Assembly (NCBI GenBank): GCA_903885635.1
Contig: CAISJE010000081.1
Location: forward strand, 1-51,579
Direction: 5' to 3'
Source: an uncultured bacterium
GTDB lineage: Bacteria; Cyanobacteriota; Vampirovibrionia; Gastranaerophilales; Gastranaerophilaceae
Length of the DNA stretch: 51,579 bases
Translations under genes and position numbers: made by a program
Shown here: positions 1 through 51,579 of the stretch, in pieces
Layout: the number at the start of each line of letters is the position of its first letter
Position numbering within the stretch: position 1 is the first letter of the stretch
The notes under the pieces: generated by a model
The model's database searches: none
Told to the model about the DNA's origin: nothing
The model's input: only the letters and a program-made list of their open reading frames with translations

Positions 1-1
1 C

Positions 2-127
2 TTTGATAGAATAAGTAAAAAGAAGATACAAGAGGTAGAAAATTGGGTAAACAATAGACCGATGAAAGTATTAAAGTTCAAAACACCTGCACAGAAACGC
101 ATTGAGGCATTAGGTGTTGCACTTTAG
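2..127 (+). mobile_element. IS30-like transposase, C-terminal end (cut by window edge)
   Basis: The open frame from the left edge encodes 41 residues and ends at TAG 125-127. It contains NNRPMKVLKFKTPAQKR, which resembles the C-terminal tail of IS30-family transposases (LNNRPRK.LGFKTP, after the last catalytic Glu). The catalytic core would lie to the left, so it cannot be told whether the element is complete. No second copy is seen in the window. The 160 bp between this stop and the next gene carry no other ORF, only AT-rich sequence with a few short ATGAA/TTCATG inverted stretches that might be element-end remnants. Confidence 0.65.
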
Positions 128-287
128 GTCAGAATTCGGGCTATCATGAATTAAATTTAACACTTCATGCCAAAATTTCATGCTCTATTTGCATGAGTTT
201 TATTTCTGGTGATTAGTTACGTTTTGGGTAGCAAGTTTATTCTTTAGAGACTTTATTACATTTGTATAAACATGAAAGGGATTTAAA

Positions 288-1304
288 ATGTTAGCAGTTA
301 CAGGAATTAATTTTGCTCAAAAGACAAATCAAAAATCAATTAATAGCAACCAATCACAACAATATTCAATCAAAACTCACTCTCAACCCATGCGAGATAC
401 TGTGAGCTTTACATCATCTCTACTAAGGAATTTTGGCACCGTGGTTGAGGGAAAGCTATTTAGAGGAGGTTTTCCTAGATGTGTTAAGGAGCTTCAAGAG
501 CTTCAACAGAAAGGTATAAAAACCCTAATTTATCTAGCGGGAAATGACGAAGCTCCTCAATTAAAGGCATTGGTCGAAGGAGTGAAGATGAAATATATTC
601 CAAACGAACTTTCGACGCACTTCGGTGTTGAAGATATTTCAAGGATTAAAAAACTTTCACAGATAATCCCTGATTATTTAGAAGAAGGCGGGGTCTATCT
701 TTGTTGTAGTGCAGGGGAGTTACGCACAGGCAAGGCTGTATGGGGATACCAACACTTTGTAGAAAAACTACCTAAAGACAAAATTTTGGCACATGCTGCT
801 AATCATTCTAGCGAAAAGCATGTGGCGGAGTTGTTTGAAACAATAATTCCAGCAGATTTTGGTATTGTGCTTGATAGTGCAGATGTGAAATTATACAGAG
901 GATACAAACCTAATGAGCCACAACTTGAAACGCTTAAAGACAAAGGTATAAAATCTATAATTAATTTAGACGGTTATGATTATAAACCAGAAGAAAAACA
1001 ATTAGTTGAAGGACTCGGCATGGAATATACTTTCAAGCCATATTGGGCTAATTCGGACCAAGAAAAAATTGTAAAACTAAAAACACTTGCACCGGAAATC
1101 CAATCGATATTAAAAAAAGGTGGTGTATATATATCTAATAGCAAGCCATATGATATGGCGGATATTGTAGCCGGATATCAACACTTTATACAAAAACTGC
1201 CCGAGGAGGAAATTTTAAAATATGGGGATACATCCTATGGTTGTTTTAAATTTGGTGAGACCTTAGCGAATGTATTAAAGATTTTCAAATCAACAGAAGC
1301 CTAA
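288..1304 (+). CDS. Tandem dual-specificity-phosphatase-like protein, second domain degenerate
   Basis: 338 residues, with AAAGGG 7 nt before the ATG. After an Asn/Ser/Gln-rich N-terminus of about 40 residues come two homologous domains (about 47-190 and 193-338). Both share the pattern G.V..GKLFRGG / VKLYRGY, GIK.[LI]I.L and GGVY...GYQHF..KLP. The first keeps a cysteine phosphatase P-loop, Cys140-X5-Arg146 (CSAGELRTG), with Cys instead of the usual His before the nucleophile. The second has SNSKPYDMADI at the same place, so both Cys and Arg are lost. Family knowledge suggests a tyrosine/dual-specificity phosphatase fold; the substrate is unknown. No signal peptide or membrane segment is seen. 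It stands alone between a transposase tail and the ribosomal cluster. The N-terminal motif RDTVSFTS resembles one in the caspase-like protein at 47759. Confidence 0.6.
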   Translation: MLAVTGINFAQKTNQKSINSNQSQQYSIKTHSQPMRDTVSFTSSLLRNFGTVVEGKLFRGGFPRCVKELQELQQKGIKTLIYLAGNDEAPQLKALVEGVKMKYIPNELSTHFGVEDISRIKKLSQIIPDYLEEGGVYLCCSAGELRTGKAVWGYQHFVEKLPKDKILAHAANHSSEKHVAELFETIIPADFGIVLDSADVKLYRGYKPNEPQLETLKDKGIKSIINLDGYDYKPEEKQLVEGLGMEYTFKPYWANSDQEKIVKLKTLAPEIQSILKKGGVYISNSKPYDMADIVAGYQHFIQKLPEEEILKYGDTSYGCFKFGETLANVLKIFKSTEA

Positions 1305-1467
1305 GCACTTTATGGATTTGTTTTTATAACAATAAAAACATTAAAATGTAAACAAATCGTTACAAATAACCCGAAAAAGCTTTTGTAAAACCGTTACGCA
1401 CCGTCCACGCTCCGAGTGTTTGTGTTACATCTTTTAAAAAACAATCGCAATCCTCAATCAAAATAAA

Positions 1468-1501
1468 CCCTTCAACCTTTCAGCTTTTCAACCCTTCAAC
1501 C
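1468..1501. repeat. Octamer tandem repeat, four units
   Basis: Four consecutive 8-nt units (CCCTTCAA, CCTTTCAG, CTTTTCAA, CCCTTCAA) plus CC. The consensus CYBTTCAA is also found at 15883-15930 and inside ileS at 32518-32549. This is the only structure noted in the 296 bp between the phosphatase-like gene and infA. Confidence 0.75.
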
Positions 1502-1600
1502 AAATTCCCCCTTGCTTTCAGATTTTTACCATGTATGATAGATTATGCACTAGTATTTTTGAATAAATATGAGCAAACGTTACGACAAAAAGAGGAACGC

Positions 1601-1816
1601 ATGTCAAAAGATGTAATAGAAATTGAAGGAACGATTTTGGAATCAATGCCGAATGCGATGTTTCGTGTAAAACTTGAAAACGGCCACGAAATTTTGGCTC
1701 ATATCTCAGGAAAAATTAGAAAAAATTTCATAAGAATTTTACCGGGTGACAAAGTAAAAGTTGAAATGACACCTTATGACTTGAGTAGGGGACGAATAAC
1801 TTTTAGATTAAAATAG
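1601..1816 (+). CDS. infA: Translation initiation factor IF-1
   Basis: 71 residues, the usual IF-1 length. It is a single OB-fold (S1-like) domain with the typical [31 protein letters not shown]...[22 protein letters not shown] signature. It binds the ribosomal A site during initiation. The frame stays open 22 codons further upstream, but the ATG at 1601 matches the family start and has AGAGG 5 nt before it. It is followed by rpmJ and rpsM as in most bacteria. The usual genes to the left (secY, adk, map) are absent and replaced by the phosphatase-like gene. Confidence 0.97.
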
Positions 1817-1854
1817 AAATTAATAAGATAATATAATACAAAAGGACTAAGAAA

Positions 1855-1968
1855 ATGAAAACAAGATCATCAGTAAAAAAAATTTGTGACAAATGCAAAT
1901 GTATTAAAAGAAAAGGCAGAATTGCGGTAATCTGCGAAAATCCAAAGCACAAACAAAGACAAGGATAG
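1855..1968 (+). CDS. rpmJ: 50S ribosomal protein L36
   Basis: 37 residues ([20 protein letters not shown]...), the usual L36 size. The zinc-binding Cys, Cys, Cys and His are all present (CDKC, then ICENPKH), so this is the zinc form. AAAGGA lies upstream of the ATG. It sits between infA and rpsM in the conserved order. The stop codon TAG overlaps the first unit of a GTGAGAA tandem repeat. Confidence 0.97.
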
Positions 1969-1988
1969 TGAGAAGTGAGAAGTGAGAA
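1968..1988. repeat. Heptamer tandem repeat (GTGAGAA)x3
   Basis: Three exact GTGAGAA units beginning on the last base of the rpmJ stop codon, in the 93-bp rpmJ-rpsM spacer. It resembles the short tandemly repeated repetitive sequences described in cyanobacteria. Confidence 0.85.
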
Positions 1989-2061
1989 GAAAAAGCTTCC
2001 CTCGCCACTCTCTTTCACTAAAGCATAAAGTAAGCATAAACAAACAAGGAGCAAAGAAACA

Positions 2062-2427
2062 ATGGCAAGATTAGCAGGGGTCGACTTACCCCGTAACAAA
2101 AGAATAATAATAGCATTGACCTACATTTACGGTATAGGTCCCAAAAGAAGTGAAAAAATTCTTGAAGCTACAAAAATCTCACCGGATTTAAGAACGGACG
2201 ACTTAACTGATGAAGATATTAAATTGTTAAGAGCCGAACTTTCAATTTATCACATCGAGGGTGATTTGAGACGTGAAGTTACAATGCACATCAAACGTCT
2301 TCAAGAAATAAACTCTTACAGAGGAATTCGTCACAAGCGTAAACTTCCTGTTCGCGGACAGAGAACAAAAACAAACGCTCGTACAAGACGAGGTAAAAAA
2401 ACGGGGCCTGTTTCTAAGAAAAAATAG
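2062..2427 (+). CDS. rpsM: 30S ribosomal protein S13
   Basis: 121 residues. [34 protein letters not shown] is the classic S13 start. The body carries the helix-two-turns-helix ([11 protein letters not shown]...) and the C-terminus is the basic [19 protein letters not shown] tail that contacts the P-site tRNA. AAGGAG precedes the ATG. It is the third gene of the translation cluster. Confidence 0.98.
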
Positions 2428-2436
2428 CATAGGCAA

Positions 2437-2504
2437 GTAAAAAGCAAAATGCAAAAAGCAAAAAGTTATTAATCGTCTTTTTCCTTTTTACTTTTTCCCT
2501 TTTA
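2437..2504. repeat. Two inverted heptamer runs in the rpsM-rpsK spacer
   Basis: Positions 2437-2464 read GTAAAAA, GCAAAAT, GCAAAAA, GCAAAAA. Positions 2477-2504 read CTTTTTC, CTTTTTA, CTTTTTC, CCTTTTA. The second run is close to the reverse complement of the first, so the spacer RNA could fold on itself. Four heptads lie in register on each side. Confidence 0.8.
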
Positions 2505-2549
2505 CTAAAAAATAAAAAACTTTAAAATATAAAAAGGAGCAAACAAATA

Positions 2550-2936
2550 ATGGCTAGACCACAAAAAACAAAGAAAAAGGAAAAAAAGAACGTATTACAA
2601 GGAATTGTTCATATACAATCAACTTTTAATAATACAATAGTAACTTCTACTGATACACAAGGCAATGCTATTGCTTGGGCTACAGCTGGTGCAATAGGAT
2701 TTAAGGGTGCGAGAAAAGGTACTCCGTTTGCGGCACAATCTGCGGCTGAACAAGTAGCGAAAAAATCCATCGACCAAGGTATGAAAAAGGTTGAAGTTCA
2801 CATTAAGGGACCCGGTTCAGGTAGAGAAACCGCAATTAGGGCAATTCAGGCGGCAGGACTTGAAATTACGTTAATCAAAGATGTAACGCCGATTCCTCAC
2901 AATGGATGCCGTCCACCAAAAAAACGTAGAGTGTAG
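2550..2936 (+). CDS. rpsK: 30S ribosomal protein S11
   Basis: 128 residues. After a Lys-rich N-terminus come the S11 hallmarks [47 protein letters not shown], and the end [18 protein letters not shown]. It binds 16S rRNA near the platform. AAAAGGAG precedes the ATG. It lies between rpsM and rpsD, separated by repeat-filled spacers. Confidence 0.98.
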
Positions 2937-2940
2937 GCGA

Positions 2941-2994
2941 GTAAAACGCAAAATGTAAAATGTGAGAAGAAGAACTTCCCACCTCCCACCTCCC
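2941..2994. repeat. Heptamer tandem repeat run in the rpsK-rpsD spacer
   Basis: Five heptads in one register: GTAAAAC, GCAAAAT, GTAAAAT, GTGAGAA, GAAGAAC (2941-2975). Then come TTCCC and two ACCTCCC units (2981-2994). The units match those after rpmJ and rpsM, which shows a shared but degenerate repeat family. Confidence 0.75.
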
Positions 2995-3044
2995 ACTATT
3001 CACTAAAAAAAAGATAACAAAACACAAAAAGGAGTGTCAAACAA

Positions 3045-3647
3045 ATGGCAAGATATACAGGACCTACAAACAAATTATTCCGTAATTACGGCGTAAAAGA
3101 TTTATCTAACAGAAAGTTAGTTTCCTCAATGAAACAGCAGCCTTCAGGTCAGCATGGTGCGATGAGAAAAAAACTTTCTGAATATGCGAATCACTTAAAG
3201 GAAAAACAAAAAATCAGACTTACTTATTTAGTAAGTGAAAAACAGTTTGCAAAATATTATCAGGCAGCAGCTCGTAAAAAAGGTGTTACAGGTACAATTT
3301 TATTGCAAATACTTGAATCGAGATTGGATAATGTATTATTCAGAGTCGGTTTTGGAATAACCCGTAAGCAAACAAGACAGATTGTAAACCACGGTCATGT
3401 TTTGGTTAACGGTAAAAAAGTTGATATCGTATCTTTCTTGGTAAAACCGGGGGATGTTATAACAGTTAAATCTCAAAGCGCCGCTTTCTTGAAATCGGTA
3501 ACAGAATTAATTGATATGCCTTGTGCGCCGGCTTGGATGACTACTGATAAAGCTGCATTGAAGGTAACTTTTGACAGAATTCCTGAAAGAGAAGAATTAG
3601 ATCCGGAAATAAAAGAACAACTTGTAATAGAATATTATTCTAAATAA
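3045..3647 (+). CDS. rpsD: 30S ribosomal protein S4
   Basis: 200 residues, full length. The N-terminal domain (KQQPSGQHGAMRKKLSEYANHLKEKQKIRLTYLVSEKQF) lacks the Cys zinc site, so this is the zinc-free form. The S4 RNA-binding domain follows (LESRLDNVLFRVGFGITRKQTRQIVNHGHVLVNGKKVDI). It nucleates 30S assembly on 16S rRNA. AAGGAG lies upstream. It is followed closely by rpoA, as in many bacteria where S4 can regulate the alpha operon. Confidence 0.98.
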   Translation: MARYTGPTNKLFRNYGVKDLSNRKLVSSMKQQPSGQHGAMRKKLSEYANHLKEKQKIRLTYLVSEKQFAKYYQAAARKKGVTGTILLQILESRLDNVLFRVGFGITRKQTRQIVNHGHVLVNGKKVDIVSFLVKPGDVITVKSQSAAFLKSVTELIDMPCAPAWMTTDKAALKVTFDRIPEREELDPEIKEQLVIEYYSK

Positions 3648-3689
3648 GTAATTACAAGTAATTAAGAAAGACAATTAGGAGAAATAAAT

Positions 3690-4652
3690 ATGGAATTAAA
3701 AATTAAAAATGTTGATACAACAACAAGTTCAGACGGTTCTCAATACGGTAAATTTGTTATAGAACCTTTGGAAAAAGGTTTTGGAACAACAATTGGTAAT
3801 TCACTTAGACGTGTTTTGCTATCAAGCCTTGAGGGAACAGCGGTTACTTCGGCTAGAATTGAAGGTATTACTCACGAATACACAGCAATTCCGGGGGTTT
3901 TGGAAGATGTAATTGACGTAATGTTGAACTTAAAGGGCTTAGTTGTTAAAACCGATTCAAAAGAACCTCAACATTTAAGAATAGACATAGACAGACCCGG
4001 AGCGGTTTTGGCAAGTGATATTCAACTTCCTGCAGGCGTCAAAGTTGTAAATCCAGATTGGTTAATTTGTACAATAGCTGACGGTGGAAGTTTTCATGCT
4101 GATGTTTTAATAGAAGTGGGCAAAGGATACGTTGCCAATGATGTTCCTCGAGATTCAAAAACGGGAGCCTCAATTGATATGTTGCCTATAGATGCAACAT
4201 TTATGCCTATTAAAAGAGTAAGTTACAATGTAGAGGCTGTTCGTGTCGGAAATTCTCTTGATTTTGATAAATTAACTCTTGAAATTTGGTCAAACGGTTC
4301 AATTGATGTAAATAACGCGCTTAGCCAATCAGCAACATTCTTGATTGAGCATTTTATGCAGATAGCTTCTCTTACAGGGCAGCCTGCTATTTCTGCAATT
4401 GCAGTCGCAAGCGAAGAAGAAACTGAAGATGAAAGCGTTCCGAGTATTTCAATTGAAGAATTAGAATTATCAGTAAGAGCTTATAATTGCTTGAAACGTG
4501 CAAGCATAAATTCAATGGCAGAATTGCTTAAAAAATCAGAGAATGATTTATTGAATATTAAAAACTTCGGTAAAAAATCATCTGATGAAGTCGTCGAAAG
4601 ATTGCTCCATTTTGGATTGAATTTAATACCAAGCCCTGAAACAGAAGAATAA
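3690..4652 (+). CDS. rpoA: RNA polymerase alpha subunit
   Basis: 320 residues. The N-terminal dimerisation domain (about 1-235) contains FVIEPLEKGFGTTIGNSLRRVLLSSLEGTAVTS and the EFTAIPGV-type motif HEYTAIPGVLEDV. A short acidic linker (EEETEDESVPSISI) leads to the C-terminal domain (about 250-310), which contacts UP elements and activators (LSVRAYNCLKRASINSMAELL, LLNIKNFGKKSSDEV). TAGGAG precedes the ATG. It sits between rpsD and rplQ. Confidence 0.98.
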   Translation: MELKIKNVDTTTSSDGSQYGKFVIEPLEKGFGTTIGNSLRRVLLSSLEGTAVTSARIEGITHEYTAIPGVLEDVIDVMLNLKGLVVKTDSKEPQHLRIDIDRPGAVLASDIQLPAGVKVVNPDWLICTIADGGSFHADVLIEVGKGYVANDVPRDSKTGASIDMLPIDATFMPIKRVSYNVEAVRVGNSLDFDKLTLEIWSNGSIDVNNALSQSATFLIEHFMQIASLTGQPAISAIAVASEEETEDESVPSISIEELELSVRAYNCLKRASINSMAELLKKSENDLLNIKNFGKKSSDEVVERLLHFGLNLIPSPETEE

Positions 4653-4689
4653 CAAACAAAGATAAGAAAATAAATAAGGATACAAACAA

Positions 4690-5118
4690 ATGAGACACAT
4701 GTGTAAAAAACATACGCTGGGAAAAGCAAAAGACCAAAGAGAAGCATTATTGCGTGCTTTGGCGACAGAGCTTTTCACACACGGTGAAATAACAATAACA
4801 ATGTCACGTGCGAAAGCACTTAGACCATATGCAGAAGGAATTATTTCTCTTGCAAAAAAGGGTGATCTTCACGCGAGACGTCAAGCGGCTAGATTTATTT
4901 ATGACAAAGAAATCGGAAAATTCGTAGATGTTGCGACAAAAGAAGTGGTAGAAATTCCGGCTGAAGGGCAAAAAGTTGTTCCTCAGACTGTTTTGAGAAA
5001 ATTATTCAACCAAATCGGGTCTAAATATTCTTCAAGACAGGGTGGTTATACTCGAATATTCAGACTACCGCCAAGACGTGGCGATGGAACTGTAATGGCT
5101 TTAATCCAATTAGTTTAA
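4690..5118 (+). CDS. rplQ: 50S ribosomal protein L17
   Basis: 142 residues, longer than the roughly 117-120 typical of L17. The N-terminus is canonical (MRHMCKKHTLGKAKDQREALLRALATELFTHGEITIT..RAKALRPYAE). The extra length is an insertion of about 20 residues (GKFVDVATKEVVEIPAEG) before VLRKLFNQIGSKYSSRQGGYTRI. AAGGA lies upstream. It is followed after 12 nt by truA. Confidence 0.97.
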   Translation: MRHMCKKHTLGKAKDQREALLRALATELFTHGEITITMSRAKALRPYAEGIISLAKKGDLHARRQAARFIYDKEIGKFVDVATKEVVEIPAEGQKVVPQTVLRKLFNQIGSKYSSRQGGYTRIFRLPPRRGDGTVMALIQLV

Positions 5119-5130
5119 GGCTGAATAAGC

Positions 5131-5904
5131 TTGAAACGATATACGATTAAGGTTCAATACGTTGGCAAAGGCTACGCAGGTAGTCAGATGCAGGCGAAAG
5201 GGATTGTTACGGTACAGTCCGAGCTTGAAAAAGCAATTAGCACATTGATAGGGGATGTCGATAAAAATACAAATGACATCCAACACAAAAAGAAACGAAT
5301 AAAAACAGTCTTTTCCGGAAGAACCGATAAAGGGGTTAATTCAAAAGGTCAAATTGTTCATTTTGAAACAGAAAAAACTTTAGTTGCTTCAAAGTTTACC
5401 TATTCGATGAACGAAATTTTACCGGCTGATATTTCAATATCGGATTTGAAGGAAGTTACTACTGATTTTCATGCTCAAAAATCCGCTAAAAAACGTTATT
5501 ACCAATACGTTTTTTACAACAAAAAACAGCGAAATGCTTTTGATGGTAATTTGTTGTTAATAAAAGAGGATTTGAATATTCAAAGGATGCAAAAATCACT
5601 TGAGTATTTATTGGGCGAACATGATTTCGGCAGTTTCAAAAGTTCTGGGTCGACGATTCAGAGTGAGATTTGTTTTATTTATAAAGTCGAGTGTAAACAA
5701 CTTGGCGACATGGTAGTTGTTGATATTGTAGGAAACAGGTTTTTATACAATATGGTAAGAGCTATCGTGGGAACTTTGCTTTTGATTGAAAACAATGATT
5801 TAGCACCTGAGTCTATGAAAATGATTTTGGAAGCCAAAAACAGAGCAAAAGCAGGAAAAACCGTTAATCCTTATGGGTTGACACTTATGAAAGTAGAATA
5901 TTAA
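5131..5904 (+). CDS. truA: tRNA pseudouridine(38-40) synthase TruA
   Basis: 257 residues, starting at TTG 5131; AAGG in the end of rplQ lies about 10 nt before it. The catalytic Asp lies in FSGRTDKGVNSKGQIVHF (family GRTDAGVHA). HAQKSAKKRYYQYVFYN and FLYNMVRAIVGTLL are the other family blocks. It isomerises uridines 38-40 in the tRNA anticodon stem-loop. The order rplQ-truA-rplM-rpsI is conserved in many bacteria. Confidence 0.96.
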   Translation: MKRYTIKVQYVGKGYAGSQMQAKGIVTVQSELEKAISTLIGDVDKNTNDIQHKKKRIKTVFSGRTDKGVNSKGQIVHFETEKTLVASKFTYSMNEILPADISISDLKEVTTDFHAQKSAKKRYYQYVFYNKKQRNAFDGNLLLIKEDLNIQRMQKSLEYLLGEHDFGSFKSSGSTIQSEICFIYKVECKQLGDMVVVDIVGNRFLYNMVRAIVGTLLLIENNDLAPESMKMILEAKNRAKAGKTVNPYGLTLMKVEY

Positions 5905-5926
5905 AAATAATGGAGACTAAAAGAAT

Positions 5927-6364
5927 ATGAAAACTTATTCAGCAAAGCCTCTTGAGGTTGAAAGAAAATGGTATGTAATCGACGCTGACGGAGAAATCCT
6001 TGGCAGATTAGCTACCAAAATCGCATCAATCTTACGAGGAAAGAACAAACCTGAATACACACCGCACATTGATACCGGCGACTTTGTTGTTGTTATTAAC
6101 GTTGAAAAAATTAAAGTAACAGGTAAAAAAGAAACAGACAAAAAATATTACAGACATTCGGGATATCCTGGCGGGCTTAAAATCGCAAGTTTCCAAGAAT
6201 TAATGGCAAAAAATCCTGCGTTAGCTCTTGAAAAAGCGGTTAAAGGCATGTTGCCTCACAATACTTTGGGTGATGAACAGTTCCAAAAGTTAAAAGTTTA
6301 TGCGGGAAGCGAACATCCGCATGCGGCTCAACAACCGATTACTCTTAATAAGGAGGCTAAATAA
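5927..6364 (+). CDS. rplM: 50S ribosomal protein L13
   Basis: 145 residues. The L13 signatures are present: [54 protein letters not shown] and [12 protein letters not shown]. It is an early-assembly 23S rRNA binder. TGGAG precedes the ATG. Its TAA overlaps the rpsI ATG by one base (TAATG), so the two are probably translationally coupled. Confidence 0.98.
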
Positions 6365-6762
6365 TGGCACAAGCAACTGAAACTATGGCTACAGGACGCA
6401 GAAAATGCTCTATCGCTGTTGTTAAACTCGTAAAAGGCAAAGGAAGAATTTTTGTTAACGGAAAAACTTTGCAAAGCTACCTTGGAAACAGACCTGCGGT
6501 TGAGATGTTGGTTTTCAAGCCACTTGTTTTGACTGATAATCAAGAAAAATATGATGTAAGAGTTAAGGCAGTGGGTGGCGGAATCGTTGCTCAAGCCGGA
6601 GCGATTAAACATGGTATTTCAAGAGCGTTGGTTAAAATCAGCGAAGAGTACAGAAATGTTCTTCGTTCTGAAGGTCTTTTAACAAGAGACCCGAGAGTTA
6701 AAGAACGTAAAAAATATGGTAGAAAAAGAGCTAGAAAGAAATTCCAGTTCTCAAAAAGATAA
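6364..6762 (+). CDS. rpsI: 30S ribosomal protein S9
   Basis: 132 residues. It has the family pattern TGRRKCSIAVVKLVKGKGRIFVNGK, VKAVGGGIVAQAGAIKHGISRALV and the basic C-terminal tail DPRVKERKKYGRKRARKKFQFSKR reaching the P site. The AAGGAGG in the end of rplM serves as its ribosome binding site. It is the last gene of the cluster and is followed by a strong terminator. Confidence 0.98.
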   Translation: MAQATETMATGRRKCSIAVVKLVKGKGRIFVNGKTLQSYLGNRPAVEMLVFKPLVLTDNQEKYDVRVKAVGGGIVAQAGAIKHGISRALVKISEEYRNVLRSEGLLTRDPRVKERKKYGRKRARKKFQFSKR

Positions 6763-6777
6763 TTTTTATCAGATAAC

Positions 6778-6816
6778 AAAAAAGAGGGGAAAACAAATTT
6801 GTTTTCCCCTCTTTTT
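6778..6816. terminator. Bidirectional intrinsic terminator after rpsI
   Basis: Perfect 17-bp inverted repeat, arms 6781-6797 and 6798-6814 (AAAGAGGGGAAAACAAA and its complement), with an A-run on one side and a T-run on the other. It ends the ribosomal cluster on + and the convergent gene 6815-7756 on -, whose stop codon lies in the T-run. Confidence 0.92.
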
Positions 6817-7756
6817 AATGTTTCGTACTAGCTTTGCCACCACCCAAGATTTTATCAAACAGAGCAAATCTGAAAATTTTTATTTCATCGTTCCAAGGTT
6901 TATTTCGAACATGTGAATATTGCCTTTGTATAAAAGGAATGCTTTTATCTGCAGGTACAATTGCATAGGACTTAAATGTGCTATTTCCCATATAGTCTAA
7001 ATATCTCTGGCAAGTTTCGTCTACACCTCTTTTTTTTAAGCTGCTTTCGTCATAAAAGAATTTATTCATATTTTTAAATTTGACGTTGTCTAATTTAAGC
7101 CCTATTGTTGGGTCCTCAATTATTTCTTGAAAAGTTTTTAAATTATGACCACCTAGTACATAGTCAACAAAGACATATGTTTTATCAGAGTTTTCAATTG
7201 TTTTTGAATCTAATCCCATATTGGCTAAATAATCTTTATATTCGCCATAAATGTGCGGGAGCTTTTCGTGTTTATCAGTAATAATACTATAACTACTAAA
7301 TTCGCTATAATCTTCTCTGGCCGAATATCGGCAAATTTTGGATTCTATACCCATAGCCTCTAATACATTAGCAAACAGTGCAGGAGATCGACCAATCGAG
7401 CAGAATACATATTTGCCTTTTCCGTATTCTTCATCAAGTTTTTTTATTATAGTATGAGTAAGTGCGATTGCATCATTAATATCTGCCTTATCCTTAATAT
7501 CTCCCTTGGGGAGATACTTTGCCTTAATTTGTAAAAGGTTTTTTTCAGTTTCGCTCAATCGTCTGTAATCATTCAAATCCATTTGGGGGTATTGATTTAA
7601 AATCAGTTTTACTTTTAAATCAATTTCCTTTGGACGAATGAATATATCTTGGTTTGGATTGACAGGATGTGTCCATTCACGAAGCTTCTTCGGCGTGGGT
7701 ATCCTATAATCCCGTTTGGAAATATATTTTATTGGGCTGAATATTATCGGTTTCAT
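6815..7756 (-). CDS. Orphan protein, possibly phosphoribosyltransferase-like
   Basis: 313 residues from the ATG at 7756, which has GAGGTG about 10 nt upstream; an in-frame TTG at 7774 lies on that binding site and is not the start. I do not recognise a family with certainty. Two stretches, YVFCSIGRSPALFANVLEAMG and YVFVDYVLGGHNLKTFQEI, have the strand-loop-helix look of the phosphoribosyltransferase fold (PRPP-loop motif VFVDYV.GG.N), but the Asp pair normally seen there is Asp-Tyr. The rest is charged and soluble, with no signal peptide. It is monocistronic between a terminator and a 246-bp spacer. That spacer holds a bipartite element shared with the gene at 42070. Confidence 0.45.
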   Translation of the reverse strand: MKPIIFSPIKYISKRDYRIPTPKKLREWTHPVNPNQDIFIRPKEIDLKVKLILNQYPQMDLNDYRRLSETEKNLLQIKAKYLPKGDIKDKADINDAIALTHTIIKKLDEEYGKGKYVFCSIGRSPALFANVLEAMGIESKICRYSAREDYSEFSSYSIITDKHEKLPHIYGEYKDYLANMGLDSKTIENSDKTYVFVDYVLGGHNLKTFQEIIEDPTIGLKLDNVKFKNMNKFFYDESSLKKRGVDETCQRYLDYMGNSTFKSYAIVPADKSIPFIQRQYSHVRNKPWNDEIKIFRFALFDKILGGGKASTKH

Positions 7757-7820
7757 TATTTTAAAACACCTCAATAATATAAAACCGCTAAATAAAATAA
7801 TTGCTAGTAATTAAATAATT

Positions 7821-7858
7821 TGTTACATAAGTTAGGTGTGCAAGTTCAATAAGTAAGT
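7821..7858 (+). promoter_or_regulatory. Bipartite element shared with 41932-41979
   Basis: TGTTACATAAGTTA (7821-7834), 4 nt, then TGCAAGTTCAATAAGTAAGT (7839-7858). The same two blocks (13/14 and 20/20 identical) occur in reverse at 41932-41979 with a 14-nt gap. Both copies lie about 65-140 bp upstream of an orphan gene and point the same way relative to it. The rest of the 7757-8002 spacer holds G-rich and A-rich stretches and degenerate octamer-like sequence (7971-7996) but no ORF. Confidence 0.5.
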
Positions 7859-8002
7859 ACAACACTTTCCAAGTAGGCTAAAAAAGGGGAGGGGGAAGTA
7901 AGCAAAAAGCACAAAAACATTGACTGCTCTTTTTGAAAACTTGTTTTTCGTGAAAGATGCCCCATCAGTGCAACCATTCAACCTTTAAACTTTTCGCCCA
8001 CG

Positions 8003-8326
8003 CTATAAATGTTTTTCAATATTAGAAACGATAGAAGTTTTAGGCATAAGCCCCACAAGTCTCTCTACCGCTTGGCCGCCTTTAAAAACCAACAAGCTCG
8101 GCAATCCGATAATGGAATATTCTTTCGCTGTTTTTAAGTTTTCATCGGTGTTAAGTTTTACTATTTTAATTTTTTCTTTAAGTTCTTCTGAAATTTCATC
8201 CAAGACAGGTCCGAGTTTTCTGCAAGGTCCGCACCATGGAGCCCAAAAATCAACAACAACCGGTACTGTTGATTGTAAAACCTCCGATGCAAAAGTTGCA
8301 TCTGTGATATCTATTGCGTTTGACAT
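8003..8326 (-). CDS. trxA: Thioredoxin
   Basis: 107 residues, typical size. The active site is W31-C-G-P-C35 in VVVDFWAPWCGPCRKLGPVLDEI. The cis-Pro block follows (YSIIGLPSLLVFKGGQAVERLVG). It reduces protein disulfides in the cytoplasm. AGGAGGA lies a few nt before the ATG. It is monocistronic; no thioredoxin reductase lies in the window. Confidence 0.97.
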   Translation of the reverse strand: MSNAIDITDATFASEVLQSTVPVVVDFWAPWCGPCRKLGPVLDEISEELKEKIKIVKLNTDENLKTAKEYSIIGLPSLLVFKGGQAVERLVGLMPKTSIVSNIEKHL

Positions 8327-8412
8327 AAATTCCTCCTATGACTTTGTTTATTTTATACTCTAACATAAAATAAATACTATATCCATATTTTTACATTTAT
8401 GATAATATTAAA

Positions 8413-8596
8413 AAAGAGACCACTGCACAAGTATAGAAAATTTGTTTTTTCTTGGTTGTGCAGTGGGCGACCTAACAAAAGTGAGAATAGCTAAATCGGC
8501 ACGAGTAGGGCCGTTTAGCTATTCGACACTAGACGTCATGAGACTTTGCACAAGAACATTTTGCAAGAAAATGGACTTGTGCATTAGCCTCATAAA
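8413..8596 (+). ncRNA. Candidate structured RNA / 5-prime leader with three hairpins
   Basis: A gene-free stretch of about 185 nt packs three stem-loops. Stem 1: 8420-8430 with 8456-8466 (CACTGCACAA/TTGTGCAGTG). Stem 2: 8480-8500 with 8510-8530 (GAATAGCTAAA/TTTAGCTATTC, extended by CGGC/GCCG inside and AGTG/CACT outside). Stem 3: 8538-8562 with 8568-8593 (ATGAG/CTCAT, TGCACAAG/CTTGTGCA, CATTTT/AAAATG). Arms of stems 1 and 3 are related, so an alternative long rod fold is possible. A GATAAT at 8401-8406 could be a -10 box. The RNA ends just before the AAGGGG binding site of the exonuclease gene. No known family was recognised. Confidence 0.45.
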
Positions 8597-8605
8597 GGGG
8601 GAATG

Positions 8606-9526
8606 ATGAATAGAAAAAAAATTATAGAAATTGTACTAGATACAGAAACCACGGGATTAGACTACACTAGAGAAAAAATTATAGAATTTGCGGCTGTCAG
8701 ACTTGAAAACGGAAAGATTAAAGATGAATTTCAAACTTTAATAAATCCTCAGCAACATATTAGAAAATCGAGCATGGCTATCCACGGAATTAGTGAAGAT
8801 ATGGTTAAAGATGCTCCTACCGAGGAAGAAATTTTACCTGCAATTCTTGATTTCATAGGCGATTATCCTATTGTTGCGCACAATGCGATATTTGATTATT
8901 CTTTTTTAAACGAGGCAAGCTTGAGAGTTTGTAACAAATCATTGTCGAACGTTAGAATCGATACTCAACAAATGTTTAAGGAAGTTTTCCCTGATTTGGA
9001 AGCACATGGACTTGAGGCGTTAACTAGAAGATTTAATGTCGAATTTACAAAACATCATAGAGCGATGGCTGATACAATGGGGCTTGCGCTTTCTTATCCG
9101 AAATTAAAAAAATTGTACCATCAGAAATATGATTGGCAAAATAAACAATTAGAAAATATAGATTATCTGTTCGAAAGATATTTGAGAATACAACAAAGTG
9201 TTTTGGTTATGCAGTCTGAATTACAAGATTTACGTTCTGTATTCAAAATGCATTTTGATTTGGGAGGCATGCCGGTTACTGCGCAATCGGGTGAAGTTTT
9301 AGTTTATCAATCTCGTCAATCATTCGGATATGATTTTATGCAAATCAAAGACATTTTAGAAGAAATTGGAGCTTTACAAAAAGCGGTAAAATTGAATACG
9401 GGATTTATTGACAGATTAGTCGGAGGCTTAAGTCTTGAAGAAGAAAAGCGTAACACTATTAAAGAGGCAAGGCAAGAATTGTCAGAAACACGCAACATCC
9501 AAATAATTAAACCAGACAGAAGATAA
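8606..9526 (+). CDS. DnaQ-like 3'-5' exonuclease (DEDDh family)
   Basis: 306 residues. The exonuclease domain (about 1-175) has motif I VLDTETTGLD (Asp12, Glu14), motif II VAHNAIFDYSFL, and motif III HHRAMADT with the DEDDh His. This is the fold of the DNA polymerase III epsilon proofreading subunit and RNase T. The C-terminal 130 residues look helical and match nothing I recognise. Two ATGs lie in tandem (8603 and 8606); the second is preferred because AAGGGG then lies about 5 nt upstream. It follows a structured leader. It could be the epsilon subunit or a separate repair/RNA exonuclease. Confidence 0.85.
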   Translation: MNRKKIIEIVLDTETTGLDYTREKIIEFAAVRLENGKIKDEFQTLINPQQHIRKSSMAIHGISEDMVKDAPTEEEILPAILDFIGDYPIVAHNAIFDYSFLNEASLRVCNKSLSNVRIDTQQMFKEVFPDLEAHGLEALTRRFNVEFTKHHRAMADTMGLALSYPKLKKLYHQKYDWQNKQLENIDYLFERYLRIQQSVLVMQSELQDLRSVFKMHFDLGGMPVTAQSGEVLVYQSRQSFGYDFMQIKDILEEIGALQKAVKLNTGFIDRLVGGLSLEEEKRNTIKEARQELSETRNIQIIKPDRR

Positions 9527-9567
9527 ATGTAAAATATAAAATAGCTGAAGAAAGGAACAGAGGGAAA

Positions 9568-10971
9568 ATGTTAAGTTCTATTATGAATTTTTTTAAAGAA
9601 CCGCCGATAAAAGAAGTAACAGGCAACGAAGAAGAAATTAAGAAAAATTACGCACATTGGCGTTTGAGAATTTTTTATTCTTGTTTCATAGGCTATACGG
9701 TATTCTACCTTTGTAAAAAAAATATAGCTTTAGCATTACCGGGGTTAAGTACTGAATTTGGCTATTCTAACACCGAATTGGGACTGTTGGGAAGTTCGCT
9801 TTATTTAACTTATGGTATCGGCAAATTCATTAACGGAGTCTTGGCTGATAGTTCTGATGTAAGAAAATTTTTACCTACGGCATTAATATTGAGTGCGATT
9901 GCGAACATTTGTTTTGTCTTGAGTGCAATATTTATAACTCCGGGGCATACATCGTTTTTCGGATTACCTTCCGGTACTGTTCTTTTGTGGTTGTTTGCAT
10001 TTTTCTGGGGGGCAAACGGGTGGTTTCAGTCAGCCGGGTTTCCTGCCGTTGCAAAGAGTTTAACATATTGGTATTCAAACTCTGAAAGGGGCACCAAGTG
10101 GTCATTGTGGTCATGTTCGCATCAAGTCGGAACCTTTTTAAGTGTAATTATTTCAGGATATTTAGTTGCCCATTACGGATGGAAAATGGCATTTTTCATT
10201 CCGTCAATTTTAGCTATATTAGCCGCGTTCTGGTTGATTAACAGATTACGGGACAAACCTCAATCCTTGGGGTTACCTTGTGTTGAGGAGTTTAGAAAAG
10301 AACCTGTTAAAGAAAAATGTGAAGAAGATAAAGACAATCGTTCGTATGGACAAATTTTTAAAGAAAATATTTTGTTCAACAAAACAATATGGCTTCTTGC
10401 GATTGCTTATATTTTTGTTTATATCATAAGATTTGGTGCAGAGGATTGGATGGTGAAATATCTTAGCGAGTCTAAGCACAATTCTTTAGAACTTGCAGCA
10501 ATGAAGTTGAGTGCTTTGCCTTTATTCGGGATTGTGGGTACTATTTTGGCAGGAGTAATTTCTGATAAGATTTTCAAAGGTCAAAGAGCACCTGTTAACT
10601 TAATTTACTTGGTCGGAGTAACTATATGTTTATTGCTGTTAAGAGTTAATACAGTAAGTAATTTGGATTTCGTTTTAATAGGTTTAATTGGGGCATTTAC
10701 TTATGGACCTCAAATGATGATAGGTGGACTTTGTGCGGTTGAAAGCAGCTCAAAAAAAGTTGCGTCTGCGGCTACGGGCTTTACCGGTAGTTTTGGCTAT
10801 CTCGGCGCGGTGCTTTCGGCTACAGGAACAGGTTTTATGGTGGATAAATTTGGTTGGAACGGTGCAATCGGGTACTGGATTCTTTCAGCGATAATTTGTA
10901 TCGTAATTTGTATCATTTTATTTTTTGATGAAAGAAAAAATTGTAAAAAAACAATGTGTGAAAGACAATGA
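9568..10971 (+). CDS. MFS organophosphate:phosphate antiporter-type carrier (UhpC/GlpT-like)
   Basis: 467 residues with about 12 hydrophobic segments. The N-terminal YAHWRLRIFYSCFIGYTVFYLCKKNIALALPGL resembles the start of the OPA family (GlpT, UhpT, UhpC), as does the TKWSLWSCSHQVGTFLSVIISGYLV block in segment 5. These carriers exchange glycerol-3-phosphate or hexose-phosphates for phosphate; UhpC is a sensor. The substrate cannot be read from the sequence. AGAGGG lies just before the ATG. The start follows the exonuclease gene by 41 nt, so co-transcription is possible. Confidence 0.82.
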   Translation: MLSSIMNFFKEPPIKEVTGNEEEIKKNYAHWRLRIFYSCFIGYTVFYLCKKNIALALPGLSTEFGYSNTELGLLGSSLYLTYGIGKFINGVLADSSDVRKFLPTALILSAIANICFVLSAIFITPGHTSFFGLPSGTVLLWLFAFFWGANGWFQSAGFPAVAKSLTYWYSNSERGTKWSLWSCSHQVGTFLSVIISGYLVAHYGWKMAFFIPSILAILAAFWLINRLRDKPQSLGLPCVEEFRKEPVKEKCEEDKDNRSYGQIFKENILFNKTIWLLAIAYIFVYIIRFGAEDWMVKYLSESKHNSLELAAMKLSALPLFGIVGTILAGVISDKIFKGQRAPVNLIYLVGVTICLLLLRVNTVSNLDFVLIGLIGAFTYGPQMMIGGLCAVESSSKKVASAATGFTGSFGYLGAVLSATGTGFMVDKFGWNGAIGYWILSAIICIVICIILFFDERKNCKKTMCERQ

Positions 10972-11300
10972 GCACACTGAATAATTTCAAACTTTTAGTT
11001 TAAATAATTAAACTTTGAGATTTTCTTTTGCCCATTAATCTTTTATAAGTGTGGCTGGAAGTGAGTAATTTTTCGAACCAATTTGTCGAAGAAATGGGAT
11101 TGTTTTATAAATATTCTCCTTTTAAAATCAAGCCGGAAAGACCCACTGGGGGGCGGGAACGTTTGCATAAAAAAGAGGGTTCTTTCTAAACTCTCTTTTT
11201 TTTAAAACAAATTGCCAATCCTTTCAAATATTTCTATCCTATCTTACATATTTGTGATAAAATGTATAGGATAGAATAGAAATGAATCGATAAGGGTTAG
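10972..11300 (+). other. Gene-free spacer, possible small RNA ending at a terminator
   Basis: 329 bp with no convincing ORF. It holds an AT-rich hairpin after the MFS stop (AGTTTAA/TTAAACT, about 10996-11016). A stretch at about 11050-11166 follows with local pairing (TTCGA/TCGAA) and G/C-rich ends unlike the AT-rich surroundings. An intrinsic terminator closes it at 11169-11204. This could be a small RNA of 110-150 nt or an untranslated tail of the MFS mRNA. No family was recognised. Confidence 0.3.
11169..11204 (+). terminator. Intrinsic terminator upstream of the kor operon
   Basis: AAAAAAGAG, a loop of about 14 nt, then CTCTTTTTTTT: an A-run/T-run hairpin typical of rho-independent termination. 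Confidence 0.7.
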
Positions 11301-11513
11301 ATGAATTATATAAAATTAGACAAAACAAGATGTAAGGCATGTTATTTATGCGTGGATGTATGCCCTAAAAAGTTGATAATAAAGGGAAGCCAACCGAACA
11401 GTCTGGGGCATTTTCCTGTAGAATTTAAAGATCCCGACAATAAATGTATCGGCTGTGCAATGTGTGCCATGAGATGTCCCGACATTGCGATAACTGAAGT
11501 AGTAAAAAATTAA
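11301..11513 (+). CDS. korD: 2-oxoacid:ferredoxin oxidoreductase delta subunit (2x[4Fe-4S])
   Basis: 70 residues with two four-cysteine clusters, CKACYLCVDVCP and CIGCAMCAMRCP. This is the ferredoxin-like delta subunit that carries electrons from the catalytic core to free ferredoxin. It is the first gene of the delta-alpha-beta-gamma operon, the order seen in 2-oxoglutarate (kor/oor) and branched-chain (vor) enzymes. AAGGG lies upstream of the ATG. Which 2-oxoacid is used cannot be fixed from sequence alone. Confidence 0.85.
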   Translation: MNYIKLDKTRCKACYLCVDVCPKKLIIKGSQPNSLGHFPVEFKDPDNKCIGCAMCAMRCPDIAITEVVKN

Positions 11514-11531
11514 AAAGAAGGTTGATTGATA

Positions 11532-12581
11532 ATGACAAAAACACTTACAACCGGAAATCATGCAATAGCACAAGCGGCGATAAACGCAGGCTGTGATGGT
11601 TACTTTGGATATCCTATTACGCCCCAAAGTGAAATAGGCGAATTTATGAGTAAAAAAATGCAAGAACTTGAACGGGCTTATGTTTGTGCCGAAAGTGAAA
11701 TTGCGGCAATAAATATGGTTTTAGGAGCTTGTTCCACAGGTGCTAAAGCAATGACCTCCTCATCTTCTTGCGCGGTTGCACTTATGCAAGAATCATTGTC
11801 TTACATTGCGGCAGACGAATTGCCGGTGGTACTTGTAAGCGTCATGCGCGCAGGACCCGGTTTAGGATATATTTATCCGTCACAAGGGGATTACAACCAA
11901 GCGACAATAGGTGGCGGAAACGGAGATTACAAAATAATTGTTTTAGCACCCTCAACCGTTCAGGAATGTATAGATTTAACTTACAAATCATTTTATTTGG
12001 CTCAAAAATATAGAAATCCTACAATACTTTTAGCAGACGGGCTCTTAGCTCAAATGATGGAGCCTGTAGAATTTAATGAATATCCTTATCCTGAAATTTC
12101 AATCGAAGATTGGGCTTTAACAGGTGCTAAAAATAGAGATTCCAGAGCGATTTATTCTCTTGGACCACAAGAAGACAGACTTGTAGAAAGAGTAGAAACA
12201 TTGTTCAATAAGTATAAACAAATCGAAGAAAATGAAGTAGAATTTGAAGAGTACCAAACAGATAATGCAGATTTAATAGTGACATGTTTTGGAAGTATTG
12301 CAAGAAATGTGAAATCAGCAATCAATCAATGTCGTGAAAAAGGCTTAAAAGTCGGGATGTTAAGACCGATTACCCTGTACCCTTTCCCTACAAAAAAATA
12401 TCAGGAATTAGCTAAAACTACAAAAAAGTTTCTAACAATTGAAATGAACATGGGGCAAATGGTCAGAGACGTAAGACTAGCGGTAAACGGACAAGTGCCG
12501 GTTGAATTTTTTGGTAAATCGGTGGGACAATGGCTCAGCGTAGAAGATATTGCTGCAGAAATCGAAAGGTTGAATAGTTAA
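11532..12581 (+). CDS. korA: 2-oxoacid:ferredoxin oxidoreductase alpha subunit
   Basis: 349 residues. TTGNHAIAQAAINAGCDGYFGYPITPQSEIGEFM is the alpha-subunit start (pyrimidine-binding domain of TPP enzymes). AESEIAAINMVLGACSTGAKAMTSSSS and the C-terminal transketolase-like domain (DLIVTCFGSIARNVKSAI, KVGMLRPITLYPFP) follow. With beta, gamma and delta it oxidatively decarboxylates a 2-oxoacid to the CoA ester and reduces ferredoxin. ATG 11532 is preferred to the in-frame TTG at 11526 because it fits the family start; AGAAGG lies 10 nt upstream. Its stop abuts the beta start. Confidence 0.92.
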   Translation: MTKTLTTGNHAIAQAAINAGCDGYFGYPITPQSEIGEFMSKKMQELERAYVCAESEIAAINMVLGACSTGAKAMTSSSSCAVALMQESLSYIAADELPVVLVSVMRAGPGLGYIYPSQGDYNQATIGGGNGDYKIIVLAPSTVQECIDLTYKSFYLAQKYRNPTILLADGLLAQMMEPVEFNEYPYPEISIEDWALTGAKNRDSRAIYSLGPQEDRLVERVETLFNKYKQIEENEVEFEEYQTDNADLIVTCFGSIARNVKSAINQCREKGLKVGMLRPITLYPFPTKKYQELAKTTKKFLTIEMNMGQMVRDVRLAVNGQVPVEFFGKSVGQWLSVEDIAAEIERLNS

Positions 12582-13334
12582 ATGATTAAGACAACTGAAA
12601 AATCAGTATTCAAATTACCAAAATCACTTAAAGCAGGTATGAAATTCCCATTTTGCGCCGGTTGTGATCACGGCGTCGCCATCAGGCTTGTGGCAGAGGT
12701 TTTGGACGAAATGAATTTACGAGAAAAAACTATTGCAGTGGCTTCCATCGGCTGTTCGGTAATGTTATATGATTATTTGGACACTGATTGCGTTGAAGCA
12801 CCGCACGGACGCGCTTTAGCTGCCGCAACAGGCGTAAAGCGCACAAATAAAGATAAATTTGTATTGACTTATCAAGGTGACGGTGATTTTGCTTCAATCG
12901 GACTTGCAGAATCCTTGCATGCCGCACTTCGTGGAGAAAAGGTAAGTGCAATTTGTATTAACAATACAACTTACGGCATGACCGGCGGACAAGCAGGACC
13001 TACTACAATTATGGGACAAATTACAAAGACTTCACCCAACGGCAGAAACGAAGAATATTACGGCTATCCGATAAAAATAGCAGAACAAGTAGCATTGTGC
13101 GATGGGACTGCATATTCAGCCAGATGTTCTTTAGATAGCATCGCAAATATTAAAAAGACCAAAGAGGCAATCAGAAAAACTTTTGAAGTTCAATTGCAAG
13201 GTTTAGGCTTTGGATTTGTGGAAATTTTGTCAACATGCCCGACAAACTGGCATTTAACACCACAAGAGTCGCATGAAAGAGTGAGGAATGAGTTATTTCA
13301 AGTTTATCCGCTTGGGGTTTATAAAGAGGTTTAG
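12582..13334 (+). CDS. korB: 2-oxoacid:ferredoxin oxidoreductase beta subunit (TPP-binding)
   Basis: 250 residues. FCAGCDHGVAIRL supplies a cluster/TPP-side Cys pair. The TPP motif is GDGDFASIGLAE...NNTTYGMTGGQ, the beta-subunit form of GDG-X(n)-NN. The ATG follows the alpha TAA with no gap, which suggests coupled translation. It is the catalytic TPP subunit of the operon. Confidence 0.92.
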   Translation: MIKTTEKSVFKLPKSLKAGMKFPFCAGCDHGVAIRLVAEVLDEMNLREKTIAVASIGCSVMLYDYLDTDCVEAPHGRALAAATGVKRTNKDKFVLTYQGDGDFASIGLAESLHAALRGEKVSAICINNTTYGMTGGQAGPTTIMGQITKTSPNGRNEEYYGYPIKIAEQVALCDGTAYSARCSLDSIANIKKTKEAIRKTFEVQLQGLGFGFVEILSTCPTNWHLTPQESHERVRNELFQVYPLGVYKEV

Positions 13335-13352
13335 AAGGTTAAGGATTTAATT

Positions 13353-13910
13353 ATGACAGAAAAAAACGTAGTAATCGCCGGTTTTGGCGGACAGGGAATT
13401 TTACTAGCAGGAGAAGTACTTGCAAATGCATTGATGCTGGATGAAAAAAATGTAACTTGGTATCCGTGTTATGGCGCAGAAATGCGCGGAGGAACGGTTA
13501 ATTGTGAGATTGTAACTTCCGAAGACGAAGTTAGTTCCGTCAACAAACAGGATGCCGATTTTATTATTGCTCTCAACCAAATTTCCTTTGATAAATTCTT
13601 ACCAAAACTCAAGGCAGGTGGCTGGGTAATCGCAAATTCTTCATTGGTTAAAGAAATTAAATCAAGAATTGATATAAATTATTTATTTGCCCCTATAACT
13701 GCTTTGGCAAATGAACTCGGAGAGATAAGAATTTCAAATATAATTTCGTTGGGGCTTTTGGCAAAAATCAGCAAACTAACCTCGGTTGATGCTTTGCATA
13801 AAGCCTTGGACAACGTTTTACCGGAGCATAGAAAAAACCTTTTAGCTTTAAATTTAAAAGCACTTGAAATGGGCTTTAATTTTAGCCTTGCGCCTGCTAC
13901 AGCTTGTTAG
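13353..13910 (+). CDS. korC: 2-oxoacid:ferredoxin oxidoreductase gamma subunit
   Basis: 185 residues. IAGFGGQGILLAGEVLANAL and WYPCYGAEMRGGTVNCEIVTS are the gamma-domain hallmarks; this subunit helps bind CoA. It starts 18 nt after korB and is the last gene of the operon. No clear terminator follows. The 137 bp to purD hold a weak stem (CTAGAA/TTCTAG around 13979-14012) and the purD promoter. Confidence 0.9.
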   Translation: MTEKNVVIAGFGGQGILLAGEVLANALMLDEKNVTWYPCYGAEMRGGTVNCEIVTSEDEVSSVNKQDADFIIALNQISFDKFLPKLKAGGWVIANSSLVKEIKSRIDINYLFAPITALANELGEIRISNIISLGLLAKISKLTSVDALHKALDNVLPEHRKNLLALNLKALEMGFNFSLAPATAC

Positions 13911-14035
13911 GATTTGTTGTTTTATAAAGTACCTAATTGGTTTTAAGGTCTTTAAAAAATTTTGCTTGAATTTCTGCACTAGAAACCCGGTGGTATTCCA
14001 TCAGTCTTCTAGTTTAAATTTCCATTCACTTGTTG

Positions 14036-14041
14036 TATAAT
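14036..14041 (+). promoter_or_regulatory. purD -10 box, 6 nt before the start codon (leaderless)
   Basis: A consensus TATAAT ends exactly 6 nt before the purD ATG at 14048. A weak -35 (TTTAAA, 14013-14018) lies 17 bp upstream. A start about 7 nt after the -10 box would fall on the ATG itself. There is no ribosome binding site, which fits a leaderless mRNA. Confidence 0.6.
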
Positions 14042-14047
14042 GATTTT

Positions 14048-15298
14048 ATGAATAAAAAAATAGGTAAAAAAGTTTTAATAATAGGCTCTGGTGCAGGCGA
14101 ATATACACTTGCCAAGAAGATTGCAGAGTTAGACGAAATAGCAACGGTTTTTGTGGCATCAGGAAATGACGCTATGAAAGAATTTTGTACAGTTGTTGAT
14201 ATTAGAGAGAATAATGTCCAAGAACTCCTTGAATTCGCACTGGAAAATGCTATAGACCTTACAATTGCTTCAAGCGAGTTAGCGATAAAAAATGATATAG
14301 CCTCGATTTTTCAACGGAATAATCAAATGATATTCGCACCGACAAAAGAAAGCGCAAGCATTTGTTTGAGCAAATCAATCGGTAAAAAATTCATGTACAA
14401 AACCAGAATCCCTTGCCCTAAGTTTGGAATTTTTGACAAGCCGTCTCTGGCAATTGATTACGTAAAAACGTCGAACATGCCAGTGGTCATTAAAACGGAT
14501 GAATATCAAGAAAAAGGTGTTTTAGTTTGTAATGCTTTTTCAATAGCTAAAGCATTTATTGAAGAATTATTTGATGGTGGAGAAAAGAAAGTTATCGTAG
14601 AAAACTATGTTTTGGGACATGAATTCTCTTTTTACGTAATAACTGACGGCTATCACGCACTCCCATTGGGCAGCGTTGCAACTTATAAACAGGAACTTGA
14701 GGGTAATGGCGGACTTATAACTGAAGGTATGGGGGCAATAACCCCTGATTACAAAGTTTCTAAACAAATAGAACAAAGAATTTTACAACAAATAATTTAC
14801 CCGACATTAAATACTCTGGCTAGAGAACGAACCCCCTATGTCGGCATTTTAGGCGTAGATTTAATAATGACGAGAGAAGAACAGTTGTTTGTAATTGAGT
14901 TTAATTCGTTTTTACGAGTGCCGGATAGTCAAGGGATTTTGACACTTTTGAATGAAAATCTTTACCATCTGTTTCAAGCATGTGTTATTGGAGCCTTTAC
15001 GGATGATTATGCACAACTTGATATTTCCGATAGATACGCAGTTTCAAGCGTCCTTTTGAGTAAGAAAAAAGAAGCGATTATCTCAGGGCTTGATGATTTA
15101 GATGAAAGCACTCAAATCGCACACTTTAAAACTAAAAAAAATATATATTTAGAGTACGAAACAGTGGGCGAAAGAGCACTTGTAATAACCAAAACAGCGA
15201 GAGTTCTGTCAAAAGCTTTAGAGGATTTGAATGAAGAAATTTCTATGATTAGTTTTGAAGGAATGAAATTCAGACGAGATATAGGTCAAATGTATTAA
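14048..15298 (+). CDS. purD: Phosphoribosylamine-glycine ligase (GAR synthetase)
   Basis: 416 residues, normal length. The N-domain begins VLIIGSGAGEYTLAKKIAE. The ATP-grasp domain holds VVIKTDEYQEKGVLVC, VIVENYVLGHEFSFYVITDG, and the metal-binding end YVGILGVDLIMTREEQLFVIEFNSFLRVPDSQ. It ligates glycine to phosphoribosylamine, purine step 2. Deviations such as ...EFNSFLRVPDSQ in place of EFNaRfGDPE.Q show a diverged member. The ATG at 14048 is chosen; the TTG codons upstream overlap the -10 box. The 3-prime end meets a bidirectional terminator. Confidence 0.88.
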   Translation: MNKKIGKKVLIIGSGAGEYTLAKKIAELDEIATVFVASGNDAMKEFCTVVDIRENNVQELLEFALENAIDLTIASSELAIKNDIASIFQRNNQMIFAPTKESASICLSKSIGKKFMYKTRIPCPKFGIFDKPSLAIDYVKTSNMPVVIKTDEYQEKGVLVCNAFSIAKAFIEELFDGGEKKVIVENYVLGHEFSFYVITDGYHALPLGSVATYKQELEGNGGLITEGMGAITPDYKVSKQIEQRILQQIIYPTLNTLARERTPYVGILGVDLIMTREEQLFVIEFNSFLRVPDSQGILTLLNENLYHLFQACVIGAFTDDYAQLDISDRYAVSSVLLSKKKEAIISGLDDLDESTQIAHFKTKKNIYLEYETVGERALVITKTARVLSKALEDLNEEISMISFEGMKFRRDIGQMY

Positions 15299-15300
15299 AA

Positions 15301-15338
15301 TAAAAAAAAGTGGCTCACTTACGCAAACCACTTTTTTA
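15301..15338. terminator. Bidirectional terminator between purD and the HEAT-like gene
   Basis: AAAAAAGTGG and CCACTTTTTT form a 10-bp stem with a 14-nt loop between two convergent genes. Confidence 0.88.
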
Positions 15339-15351
15339 TTAAACTTTAAAT

Positions 15352-15666
15352 CTAAGCCGCTTTACCATTGATTTCAGTGATAAGATATCTGGCAACCCAT
15401 TCAAAATCCTTATTGTTTTGAGCCGCCTTTTTAAGATATTCGACAGAATCATCACCGATTCTGATAAGCGTCATCGCAACAACTCCACGCTTAACACCTT
15501 GAATTATTTGAAGTTGGTCCACCAACTCAGGAACCGCGTTTTTACCGATATTGACTAACATATTTTCGATTTCATTTTTAGCTATATTATCAGCGGTTTC
15601 TAATTTGGATAAAAAATATTGAATTGAACTTGTTGAATTTTCTATTTTGTTAAGTACAGCTTGCAT
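15352..15666 (-). CDS. Small HEAT-repeat-like protein
   Basis: 104 residues from the ATG at 15666, which has GGAGG 4-5 nt upstream; the frame is open further, but without a binding site. All helical. The stretch IGKNAVPELVDQL...KRGVVAMTLIRIGDDSVEYLKKAAQN looks like two HEAT/PBS-lyase-type repeats (paired helices with I..L.[RK]IGD..), a fold common in cyanobacterial scaffolding proteins. Partner and role are unknown. Monocistronic. Confidence 0.6.
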   Translation of the reverse strand: MQAVLNKIENSTSSIQYFLSKLETADNIAKNEIENMLVNIGKNAVPELVDQLQIIQGVKRGVVAMTLIRIGDDSVEYLKKAAQNNKDFEWVARYLITEINGKAA

Positions 15667-15763
15667 TATACCTCCAATGTTTCTTCTACTTAATATCATT
15701 ATATGGTAAAAAATAAACAAAATCCGTTTTCCTTACATAATCTTTATATGGTGAGTAGAAAGG

Positions 15764-15812
15764 AGGAAAAAGGAAAAAGGGAAAAGGGAAAAGGAAAAAG
15801 GGAAAAGGGAAA
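15764..15812. repeat. Heptamer tandem repeat (AGGRAAA)x7
   Basis: Seven consecutive heptads of AGGAAAA or AGGGAAA in perfect register. This is the longest such run in the window. It lies in the 341-bp spacer between the HEAT-like gene and the gene at 16008. Confidence 0.88.
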
Positions 15813-15882
15813 GAGTTTAGAAGCTTGGAGGCTTAGCTGGTTAAAATATTGCATTATCAAGATTCCAAACCTCCGAGCTGCC

Positions 15883-15930
15883 GTTCAACTGTTCAACTGT
15901 TCAACTGTTCAACTGTTCGACTCTTCAACT
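15883..15930. repeat. Octamer tandem repeat (GTTCAACT)n
   Basis: About five GTTCAACT units followed by degenerate ones (GTTCGACT, CTTCAACT). Same unit as at 1468 and inside ileS (CTGTTCAA in another register). Confidence 0.85.
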
Positions 15931-16007
15931 TATAACCTCTCATCTCTCACTTCGTAAGACTACCCACTTATCGTATTTGGTTATAGTCTAAAAGGGGATT
16001 TTTTACA

Positions 16008-16400
16008 ATGCAAAAGCATTTAAACTTATTCCTGATAGGAGAAATAAATGTCTTTATTTCAATCGTACTCAATACATTGGGAGTGATGGTTATGTTAATG
16101 GAAAATTGTCAAACTGACTGTAGTAAGTACGGTCATATGGAATTAAAAAATATTAACAAGGATATTGTTTCATGGCTTGAAGGTGTAATTGAAGAAAATA
16201 ACAGCAGAATAGAACGCAAAGAGTGGAAAAGCAAATACAACAGCTACGTTGTTTACGATTACGAACCATTCTGCGCTGACGGCTTTGAAATAAACCTACT
16301 TGTCAGTTCTTATGACTATTCTTACTTGAACTTTATTAAATACTTATATGACGAAAAAATAAATACCATTGAGTATTTAAACAACTGTATAAGTGTTTAA
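16008..16400 (+). CDS. Hypothetical protein, possible N-terminal membrane segment
   Basis: 130 residues from ATG 16008, with AAGGGG about 10 nt upstream. Unrecognised. From that start the N-terminus has a hydrophobic stretch (LFLIGEINVFISIVLNTLGVMVML). A later start at the MLMENC methionine, behind GGGAG, would give a soluble protein of about 100 residues. The body is acidic and Tyr-rich (YNSYVVYDYEPFCADGFEINLL) with four Cys. A perfect terminator follows directly, which supports a real transcript. Confidence 0.5.
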   Translation: MQKHLNLFLIGEINVFISIVLNTLGVMVMLMENCQTDCSKYGHMELKNINKDIVSWLEGVIEENNSRIERKEWKSKYNSYVVYDYEPFCADGFEINLLVSSYDYSYLNFIKYLYDEKINTIEYLNNCISV

Positions 16401-16404
16401 TTTA

Positions 16405-16437
16405 GGAAAAAGAGAGCCCTAGGGCTCTCTTTTTTTA
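16405..16437. terminator. Bidirectional intrinsic terminator
   Basis: Perfect palindrome AAAAAGAGAGCCC/GGGCTCTCTTTTT around the CTAG centre with a T-run. It sits between the convergent gene at 16008 and yajQ, and yajQ's stop codon lies in the T-run. Confidence 0.93.
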
Positions 16438-16935
16438 TCTGTAATTCTGAAATTGTAGCGGGTAATCATAGCTTTCCGAATTATCTCTCAAAAGCTTAAT
16501 CACTGCTTGTAAATCATCTTTATCTTTCCCTGAAATTCTGACCTGATCTCCTTGAATAGAGGCTTGAACTTTAATCTTAGAATCTTTAATATCAGAAACT
16601 ATTTTTTTTGCGAGCTCCTGCGTTAATCCTTTTCTTAGTTTGTAAACCTGTCTTACTTTACCGCCCAAAGCGTTTTCCATAGTTTGTGGGTCAAGGATTT
16701 TTATACTCAAATCTCTTTTAACTAATTTTGTTTGCAAAATGTCTAAAATATTTCTAAGCTTCATATCGTCGCTTGTTGTAATTGTGATTGTTTTATCCGC
16801 TTCCAATTCTATTTCCGAATTGGAATTTTTCAAATCAAATCTTGAAATAATATCTCTTTTAACTTGATCAACCGCATTAACGAGTTCTTGCTTATTGAAT
16901 TCTGAAACCACATCAAAACTACATTCCTTTGCCAT
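16435..16935 (-). CDS. yajQ: YajQ family nucleotide-binding protein
   Basis: 166 residues, the usual length. It starts MAKECSFDVVSEFNKQELVNAVDQVKRDIISRFDLK and ends VQASIQGDQVRISGKDKDDLQAVI.LLR, both family hallmarks. It has two ferredoxin-like half-domains. YajQ proteins bind nucleotides, in some bacteria cyclic di-GMP. AGGAGG lies upstream of the ATG. It lies 38 nt downstream of dnaJ on the same strand and could be the third gene of the grpE-dnaJ unit. Confidence 0.93.
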   Translation of the reverse strand: MAKECSFDVVSEFNKQELVNAVDQVKRDIISRFDLKNSNSEIELEADKTITITTSDDMKLRNILDILQTKLVKRDLSIKILDPQTMENALGGKVRQVYKLRKGLTQELAKKIVSDIKDSKIKVQASIQGDQVRISGKDKDDLQAVIKLLRDNSESYDYPLQFQNYR

Positions 16936-16973
16936 ATATCCTCCTTATTTATTCACAAATACAACTATTTAAT

Positions 16974-18098
16974 TTATCCCCCGAACGCACCTTTTACCCT
17001 ATCAATAAGGCTTTCTTTTTCGTGGTGCTTTTTCTTCATTGTTATTTCATACAATTTTTTATAAATCTGTTTTTCTTCTTCAGTCAAGTTGGTCGGCGTC
17101 TTAACTTCAACAATAATTATATGGTCGCCTCTTTGCGAACTTTTCCCCAAATACGGAACGCCGGCACCTTTTATTTTAATAGGCTGAGAACTTTGAATTC
17201 CTGCAGGAACTGAAATTTGTTTTTCCCCGTCAAGTGTTTCAATAGAAATTTCATCGCCTAAAACCGCTTGTGCCGGTGAAATTTCAAGGTTAGTAAAAAC
17301 ATTCACTCCTTCACGCTTGAAGTACTCGGAGTATTTAACGTGTAAAACAACATACAAATCCCCCTCAGGTCCTCCGTTTTTGCCGGAATCGCCTTCATGC
17401 GAAAGTCGCATTTTTGAGCCATTATCAACTCCTGCGGGGATTTTTAATTCAATATTTTTCTCTTTTTCAATCCGTCCATAACCCTTGCATGCCTTACAAG
17501 GATTTTGGATTTTAACGCCTTTGCCCATACAATCAGGGCAGGTCGTAACTTGGGTGAAATGTCCTAAGATGGTCTGAGTTGTTTGCTGAATTTTACCTGA
17601 GCCTTTACAAGTCGGACAGGTTACGGGTCTACTTCCGGGTTCGGAACCTGAGCCTTTACATGCCTGACATGTTTCAAGGTGATCAATCGTAATTGTTTTT
17701 TCTATTCCAAAAACTGCATCCTTGAAACCGATTTCTATGTCGATTCTTAAATCTTCGCCTTGTTGCGGAGCATTTGGGTCAACCTGCCTTTGTGAAAATC
17801 CAAACCCACCGAAAAATGAGTTGAAAATATCGTTCAAATCTCCAAATCCGCCTGCGAATGGTCCGCTTGAATCAAATCCTGCGTTTTTAAGCCCGTCTTC
17901 ACCATATCTGTCATACAATGAACGCTTATCATCGTCCATTAATGTTTCATAAGCTTTGCCTAATTCTTTAAATTTTGATTCGGAATCAGGGGCTTTATTT
18001 ACATCCGGATGACATTCTCTGGCTTTTCTTCTAAAAGCACCTTTTATTTCGTCTTTTTCAGCGTTTTTACTTACGCCCAGTATTTCGTAATAATCCAT
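16974..18098 (-). CDS. dnaJ: Chaperone DnaJ
   Basis: 374 residues, full-length type I. The J domain (about 1-68) has the HPD motif ([10 protein letters not shown]). A Gly/Phe-rich linker follows ([23 protein letters not shown]). There are four zinc-binding repeats ([32 protein letters not shown]) and two substrate-binding beta domains. It stimulates DnaK ATPase and delivers substrates. grpE lies immediately upstream. dnaK is not between or beside them, unlike the common grpE-dnaK-dnaJ order. Confidence 0.97.
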
Positions 18099-18130
18099 TT
18101 TAAATTTAATTCCTTTTTGCCTTTTTCTTT

Positions 18131-18670
18131 TTACTCTCCAGCCGTTGCCACATTTACAAGCGTTGGTCTCAAAACTTTATCACCAAGCTTGTAGCCTTTT
18201 TGTAACTCCATTATTATAAAGTTTTCCGGATATTCTTCGCTCGGTGTCTGCATAACCGCTTCGTGAAAATTTGGGTCGAATTCCTTACCTTGAGACTCGA
18301 TTACTTCAAGCCCAAGTTTTGAAAGATTATCAAAAATTTGGTTATACAATAAATTAAAACTTTCTTTGACTTGAGTGACGTCATCTATGTTTTGGATAGC
18401 TTGCTTTGCTCTGTCAAAGTTATCTAAAACGTCAATTATTTTTTTTAGAGATTCTTCCGCACCATATTTGAGCAGGTTTTCGCGTTCTTGCGCTTGACGC
18501 TTGCGATAATTGTCAAAATCAGCTGCCAGTCTTAAATATTGATTATTCAAATTATCAAAATCTTGTTGGAGCTTGTTTTCAGCTTCTTGAGCAGTTTCTA
18601 TCGAGGCTTCTTGTTTTTCCTGTTCTGTGAACGGGTTTTCTGCGTGCTCTTTTTCTTTTTTATGTTTCAT
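18131..18670 (-). CDS. grpE: Nucleotide exchange factor GrpE
   Basis: 179 residues. A charged N-terminus and long coiled coil (about 15-70) are followed by [44 protein letters not shown] and the beta-wing domain [41 protein letters not shown]. It releases ADP from DnaK. AAGGTG lies upstream of the ATG. It is first of the grpE-dnaJ-(yajQ) unit. No CIRCE operator was seen upstream. Confidence 0.96.
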
Positions 18671-19128
18671 ATTTTCACCTTATTTGTATATACAATTAAT
18701 ATTATAGTTTAACAAAACGCATAAACAAGCTATATTTATTTTTTTTTAATATTTGGGAGGTTTACAAATTGGAAATGGGCAAGCAAATTGCCATACTACA
18801 ATCTCTGAAGGTTTACAGCAACTCGTTGATGGAATCGTATATTTCAGGATTTGTAAGATAACCTGCAGCATTTCATCACGTGCCTCTTTAAAAATATTAC
18901 TGAATTTTCTTGCTTCTTTGAAATCAAAAAAAAATACGCTTAAGCTTTGGCTTGCTTTGGTTTCTGAGGTAAAAAGGCTTCTGCATTTTGTCAAAAAATC
19001 TAAAAAGGTTTCTTACAATTATTCGGAGGCTTTTTTATCGCCCAAATTAACCTTAATAAGAATTTCCATATAAAACTATTCTGAATTTTTTTATCATTCT
19101 TGGTTAAATAGCACATATGGAGAAAAAA
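18671..19128. other. Spacer with an imperfect 42-nt repeat; possible gene remnant
   Basis: 458 bp between grpE and the LuxR-type HTH. The 42 nt at 18795-18836 recur at 41715-41756 with 5 differences; both copies read TTIS[EG]GL[QH][QK]LVDGI on +. A frame on + stays open here over about 100 codons (18753-19073) but starts at a TTG without binding site and has no recognisable domain. It may be a decayed gene or simply an open frame. Confidence 0.35.
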
Positions 19129-19326
19129 ATGAAATTAAGTAGGAGAGAAACGGAAATTATAGTGCTTATTGCAAGTGGATTGCCTGATAAAGAAATTGCT
19201 CAATCGTTAAAAATATCTATCAGGACTGTTCAAACCAATGTAACAAGAATTTGTTTAAAGTTGGGTGCACGTAATCGCCCTCATGCGGTTACTAAAGTTT
19301 TTTTAAAAGCACTTAATTACACATAA
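19129..19326 (+). CDS. Stand-alone LuxR/GerE-type helix-turn-helix protein
   Basis: 65 residues from ATG 19129. GGAG sits 7 nt before it and lies inside an earlier in-frame ATG (19117), so the later start is preferred. The whole protein is one GerE-type DNA-binding domain: LSRRETEIIVLIASGLPDKEIAQSLKISIRTVQTNVTRICLKLGARNR. No receiver or autoinducer domain is attached. Target genes are unknown. Short solo LuxR-HTH proteins exist in cyanobacteria and Bacillus (GerE). Confidence 0.85.
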   Translation: MKLSRRETEIIVLIASGLPDKEIAQSLKISIRTVQTNVTRICLKLGARNRPHAVTKVFLKALNYT

Positions 19327-19423
19327 AATTATAAAACCTCATTTTATAAAAGTTTACTCTCGAAATAGTGCAGAAATCTTTTAATAAATCCTATAGCTTT
19401 GTCGGTTTTAGTAAAAACAATGT

Positions 19424-20005
19424 TTAATCAGAAATTTCGGTCTTCATTTTTATAAACGTATATGCGTTAAAATCCATGGAACCGTAAATCAGCTTAATCC
19501 CCCGTTCGTTATAAGGACGTATTTTTACAAAATTAAGCGCAGTTTCATCAAAATCGCTGGTAGTCTCTATTGCAGGAACTTTTGCCACAAGGGTGTAAGA
19601 CTGATAAAAATCTAAATACACCTTGTCTTTGATTTTTTCCCCTACGATTTTGTAATGTCCGACAGGAATTTCAGTTCCATCACCATTTATTAAGCAAACA
19701 GGAACACCCAAAAGAAGGTTTTTTTGTGCTGTTTCATCCAAGTACCCGCCGTCATTTTCTTCGTTTACGTCTTTCCCCGCAAAAGGTTTGGCTTTTTTCC
19801 CTCTTTTTTGCTTACCTCTTACTTCAGACAAAGCTTTTTGAAACTCCTCATCCGTAATTTTTTTTTGGCCTAAAAATGCATTATCAACAGAATTGGTATA
19901 TTGCATGGTGTCTTCAATCCCACCACTGCCTGTGGCATCTTCAGCCAAAATCGGCAAAGCCGGTACAAAAAATAAAAATATAAGAACAATAAAAATCTTC
20001 TTCAT
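19424..20005 (-). CDS. Hypothetical exported protein
   Basis: 193 residues. The N-terminus MKKIFIVLIFLFFVPALPILAED is a clear Sec signal peptide with a likely cut after LA-E. The rest is polar, with a basic patch (RGKQKRGKKAKPFAGKD) and a C-terminal half of alternating hydrophobic residues (KVYLDFYQSYTLVAKVPAI, LNFVKIRPYNERGIKLIYGSMD) that suggests a beta domain. No cysteine or lipobox is seen, so it is probably periplasmic or secreted. No family recognised. Confidence 0.65.
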   Translation of the reverse strand: MKKIFIVLIFLFFVPALPILAEDATGSGGIEDTMQYTNSVDNAFLGQKKITDEEFQKALSEVRGKQKRGKKAKPFAGKDVNEENDGGYLDETAQKNLLLGVPVCLINGDGTEIPVGHYKIVGEKIKDKVYLDFYQSYTLVAKVPAIETTSDFDETALNFVKIRPYNERGIKLIYGSMDFNAYTFIKMKTEISD

Positions 20006-20093
20006 ACCATCTATATTAATATATTTTTATGAAATGTAAAGAGGAAATTATAATTTAAAATAATAAAGGGTTTATTTTTGTATGATAATAGTA

Positions 20094-20099
20094 TATAAT
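20094..20099 (+). promoter_or_regulatory. Candidate -10 box for the TPR gene
   Basis: Consensus TATAAT about 31 nt before the ATG at 20131, leaving room for the binding site AAAGG. The -35 is not obvious. Confidence 0.5.
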
Positions 20100-20130
20100 A
20101 TAGAGATATCGTTATAAAGAAAGGTCCGCG

Positions 20131-21762
20131 ATGAGTGATTTTATTTTTCTATTTTTTATCGTTTTTGTTATAGCCGGACTAATCTATTTCATGTACGCAT
20201 TAATGAGTAGTTCAGAAAAAGGCAATAAAGATAATGAACTTCAAATAACTTCTGACGAACTTGTGGAACAAATAAGTATTTTGCATAAACAGAAAAAATA
20301 TAATATAGTTGAAAATTTAGCAAAAAACTATTTAGAACTGAAAAGAAGTGATGACGGGGTCAGAATTATTTTGACAAAATCACTTTACAATTCAGGAAAA
20401 ATTTATGATGCAATAGAACAGGCTGAAATTATAATCGGACATCAACCCCATAATTTTGAAATGCAATTATTTATCGCTAATTGCTATATGGAAATCGAAA
20501 AACCAACGAAAGCCATAACTGTATTAAAACATATTTTAGGCGAAGATGCCAATAATGTAATAGCAATAAAGGAACTTGCCCAAATTTATTTTAAAACCAA
20601 TCAAAAAAGATCAGCAATAAAAATGTATGAAACGCTTGAAGACTTCCTCGACAGTAACCAAGAAAAAGTAAAAAACAAAATTATACGTGCTGAAATACAT
20701 TCTGAATTTAAAGAATTCGATTTAGCTATAAAAGAATATGAACAAATTTTAGAAATTTATCCTGAAGATATCAGTGTTAAGAAAAGGCTGATTGGACTAT
20801 ATAAAACGACTTCGGAGTATGAGCTATTGATTAAGCTGGCAAATGAAATAGCTGAAACACATTTTGCTGATGAAAATGGTTTATGGGCTATGACGACCCT
20901 TATGGAAACCTATTCTGTCATGAAAAATTATGAGTTCGCTTTAGAATATGCCAATTTAATAAAAGCCCATCCCTTAGCTGATGCTGCTCACGCCGAAGAA
21001 GATATTACTCAAATATTGCTTGATGAGGGGAGGATTGATGAGGGGATAGAGTTATTAAATGAACTAATTAATGGGGATTCTGAAAATATTAGATTGAAAA
21101 AAATGCTTGCTAGAGCTTACGAAATGGACAAAAATTTTAAAGCGGTTATCCTTTTATATAATGAAATTCTTGATATTGCTAAAGCCGAAGATATTAAACA
21201 AATCTATTTTGAACTGAGCAATATATATTCCAACTGGGCTATGCATTTATTCTCGCAAAATGACAGTGAAAACTGTTTTGAAAACTTTACAACCGCATTA
21301 AAATATTGCAACCAAAATCCTTGTATTTATTACCTTTTAGGAACTGTTAATAAATTAATAAAAAACTTTAATGAATCAATACTGCAATATAAAAAAGCAA
21401 TTGAATTGGATCCGCAAACTTCTGAATACTACTATGCATTAGCCGAATGTTACGAGGAAATTGACAGTATTTATGAGCAACAGAAAGCTCTTATTGAATG
21501 TTTAAAATATAACCCCGAGAATGCGCATGCCCACTATAAATTAGGTCTTCTATACGAGGTCCAAAAGGACCAAAAGAATGCGCTATTGCATATCGGAAAG
21601 GCCGTCAATGCGGATGCTAACTTTATTGATGCAAAACGAAAGTTAGCTCTTATGCTTGAACACAAAGGGGATAAAGAAGGTGCTATCAAGCTTTATGAAG
21701 ATATTTTATGCATTGACCCTCAAAACGAAGAAATATTGAATAATTTAAAAATGCTCGCTTGA
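20131..21762 (+). CDS. Membrane-anchored tetratricopeptide-repeat protein
   Basis: 543 residues. One N-terminal membrane segment (FIFLFFIVFVIAGLIYFMYALM, about 4-26) is followed by about 12-14 TPR-like helix pairs filling the rest (IYDAIEQAEIIIGHQPHNFEMQLFIANCYMEIEKPTKAI, NAHAHYKLGLLYEVQKDQKNALLHI). TPRs are scaffolds; the topology predicts the repeats in the cytoplasm. AAAGG lies 6 nt before the ATG. It is monocistronic and convergent with leuD. Partners are unknown. Confidence 0.85.
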   Translation: MSDFIFLFFIVFVIAGLIYFMYALMSSSEKGNKDNELQITSDELVEQISILHKQKKYNIVENLAKNYLELKRSDDGVRIILTKSLYNSGKIYDAIEQAEIIIGHQPHNFEMQLFIANCYMEIEKPTKAITVLKHILGEDANNVIAIKELAQIYFKTNQKRSAIKMYETLEDFLDSNQEKVKNKIIRAEIHSEFKEFDLAIKEYEQILEIYPEDISVKKRLIGLYKTTSEYELLIKLANEIAETHFADENGLWAMTTLMETYSVMKNYEFALEYANLIKAHPLADAAHAEEDITQILLDEGRIDEGIELLNELINGDSENIRLKKMLARAYEMDKNFKAVILLYNEILDIAKAEDIKQIYFELSNIYSNWAMHLFSQNDSENCFENFTTALKYCNQNPCIYYLLGTVNKLIKNFNESILQYKKAIELDPQTSEYYYALAECYEEIDSIYEQQKALIECLKYNPENAHAHYKLGLLYEVQKDQKNALLHIGKAVNADANFIDAKRKLALMLEHKGDKEGAIKLYEDILCIDPQNEEILNNLKMLA

Positions 21763-21777
21763 TAAATGTTTCCTAGA

Positions 21778-22272
21778 CTAACTCTTCAATTTCTCTTTTG
21801 TATAATTAATCAACCCGCCGATGTCGATTAATTCCTTAATCGAACCTGTATAAGCAGTCGTTGAATATTTTTTACCTGTAGATAAATTTTTGATTGTACC
21901 GTTTTCAATATCGACTTCTATCTCATCACCCTTTGTTATTTCATCGGGTAATTCACTGTTTTTGAGTATTACAAGCCCGATATTTATTGCGTTTCTAAAA
22001 AAAATCCGCGCAAAGCTCTTTGCAATGACCGCCTTAACTCCCGATGCCTTAATTGCAATCGGAGCATGCTCTCTGGAAGAACCGCAGCCAAAATTTTCAC
22101 CTGCTACAATGACATCGCCCTCTTTAACCTCTTTTGCAAAATTTTTGTCAATGTCTTCCATGCAAAATTTCGCCAATTCACTCGGTTCAGATGTATTTAA
22201 ATATCTTGCCGGAATTATGACGTCAGTATCGACATTATCGCCATAAATCCACGTGTTTGATGCGTTTTTCAT
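21778..22272 (-). CDS. leuD: 3-isopropylmalate dehydratase small subunit
   Basis: 164 residues, the short archaeal/cyanobacterial-type Leu[27 protein letters not shown] and [42 protein letters not shown] are the swivel-domain signatures. With LeuC (not in the window) it isomerises isopropylmalate in leucine synthesis. A homoaconitase-type role is possible in this subfamily, but leucine synthesis fits with ilvBN nearby. AAAGGAG precedes the ATG. Confidence 0.93.
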
Positions 22273-22315
22273 TGTAGCTCCTTTTTTAGTTGAATGGTTG
22301 ATGGGTTTAAACGAA

Positions 22316-22452
22316 GTAAACGGTAAACGGTTTTGTCGTTCTTGCTTACTTTTTCCTTTTTACTTCTTTGGGGTTTATTGTCGGTGGGTTAGGGAACCCA
22401 CCCTACTTTAACGACCTAGGGCTTCTTGCCGCCGTTTACTGTTTACCGCTTA
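22316..22452. repeat. Composite repeat: inverted heptamers flanking a hairpin repeat
   Basis: The spacer between leuD and hisB holds (GTAAACG)x2 at 22316-22329. Then comes a reverse-strand copy of the 59-nt hairpin repeat (22351-22409, stem GGTGGGTT/AACCCACC). CCGTTTA, CTGTTTA, CCGCTTA follow at 22432-22452, the complement type of the first heptamers. The hairpin copy is about 90% identical to 31762-31820. Confidence 0.85.
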
Positions 22453-22499
22453 CCCAAGCCCTATCTCTATCCTTCCATACCTCTGTTCCCCTTTTTTCC

Positions 22500-23084
22500 T
22501 TACAAAATCCCTTTTGTCGAAGGAATTATGTCTTTGTTATTCTCATTAATCGCGCAAGAAATCTTCAAAGCCCTTGCAAAGGATTTAAAAACCGCTTCGA
22601 TTATGTGGTGAGTGTCACTACCATCAAGCATTTTTATGTGGATTGTCGACTGGCTAGCTTGCGCAAAACTATTGAAAAAATGTGGAAGCAAAATCGTTTC
22701 AAAATCAGATGTTTTTTCGTCCTTAATGTTAATCTCCACCTTGGAAAAGACACGTCCGCTCAAATCGATTACCGCAAGCGAAAGTGCCTCATCCATTGGC
22801 AAAATAAAACTTCCATAACGATTTATCCCTTTTTTATCACCCAAAGCATCTTTGAAAGCTTCACCAAGCGTAAGCGCAACATCTTCGACAACGTGGTGGT
22901 TGTCTTTATCATGTGATTGCACATTAATTTTTAAATCAAATCCGCCGTGTGCGGCGAATTGTTCCAACATGTGCGTAAAAAATTTTATTGGAGTTTCAAT
23001 CTCTCGTTTGCCGGTTCCATCGAGATTTAATTCAATCTTCACTTCAGTTTCGAGTGTTTTTCTAATCTTTTCACTTTTTCGCAT
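22500..23084 (-). CDS. hisB: Imidazoleglycerol-phosphate dehydratase
   Basis: 194 residues, the single-function IGPD. The metal-binding His blocks are FFTHMLEQFAAHGGFDL, DNHHVVEDVALTLGEAF, LPHFFNSFAQASQSTIHI and GSDTHHIIEAVFKSFARAL. It performs the dehydration step of histidine synthesis. The ATG at 23084 is preferred to 23090 because GAGG abuts the latter but is 6 nt from the former. It overlaps the end of the HisC-HAD gene by 14 bp, so the two are coupled. Confidence 0.95.
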   Translation of the reverse strand: MRKSEKIRKTLETEVKIELNLDGTGKREIETPIKFFTHMLEQFAAHGGFDLKINVQSHDKDNHHVVEDVALTLGEAFKDALGDKKGINRYGSFILPMDEALSLAVIDLSGRVFSKVEINIKDEKTSDFETILLPHFFNSFAQASQSTIHIKMLDGSDTHHIIEAVFKSFARALKISCAINENNKDIIPSTKGIL

Positions 23085-24789
23085 AGCCATCCTCTAGTTC
23101 TTCTAAAAATTTTCCTAAATCAGTTGCCTGTTCTAATACTACCATGGCATTTTTAGATTTCAACAGGTTTTTCAAATCGTCTGATTTATCCTGTGGAGGT
23201 AATATCCCTATTCCTGCTACATTTGCGCTTATAGCACAAACCATATCATCAACCGTATCACCCAAGTAATAAATCTTATCGGTAATGATTTTTTCTTTAA
23301 TAATTTCGAGTCCCAAGCAATCAGGTTTTTGACGATGAAGCCCGACTTCATCCATGGTAATTATCGGATAAAAATATTTCGTAAAATTGTGTTTATCAAG
23401 AGTGAAAAATGCCTCCTGTCTTAAACGCCCTGTAAATACGGATAAATTATAATTTTTTGCCAACTTTTCAAAAAATTCGCAATCAACAAGCGGTTCTTCT
23501 ATTTCTGCCAGCTTTGTGTAGTAAGCTTGAAAAATCTCGACAATCTCATCTTTATTTATTTCATACCCATATTTTTTCAACAAAAATTCGGTTAAATCCC
23601 AGTCATTATTAAGTCCACCGAGTTTTTTCGCAGCCGAAAGCTCCTCTGATGAAACATCTTTATTGGAAAAATGGTTAAAAGTCTTTTGCACAGCCACCCT
23701 ATAAGATTTTGAAGCATCCATTAAAACCCCGTCCACATCAAAAATAATAGTTGGTTTTATTTTTAACGTTTCCAATATTTTTAAGGTGTTTTCAAGCCTT
23801 GGAACGGTAATTCTGAAACAGTTTTCAAGCATTTCTCTTTTGCGATAATATTTAACCTTGATTTTGTTATCTAATAATTTTTTGTAAATAAAATCTGCTT
23901 TCTCACCAAAATCAACGCATATAAAATTTGTTTTTGACTGATAAATTTTTGCGCCTAATTTTTCTAACCCATCTGATAAAACTTTTTTTGATTTTTCCAT
24001 CTCGCTTTTAACATCTTCAAAATACTTAATATCATCAAGTGCCGCAATTCCTGCTTTAACAGTCAAATTAGAAACATTGTAAGGGCTGAGATATTTTCTT
24101 AGGTTTTTAATATTTTGTTCTGCTGAAACAATATAGCCGAGCCTTAGCCCCGCAAGTGCAAAATCTTTGGAAAACGAACGGACGATAAAAACGTTTTCGT
24201 TTGTTTTTGTCAACTCCAGATTGGTTATACCCGAATAATTTGCGTAAGTTTCATCAATCAATACGGCTTTATCGCCGGATTTATCAATAATTTGTGCGAT
24301 AACCTCCTGTGAACTCACCTCTCCTGTAGGTGAGTTTGGGGTTGTAATGTGTATAAAATCTGCATTATCAATATTTTGTATAAATTTCTTGCTAGGGAAT
24401 TGCCATTTATCCTCATAAGGAATTTCCAGATATTTAAGCCCATTAATCTTTGAATAAATTTTGGGCATGACAAAAGACGGAGTGACAGTTAGAACGGTTT
24501 GTCCCGCTTCCAAAAAAGTACCGAGAATTGAGCTTATTGCCTCATCGGCACCTGCCGTAAGAATTATATTTTCAATATTTACCCCATGAAAATTCGCTAT
24601 TTTTTTTAATAATTCGCCATAAAACGGATAATACTGGACATCACGCGGTTCAACGTGGCGCAGAGTATCAAGAACTTTTGGTGAAGGTCCGAAATCACTT
24701 TCGTTGCTGTCTATTTTTAAATAACCTTCTTCATCAAAAAGTGAAACAGGATATGCGCTTAATTCTTGAATTGTTTTTTTTGCCTTCAT
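23071..24789 (-). CDS. HisC-HAD fusion: histidinol-phosphate aminotransferase plus HAD-family phosphatase
   Basis: 572 residues from ATG 24789. Residues 1-340 are a HisC-type fold-I aminotransferase: LTAGADEAISSIL, TTPNSPTGEVS, VLIDETYANYSG and the PLP lysine in VRSFSKDFALAGLRLGY. Residues 345-572 are a HAD hydrolase: IIFDVDGVLMD (motif I Asp nucleophile), FTGRLRQEAF (motif II), and YYLGDTVDDMVCA (motif IV). HisB follows with a 14-bp overlap. The context suggests the HAD part is the histidinol-phosphate phosphatase, giving three consecutive histidine steps from two genes; that is inference. The HAD part could instead be a repair or housekeeping phosphatase. A -10 box sits 6 nt before the ATG. 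Confidence 0.9.
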   Translation of the reverse strand: MKAKKTIQELSAYPVSLFDEEGYLKIDSNESDFGPSPKVLDTLRHVEPRDVQYYPFYGELLKKIANFHGVNIENIILTAGADEAISSILGTFLEAGQTVLTVTPSFVMPKIYSKINGLKYLEIPYEDKWQFPSKKFIQNIDNADFIHITTPNSPTGEVSSQEVIAQIIDKSGDKAVLIDETYANYSGITNLELTKTNENVFIVRSFSKDFALAGLRLGYIVSAEQNIKNLRKYLSPYNVSNLTVKAGIAALDDIKYFEDVKSEMEKSKKVLSDGLEKLGAKIYQSKTNFICVDFGEKADFIYKKLLDNKIKVKYYRKREMLENCFRITVPRLENTLKILETLKIKPTIIFDVDGVLMDASKSYRVAVQKTFNHFSNKDVSSEELSAAKKLGGLNNDWDLTEFLLKKYGYEINKDEIVEIFQAYYTKLAEIEEPLVDCEFFEKLAKNYNLSVFTGRLRQEAFFTLDKHNFTKYFYPIITMDEVGLHRQKPDCLGLEIIKEKIITDKIYYLGDTVDDMVCAISANVAGIGILPPQDKSDDLKNLLKSKNAMVVLEQATDLGKFLEELEDGYAKK

Positions 24790-24795
24790 AGTGTA

Positions 24796-24801
24796 ATTAT
24801 A
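24796..24801 (-). promoter_or_regulatory. hisC-HAD -10 box, 6 nt before the start codon (leaderless)
   Basis: On the minus strand TATAAT is followed by TACACT and the ATG at 24789, the same spacing as purD. No ribosome binding site is seen and no good -35 was found. Confidence 0.5.
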
Positions 24802-24890
24802 CAATAAAAATAATTAGGACATTTTTACAAGTCTAAATTATTAATTTTTCCTTAAATTTGTATTTTATTAGAATTTTTTGAGGTATAAAT

Positions 24891-24930
24891 AAAGTAGTAG
24901 GTCGGGCATTCCTGCCCGACATCAAAATAA
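24891..24930 (+). repeat. Hairpin repeat copy (variant stem) upstream of groES
   Basis: AAAGTAGTAG followed by GTCGGGCA-TTCC-TGCCCGAC, an 8-bp perfect stem, then an A-rich tail. Same layout as the copies at 25261, 31725 and 31762 but with a different stem sequence. It lies in the groES leader region, where no CIRCE operator was seen. Confidence 0.7.
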
Positions 24931-24963
24931 AACGTATAGTAAGAAAAGAAGGAGTGAACAAGC

Positions 24964-25251
24964 ATGGCAATCAGACCACTGGCAGACAGAATTGTTATTA
25001 AGGTAATTGAAGACACAGAACAAACTTCAGGCGGAATTTTTATTCCGGATAGCGCAAAAGAAAAATCACAAAAAGGCGAAATCGTTGCGACAGGTGCAGG
25101 CAAAACTCTTGACAGCGGCGAAAGAGAACCAATGGACGTTAAAGTCGGTGATATTGTTTTGTTCGCAAAATATTCTGGAACAGACGTAAAAGAAGACAAC
25201 AAAACTTTAAAAATCCTTTCAATCAAGGATGTTTTGGGAGTAATTGAGTAA
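24964..25251 (+). CDS. groES: Co-chaperonin GroES
   Basis: 95 residues. RPLADRIVIKVIEDTEQTSGGIFIPDSAKEKSQKGEIVATGAG (with the mobile loop) and VGDIVLFAKYSGTDVK are the family hallmarks. It forms the heptameric lid of GroEL. AAGGAG lies upstream. groEL follows after 138 bp of repeat-bearing spacer. Confidence 0.98.
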   Translation: MAIRPLADRIVIKVIEDTEQTSGGIFIPDSAKEKSQKGEIVATGAGKTLDSGEREPMDVKVGDIVLFAKYSGTDVKEDNKTLKILSIKDVLGVIE

Positions 25252-25313
25252 ACGGCAAACGGTAGGGTGGGTTCCCTAACCCACCGTCAAAAAGCCCTGA
25301 AAAAGTAAAGTAG
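25248..25313 (+). repeat. Heptamers joined to a hairpin repeat in the groES-groEL spacer
   Basis: GTAAACG, GCAAACG run directly into GTAGGGTGGGTTCCC and its complement (stem GGTGGGTT/AACCCACC), then GTCAAAAAGCCC. The first heptamer contains the groES stop codon. Confidence 0.85.
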
Positions 25314-25368
25314 TAATTTGGAAAAACTGGTAAAGGCGGAATTAAAACAATTTCGTGTTGAAGTGTAA

Positions 25369-27048
<1,680 letters not shown>

Positions 27049-27093
27049 CCTAAATCTTCGCGGTGAGATTACTATCTCATCGATAGACAGTTT

Positions 27094-27133
27094 AAAAGTA
27101 GGGCGTGGGTTTAACCATACCCTACTTTTTTAT
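27094..27133 (+). terminator. groEL terminator built from a hairpin-repeat copy
   Basis: AAAAGTAGGG and CCCTACTTTT form a 10-bp outer stem, with TGG/CCA pairing inside and a T-run after. The AAAGTAGGG start matches the dispersed hairpin family, here with an extended stem. Confidence 0.75.
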
Positions 27134-27795
27134 ATTTTTTTGAAAATCACTAAATTTCGTTCATGAATTTCCTCTAAAGGTAAAACATACTCAATTATAT
27201 CAACCATTTTCGCTTTGAGTAATTTTGCGGTTCTTTCAGCATCTTTTATTTCAGTCAAAGCTTTTTTTGACTTGTAGGCAATAAAATGTCCGCCGACTTT
27301 TAAATTCGGAATTGCGTATTTTAAAATAGTTTCAAGCGGCGCAACAGCCCTTGTTGTAACATAATCGTAAGATTGTCTGTTGTTTTTTAATTGTAAATTT
27401 TCCACCCTATCACATATAGGAAACAAATTATCTAATTCCAAATCCGATTTAAATTCTTCGATTATATTAATTTTTTTTCTGATACTGTCGATTGCAAAAA
27501 CATTTATATTTTCATAAAAAATTGCAATCGGTACTGATGGAAATCCGCCTCCTGTACCTATATCCAATAACCTTTCCAGAGTTTTACCATGCCTGTCTTT
27601 TAAGAATAAATTAATCGCAAGCGAATCAAAAATATGTTTTTCAAACAATAATTTTTCGTCGTTCTTTGAAATAAGATTAGTATGGGCATTTTTTTGAAGA
27701 AAAAAATCCTCATATTTACTGTAAATTTTTATTTTAGCCTCGGACAAATCAAATTCCAGCTTTTGTTTTAATATTTGGACTTGGGTTTCATTCAT
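27130..27795 (-). CDS. rsmG: 16S rRNA (guanine-N7) methyltransferase RsmG
   Basis: 221 residues. NLISKNDEKLLFEKHIFDSLA precedes the SAM motif LLDIGTGGGFPSVPIAIF, followed by VTTRAVAPLETILKYA. It methylates G527 of 16S rRNA. Its ATG lies inside the end of the upstream STAND-TPR gene (8-bp overlap), so its expression depends on that gene. Confidence 0.95.
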   Translation of the reverse strand: MNETQVQILKQKLEFDLSEAKIKIYSKYEDFFLQKNAHTNLISKNDEKLLFEKHIFDSLAINLFLKDRHGKTLERLLDIGTGGGFPSVPIAIFYENINVFAIDSIRKKINIIEEFKSDLELDNLFPICDRVENLQLKNNRQSYDYVTTRAVAPLETILKYAIPNLKVGGHFIAYKSKKALTEIKDAERTAKLLKAKMVDIIEYVLPLEEIHERNLVIFKKI

Positions 27796-30238
27796 GTTCT
27801 TGCTCGGTTTCCTGTCTTATAATTTCGATTACTTTTTCAAAGTTTTCAACACCCATTCTAAACTTTATGTCGTTAATTCTTATATTAATTTTGTTGATAT
27901 TATCTCGACTGAAATCATTTTGTGCTAAATCAAGGGCTTGAATATAATATTTTAATGCAATTTCGTTTTGTTTTTGGTCATAGTAATAATCTCCGATTGC
28001 CAGAGAAGCCGATACAATATAAAAAACATCGTTCGTTAACGTCGCGCAATCCAAAGCCGTATTAAAATATTTAATCGCTTCTTGCGGTTGTTTTCTTTGC
28101 AATACAGAAGCCAATTTTGAAGACGAATAGTATAGTCCCTCTACATTATTGCCTTGCTTATCGATTTCATAGGCTTTTATGTAATTTTTTACGGCATTTT
28201 CTATATCATTTTTTTCTAAATATAAAGTCGCCATATTTGAGTAGGTCGGCGAAAGAAATTTGTTGATATTTAAATCATCGCTTAAATTAATGCATTTTGT
28301 ATAAAATTCTATCGCCGTTCGTGTATCATTTTTATCATCCATTATGAGTGCATATTTAAAATAAAGTTCGGATAATACTTCTATGTTAGTTACTTCTTTA
28401 GAATGTGCAATCGCACATTTGTAATACTCAAAAGCATTTTGTAGACTAGATAAACCTTCTTCAATATTGGCAAGCAGAAGATAGCATTTTAGCGCCAAAA
28501 TTTCCGGCGTATCCTCTGATTTGGTAATTGTGAGTAATATTTCCTTTGCATTGTCTATTTTGTAAGTTTCATAAAAGATTTTTGCAATATTGAATTTTAT
28601 ATAATTAACTTTGACAAAATCATTTGTATTTTCATAAATTTGGCGTGCTAATTCATAATATTTGAGGGAATTTTCATAATCTGACATTTTTCTGTAGGCA
28701 TAAGCTATTTTGGTGTGAATTAAAGGCAGGTAAGACTGATAATGTTTGTCATCTTTTAGTAAAAGTGCTTTTTGGTACAAATCAACGGCGTTTAAATAAT
28801 CATAATCCAGTTCAGCTTCCTTTGCCTCTTCAATAATTTCTTTTAGGGTAAGATTCTTGATTGCAGATGGGATTTCATTATTAAAGTCGGCTAAGTTAGA
28901 TTTTTTTTCATTTTGTTGATAAGGTAAATTTTCTGGATTAATTTTTATATTTCTTTTTTGCGGGAACTCACTTTGAGGGTAAACCGTTTTTTTTTGCTTT
29001 TCCTCTTGAACTTCGTCCGCTTTTGATTTGACATCAACATCAAAAATCGTTGCGTAGGATAAATAATTAATATCAATAGCTGTATTTGTAATAGTTTTGG
29101 GTTTTTTAGGCAGGAAAAGTTTGTGGTATTCAATTTCTTTTCGCATGGTTTGCCTTGAGATACAAATATTTCGCTCCAGAGGTTTTAAAGGCAATTGTGT
29201 CAGATATAAATCGATTATGTATTGTCGAATCCTTTGCAAAATATGCGAAGAAATTACGTCCCCAATTTCCTCTTTAAGATAATCCCGAATATAAATTTGA
29301 GAATCATCCCTGATAATAAGAAGGTTATCAATCAAAAGTTCAAATTTTTCCTCATCAAAAAAGTTAAGTTTTTTAAGCAAATCTATACTAATCGGATGTC
29401 TGATTGTGGACAAGAACCAAAACAAATTTCTTTCGGTTGCCGGAATTAAGGTTAGAGCCTGTTTTTCTAAAAATTTATGAAAGGGAAGGTAACTGTTAGT
29501 GAATTTGGTGAAAAACTCTATTAGTGATAATTTCTGATTTTTCATCAGAATTAGAGAAAGAGCGGTGAAAAAGTAGTATCCGCGAGTATGCTTATAAAAT
29601 TCGTCTAAAGTAGCATTTGAGGTCTTAATTTTCTCTGATTTAAGATATTTCTCAAAAAATTGTCTCTCAAGAGCCGGTATAGTAACTCTTTCGATTTGGA
29701 TATCTTTAAAATATTTATTTTCAAAAATTCTGCCGATTATGATAGTTTTAATTTTCTGCATAGAATTTAAGTGAAAAATAAAATCGAGGATTTCTTGGCG
29801 ATTTTCTTCCAAAACGGCTTCGAACGAATCTAAAATTATCACAAAAGGTTTTTCTATTTGAGAAAAATAGGAATTAACTTTTTGTGTGAAATTTTCTGTC
29901 CTAATCTGTGGTTCTGAAATAATATTTTGTGATGATAATTTTTTAAATTCACTAAAAAACGAAAGCAAAATATCATCCAGCACCGTAGAATTAAAGCAGT
30001 TATATTTCAGCAAAATTGCTTCTGAAGATAAAAACGCGGTCGAATAATTAATGATTTTTGCTTTTCCTGTGCCTGAAAAACCATTAACAAAAAGCAAATT
30101 TATGTCACTTTTAAAGAAATTATAAATTTTTTCAATTTGAGAAGAATTATTTTCAAGCAAAAAAGGATTTATGTTTGTTTTTGCCTGCATCAATAATTCT
30201 TTTGGATCTAAAAAAATATTTAAAAATTTATATTGCAT
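27788..30238 (-). CDS. STAND-like P-loop ATPase with C-terminal TPR array
   Basis: 816 residues. Residues about 24-300 look like a STAND/AAA-type NTPase: Walker A region LFVNGFSGTGKAK (G53 to K59) and Walker B region FVIILDSFEAV (about 132-142), with IIGR as a possible sensor. Walker A has Ala60 where Ser or Thr is usual. A winged-helix-like part follows, then a charged linker (about 400-460), and at least nine TPR-like repeats to the end. STAND proteins are signal-driven switches, including MalT regulators and anti-phage Avs proteins. The 8-bp overlap with rsmG suggests a housekeeping link. A promoter lies 6 nt before the ATG. Confidence 0.75.
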   Translation of the reverse strand: MQYKFLNIFLDPKELLMQAKTNINPFLLENNSSQIEKIYNFFKSDINLLFVNGFSGTGKAKIINYSTAFLSSEAILLKYNCFNSTVLDDILLSFFSEFKKLSSQNIISEPQIRTENFTQKVNSYFSQIEKPFVIILDSFEAVLEENRQEILDFIFHLNSMQKIKTIIIGRIFENKYFKDIQIERVTIPALERQFFEKYLKSEKIKTSNATLDEFYKHTRGYYFFTALSLILMKNQKLSLIEFFTKFTNSYLPFHKFLEKQALTLIPATERNLFWFLSTIRHPISIDLLKKLNFFDEEKFELLIDNLLIIRDDSQIYIRDYLKEEIGDVISSHILQRIRQYIIDLYLTQLPLKPLERNICISRQTMRKEIEYHKLFLPKKPKTITNTAIDINYLSYATIFDVDVKSKADEVQEEKQKKTVYPQSEFPQKRNIKINPENLPYQQNEKKSNLADFNNEIPSAIKNLTLKEIIEEAKEAELDYDYLNAVDLYQKALLLKDDKHYQSYLPLIHTKIAYAYRKMSDYENSLKYYELARQIYENTNDFVKVNYIKFNIAKIFYETYKIDNAKEILLTITKSEDTPEILALKCYLLLANIEEGLSSLQNAFEYYKCAIAHSKEVTNIEVLSELYFKYALIMDDKNDTRTAIEFYTKCINLSDDLNINKFLSPTYSNMATLYLEKNDIENAVKNYIKAYEIDKQGNNVEGLYYSSSKLASVLQRKQPQEAIKYFNTALDCATLTNDVFYIVSASLAIGDYYYDQKQNEIALKYYIQALDLAQNDFSRDNINKINIRINDIKFRMGVENFEKVIEIIRQETEQEHE

Positions 30239-30244
30239 GCACTT

Positions 30245-30273
30245 ATTTTATACGATTTTGTTTTTTTTTGCAA
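30245..30273 (-). promoter_or_regulatory. Promoter of the STAND-TPR gene, leaderless spacing
   Basis: On the minus strand TTGCAA (30268-30273), a 17-bp spacer and TAAAAT (30245-30250), then 6 nt and the ATG at 30238. No ribosome binding site is seen. This is the best-supported leaderless case, since both boxes and spacing fit. Confidence 0.55.
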
Positions 30274-30299
30274 TTTTGTAAATATACGCTGAGGCGAAA

Positions 30300-30329
30300 T
30301 TGTCCATAAAAGTGTGTTTGTTGTATAAT
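30300..30329 (+). promoter_or_regulatory. Promoter of the symporter gene
   Basis: TTGTCC (30300-30305), 18 bp, TATAAT (30324-30329). The leader of about 65 nt contains the GAGG binding site. Confidence 0.5.
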
Positions 30330-30401
30330 ATAAAAAAGTTGGGTCAGAGTTTTTACCCTATATGCTGAATTACATATAAAAAAATACAAAGTGAGGATTA
30401 T

Positions 30402-31709
30402 TTGAAAAGTTCAAAACTTACAACTATGATATTTTTAGCCTTAATATTGGGGCTAATTGTCGGATGGCTTGCACCTGATTTTGCACAAAGACTTCATCCT
30501 TTAGCAGTTGTTTTCTTGAGAATGGTAAAAATGATTGTCGCGCCTTTGTTGTTTTCAACTCTTGTTATCGGAATAGCAGGTCACGGCGATGTGAAAAGTA
30601 TCGGTAAAGTCGGCTTAAAAACTCTTATTTATTTTGAAATAGTAACAACTCTTGCACTCATTATCGGTCTTTCTGTTGGCAATATATTTCAACCGGGGGC
30701 GGGTTTCGGTGTAGTCGTAAATCCGGCTAATATACAAGCTGCTAATCAAATGGCGACAGTTCAAACACATCATTCACTTTCAGGGATGCTTATTGATATT
30801 TTCCCGACAAGCATCGTCCAATCAATGGCAGAAGGCAACTTGTTACAAATTGTTGTCTTTTCTATATTTATGGCTCTTGCGATTTGTGCGGTGGGACAAA
30901 AAGCAAAACCTGTTTTGGATATTTTAACCTCACTCTCTGAAATAATGTTTAAATTTACCGAATACGTTATGTACTTTGCACCGATAGGGATTTTTGGCGC
31001 AATAGCTGCTACTGTAGGTGAAAATGGGATTGGAATTTTAGCGGGATATGCAAAAGTTATTTTTTCACTTTATTTTGCTCTTGCTTTATTTGTTACTATC
31101 GTTTTGTTTATTGCGTGTAAGATTGTTAAAATCTCTTTCAGAAATCTATTGAAGGCAATTAAAGAACCTGCTATTCTTGCTTTTTCAACGGCGAGTTCGG
31201 AAGCCGCGCTACCTAAGGCAATGGAAGTAATGGAAAAATTCGGTGTTCCTAAAAATATTGTCGGGTTTGTTATGCCAACGGGATACACATTCAATTTAGA
31301 CGGAAGCACTTTATATTTGGCTTTAGGCGTGCTTTTTGCGACTCAAATCGCAGGGATACATCTATCTTTTGAGCAGCAACTTGTAATTATGCTTGCCTTA
31401 ATGCTTACCAGCAAGGGAGTTGCGGCAGTACCGAGGGTTTCTCTTATAGTTTTGGCGGGGACTTTGGCAAGTTTCAACATCCCTCTAATCGGGGTTGCAA
31501 TTTTGCTTGGAATAGACCAAATCCTTGATATGGGAAGAACTACGGTGAATTTGATTGGCAACTGCGTTGCAACAGTTGTAATTGCGAGATGGGAAAACGA
31601 ATTTGATTATGGTAAAATGCACGAATTTGTTAGGGAGCATAAACTAAAAAAACTTGAAGGGGCAATGGTGCTTGAATCTGTTCAGGAAAATGAGTTTATT
31701 AACAGGTGA
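30402..31709 (+). CDS. Dicarboxylate/amino acid:cation symporter (DAACS family)
   Basis: 435 residues, TTG start with GAGG 6 nt upstream. The family core is complete: AFSTASSEAALPKAMEVMEKFGVP (serine-rich hairpin), FVMPTGYTFNLDGSTLYLALGVLFATQ (NMDG-like metal/substrate site here NLDG), and GIDQILDMGRTTVNLIGNCVATVVI. About eight membrane helices and two re-entrant loops. These carriers import glutamate, aspartate or C4-dicarboxylates with Na+ or H+. The exact substrate is undetermined. Confidence 0.93.
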   Translation: MKSSKLTTMIFLALILGLIVGWLAPDFAQRLHPLAVVFLRMVKMIVAPLLFSTLVIGIAGHGDVKSIGKVGLKTLIYFEIVTTLALIIGLSVGNIFQPGAGFGVVVNPANIQAANQMATVQTHHSLSGMLIDIFPTSIVQSMAEGNLLQIVVFSIFMALAICAVGQKAKPVLDILTSLSEIMFKFTEYVMYFAPIGIFGAIAATVGENGIGILAGYAKVIFSLYFALALFVTIVLFIACKIVKISFRNLLKAIKEPAILAFSTASSEAALPKAMEVMEKFGVPKNIVGFVMPTGYTFNLDGSTLYLALGVLFATQIAGIHLSFEQQLVIMLALMLTSKGVAAVPRVSLIVLAGTLASFNIPLIGVAILLGIDQILDMGRTTVNLIGNCVATVVIARWENEFDYGKMHEFVREHKLKKLEGAMVLESVQENEFINR

Positions 31710-31820
31710 GAAGTGAGTGGTGAGAAGTAGGGCGGGATTGCTATCCCGCCGACAATAAGCCAAAGTAGGGTGGGTTCCCTAACCCACCGACAAAAAGCCC
31801 GAAGAAGTAAAAAGGAAAAA
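31706..31820. repeat. Heptamers plus two tandem hairpin-repeat copies before ileS
   Basis: GTGAGAA, GTGAGTG, GTGAGAA (31706-31726) include the symporter stop codon. They run into hairpin copy 1 (31725-31761, stem GGCGGGAT/ATCCCGCC) and copy 2 (31762-31820, stem GGTGGGTT/AACCCACC). The A-rich tail of copy 2 ends in AAAAAGGAAAAA, which supplies the ileS ribosome binding site. Confidence 0.88.
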
Positions 31821-31822
31821 TA

Positions 31823-34654
31823 ATGACGGAAAAAGAGAAAATCGAATATAAAGATACATTAAATTTACCGCAGACTACGCTTGCGATGAGAGCAAATGCG
31901 GCGATGAGAGAAATCGAAATCCAAAATTTTTGGGCTGAAAACAATATTTACGAAAAAAATATTGAACAAAGGGGAAAAACCCGTTCTTTTATTTTGCACG
32001 ATGGTCCGCCTTATTTAAGTTCCGATAAAATTCATATCGGAACAGCTTTGAACAAAATTTTAAAGGACATTTTGATTAAATATAAATCCCAAGCAGGGTT
32101 TTATGCGCCTTATGTGCCGGGTTATGACGGGCATGGGCTTCCGATTGAAAATGCGGTTGTAAAAAACATTAAGGGCGGACGTGAAGCGATTACTCCTGTT
32201 GAACTTCGTCAAAAGTGTAGGGAATTTGCTCATAAGAACCTAAAAGGTCAAGAAACAGAGTTTAAACGTTTAGGGGTTTTAGGAAACTGGGAAAATCCTT
32301 ATTTGACAATTGATTCTACGTATGAGGCTGAGCAGGTAAGAGTTTTTGGACAAATGTATAAAAACGGATATGTCGAAAAAGGGCTAAAACCTGTTTACTG
32401 GTGTGCATCTTGCGAAACTGCATTAGCTGAAGCCGAAGTTGAATATTCGGACCATACTTCGACTTCAATTTACGTAAGGTTTCAATTTGACGAGGAGTCA
32501 ACCCAAAAAATCAAAAGTCTTTCAACCCTTCAACCTTTCAACTGTTCAACCGTTTATTCCGTGATTTGGACTACAACGCCTTGGACAATCCCTTCTAATA
32601 TGGCGATTTGCTTACATCCGAGATTAGAATATACTTTATTTGAAAAAGACGGCGAGGTTTATGTCATAGCACAAGAACTTTTGGCAAGCTTTTTACAGGG
32701 CGTCGAGTGGGAAGAAAGCGAAATAAAAGTTTTAGGCAGCACAAAAGGTGAAAATCTTGAGTTCCTGAACACAAAACATCCTTTATATGAGAGAAAATCT
32801 CCGATAATTTTGGGTGAGCATGTTACGACAGATGCCGGAACAGGTGCGGTTCATACAGCCCCAGGGCATGGGCTTGAGGATTACGAGGTCGGTGTAAAAT
32901 ACGGGCTTGATATTTTTTCTCCGCTTGATGCAAAAGGAACTTGGACAGAAGCGGTTGCTGATTTAACCGGAATTCCTTACTATAAAGGGAACGCCGTTGT
33001 AATAGAAAATTTAGAAAAAGTCGGTGCGTTACTTGCAAAATCTGATATTCAACACAGTTATCCGCACTGTTGGCGCTGTAAAAGACCGGTAATTTATCGT
33101 GCTACGCCTCAATGGTTTGTTAAAGTTGACAAGTTCAGACAAGAAACTTTAGACGCTATAAAAAAAGTTAAATGGTTCCCTGCAAGTGGCGAAACTAGAA
33201 TTTCTAATATGGTCGAAAGCCGTTCTGACTGGTGTATTTCGCGTCAAAGAGCTTGGGGTGTTCCCATTCCTGTTTTTTACTGCAAAGATTGTGGCGAAGT
33301 TATTGTTAATGATGAAACAATCAAACATGTGGCAAATCTTTTTGATAAAGAAAGTTCCGATGCTTGGGTTAAATATTCTGAAGAAGAACTTTTACCTAAT
33401 AATTTCAAATGCCCTAAATGCAAAAGCGAAAATATCCGAAAAGAAAAAGACATTATGGATGTTTGGTTTGATTCGGGCGTAAGCTGGCGCGCAGTTGTCG
33501 AGAAACGTTGTGACGAATTGGGCAAAATCCCTGTCGATATGTACTTAGAGGGCTCTGACCAACATAGAGGTTGGTTCCAATCCTCGCTTTTGACCGCGAT
33601 GGCGACTGAGGGGATTGCTCCTTACAAGGAGGTTTTAACCCACGGGTTTGTGCTTGACGGGGATGGCAGAAAAATGTCAAAATCGTTGGGCAATGTAGTT
33701 GCTCCTCAAGAAATAATAAAAGTCTACGGAGCTGATTTGTTAAGGCTTTGGGCGGCTTCTGTGGATTATCGAAACGATATTAAAATCGGTGAAAATTCAA
33801 TAAAACAACTTGTTGAAATCTTCAAAAAAACAAGAAATACCGTAAGATTTTTGCTCGGAAACCTTTATGATTTCGACCCTCAAAAAGATTACGTTCAATA
33901 CAGCGAACTCAAAAATTTAGATAAGTTTGCGTTGCATAAATTAAATCAGCTTGTAAATCAGGTAACAGAAGCGTTTGAAAATTACGAGTTTTACAAATAT
34001 TTTCAACACCTCCAAAACTTTGCAGCGGTTGATTTGAGTTCGTTTTATTTAGATATTGTAAAGGACAGACTTTATACTGCGGGTAAAAAATCGCTTTCTC
34101 GTCGTGCTTGTCAGACTGTTTTGTTTGAAATATCACAAGCGTTGATAAGGATTTTAGTTCCTGTAATGCCTCATCAGGCGGAAGATATTTGGCAGAATGT
34201 CCTTGATTCTCAAAAGCAGGGATTGGAAAGTATTTTGCTTTCAAATTGGCCTTTGGTTAATCCAAGATGGGACAATACGTTATTGGAATCCGAATTTGCA
34301 CAGATTTTAAAAGCGAGAGAAATTGTAACAAAGGCGATTGAACCTTTAAGAGCCGAAAAACACGTCGGAAGCTCGCTTGAGGTTGCGGTTTACATAAAGA
34401 CTTCGGGTGAAACTTTGGACGTTTTAAAAGCGAACGAGGATGAATTATGTAATATTTTTATTACTTCTCAAGCGATTTTGTGCGACGAAAAACCGTCAGA
34501 TTCTTTGAACGAGTATTCAGAAGATGAATTTAGCGTTTGGGTTACAAAATCTCACGGTGAAAAATGTGAAAGATGTTGGAAATACAGACCTTTAGGTGAA
34601 CACACAGGGCATGAAACCATTTGTTCGGAGTGCTTCGAGGCGATTTCGCAATAG
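31823..34654 (+). CDS. ileS: Isoleucine-tRNA ligase
   Basis: 943 residues. The class I signature is HIGT (residues 71-74) instead of HIGH; KMSKS is intact in GDGRKMSKSLGNVVAPQE. WTTTPWTIPSNMAI begins the editing domain. The C-terminal zinc finger is CERCWKY...CSECF. An in-frame octamer tandem repeat (32518-32549) encodes STLQPFNCSTV just before the editing domain, where other IleRS have a short loop. AAGGA from a hairpin repeat precedes the ATG. Confidence 0.96.
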   Translation: MTEKEKIEYKDTLNLPQTTLAMRANAAMREIEIQNFWAENNIYEKNIEQRGKTRSFILHDGPPYLSSDKIHIGTALNKILKDILIKYKSQAGFYAPYVPGYDGHGLPIENAVVKNIKGGREAITPVELRQKCREFAHKNLKGQETEFKRLGVLGNWENPYLTIDSTYEAEQVRVFGQMYKNGYVEKGLKPVYWCASCETALAEAEVEYSDHTSTSIYVRFQFDEESTQKIKSLSTLQPFNCSTVYSVIWTTTPWTIPSNMAICLHPRLEYTLFEKDGEVYVIAQELLASFLQGVEWEESEIKVLGSTKGENLEFLNTKHPLYERKSPIILGEHVTTDAGTGAVHTAPGHGLEDYEVGVKYGLDIFSPLDAKGTWTEAVADLTGIPYYKGNAVVIENLEKVGALLAKSDIQHSYPHCWRCKRPVIYRATPQWFVKVDKFRQETLDAIKKVKWFPASGETRISNMVESRSDWCISRQRAWGVPIPVFYCKDCGEVIVNDETIKHVANLFDKESSDAWVKYSEEELLPNNFKCPKCKSENIRKEKDIMDVWFDSGVSWRAVVEKRCDELGKIPVDMYLEGSDQHRGWFQSSLLTAMATEGIAPYKEVLTHGFVLDGDGRKMSKSLGNVVAPQEIIKVYGADLLRLWAASVDYRNDIKIGENSIKQLVEIFKKTRNTVRFLLGNLYDFDPQKDYVQYSELKNLDKFALHKLNQLVNQVTEAFENYEFYKYFQHLQNFAAVDLSSFYLDIVKDRLYTAGKKSLSRRACQTVLFEISQALIRILVPVMPHQAEDIWQNVLDSQKQGLESILLSNWPLVNPRWDNTLLESEFAQILKAREIVTKAIEPLRAEKHVGSSLEVAVYIKTSGETLDVLKANEDELCNIFITSQAILCDEKPSDSLNEYSEDEFSVWVTKSHGEKCERCWKYRPLGEHTGHETICSECFEAISQ
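32518..32549 (+). repeat. Octamer tandem repeat inside ileS
   Basis: TCTTTCAA, CCCTTCAA, CCTTTCAA, CTGTTCAA: four units of the same family as the intergenic runs at 1468 and 15883. It is read in frame as part of IleRS. Confidence 0.88.
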
Positions 34655-34683
34655 ACTGATAGCTTTCGGATTTTTTTAACATT

Positions 34684-35670
34684 TTATAGCTGAAAAGTAC
34701 ATTTTGTAAAACCGATTTTTTCGCCGTGGAGAGTTAGAATATCTGTTTTGTTTTGTGATTTTATTAAATCGTTTTCAAGCATGCTCGCCTCAAGCCATTT
34801 CATTTGCTTGAGTGCCTCAATAAGGCAAATAGCACGAGCTTTCATATCACAATCCATGATTTTAATGATTAATCCCTCTTTTTCCTTGAGATTAACGACA
34901 ATGCAAAGTCCTCCCGCACCAACTTTTGCTATCAAATCCTTATTTGCACTCATAATCGCGGTATCAAGCCTGTCTTCGCCTCCTATTAAATAAGGGTTTT
35001 CGATAAAGGCATTGCGGATTTTTGAGTATTTTTTATCCAAAAACAAATTTAAATATCCACGCAACATATTTTCTAAAGGCATGGCATAAATCGGAACCCC
35101 ACAGCCGTCTTTTGTAACAGCATAATCATTATAAATTTCACAAAGGTCATATATTTTATTTTTAATCGCAACTTGAAGCGGATGTTTTTTTTTATCATAA
35201 GTTTCCAACTCCCATCCATTTTTTTTACAAATTGCAAGCATCATAGCATGCTTACCCGAACAATTATTCTGTAAAACAGTTTCATTTACTCCAGATAAGA
35301 GCATTTTGTTTTGTTCAGTTTTGCTCAATGGTTTATGCAATCCACATTTTAGTAAATTTTCATCAATTTGGGCTTTGTTCAAAAGTTTTCGGACCGTTTG
35401 AACATGGCATGCTTCACCAGTGTGAGAAGCGCAACAAATTGCAATTTCATCGCTTGTCATTTGATAAAATTCATCCAACTGAAAATCAACCAAAAGAGCC
35501 GCTTGTAAAGGTTTTGCACAAGAGCGCAGGTAAAACGGATAATCTTTATCGCCACCTAGCTTAAAACCCTTTTTGTCCTCAGAGATTTTAACAATAATGC
35601 CGAAATGTTCCTGCTCCACCAGCCCGTCTCTTATGTATTCAACCAATTTGAAAGGAAAATAATTAATCAT
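34684..35670 (-). CDS. L-asparaginase II-type amidohydrolase
   Basis: 328 residues. ASHTGEACHV, NNCSGKHAMMLA and TKDGCGVPIYAMPL are the signatures of the thermolabile (Rhizobium-type, PF06089) asparaginase II family, which is unrelated to the E. coli enzymes. It would hydrolyse asparagine to aspartate and ammonia in the cytoplasm. Its ATG overlaps the TGA of the upstream gene (ATGA), so translation is coupled. Convergent with ileS. Confidence 0.88.
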   Translation of the reverse strand: MINYFPFKLVEYIRDGLVEQEHFGIIVKISEDKKGFKLGGDKDYPFYLRSCAKPLQAALLVDFQLDEFYQMTSDEIAICCASHTGEACHVQTVRKLLNKAQIDENLLKCGLHKPLSKTEQNKMLLSGVNETVLQNNCSGKHAMMLAICKKNGWELETYDKKKHPLQVAIKNKIYDLCEIYNDYAVTKDGCGVPIYAMPLENMLRGYLNLFLDKKYSKIRNAFIENPYLIGGEDRLDTAIMSANKDLIAKVGAGGLCIVVNLKEKEGLIIKIMDCDMKARAICLIEALKQMKWLEASMLENDLIKSQNKTDILTLHGEKIGFTKCTFQL

Positions 35671-36434
35671 TTTTTCTTAACAAATGCCAAAATTTTGCTT
35701 AATTGAGCTTTTAGCAAATTATTTTGTTCGGTTAATTTGTCTATTTCCGCTTGATAATTTTTCAAATGTTGAATTTCGCCGGTTATTTCCTTAGGGATAA
35801 TCGCAAAATCCAAGATAAATCTTTTTTTGGCTTCTTCTTTTATTATTAGTAATGAAGAAATATCTTTTTCAGTTATAAAACCTAGGCTAATCATTATTTC
35901 AGCCATTTTATGCGGAGTTTTTTTTGCGGCGTATTCGTTTTGTTTTATGATTGTTTGCTCTAATTGATCAACGTTAATTTTCCCGATTCGCTTAAAATAT
36001 TCTCCTGTTCGTAGTGTTCCTGCCATAAATCCAGCCATTGAGTAAATATATATGGATTTGGGAGCTTTAATATAATTTTGTTCTAAGCAGAAAATGTAAC
36101 ATTTTGCAACTTCTTCCATCGTCCAAAAATTGTTCATGGATACTTCCAACATATTTAAGCCTTCCGAGGTATTAGCTAAAAAATTATAAATGTGAACATC
36201 CAACCCGTTTTTTCTATCATTCAATTCAGTTCGTCCGGCAAAAGACAAAACAGGTACATCCAAATGGAAAATATTTTCTTCTTTTGTATGGATAAAATCT
36301 TCGCTCAGTGATAGGGACAAATTTCTATATAAGCGTAAATATATAATTTGTTTAACCCACAAAGGAAATTCTAATAATCTATCTAAAAATAATTCTAAAA
36401 TATTTTTTACCAAAATAAGTCTCTCTCTATTCAC
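35667..36434 (-). CDS. Hypothetical protein with MshEN-like segment and C-terminal coiled coil
   Basis: 255 residues from a GTG. No recognised family for the N-terminal 150 residues, which contain amphipathic helices. Residues about 180-215 (KMAEIMISLGFITEKDISSLLIIKEEAKKRF) resemble the repeat of MshEN/GspE N-terminal domains, some of which bind cyclic di-GMP. The last 40 residues form a coiled coil (EIQHLKNYQAEIDKLTEQNNLLKAQL). It overlaps the asparaginase start by ATGA. A TATAAT lies 9 nt before the GTG with no binding site, so the mRNA leader is very short. The divergent neighbour is flaG. Confidence 0.5.
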   Translation of the reverse strand: MNRERLILVKNILELFLDRLLEFPLWVKQIIYLRLYRNLSLSLSEDFIHTKEENIFHLDVPVLSFAGRTELNDRKNGLDVHIYNFLANTSEGLNMLEVSMNNFWTMEEVAKCYIFCLEQNYIKAPKSIYIYSMAGFMAGTLRTGEYFKRIGKINVDQLEQTIIKQNEYAAKKTPHKMAEIMISLGFITEKDISSLLIIKEEAKKRFILDFAIIPKEITGEIQHLKNYQAEIDKLTEQNNLLKAQLSKILAFVKKK

Positions 36435-36501
36435 TTTTTACTAATTATATATTATAATATTAATATAGTCAATTTATAAACAAAGTTTAAGATGGAGCGG
36501 C

Positions 36502-36936
36502 ATGGGTTTAGATGGATTTTCAATGGGTAATCTTGGTTTAAATACCGACCTGACATCTGCACAGATGGCAAATCAAGCTGAACAACTAGCCAAAAAGGGT
36601 TCTGAATTCAAAATAAAAAATGTTAGCGAATTATCAAAAGAAAATGGGGTAAAAGAGAAAGAAGAGCGAAAACAAAATAAAAATCAATTTAATGATGGTT
36701 TTAAAGAAAGAAAAAATGATAATAATAATGAAGAACAAAGATTATTAAATGAAAAAAGTTTTGAAAATAAAAATCCGAAAGAATTTTCAGTAAGAATTAA
36801 TTCTGAAACAGAGTTGATAGAGCTTTTTAACACCAAGGATGAAAAAGTCCTTGAAACAATCAGTGCACAAGATTTGATGGAACTTGTCTCAAAAATGGAT
36901 AATGCATCCGGTATTTTGGTTAATAGAAATATATAG
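36502..36936 (+). CDS. flaG: FlaG-like flagellar protein
   Basis: 144 residues. The N-terminal 90 residues are polar and low-complexity (Lys/Asn/Glu). The C-terminal 50 match the FlaG pattern: FSVRINSETELIELFNTKDEKVLETISAQDLMELVSKMDNASGILVNR (compare F..d..t....v.v.D..T.EVIRQIP.EE.L.....L....G...D). FlaG lies next to fliS in many genomes, as here, and affects filament length. GGAG lies 5 nt upstream of the ATG. The link rests on pattern plus neighbours. Confidence 0.65.
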   Translation: MGLDGFSMGNLGLNTDLTSAQMANQAEQLAKKGSEFKIKNVSELSKENGVKEKEERKQNKNQFNDGFKERKNDNNNEEQRLLNEKSFENKNPKEFSVRINSETELIELFNTKDEKVLETISAQDLMELVSKMDNASGILVNRNI

Positions 36937-36971
36937 AAATAGAGAAATGGAAATAGAGAGAGAGAACTATT

Positions 36972-37478
36972 ATGAATTCGGTGAATCCTTACTTAAAGCA
37001 ATATAAAAAAAATCAAATGGAAACGGCAACTCCAGAGCAAATATTGATACTATTATATGACGGGGCAATTCAATATTTAAATCAAGCCAAGATTGCACTT
37101 GATGCTCAAGATAACGAACAATTTCAAAACAATATGCTAGGTTGTGAAAAAATAATTATTGAATTTATGAATACACTTAAAATAGAACAAGGCGGAAAAT
37201 TGGCAGAAACGCTTTACAGGCTTTATGAATATTTAAACAGAACTCTTGTAACCGCAGCCGTTACCAGAGAAATTGAAAAAATAGATGAAGTGTTAGGTCA
37301 CTTGATGCGACTGAGAGAAACTTGGCAAAAGGCAATAGAAATAGCCAATGCGGAAAAAGATGCAGAATTAATCGACAAACACGAAGCAGCAGAAGAAAAC
37401 AATTATACTTATGGCTATGAGGATGACGATGAAAGTGAAGATGAAGATGCTTATGAAAGCAGTGAGGATCAAGAATGA
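36972..37478 (+). CDS. fliS: Flagellin export chaperone FliS
   Basis: 168 residues. NPYLKQYKKNQMETATPEQILILLYDGAIQYLNQAKIAL is the FliS N-terminus, and the four-helix bundle runs to about residue 125. It is longer than the usual 130 because of a very acidic tail (YEDDDESEDEDAYESSEDQE). It binds the flagellin C-terminus before export. Its stop overlaps the next ATG (ATGA). No flagellin gene lies in the window. Confidence 0.93.
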   Translation: MNSVNPYLKQYKKNQMETATPEQILILLYDGAIQYLNQAKIALDAQDNEQFQNNMLGCEKIIIEFMNTLKIEQGGKLAETLYRLYEYLNRTLVTAAVTREIEKIDEVLGHLMRLRETWQKAIEIANAEKDAELIDKHEAAEENNYTYGYEDDDESEDEDAYESSEDQE

Positions 37479-37843
37479 CTCAGTTTAAGCAGTTTGAGTT
37501 AGTCTACAATCAATTAAAGAACTTGACAGAAGCTATTAATGCATTAATAGAAAAAGAAGAATACGACATTGCAGCTGAAGAAGTGGCTCATAAAGACAGG
37601 CTTATACAACAACTTTTGAATATAAAAAAAACAATTAAGTTTACTGCCGAAGAAAGAGAAACATTACTGTTAATGGAACAGGAAATGCAAGATAATAAAT
37701 ATATCAATATTGATGTATTAAAAAAAATGCATCATGAAATTGGAGAAGAAATAAAGAGAACCAAGAAAAAGGTTAAAGTAAATTCCGCATACGATGAGTA
37801 TACCCCTGAACAACAAGGGATTTTCGTTGATATGTCAGACTAA
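37475..37843 (+). CDS. FliT-like flagellar chaperone (putative)
   Basis: 122 residues, nearly all helical. FELVYNQLKNLTEAINALIEKEEYDIAAEEVAHKDRLIQQLLNIKK resembles FliT/FlgN-type small helical chaperones, whose genes commonly follow fliS. ATGA overlap with fliS indicates coupling. Function rests on position and helix pattern. Confidence 0.55.
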   Translation: MTQFKQFELVYNQLKNLTEAINALIEKEEYDIAAEEVAHKDRLIQQLLNIKKTIKFTAEERETLLLMEQEMQDNKYINIDVLKKMHHEIGEEIKRTKKKVKVNSAYDEYTPEQQGIFVDMSD

Positions 37844-37855
37844 GAAGGAATAATT

Positions 37856-38734
37856 TTGGATAAAATAACGGTTAAAGAGAAAAAAATTGCGGCAATGGTA
37901 TCAATAATATCGAATTTATCATTGATAATATTAAAATTCATTGCGGGAATTATATCGGGAAGTATAGGGATTATATCAGAGGCAATTCATTCAGGTTCAG
38001 ATTTGTTGGCGTCAATAATAACCTTTTTTTCGGTTTCAGAATCCTTAAAACCTGCTGATGATGACCATCAATTCGGGCATGGTAAGTATGAAGATTTCGC
38101 AAGCTTCATTGAAGGAAGCCTGATAGTCTTAGCGGCATTTTATATAATTTATGAAGCCTTAAAAAAATTATTATTTCATTCCGATTTAAAGTTGGACATC
38201 AATATCGGACTTGCGGTCATGTTTGTTTCTATAGTCGCAAATTTATTTGTCAGTACGTATTTATTCAGAACCGCAAAAAAAACCGACTCTACTGCTTTAT
38301 ATGCAGATGGAGAACATCTTAGAACCGATATTTACTCATCATTGGGAGTGTTTTTAGGGCTTGTTTTAGTAAAAATAACAGGTGATACCATATATGACCC
38401 GATTGTTGCGATTATTGTTGCAATAATGATTTTTATAGCCGGATATAAAATTTGTGAAGCATCCCAAAAAAGCTTATTAGATACGTCATTAAGCGAAGAA
38501 GAAAATCTGCAAATTAGAAAAATAATAGGGAACTACCTGGAAAATGATGTAATATTTTTGAAAAAATTAAGGACGAGAAAAGCGGGGCTTAAGAAAAATA
38601 TAGAAATAACTCTTGTGGTCGAAAAAACAATGCCTATAAGCACTTCACATGAATTATGTGATAAAATTGAAGCCGAAATTGAGGCGGATTTAAAAAATAC
38701 AGATATTTCAATCCATTTGGAGCCTAATATTTGA
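37856..38734 (+). CDS. Cation diffusion facilitator family transporter
   Basis: 292 residues, TTG start with GAAGGA about 7 nt upstream. About six membrane helices followed by a cytoplasmic ferredoxin-like domain of about 85 residues. The metal-site motif in helix 2 is SEAIHSGSDLLASIITFFSV, the DDDHQFGHGKYEDFASFIEG loop is the family hallmark, and HLRTDIYSSLGVFLGL supplies the helix 5 HxxxD-like site (TDIYSS with the Asp retained). It exports Zn, Fe, Mn or Co; the metal is undetermined. It lies 12 nt after the flagellar genes. Confidence 0.92.
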   Translation: MDKITVKEKKIAAMVSIISNLSLIILKFIAGIISGSIGIISEAIHSGSDLLASIITFFSVSESLKPADDDHQFGHGKYEDFASFIEGSLIVLAAFYIIYEALKKLLFHSDLKLDINIGLAVMFVSIVANLFVSTYLFRTAKKTDSTALYADGEHLRTDIYSSLGVFLGLVLVKITGDTIYDPIVAIIVAIMIFIAGYKICEASQKSLLDTSLSEEENLQIRKIIGNYLENDVIFLKKLRTRKAGLKKNIEITLVVEKTMPISTSHELCDKIEAEIEADLKNTDISIHLEPNI

Positions 38735-38752
38735 TTTTTTTTTATTAGTGAA

Positions 38753-38758
38753 TATAAT
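38753..38758 (+). promoter_or_regulatory. Candidate -10 box for ilvB
   Basis: TATAAT with a second copy at 38764-38769, upstream of the ilvB binding site GGAG (38771-38774). No attenuator or leader peptide is visible in this short leader. Confidence 0.4.
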
Positions 38759-38780
38759 TGAATTATAATTGGAGTACGTA

Positions 38781-40499
38781 ATGACAAACAAAATTATAAC
38801 TAAGGAACTAACAGGCTCTCAAGTTTTCTTGGAGTGTTTGAAGAATGAGGGAGTGGACACGATATTTGGCTACCCCGGTGGAGTTATTTTAGGGATTTAC
38901 GAAGCGTTTTATCACGAAAAAAAAATTAAACATTACCTTGTAAGACATGAACAAGCCGCAATCCATGCAGCAGAAGGATATGCAAGAGTTACCGGCAAAT
39001 GTGGTGTTGCGATTGTAACTTCAGGCCCAGGTGCTACAAATACGATTACGGGAATAGCAAACGCCTATTTGGACGGACATCCGCTTGTCGTATTCACAGG
39101 GCAGGTCAGCGCAAGCTTAATAGGAAACGATGCTTTTCAAGAAGCTGACATTGTTGGAATTACTCGCTCTTGCACAAAACATAATTATCTTGTAAAAGAC
39201 ATAAAAGACCTTGCCAGAGTGATAAAAGAAGCTTTTTATATTGCAAATACAGGTAAAAAAGGTCCGGTCGTAATAGATTTGGCAAAAAATGTTTTAGATG
39301 CAAAAATTGAATTTGAATATCCCAAAGAAGTTGACCTTGAAGGTTACAATCCGACTTACAAAGGAAACCCAAAGCAAATCTCAAAAGCACTTCAATTGTT
39401 ATGCAATGCTAAACGTCCTGCTATTATTTCAGGTGGCGGAGTTCTTTCTTCTGAAGCTTCAGAGGAATTAACAGAACTTGCAAAATTGTTGAATGTTCCT
39501 GTAGCAACAACTCTTATGGGCATCGGAACTTATCCAATGGACGACCAGATGGCACTTGGCATGCTTGGTATGCATGGGAATTATTGGGCAAATTACGCAA
39601 TAAGTAACTGTGATGTTTTATTTTCAATAGGAACTAGATTTAATGACAGAATTACCGGTCCTTCAAAAGAATTCGCTAAAAATGCGCAGATTATTCACAT
39701 TGACATTGATCCTTGTTCTATTTCAAAAAATGTTACGGCAAATATTCCGATAGTCGGCGATGCGAAAATTGTATTGCAGGCTATGTTGGAAGAATTTAAG
39801 ACTAAGAATTATGAAATCAATAAAGAAAATAAAAGAGAATGGTTTGAACAAATTGAAGAATGGAAAAAACAAAGAGTTATTCCTGAAATTCAATCTGAAA
39901 AACTACATGTTCATACTGTTTTAGAACAAATTTATGAATATACAAAAGAATATGAACCGATAGTTGCGACAGAAGTCGGTCAACACCAAATGTGGACGGC
40001 TCAGGCGTTCAATTTTACAAAACCCAGAAAACTTCTAACTTCAGGTGGATTAGGCACTATGGGGTTTGGTTTTCCTGCGGCGATGGGGGCTTGCTTGGCG
40101 GATAAAAACAGACTTGTTTTGAATATAGCAGGTGACGGTTCAATTCAAATGAATATTCAAGAACTCGCAACGTGCGTAGAGTACAATTTGCCTGTAAAGG
40201 TAATGATAATGAATAATGGTTATCTTGGAATGGTTCGCCAGTGGCAAGAAAAACTTTTTGACCGGCATTATTCGGAAACAAAAATTTCTGGTCCTGATTT
40301 TGTAAAAGTCGCAGAAGCTTATGGTGCTAAGGGGATTAGGGTCGAGAAAAAAGAAGAAATTATTCCTGCACTAAAAGAGGCGATTGAATATCAGGGTCCG
40401 GTATTCTTGGATTTTATTGTAGAGCCTTTCGAGATGGTATATCCGTGGGTTTTGGCTGGAACTCCGATAGATAAAGTGATTTTGTCAAGAAAAGAATAA
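38781..40499 (+). CDS. ilvB: Acetolactate synthase large subunit
   Basis: 572 residues. The PYR domain has YPGGVILGIYEAF and the catalytic Glu in VRHEQAAIHAAEGYARVTGK. The central domain includes GMLGMHGNYWANYA, and the TPP domain has GGLGTMGFGFPAAMGA and GDGSIQMNIQELAT...NNGYLGMVRQWQE. It makes acetolactate/acetohydroxybutyrate for valine, leucine and isoleucine. ATG 38781 is preferred to the upstream TTG (38769) because GGAG lies between them, 6 nt before the ATG. ilvN follows. Confidence 0.97.
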   Translation: MTNKIITKELTGSQVFLECLKNEGVDTIFGYPGGVILGIYEAFYHEKKIKHYLVRHEQAAIHAAEGYARVTGKCGVAIVTSGPGATNTITGIANAYLDGHPLVVFTGQVSASLIGNDAFQEADIVGITRSCTKHNYLVKDIKDLARVIKEAFYIANTGKKGPVVIDLAKNVLDAKIEFEYPKEVDLEGYNPTYKGNPKQISKALQLLCNAKRPAIISGGGVLSSEASEELTELAKLLNVPVATTLMGIGTYPMDDQMALGMLGMHGNYWANYAISNCDVLFSIGTRFNDRITGPSKEFAKNAQIIHIDIDPCSISKNVTANIPIVGDAKIVLQAMLEEFKTKNYEINKENKREWFEQIEEWKKQRVIPEIQSEKLHVHTVLEQIYEYTKEYEPIVATEVGQHQMWTAQAFNFTKPRKLLTSGGLGTMGFGFPAAMGACLADKNRLVLNIAGDGSIQMNIQELATCVEYNLPVKVMIMNNGYLGMVRQWQEKLFDRHYSETKISGPDFVKVAEAYGAKGIRVEKKEEIIPALKEAIEYQGPVFLDFIVEPFEMVYPWVLAGTPIDKVILSRKE

Positions 40500-40517
40500 T
40501 AGTTAAGGATAGGTAAG

Positions 40518-40997
40518 ATGCAACACACAATTTCTGTTTTAGTTAAAAACGAAGCCGGAGCTTTGTCTCGTATGACAAATCTTTTTTCAGCCAGAGGCTA
40601 CAATATCGAAAGTTTGACGGTATCCACCACTTTGGATACAAAATATGCCAGAGCAACTATTGTTGTAACTCATTGTGATGATTCGGTGATTGAACAAATT
40701 CTAAAACAGTTGCATAAACTTATTCCTGTAATAAAAGTTTGTGATTTGCCCCCTGAAAACTCGACTACACTTGAACTTGTGTTTATAAAAGTGGATTCAA
40801 AAAACGAAGTAGGCGAATTACTGAAAATAGCGGAGGCTTTTGGTGTTAAAGTCATAGATGTTTCGCCTAAAACTTACACTTTGCAGGCAGTTTGTGACGA
40901 AAAACAGCTAAAATCACTTGTTGAACTTCTTCGTCCGATTGGGATTAAAGATATTGTGCGCTCGGGTGCAGTTTCTATAAATGTGAAAAGCGAATAA
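40518..40997 (+). CDS. ilvN: Acetolactate synthase regulatory subunit
   Basis: 159 residues. The N-terminal ACT domain (ISVLVKNEAGALSRMTNLFSARGYNIESLTVS) binds valine for feedback control. The C-terminal domain (LELVFIKVDSKNEVGELLKIAEAFGVKVIDVSPKTYTLQAV) follows. It starts 18 nt after ilvB in the same operon. Confidence 0.96.
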   Translation: MQHTISVLVKNEAGALSRMTNLFSARGYNIESLTVSTTLDTKYARATIVVTHCDDSVIEQILKQLHKLIPVIKVCDLPPENSTTLELVFIKVDSKNEVGELLKIAEAFGVKVIDVSPKTYTLQAVCDEKQLKSLVELLRPIGIKDIVRSGAVSINVKSE

Positions 40998-41076
40998 AAA
41001 AGTAAGCCCTTCCCTTTTTACCGTTTACTCTATCACCCTAAAGTATAAAACAATCCGACTGCTTTTAGTCGTTAAG

Positions 41077-41105
41077 TACAATGTTTTTTATAAAAAAACA
41101 TTGTA
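41077..41105. promoter_or_regulatory. 29-bp palindrome upstream of hsp20
   Basis: TACAATGTTTTTT and its complement AAAAAACATTGTA around a 3-nt centre, 60 bp before the hsp20 start. There is no T-run after it, so it is more likely an operator than a terminator of ilvBN. It is not the CIRCE sequence. Confidence 0.5.
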
Positions 41106-41164
41106 ACGTGTATGCAATGGCTGAATTTGAATAATAATTTGAGCCACAAAGAAGGAGGCGTATT

Positions 41165-41632
41165 ATGAGAAGCGACTTAATGATAAGAGAACCTGAATTA
41201 AGTTTTGATAGTATTCATCAAGAACTCAATAATTTTTTAAGAGATACATTTATGGAAAGTGTTTTTGCTCATCCGCTAAATCTTAAAAAAATATCAACAT
41301 GGCGTCCAGCCATAGAGCTTAAACAAAATGAGAAAGAATACAAAGTAAAAGTGCAATTGCCGGGTGTAAACAAAGAAGATATTCACATCGATTTGAATAA
41401 TGATTACATGACTATTTCGGCGGAAGTTAAGGAAGAAAAAGCCGAAAAAGACGAAGATGAAAAAGTTCACACAAGCGAGTTCCGTTATGGGAAGTATGTT
41501 CGTACGATTTCGTTTGAAGACCCTATAAAAACTGAAGAAAGTAAGGCTGAATACCAAAACGGCGTTCTGAATATTGTTATGCCAAAACAAAAAATAGAAA
41601 AGAGCAAAACAAAACGTTTAGATATAAAATAA
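41165..41632 (+). CDS. Small heat-shock protein (Hsp20/alpha-crystallin)
   Basis: 155 residues. The alpha-crystallin domain runs from WRPAIELKQNEKEYKVKVQLPGVNKEDIHIDL to the GVLNIVMPK motif, with an insertion of charged residues (EEKAEKDEDEKVHTSE) and FRYGKYVRTISFEDPI. An ATP-independent holdase. AAGGAGG precedes the ATG. A 29-bp palindrome lies upstream and a terminator downstream. Confidence 0.96.
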   Translation: MRSDLMIREPELSFDSIHQELNNFLRDTFMESVFAHPLNLKKISTWRPAIELKQNEKEYKVKVQLPGVNKEDIHIDLNNDYMTISAEVKEEKAEKDEDEKVHTSEFRYGKYVRTISFEDPIKTEESKAEYQNGVLNIVMPKQKIEKSKTKRLDIK

Positions 41633-41667
41633 AATTTTAATTTTATACACGTATGCAAATGAGCTTG

Positions 41668-41707
41668 AAGCCTCGAAATATTTTTCGGGGCTTTGGGTTT
41701 TTTGTTC
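41668..41707 (+). terminator. Intrinsic terminator after hsp20
   Basis: AAGCC(T)CGAAA and TTCG(G)GGCTT form an imperfect stem followed by a T-rich tract. Confidence 0.7.
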
Positions 41708-41714
41708 TTATTCT

Positions 41715-41756
41715 ACTACAATCTCCGGAGGTTTACACAAACTTGTTGATGGAATC
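41715..41756 (+). repeat. 42-nt imperfect repeat, second copy
   Basis: 37 of 42 positions match 18795-18836. The frame TTISGGLHKLVDGI then closes within a few codons, so this copy is not part of a long ORF. Confidence 0.65.
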
Positions 41757-41816
41757 TTTTTTCAAGAGTTTTAATTAAGTTGAAAGGTTTATTTTCCTAA
41801 GACTTGAGGCATAATT

Positions 41817-41905
41817 TGCATACTTCGGGTATGCACTTACCAAGAACGAAATGTGCACTTTCATGTATTTTGGCTCGTAATAAGTGTTACGGCTCAAAGT
41901 ACATG
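41817..41905 (+). ncRNA. Candidate structured RNA with two hairpins
   Basis: TGCATAC-TTCGG-GTATGCA (41817-41835) is followed by a 19-bp hairpin, arms 41862-41880 and 41887-41905, with a 6-nt loop. Three of its pairs are G-U when read as + strand RNA and only one is a mismatch, so the + strand folds better as RNA. It lies in the 437-bp gene-free region between hsp20 and the gene at 42070. No family was recognised. Confidence 0.4.
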
Positions 41906-41931
41906 TTAAAATACAAATGACCTACCGTTCC

Positions 41932-41979
41932 ACTTACTTATTGAACTTGCATCGATTTCTAATGTTAACTAATGTAACA
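41932..41979 (-). promoter_or_regulatory. Bipartite element shared with 7821-7858
   Basis: ACTTACTTATTGAACTTGCA (41932-41951), a 14-nt gap, then TAACTAATGTAACA (41966-41979). The two blocks occur in reverse at 7821-7858 with a 4-nt gap. It lies about 90-138 bp upstream of the gene at 42070. Confidence 0.5.
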
Positions 41980-42069
41980 GGAATTTCCTCCGTTTTGAGC
42001 AATTAAAGCAATTTTGTTGATCATATATACTTTATATACTTACGAGGACAAAAGACACGGAGATATAAC

Positions 42070-42558
42070 ATGGGCTTTCTGATATTTGCATTTAGAAAAC
42101 TTAGCTTGAAGCGACAAATTAATGAAAAGAATTTTCGCCTTATGATGTTATCTAATGACTTACAAAAAATAACTTCCAATATAAGCACTGTTCAACAAGC
42201 AATGTCTACTGCTCAAAATACGATGAATGCCTTTACCAGCAATTCAATAATGAAGGTGCAGCAACAATATTTAAAGGCAGACGGTACGCCCAAAGAAGGC
42301 AATGATCAAAATATTATTTATCCCGCAATGAATGTACAACTACAAGCGATACAATCCAAGACCAACCATCTTAACAGTATATTTGATCAGGTGAATAAGG
42401 TTCAACTAACACAATTAAACGCAATGGATACAAAGATTTCGCAACAAATGGCTAGTCTGGAATCTCAATTAAAACCTTTAAATTACGAATTACAAAACGT
42501 AGAAAAAGCAGAAGACGAAGCAGCGAAACAAATAGCTCCTAAATTCGGATTAAGCTAA
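42070..42558 (+). CDS. Hypothetical Gln/Asn/Ser-rich coiled-coil protein
   Basis: 162 residues. The N-terminus MGFLIFAFRKLSLKRQINEK is short, hydrophobic then basic. The rest is helical and rich in Gln, Asn and Ser (LQKITSNISTVQQAMSTAQNTMNAFTSNS, LTQLNAMDTKISQQMASLESQLKPLNYELQNVEK), like coiled-coil filament or secretion-needle proteins, but no family is recognised. Monocistronic, with ACGGAG upstream and a strong terminator downstream. It shares an upstream element with 6815-7756. Confidence 0.6.
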   Translation: MGFLIFAFRKLSLKRQINEKNFRLMMLSNDLQKITSNISTVQQAMSTAQNTMNAFTSNSIMKVQQQYLKADGTPKEGNDQNIIYPAMNVQLQAIQSKTNHLNSIFDQVNKVQLTQLNAMDTKISQQMASLESQLKPLNYELQNVEKAEDEAAKQIAPKFGLS

Positions 42559-42577
42559 AGATAAATTAATTAAGTCC

Positions 42578-42606
42578 AAAAGCCCTGACTCAAGTCAGGG
42601 CTTTTT
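42578..42606. terminator. Bidirectional intrinsic terminator
   Basis: AAAAGCCCTGACT-CA-AGTCAGGGCTTTTT, a perfect 12-13-bp stem between convergent genes. Confidence 0.93.
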
Positions 42607-42610
42607 AGAC

Positions 42611-42796
42611 TTAATATTCGTCAATTTTTATAGCATTAACAGGACAAGCAAGTGCTGCATCTATGCAGTCATCTTCATTTCCATCTACATATTCTTGATT
42701 TACCGTCGCAAAATTATTATGGATTTCAAATACCTCAGGATTAATAGCAGAACACGCCCCACAAGCGGTACAGTTACTAGATATTGATACTAACAT
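42611..42796 (-). CDS. Small [4Fe-4S]-type ferredoxin
   Basis: 61 residues. Cluster ligands are likely Cys9, Cys12 and Cys15 (CTACGACSAINPEVFEI) and Cys51 in ALACPVNAIKI, the single-cluster Thermotoga/Desulfovibrio type. Cys44 is extra. It is an electron carrier and a plausible acceptor for the 2-oxoacid oxidoreductase, though nothing links them directly. AGGAG lies upstream of the ATG. Confidence 0.88.
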   Translation of the reverse strand: MLVSISSNCTACGACSAINPEVFEIHNNFATVNQEYVDGNEDDCIDAALACPVNAIKIDEY

Positions 42797-42938
42797 AAAA
42801 CACTCCTAATATATTTCTCACATGCTAATAATCTCATGAACTGAGCCATAAAAAATTAGTAGAATTACTAATTTCGAATTAGACTAAGTAGCCATAATAA
42901 ATTGAACAGGAATGAGGGATGTCGTAATTATATTTTCC

Positions 42939-43979
42939 CTAATGTACTAACATGCAGTCACCGTAGCTGTAAAAGCGGTATTTATTGTTGATTGCTTCCT
43001 GATATGAGTTCATAATAAAGTCCCTATCAGCTAAAGCGCTTACCAACATTAAAAGCGTAGATTTCGGCAGATGAAAATTGGTGAGTAATTTATCCACGAC
43101 TTTAAATTCATAAGGAGGATAAATAAATAACTGCGAACTGTCTTTACACGCTTTTATTTCCCCATATTTTTGGTATGCGGTCTCTAAAGTTCTGACAGAT
43201 GTTGTCCCAACAGCGACAATTTTTTTTCCTGCCTTTTTAGCTTCATTAATTATTCTTGCCGTTTTTTCAGTGATTTCAAAGTTTTCCAAGTCCATTTTAT
43301 GTTCCAAAATATTTTCGCATTTAACCGGTCTAAAAGTTCCTAATCCAACATTAAGGGTAACGTAACAAATTTGAATGCCTTTATCCTTTAATCGTTTAAG
43401 GATTTCTTGCGAAAAATGTAAGCCCGCCGTTGGTGCGGCAACCGAGCCGGCATGGTGCGCAAAAACAGTTTGATAACGAGAATAATCAAGCTTTTTAAGC
43501 TCTTCATTTGCCATTTTTCTTTCAATATAAGGCGGTAGCGGAACGTTTCCTATTCTGTCAAGAATTTCATAAATATCCCTCGAATAAGCCAATTCAACAA
43601 TCCATTTGCCCCCATCTAAAAGGGTTTTTGCCCTAACAGCCAATTCGTCGCTAATTTTAATTATATTCCCTTCGTTAATCCTTTTTGAAGGTTTTAAAAG
43701 AGCTTCCCATTGTTTATGTTGAAGTTCTTTAAGCAAAAAAACTTCAACCTTTGCACCGGTTATTTTTTGTCCCCAAAGCCTTGCTGGAATAACCTTTGTG
43801 TCGTTTAAAACCAGAACGTCATCTTTATCAAGGTAATCGATAATATCAAAAAAATGTTTGTTCTCAATTTTCTTCAAAGACTTGTCAAGCACCATCATTT
43901 TAGAGTGAGTTCTCTCTTCAGCAGGTGTTTGCGCAATTAATTCCTCCGGCAAAATATAATCAAATTCTGACACCAACAT
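42939..43979 (-). CDS. queA: S-adenosylmethionine:tRNA ribosyltransferase-isomerase
   Basis: 346 residues, full length. It begins FDYILPEELIAQTPAEERTHSKMMVLDK, then VLVLNDTKVIPARLWGQK, AAPTAGLHFSQEILKRL and TNFHLPKSTLLMLVSALA. It makes epoxyqueuosine from preQ1-modified tRNA. The start lies 3 nt after the yidC stop, so the two are co-transcribed. Confidence 0.97.
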   Translation of the reverse strand: MLVSEFDYILPEELIAQTPAEERTHSKMMVLDKSLKKIENKHFFDIIDYLDKDDVLVLNDTKVIPARLWGQKITGAKVEVFLLKELQHKQWEALLKPSKRINEGNIIKISDELAVRAKTLLDGGKWIVELAYSRDIYEILDRIGNVPLPPYIERKMANEELKKLDYSRYQTVFAHHAGSVAAPTAGLHFSQEILKRLKDKGIQICYVTLNVGLGTFRPVKCENILEHKMDLENFEITEKTARIINEAKKAGKKIVAVGTTSVRTLETAYQKYGEIKACKDSSQLFIYPPYEFKVVDKLLTNFHLPKSTLLMLVSALADRDFIMNSYQEAINNKYRFYSYGDCMLVH

Positions 43980-43981
43980 CT

Positions 43982-45070
43982 TTATTTAATTTCCTTAGTC
44001 TCAACTTTCTTAGCTGTAGTAACAACATAATCGTCTATTTTTTGTTTTTTCTTAAGTTCTTCAGACTCAAGTTGTTTGTTTATCACAACTGTTTGCACAA
44101 CTTGGATTACGTTACTGGAAATTAAATATAAAAGCACGCCCGCAGGAATCGGAATAAAGACAAATGTCGCCATAATCATAATAGGCATAAATATACCCAT
44201 TGATTTTTGCAATGCCTGTTGCGTCGGGTCTTGCTGCTGTGTATTAGAAGTAGTCATCATTATTTTTTGGGTCGCAACCATTGTTAAGCCGAATAACACA
44301 ATCAGAATTAAAACATCAAAATGGAATGAATTCTTGACGGCTTTTGTTGGCATAGATGCTGCCAAAATACCACCTTTTCTTACAAACTGGACTTTTTCAT
44401 TTTCTTTATTTTGCGCATTTGAGACGACGACCTCAGTTTTTTTGATTTGGTCAAGCTGGCTAAATTTCAAGTCCAGACTGTCCAAGCTTATTTTAAAATC
44501 AATCGGTTCTCCGGGTGTAACAGCACCTTGGATTTCAAGTGCTTTATTTGGTTTTTCGATTTTTACATTTTCAAGTGTTTCTTTAGGCAGGTAAACCGTA
44601 GCAGTTTTGCCAAGGAAGAAATTATCGTACTTAGAAACACCCATTATTCCATCATATGAAATTCCTGCGGTAGTTTTAAGCGTCGCATCAAGTCTTTTTA
44701 TAAATAGAAATTGGGTATTCCCTGCGACTTGTATAAATTGAGGGCTCATTAACGCCGTGTATAACAAAATAAATATAGGCATTTGCAGTAATAACGGAAA
44801 ACAGCCGGACATAGGATTAAATTTATGTTCTTTGTAGAACTCCATCATTTTTCTTTGCATGACCTGCGGGTCACTTTTGTATCTGTCTTGAATAGCTTTC
44901 AATTTAGGTTGAAGGTTCTGCATCATTTTCATTGAACGCTGTTGTGAAACGCTCAAAGGCCACATCGCAAGCCTGATAACGACTGTTAATAAAATAATTC
45001 CTAATCCGTAATTCCCTACTATATTTGATAAAGTTCTTAACGCTTCTATAGTTAATGTTGTAAAATCCAT
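43982..45070 (-). CDS. yidC: Membrane protein insertase YidC/Oxa1 family
   Basis: 362 residues from ATG 45070 behind GGGAG; the longer open frame to 45106 lacks support. The conserved core LRTLSNIVGNYGLGIILLTVVIRLAMWPLSVSQQRSMKMMQNLQPKLKAIQDRY is followed by MSGCFPLLLQMPIFILLYTAL. A long beta-rich insertion (about 140-260: ETLENVKIEKPNKALEIQGAVTPGEPI...) lies between core helices, an unusual place compared with the E. coli N-terminal P1 domain. The last helices (IFMPIMIMATFVFIPIPAGVLLYLISSNVIQVVQ) complete the insertase. The usual rpmH-rnpA neighbours are absent. Confidence 0.94.
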   Translation of the reverse strand: MDFTTLTIEALRTLSNIVGNYGLGIILLTVVIRLAMWPLSVSQQRSMKMMQNLQPKLKAIQDRYKSDPQVMQRKMMEFYKEHKFNPMSGCFPLLLQMPIFILLYTALMSPQFIQVAGNTQFLFIKRLDATLKTTAGISYDGIMGVSKYDNFFLGKTATVYLPKETLENVKIEKPNKALEIQGAVTPGEPIDFKISLDSLDLKFSQLDQIKKTEVVVSNAQNKENEKVQFVRKGGILAASMPTKAVKNSFHFDVLILIVLFGLTMVATQKIMMTTSNTQQQDPTQQALQKSMGIFMPIMIMATFVFIPIPAGVLLYLISSNVIQVVQTVVINKQLESEELKKKQKIDDYVVTTAKKVETKEIK

Positions 45071-45304
45071 CTTCTCCCTACCCTTTAAATCTGTTTCAGC
45101 GCACAAAACGCTTTATTCTCATAAGTTACAATTCCCATGCTAGCACAAAAATAAGGACAAATCAAAGTTACAAAGTGTAAAGATTGATAGAATTATGGAT
45201 TACGAGAAACAGTAAACAGAAGGCAAGAATTGGGCGGGGGTGTTTGGTGCCACGATGTAATCGGGTCATCCATGAAAAAAAGACCCCTCACGGAGTCTTT
45301 TAAA

Positions 45305-45381
45305 TGGTCGGGATGACACGATTTGAACGTGCGACCCCCTCGTCCCAAGCGAGGTGCTCTACCAAGCTGAGCCACATCCCG
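45305..45381 (-). tRNA. tRNA-Pro(UGG)
   Basis: 77 nt including an encoded CCA. The acceptor stem is CGGGATG/CATCCCG, the anticodon stem CCTCG/CGAGG with loop CTTGGGA (anticodon TGG), and the T loop is GTTCAAATC. No neighbouring tRNA genes. Partial copies of its 5-prime end lie just upstream. Confidence 0.96.
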
Positions 45382-45483
45382 ATTAATGTATTAATTTTTC
45401 ATTTTATGTAGCTCAGCTTGGATTAATTTAACCCGACAAGCCGTTGCTTATCTCGTGAGCCACATCCCGATTAATGTATTAAT
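45368..45483. repeat. Partial duplications of the tRNA-Pro 5-prime end
   Basis: The 28 nt at 45368-45395 (start of the tRNA plus AT-rich upstream) recur exactly at 45456-45483. Between them, 45405-45420 (ATGTAGCTCAGCTTGG) is an inverted copy of the tRNA D-arm region with one change. This looks like a footprint of recombination or an excised element at the tRNA. Confidence 0.75.
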
Positions 45484-45567
45484 CATTCATTCAATCTCAA
45501 TTTTATATTCAACAAAATTGATTGTCAAGGAGTAGGGTCGAATTATTTTTAAAAATATAATTTTATA

Positions 45568-45717
45568 TTATTCTGAATAGTTCCCATTTTTGTAAGATTC
45601 TATCAATTTTTCAAAATAATCTTTCAATATTATCATGTTGCTCGTTACGTATTTGAATTCATTGCTAATTGCCTCCAGCTGTTCAATGATATGTTTTTCA
45701 TTATTATCATCAATCAT
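45568..45717 (-). CDS. Small acidic helical protein (49 aa)
   Basis: Starts MIDDNNEKHIIEQLEAIS behind a perfect GGAGG 5 nt upstream of the ATG at 45717. It is one continuous predicted helix with hydrophobic residues spaced as in a coiled coil. It is divergent from the XRE regulator at 45821 with a 103-bp shared promoter region. No family recognised; a partner or target of the regulator is possible. Confidence 0.6.
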   Translation of the reverse strand: MIDDNNEKHIIEQLEAISNEFKYVTSNMIILKDYFEKLIESYKNGNYSE

Positions 45718-45796
45718 AATTTCCTCCATTTTCTATGAATAAATATAACACATAGTTCGGACATCCGGATAGTATATTTAGATGATTTCTGTAAAA

Positions 45797-45818
45797 TTAG
45801 TTCTGTGAGGCGAACTAA
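45797..45818 (+). promoter_or_regulatory. Inverted repeat over the ribosome binding site of the XRE gene
   Basis: TTAGTTC-TGTGAGGC-GAACTAA, 7-bp perfect arms with the GAGG binding site in the loop, ending 2 nt before the ATG at 45821. It could be an operator or an RNA hairpin that displays the binding site. A second short palindrome, CGGA-CA-TCCG, lies near 45757-45766. Confidence 0.5.
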
Positions 45819-45820
45819 GT

Positions 45821-46063
45821 ATGCGATTAGAAAAATTTAATAACTCTATAGTTGAAAGAATTGACAAATTAAGGCAAGAAAAAGGATTGTCTTGGATAAA
45901 ACTTGCTTATGTGTCGGATGTTTCAAAAAGTGCATTGAGTGAAATAAAAAATGGAATGACTGAGGCTAGGTTTTCCACACTTTGCAAAATCGCAATCGGT
46001 TTAAACATGACCCCAAAAGAATTTTTCAATTTTGACATTGACGTATCAGAATTGGACATCTAG
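45821..46063 (+). CDS. XRE-family transcriptional regulator (Cro/C1 HTH)
   Basis: 80 residues. A single helix-turn-helix: IDKLRQEKGLSWIKLAYVSDVSKSALSEIKNGMTEARFSTLCKIAIGLNMTPKEFF. No other domain. It is divergent from a 49-residue protein, a layout typical of small regulatory or toxin-antitoxin-like loci, though neither protein looks like a known toxin. Its leader carries an inverted repeat over the binding site. Confidence 0.88.
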   Translation: MRLEKFNNSIVERIDKLRQEKGLSWIKLAYVSDVSKSALSEIKNGMTEARFSTLCKIAIGLNMTPKEFFNFDIDVSELDI

Positions 46064-46072
46064 CATACCACT

Positions 46073-46093
46073 CACCGTTTACCGTTCACCGTT
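46073..46093. repeat. Heptamer tandem repeat (YACCGTT)x3
   Basis: CACCGTT, TACCGTT, CACCGTT, overlapping the end of the purH stop codon. The complement of the GTAAACG-type heptamers elsewhere. Confidence 0.85.
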
Positions 46094-47649
46094 TAATGCC
46101 TAAAATGTCTTATCCCTGTTGTAATCATGGCAATTTTATATTTATCGGCTTCTGCTATAACGTCTTTGTCCTTAATACTTCCCCCAGGTTGGATTATTAG
46201 GGCAATTCTGCCTTGTGCGGCTGCTTGGATGTTGTCGATTGCAGGGAAAAACCCGTCAGAAGCGATTACAGCGTCTTTTGAGCCGTCACATGCGTAATCC
46301 AATGCCCATTCCATAGCACAAACCCTGTTGGTTTGACCTTGCCCGATTGCGAGTGTCTTAAAATCTTTTGCAATAACAATTGCGTTTGATTTGGCATGCT
46401 TTGCCACTTTCCACGCAAAAATCGCATCTTCAATCTGCTCGGCAGTCGGTTTTGCCTTTGTAACAACCTTAAATGTATCGCTATCAAGCTCTTTTTTGTC
46501 GGAATTTTGGATTAGAACGCCAAAAGGTGTTATTTTAATTTCTTCGGTTTGTATTTTTTTGTAATCTTCCAAGGTTGTGTTCAATTTAACAATCCGCAAA
46601 TTCTTTTTACCCTGCAAAATTTCAAGTGCATCTTCGTCAAAATCAGGTGCGATAACGACTTCGAGGAACACTGAATTTAAAAGTTCCGCTATTTTTTTTG
46701 TTACTGGTTGCGAAAAAGCAATTATTCCGCCGAAAGCACTTATCGGGTCGCAGTCAAAAGCCTTGTGGTAAGCTTCTAAAAGGGTTTTACCGAGTGCAAC
46801 TCCGCATGGTGCTGTGTGTTTTACGATTGCAACCGCAGGGACATCGTAAAATTCGCTCACAATATTAACCGCCGCCGTAATGTCTAAAATATTGTTGTAA
46901 GAAAACTCTTTGCCCCATAATACTTCATAATCGGCAACGTGATGCGACGATTCTCCCTCCCCCCTTGAGGGGTGAGGGTTGGGGTGGGGGGTGCTTAATT
47001 TGTATAATCCTGCCTCTTGGTGAGGGTTTTCGCCGTATCTTAAATCCTGAACTTTTTCAAACGAAAAATTCTTTTTTTCTGGATTTCCAAAAATTTCTCC
47101 AAGTTTTGAACCGATAACTTCGTCATAGTTTGAGGTTAATGCAAAAGCTTTGAGTGCGAACTCTTGGCGTGTAGACTCGTTTGCGTTAGTTGCTTTGGAG
47201 TAATCCGCTTTGTCGCAAATAACGGTTATATTTTTGTAATTTTTCGCCCCTGCTCTTAAAAGTGCAACCCCGCCGATATCAACGTTTTTAACGAGTTCGT
47301 CAATGTTGTCCGTTCTTTCTGCCACTTTTTCAAACGGATATAAATTCACCACAACCATGTCAAAACTTTTGATTTCCAATTTTTGAATTTCCTCGGCTTC
47401 TTTTAAATTTGACATATCAGCCAGAATCCCTGCAAAAATCGCAGGGTGCAGTGATTTAACTTTACCTGAAAGCATTTCGGGCGAATTGGTAATTTCAGAA
47501 ACTTCCGTTACTTCAATTCCGTTTTCTTTCAATAAATTATAAGTCCCGCCTGTTGAAACTATCTCAAAATTTTGGTTTATCACCAATGCCTGTGCAAACT
47601 CCACGATATTTTCTTTATCAAATACACTAATATATGCTCTTTTTTTCAT
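46093..47649 (-). CDS. purH: Bifunctional AICAR transformylase/IMP cyclohydrolase
   Basis: 518 residues. The cyclohydrolase domain starts KKRAYISVFDKENIVEFAQAL..FEIVSTGGT; the transformylase domain has LRYGENPHQEA, VKHTAPCGVALG, CDPISAFGGIIAF and the C-terminal GGSIKDKDVIAEADKYKIAMITTGIRHFRH. It does the last two purine steps to IMP. About 16 residues (STPHPNPHPSRGEGES) right after LRYGENPHQEAGLYKL come from a G/C-rich repeat inserted in frame. GGAG lies upstream. Confidence 0.95.
   Translation of the reverse strand: MKKRAYISVFDKENIVEFAQALVINQNFEIVSTGGTYNLLKENGIEVTEVSEITNSPEMLSGKVKSLHPAIFAGILADMSNLKEAEEIQKLEIKSFDMVVVNLYPFEKVAERTDNIDELVKNVDIGGVALLRAGAKNYKNITVICDKADYSKATNANESTRQEFALKAFALTSNYDEVIGSKLGEIFGNPEKKNFSFEKVQDLRYGENPHQEAGLYKLSTPHPNPHPSRGEGESSHHVADYEVLWGKEFSYNNILDITAAVNIVSEFYDVPAVAIVKHTAPCGVALGKTLLEAYHKAFDCDPISAFGGIIAFSQPVTKKIAELLNSVFLEVVIAPDFDEDALEILQGKKNLRIVKLNTTLEDYKKIQTEEIKITPFGVLIQNSDKKELDSDTFKVVTKAKPTAEQIEDAIFAWKVAKHAKSNAIVIAKDFKTLAIGQGQTNRVCAMEWALDYACDGSKDAVIASDGFFPAIDNIQAAAQGRIALIIQPGGSIKDKDVIAEADKYKIAMITTGIRHFRH
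46951..46996. repeat. G/C-rich REP-like repeat inside purH
   Basis: CCCCTTGAGGGG palindrome followed by TGAGGGTTGGGGTGGGGGG. Its in-frame translation PHPNPHPSRGEGE is the known mark of a widespread REP-like repeat. Its base composition is far from that of its surroundings. Confidence 0.7.
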
Positions 47650-47758
47650 TATTTATTTTCTCCTTTATTTCTAATGTAACAAAAAATTAAACTTCTGACA
47701 AATTTATTTTTTCAGGGGTTTTGTAATTTCTATACAAAATAATTCCACTGAGGTGAAA

Positions 47759-48727
47759 ATGCTCGTTCAAAACAGTTGTTATCTTAATAACCCCAAAATA
47801 AGTATTAATAAAAATTCTTCCCAGTTTATTTATAATAAATCTGGTGATGAGATTTCTTTTTGTGGTGCTAAGTCAAAGCTGAAATTTCTCGCAAAGACTT
47901 ATGTAGGTGTAAATATAGTGGCACTTGTGCATCTGTCTTTGTTGACGTTTGGAAATCCAAATCAAAATCAAGTTGAAAAGCGTAGTGGGTGGGATTCAAA
48001 TATAAAAGTCCTTGCTGCGACAGGTCAAAATACGTTAGCATTAAGTACGGGTAGTGATACTTATTCTCTAAAATTGGTTGAAGCACTATTAAAACCCGAT
48101 ACTAAAACAATAGAGGCTGCAAATCATTCATTAATAAAAAGTGGTTACAGCGTCAATCAACCATTCGGCTGGAGAACACTACTAACGGGTCCCATAGATC
48201 TTTATATGAATTCAAAAGTTTTCAATCCTTTAGAAACATATGGTGTTAATCTGGGTATTTTTAATAAACAGGAGAAGAATAAAGAAAGATTTATTCTAAC
48301 TCTTTATGATAAGAGGGAAGAAAGATTTTTAAACTCTACGGATAAATTTTCTACAATGATGAAAAAAATATATGGGCTTCCTTCGGGAAATATTATAAAC
48401 ATACCGGTAGATTCATTAAAAAATATAGAACAAGGGCTAGATTCTTTTTTAAGTCAAATTAATCAGTTAAAAAGCAAAGGAAATGTTGAGCTATTAATCA
48501 TCTATAAGGCTCATGGTGCTGCAGAATCCTTAAACAAAGGAGCAGAAAAAGTTGAAGGTGCGATGGAGGGAATAATGCAGACCAATCAAGAAATCCAGGA
48601 AAAACAAGTTAAAGAATTATTTCATAAAAAACTTCAAGGGGTAAAAACTTTATTTTTATTGGATACATGTCATGCAGGGGCTTGGATTAGTGAGAATGCA
48701 AAACAAACTTTGAAATATTTGGCTTGA
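47759..48727 (+). CDS. Caspase-like (peptidase C14 fold) protein, short C-terminus
   Basis: 322 residues from ATG 47759, with GAGG 5 nt upstream (an in-frame GTG at 47753 overlaps that site). An Asn/Ser-rich N-terminus with DEISFCG is followed by a possible membrane helix (AKTYVGVNIVALVHLSLLTFG, about 46-66). The C-terminal part fits the caspase p20 core: strand LTLYDKREERFL, MMKKIYGLPSGNIINIP, IYKAHGAAES with catalytic His252, and LFLLDTCHAGAW with catalytic Cys304. Only 18 residues follow the Cys, so the p10-like substrate part is missing. It may be truncated, minimal or completed by a partner. Role unknown; metacaspase-like proteins often act in stress or cell death. Confidence 0.7.
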   Translation: MLVQNSCYLNNPKISINKNSSQFIYNKSGDEISFCGAKSKLKFLAKTYVGVNIVALVHLSLLTFGNPNQNQVEKRSGWDSNIKVLAATGQNTLALSTGSDTYSLKLVEALLKPDTKTIEAANHSLIKSGYSVNQPFGWRTLLTGPIDLYMNSKVFNPLETYGVNLGIFNKQEKNKERFILTLYDKREERFLNSTDKFSTMMKKIYGLPSGNIINIPVDSLKNIEQGLDSFLSQINQLKSKGNVELLIIYKAHGAAESLNKGAEKVEGAMEGIMQTNQEIQEKQVKELFHKKLQGVKTLFLLDTCHAGAWISENAKQTLKYLA

Positions 48728-48843
48728 ATATATTAAATTAGCATAATAAAAAAACATTTGAAAAATTACTTGTTTGTGTAACACTTATAGTAAGCTAAAC
48801 TAAAGTAGCATTAAGTGTATTAGAAATATAAAGGAAACGAAAA

Positions 48844-50931
48844 ATGGCAAGACAGACTCCGTTAGAGAGAACCCGAAACATCGGTATTGCGGCTCACATT
48901 GATGCCGGTAAAACCACAACTACAGAACGTATTTTATTTTATACAGGTAAAATCCACAAAATCGGCGAAGTGCACGATGGTGCCGCTGTAACTGACTTTA
49001 TGGACCAAGAAAGAGAAAGAGGGATTACAATCCAATCTGCTGCTGTTACATCTTTCTGGAAAAATCATCAAATCAACATTATTGATACACCCGGTCACGT
49101 TGATTTCACAATTGAAGTTGAACGTTCTTTGCGTGTATTAGACGGTGTTGTTGCTGTATTTTGTGCAGTAGGCGGGGTTCAATCTCAATCCGAAACAGTT
49201 TGGAGACAAGCTAACAGATATGAAGTTCCTCGTATGGTTTTCGTTAACAAAATGGACAGAACTGGAGCAAATTTCTACAGAGTTGCTGAACAGGTAAGAA
49301 CAAGATTAGGTGGAAACGCGCACCCAATCCAATTGCCGATTGGGGCGGAAGACAAAATGGTCGGTATTATTGACTTAATTGAAATGAAAGCTCATATGCA
49401 TATGAACGACTTGGGTACCGATATTCAAATTGTTGATATCCCTGAAGATATGTTAGAAAAAGCGCAAGAGTACAGAGCAACTTTGGTTGAAGCAATCTCC
49501 GAATTTGATGATGATTTGATGATGAAATTCTTAGAAGGCGAAGAAGCTACCGTTGCTGAATTAAAAGCAGCTTTGAGAAAATCGGTTTGTGCTAACAAAA
49601 TAGTTCCCGTAACTTGCGGTACTGCATTTAAAAACAAGGGTGTTCAAATGTTATTGGATGCTGTTGTTGAATACATGCCGTCACCATTAGATGTAAAAGC
49701 TATTGAAGGCGAACTTGAAGACGGAACTAAAATTGAAAAACATTCTTCTGATTCAGAACCTTTTGCCGCACTTGCGTTTAAGATAATGACAGACCCTTAC
49801 GTTGGTAGATTAACATTTATGAGAGTTTACTCAGGGGTATTAAAATCAGGCTCTTATGTTATTAATGCTACAAATGGCAAAAAAGAACGTATTTCAAGAC
49901 TGGTGCAAATGCAAGCAGATGACAGAACAGAAATTTCTGAAGTTTATGCGGGGGACATTTGCGCGGCGGTTGGGCTGAAAGATACAACTACCGGCGACAC
50001 TTTATGTGACGAGAAAAATCCTGTAATCTTAGAAAAAATGACGTTCCCGACTCCTGTTATTTCAGTTGCGATTGAGCCGAAAACAAAAGCCGACCAAGAC
50101 AAAATGGGAATTGCGCTTCAAAAACTTGCGGAAGAAGATCCTTCATTCCAGGTTAAATCTGACCCTGAAACAGGTCAAACCATTATTTCGGGTATGGGCG
50201 AACTCCACTTGGAAATCATCGTTGACCGACTTATGAGAGAATTCAAAGTTGACGCAAACGTTGGTAAACCGCAAGTTGCTTACCGTGAAACAATTCGTGG
50301 AAATGCCGATCAAGATACAAAATACGTTAGACAATCTGGTGGTAAAGGTCAATACGGTCACGTTAAAATCAAAATTGAACCTGCTGAAGAAAATGCAGGG
50401 TTTGTATTTGAAAATAAAATATCCGGTGGGTCTATTCCGAAAGAATATATTGAGCCTGCCAGAAGAGGGATGGAAGAAGCTCTTGAAGGTGGTATCATAG
50501 CTGGATTCCCAATGATTGACGTTAAAGTTACATTGTATGATGGAACTTACCACGATGTCGACTCTTCGGAAATGGCATTTAAAATTGCCGGTTCAATGGC
50601 AATTAAAGAAGGGGTTAGAAAATCAAAACCTTGTATTCTTGAGCCTATGATGAAAGTTGAAATTGAAGTTCCTGAGGACAATACAGGAGACGTTATCGGT
50701 GATATTTCTTCAAGAAGAGGACGTATTGAAGGTATGGAAATAATTGAAGGTACAGGTATTCAAAAAATTAATACCGTTGTTCCTCTTGCAGAAATGTTCG
50801 GTTATTCAACTGACATCCGTTCAAAAACTCAAGGTAGAGGTACTTTCTCAATGGAATTCAAATGCTACGAGCAAGTTCCTTCAAGCGTTGAAACGGAAAT
50901 CATTTCTAAGTCAGGCGTAAGTAGAGATTAG
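48844..50931 (+). CDS. fusA: Elongation factor G
   Basis: 695 residues. The GTPase motifs are [15 protein letters not shown] (P-loop), [17 protein letters not shown] (switch I), DTPGHVDF (G3) and [10 protein letters not shown] (G4). Domains II-V follow, with YRETIRG...[17 protein letters not shown] and the C-terminal [27 protein letters not shown]. It drives translocation. AAAGGA lies upstream. It stands alone rather than in a str operon. Confidence 0.98.
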
Positions 50932-50948
50932 GAAATATTTAATCAATT

Positions 50949-50988
50949 AAAAAGGGCTTTTTTCATCTCAGAAAAAAGCCTTTTTTTT
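50949..50988. terminator. Intrinsic terminator after fusA
   Basis: AAAAAGG(G)CTTTTTTC and GAAAAAAGCCTTTTTTTT form a 14-bp stem with a 6-nt loop. It also serves the convergent gene 51005-51184. Confidence 0.92.
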
Positions 50989-51004
50989 AACGTTTTTGTT
51001 TTAA

Positions 51005-51184
51005 TTAAGCGACTAAATCAAGTTTTTTGCCTTGTTCGCCTTGTTGAGGTGGGGGAGTTGATGCACTTGCGATTGGGGAAGTTGTTGTTTTTGCTGTTTC
51101 TACGGGTGGCGTTTTTGCCGAAATTTCTGGTTTTGGGGGTTGCACTGTTTGAGTATTAACTGCCGTAACTGTTGAATCTGCCAT
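51005..51184 (-). CDS. Small Pro/Thr/Ser-rich disordered protein
   Basis: 59 residues from ATG 51184 behind AAAGGA (the ATG at 51199 lies upstream of that binding site). Almost wholly Pro, Thr, Ser, Ala, Val, Lys and Gln (VQPPKPEISAKTPPVE, STPPPQQGEQGKK), so disordered. No signal peptide. Unrecognised; possibly a linker or surface-related peptide. Confidence 0.55.
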   Translation of the reverse strand: MADSTVTAVNTQTVQPPKPEISAKTPPVETAKTTTSPIASASTPPPQQGEQGKKLDLVA

Positions 51185-51252
51185 GATTTTTCCTTTCATA
51201 AATTAAAAATAATACACTTCATAGTGCATAGAAAACTCGTGATAATAAAAAA

Positions 51253-51462
51253 TTGCCAATACGTAAAGGAATGTTAAGACGGATTGGAATAGGGGTAACT
51301 CGTACTCAGAAGGTTTTTGAGTACCCATTAGAAATAGCCTTGATGTTTTTAGGAAATTCTTCATTCGAAATGAGTGGACGAACATTCACCTCACTTGCTA
51401 TTCTTTGGGATATGAATAAACTATTTGAAGAATTTATATTTATACCAATTTGCAATCAATAA
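51253..51462 (+). pseudogene. Possible McrC-family restriction component remnant
   Basis: A short frame (ATG 51271 behind AAAGGA, or open from 51253) encodes LEIALMFLGNSSFEM...TSLAILWDMNKLFEEFIFIPI. The stretch LAILWDMNKLFEEF resembles the conserved FLFDMNKLFE.FV block of McrC, the partner of the McrB GTPase in methyl-DNA restriction. The rest of McrC is missing on both sides, so it is most likely a decayed fragment. A chance match is possible. Confidence 0.4.
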
Positions 51463-51478
51463 AGTATTAATGTATAAT
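51450..51478 (+). promoter_or_regulatory. Promoter of the last gene
   Basis: TTGCAA (51450-51455), 17-bp spacer, TATAAT (51473-51478). The leader includes a perfect AGGAGG before the ATG at 51512. Confidence 0.6.
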
Positions 51479-51511
51479 AAATCTTGTAAGTAATAATTTA
51501 CAGGAGGAATT

Positions 51512-51579
51512 ATGCGACCTAAATTACCATTTCCTGATGGAACTGCAGAACAAATGCAAAATTTGTTAGAAAATGTTAA
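51512..51579 (+). CDS. Start of an unidentified gene (cut by window edge)
   Basis: AGGAGG 4 nt before ATG 51512 and a good promoter make this a real start. The visible residues are MRPKLPFPDGTAEQMQNLLENV and the frame runs off the right edge without a stop. Too short to assign. Confidence 0.6.
   Translation, partial: MRPKLPFPDGTAEQMQNLLENV

Follow-up and report, generated by a model that had tools for sequence, protein, structure and literature searches.

The window analyzed here (the whole 51,579-nt stretch of DNA) is contig C81 of a draft bacterial genome (2.28 Mb, 233 contigs, 99.99% complete), presumably, to judge by gene content and relatives, that of a gut-type gastranaerophilalean (Melainabacteria group), and one of its genes raises the question of whether a caspase-like protein that stops 18 residues after its catalytic Cys is a remnant, one half of an enzyme, or a complete protein. 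The original prediction left three possibilities: a minimal membrane-tethered caspase, a truncated gene, or half of a split enzyme. Our reading, which we hold to be rather probable, is that this gene specifies an intact caspase-like cysteine protease (P0001), exported and anchored in the membrane, with its two halves predicted to be circularly permuted (p10-linker-p20). The descriptive parts of the original prediction were borne out: the reading frame from ATG 47759 to TGA 48725-48727 (+), the distance from the Cys to the stop, the Asn/Ser-rich N-terminus, the possible membrane helix, and the position beside fusA behind a separate ribosome-binding site (Table 1).

Table 1. Positions of features at the P0001 locus and at related loci; positions without a prefix are those of the window.
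Feature	Position	Strand	Basis or remark
13-mer TTCAGGGGTTTTG	47711..47723	+	Exact copy also upstream of paralog P0002
Ribosome-binding site GAGGTG	47749..47754	+	4 nt before ATG 47759; sequence
P0001, predicted membrane-attached caspase-like protein, 322 aa	47759..48727	+	Proposed order: leader, TM helix, p10, linker, p20
Asn/Ser-rich leader, residues 1-45, with GDEISFCGAKSK motif, then basic stretch before TM helix	47759..47893	+	Sequence
Hydrophobic helix, residues 47-65, putative signal anchor or signal peptide	47897..47953	+	Kyte-Doolittle
Conserved block GWxSNxKVxAATGQ...IExAxxxLIKxGY, residues 76-132, proposed N-terminal p10	47984..48154	+	hhalign, AF2
Variable linker, residues 133-165	48155..48253	+	About 28 residues missing in P0002; AF2 confidence <50
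p20-like catalytic half, residues 166-322, b1-a1-b2-a2-b3(His252)-a3-b4(Cys304)-C-terminal helix	48254..48724	+	
His252 codon (KAHG; in YKAHGAAES)	48512..48514	+	Conserved in P0002 as SGHG
Cys304 codon (LLDTCHAG; in LLDTCHAGAW)	48668..48670	+	Conserved in P0002 as NDTCGSG
Exchangeable purH-fusA gap	47650-48730		Caspase gene here, metallopeptidase-like gene in sister species
P0002 gene, predicted caspase-like lipoprotein	G000:C205 (L128:1593-2510, L002:1498-2412)		Outside window
N/S-rich leaders with [IV]xFxG-K-like motif	47759-47880; 288-400; L129:3151-3320; L131:1803-1880 and 2293-2350		

Catalytic half and the natural end of the gene

Profile comparisons show that the C-terminal half of P0001 is a caspase p20, as judged from sequence. 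In hhalign, a two-sequence profile of this half matched 46 caspases of the same class with a probability of 95% and E 1.8e-8 (single profile-profile comparison). The best sequence match in the whole PDB, Arabidopsis metacaspase-4 (E 0.069), extended across the entire p20 with both catalytic positions in register, and the His252-Cys304 dyad named in the original prediction is thereby upheld. The profile-profile E-value and the in-register metacaspase-4 match together exclude chance for the caspase part. As a single sequence, P0001 scored 13.8 bits against Pfam C14 (PF00656), below the gathering cut-off of 21.4, so that P0001 is caspase-like by profile and dyad and is not a member by Pfam's rule. 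The clan CD legumains (Pfam C13) likewise have His-Gly and Cys after consecutive strands, and the p20 half fits C13 less well than C14 (13.3 versus 16.0 bits).

The AF2 models, which were built from two sequences only and have low confidence (pLDDT 52 and 57), contain the full p20 strand order in residues 166-322 as well as a strand-helix-helix-strand block further upstream. Foldseek searches with these models returned no match under E 0.001. With the full model, the caspase-11 p20 chain ranked first in the PDB, and caspase-4, -6, and -1 were among the top ten, all with weak E-values; the cropped model gave mixed matches that included RecA-like and other folds. A Clandestinovirus viral metacaspase was matched over 222 columns and was left out of the evidence, its domain order not having been compared.

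The same genome encodes a single paralog, P0002, of 305 aa; its gene is on contig C205 and is flanked by tilS and hpt. The hpt gene of this contig is 99% identical to that of a sister species, implying that the contig comes from the same organism or a very close one. P0001 and P0002 are 31-34% identical overall and 36% identical in the p20 half, and P0002 keeps the dyad (YSGHG for His and NDTCGSG for Cys). Moreover, both proteins stop at the same position, after the same type of C-terminal helical stretch and with the same last residue (LLNFIA-stop and LKYLA-stop). A truncated or frameshifted gene, in which p10 was lost by decay or sequencing error, would account for the stop so soon after the Cys, and the genome is a draft in 233 contigs. 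The like ends of two genes that lie at separate loci and on separate contigs argue strongly against truncation, frameshift, and missequencing, and inspection of the 116 nt between the P0001 stop and fusA revealed nothing able to continue the protein and no p10-like sequence. We regard this explanation as highly improbable and reject it; P0001 is judged to be intact, with a natural end just after the catalytic Cys.

The original prediction had also asked for homologues that continue beyond the stop, with full length in all of them counting against it; the sole homologue found, P0002, stops at the same place. No further member of the P0001/P0002 family was detected in 383 genomes of the family and 383 of the order, in two GTDB pattern scans, or in viral contigs, phages, and plasmids; neither NCBIfam nor PADLOC holds a family for the pair, and PHROGs gave weak matches only, of unknown function. 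Among the searched collections, the family is thus found in this genome only. A 30-residue match in the family and order genomes (E 0.009) was taken as chance, as was a short match in G016 (L003, E 0.009) with a stop inside, and two partial C14 matches (L083 and L088) were not of the P0001 type.

An N-terminal block resembling p10

Ordinary caspases carry p10 after p20, as strand b5, two helices, and strand b6, and this part contributes to the substrate cleft. Orthocaspases and p20-only metacaspase-like proteases have a p20 and no p10 anywhere; P0001 has no p10 after p20 and a probable p10 before it. The candidate is the block at residues 76-132, which is the best-conserved part of the pair (41% identity between P0001 and P0002). 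In the AF2 models, it consists of strand 82-91, helices 102-110 and 118-127, and strand 130-132, which is the element order of a caspase p10. Alignment by eye also placed KVLAATGQNTLALSTGSDTYSLKLVEALLKPDTKTIEAANHSLIKSG of P0001 against LIAFATGPGQTALDGQEGNNSPFTRALVDNIAKPGVEIQQAMTSVRAQV in the p10 of a bacterial caspase (L138).

A plain HMM search of the block with p10 HMMs was mostly not significant and at best was equalled by about 1% of shuffles, and profile-profile tests were run for that reason. Sets of 18, 46, 13, and 57 p10 sequences were tried, and all results are given; the statistics rest on the two sequences P0001 and P0002. The hhalign score of the pair's block was reached by 10 of 400 column shuffles against 18 p10s, by 6 of 1000 against 46 p10s, and by 10 of 1000 against a separate, mainly alphaproteobacterial set. 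Against the merged 57 p10s, the block scored 20.6 (single-comparison E 0.0012), a value that 3 of 1500 column shuffles attained and that none of 1000 windows of other real proteins, used as decoys, attained. Four of five other segments of the same two proteins scored about 9-12, and the fifth (40-131), which overlaps the block, scored 17.9. When compared with whole caspases, the block pair found its best match in the p10 region, in the same register, with full-length scores that were reached by 4-18% of shuffles.

Genuine p10s of related caspases scored 28-44 when left out of the profile, compared to 20.6 for the block, which leaves two readings: a p10 that has diverged very far, or a strong coincidence. 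The P0002 block alone was not significant with most profiles and passed with one profile set only (2% of decoys). When the N-terminal block of P0001 was moved behind p20, the Pfam C14 alignment extended from profile position 135 to 173 and the score, 16.0 bits before, rose to 17.2, still below the cut-off; P0002 reordered in this manner had no Pfam C14 match at all. Searches of the block against PDB sequences produced chance matches only, to designed helical proteins and eS7. The statistics support the assignment of block 76-132 as a p10 and stop short of proof, and we rate the chance that the halves of P0001 are permuted as somewhat better than even.

The modest p10 similarity and the general failure of P0002 on its own are what would be expected of a p20-only caspase-like protein with an unrelated accessory domain as its N-terminal block, working without b5/b6 or with the help of a partner, and bacteria commonly have p20-only caspase homologues when the usual HMM criteria are applied (PMC6426788). 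This explanation, which we consider unlikely, sits poorly with the topology of the block, its register against p10, and the shuffle and decoy tests, and also with the conservation of the block, which equals that of the catalytic half. Furthermore, the bacterial caspases examined carry p10-like strands after the Cys, where P0001 has nothing.

Animal caspases become two chains by intersubunit cleavage, so a split enzyme of which P0001 is one half, the p10 coming from a gene in trans, has some precedent. Such cleavage has been described for caspase-2 (PMC7760212). Contrary to this proposal, neither locus contains a partner gene, each paralog standing alone between housekeeping genes, and both proteins have the same N-terminal block in cis. 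A split enzyme, also put forward by the original prediction, therefore seems very doubtful, as the p10 half appears to be present in the same chain, N-terminal to p20. In the "minimal membrane-tethered caspase", the tethering is supported; "minimal" is, by the same token, probably wrong, since the protein looks complete in permuted order.

If the permuted reading is correct, the chain would run from the N-terminal leader and membrane helix through a p10-like small subunit (residues about 76-132) and a flexible linker to p20 (166-322), whose natural end would follow the b4-Cys loop and a single helix. The block would then pack as b5/b6 beside b4, completing the six-stranded sheet and the substrate cleft. 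No cut between the subunits would be needed, because the free C-terminus of p20 would already be in place, as in engineered permuted caspases. The expected enzyme would be a single-chain, envelope-bound cysteine protease with a natural linker of about 35 residues. Its control could not lie in intersubunit cleavage and might instead lie in expression, calcium, or cleavage of the linker. A permuted or partial caspase fold that lacks protease activity and serves for binding would fit the atypical His-Gly environment of P0001 (KAHG instead of SGHG); we think such a pseudo-enzyme improbable, given that both paralogs have kept the His and Cys with the flanking G and D-T-C motifs despite 34% identity.

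Relation to known caspases and metacaspases

Type III metacaspases are set apart from all other metacaspases by their subunit order. The p10-p20 order defines this type, which has been reported only from algae of secondary endosymbiosis (PMC6426788, PMC8455989), and a 2019 survey of UniProt detected no case in 11,208 prokaryotic caspase homologues from bacteria or archaea (PMC6426788). Because that survey accepted only strong p20 matches (E < 1e-4; PMC6426788), divergent cases like P0001 would have been missed. In the type III enzymes GtMC2 and PtMCA-IIIc, as proposed for P0001, p10 is N-terminal to p20, the chain ends after p20, and a single polypeptide carries a His-Cys dyad with D-x-C-H. 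Unlike them, P0001 is bacterial and predicted to be membrane-anchored (its paralog lipidated), and it is far too divergent for direct similarity. The p10 signature of diatom type III enzymes (Dx[QE]TSAD / GGAx[ST] / QxPQL; PMC8455989) is absent from P0001, whose N-terminal block reads AATGQNTLALSTGSDTYS...VNQPFGW. Since P0001 is bacterial and lacks this signature, we do not classify it among the type III metacaspases and ascribe to it the same arrangement only. Algal GtMC2 is not cut in its full-length form, and its N-terminal domain has to be removed in a calcium-dependent step (PMC5756287).

P0001 has a p20 with the dyad and strand order, and p10-like motifs, in common with bacterial caspase-family proteins and orthocaspases (PF00656), those of its own class among them. 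By contrast, the class members listed above the Pfam cut-off all cover the model in p20-p10 order, and P0001 has its proposed p10 first and nothing after p20. In the engineered permuted caspases (cpCasp2 and rearranged caspase-3 and -6), the small subunit precedes the large one in one chain, and the catalytic Cys loop is followed by a new free C-terminus; these are laboratory constructs of human enzymes, whereas P0001 would carry the permutation naturally. Caspase-2 permuted in this way forms one chain with constitutive activity, and caspase-3 and -6 had been permuted earlier (PMC7760212).

Whether the pair represents a natural, envelope-anchored, circularly permuted bacterial caspase with two paralogs in one genome, and so the first example in a prokaryote of an arrangement like that of type III, independently arisen and possibly active without intersubunit processing, is in our estimate an evenly balanced question. 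If it does, permutation arose more than once, and P0001 would offer a small single-chain enzyme in which to ask whether permutation takes the place of proteolytic activation. The case is also a warning that an upstream p10 may go unnoticed in proteins whose annotation reads truncated or p20-only.

Predicted membrane attachment and genomic setting

Residues 47-65 form the strongest hydrophobic stretch in P0001 (mean Kyte-Doolittle 1.58), and in P0002 the corresponding position is taken by a PROSITE-type lipobox (CIGMLPLTIGC). Both proteins therefore look exported and attached to the membrane, with the conserved part outside. The catalytic domain would lie outside the cytoplasm, held by the helix in P0001 or by lipid in P0002, and P0001 might cut proteins at the cell surface. 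Because P0001 is predicted to face outwards, a role in defense seems less likely for it than for an intracellular TIR-caspase pair of the same genome. In that Thoeris-like defense pair (G000:C163, L018:1088-2454), a ThsB-type TIR gene (Pfam ThsB_TIR, 44 bits) is directly followed by a full-length caspase (C14, 75 bits).

The leader that precedes the helix in P0001 (residues 1-45) has low AF2 confidence and is missing from P0002. N/S-rich leaders that end in a [IV]xFxG-K-like motif are common to several unrelated proteins (ISFCGAKSK, VSFTSS, VIPFLGKKD, PQFKGEE, and IIPFRAAKK), and in an initial count, which is not clean, the motif occurred in the N-terminus of 6 of 77 ORFs compared to 1 of 77 further in. 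Such leaders are possibly lineage-specific targeting leaders. One example is a 338-aa, DSP/tyrosine-phosphatase-like protein encoded at 288-1304 (+) of the window, which seemingly contains two repeats, the first with CCSAGELRTG and matches to Pfam Tc-R-P and Y_phosphatase2; its N-terminal leader (RDTVSFTSS) resembles that of the caspase gene.

P0001 reads toward fusA, 116 nt downstream, and purH diverges from it, 109 nt upstream. In the sister species, purH and fusA are also neighbors, and the fusA region is 94% identical at the DNA level; on the two sides of the gap, homology begins again precisely at 47649, the start of purH, and at 48731. The gap there instead contains an unrelated metallopeptidase-like gene (586 aa, HELGH) on the opposite strand (G001:C39, L129:3151-4911). 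Similarly, the tilS-hpt gap of the sister species is occupied by genes for a HELGH-containing membrane protein and a nucleotidyltransferase-like product. Since both gaps hold unrelated genes in the sister species, the two caspase genes give the impression of recently acquired cargo at two sites where genes are exchanged. Behind P0002 lie 104 bp that duplicate the 3' end of tilS almost perfectly.

The 13-mer TTCAGGGGTTTTG has only two exact copies in the 2.28-Mb genome, one 5' of each paralog. With one mismatch allowed, 12 sites were found compared to 7 for the reversed control, and no clear regulon emerges from these counts; the element is likely promoter-proximal or a leftover of a common 5' flank.

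Two kinds of repeat were also seen. Within purH (minus strand, window about 46930-47000), an in-frame insert reading STPHPNPHPSRGEGESSHHV is like a small dispersed palindromic repeat, and the purH of the sister species reads differently at this site. The other repeat (L039:2154-2308 and L002:1-260) is about 155 bp long, forms a hairpin with arms of GGTATGGGTACGAGC, and looks MITE-like; in the sister species it lies between the promoter regions of fusA, and in this genome it is close to hpt.
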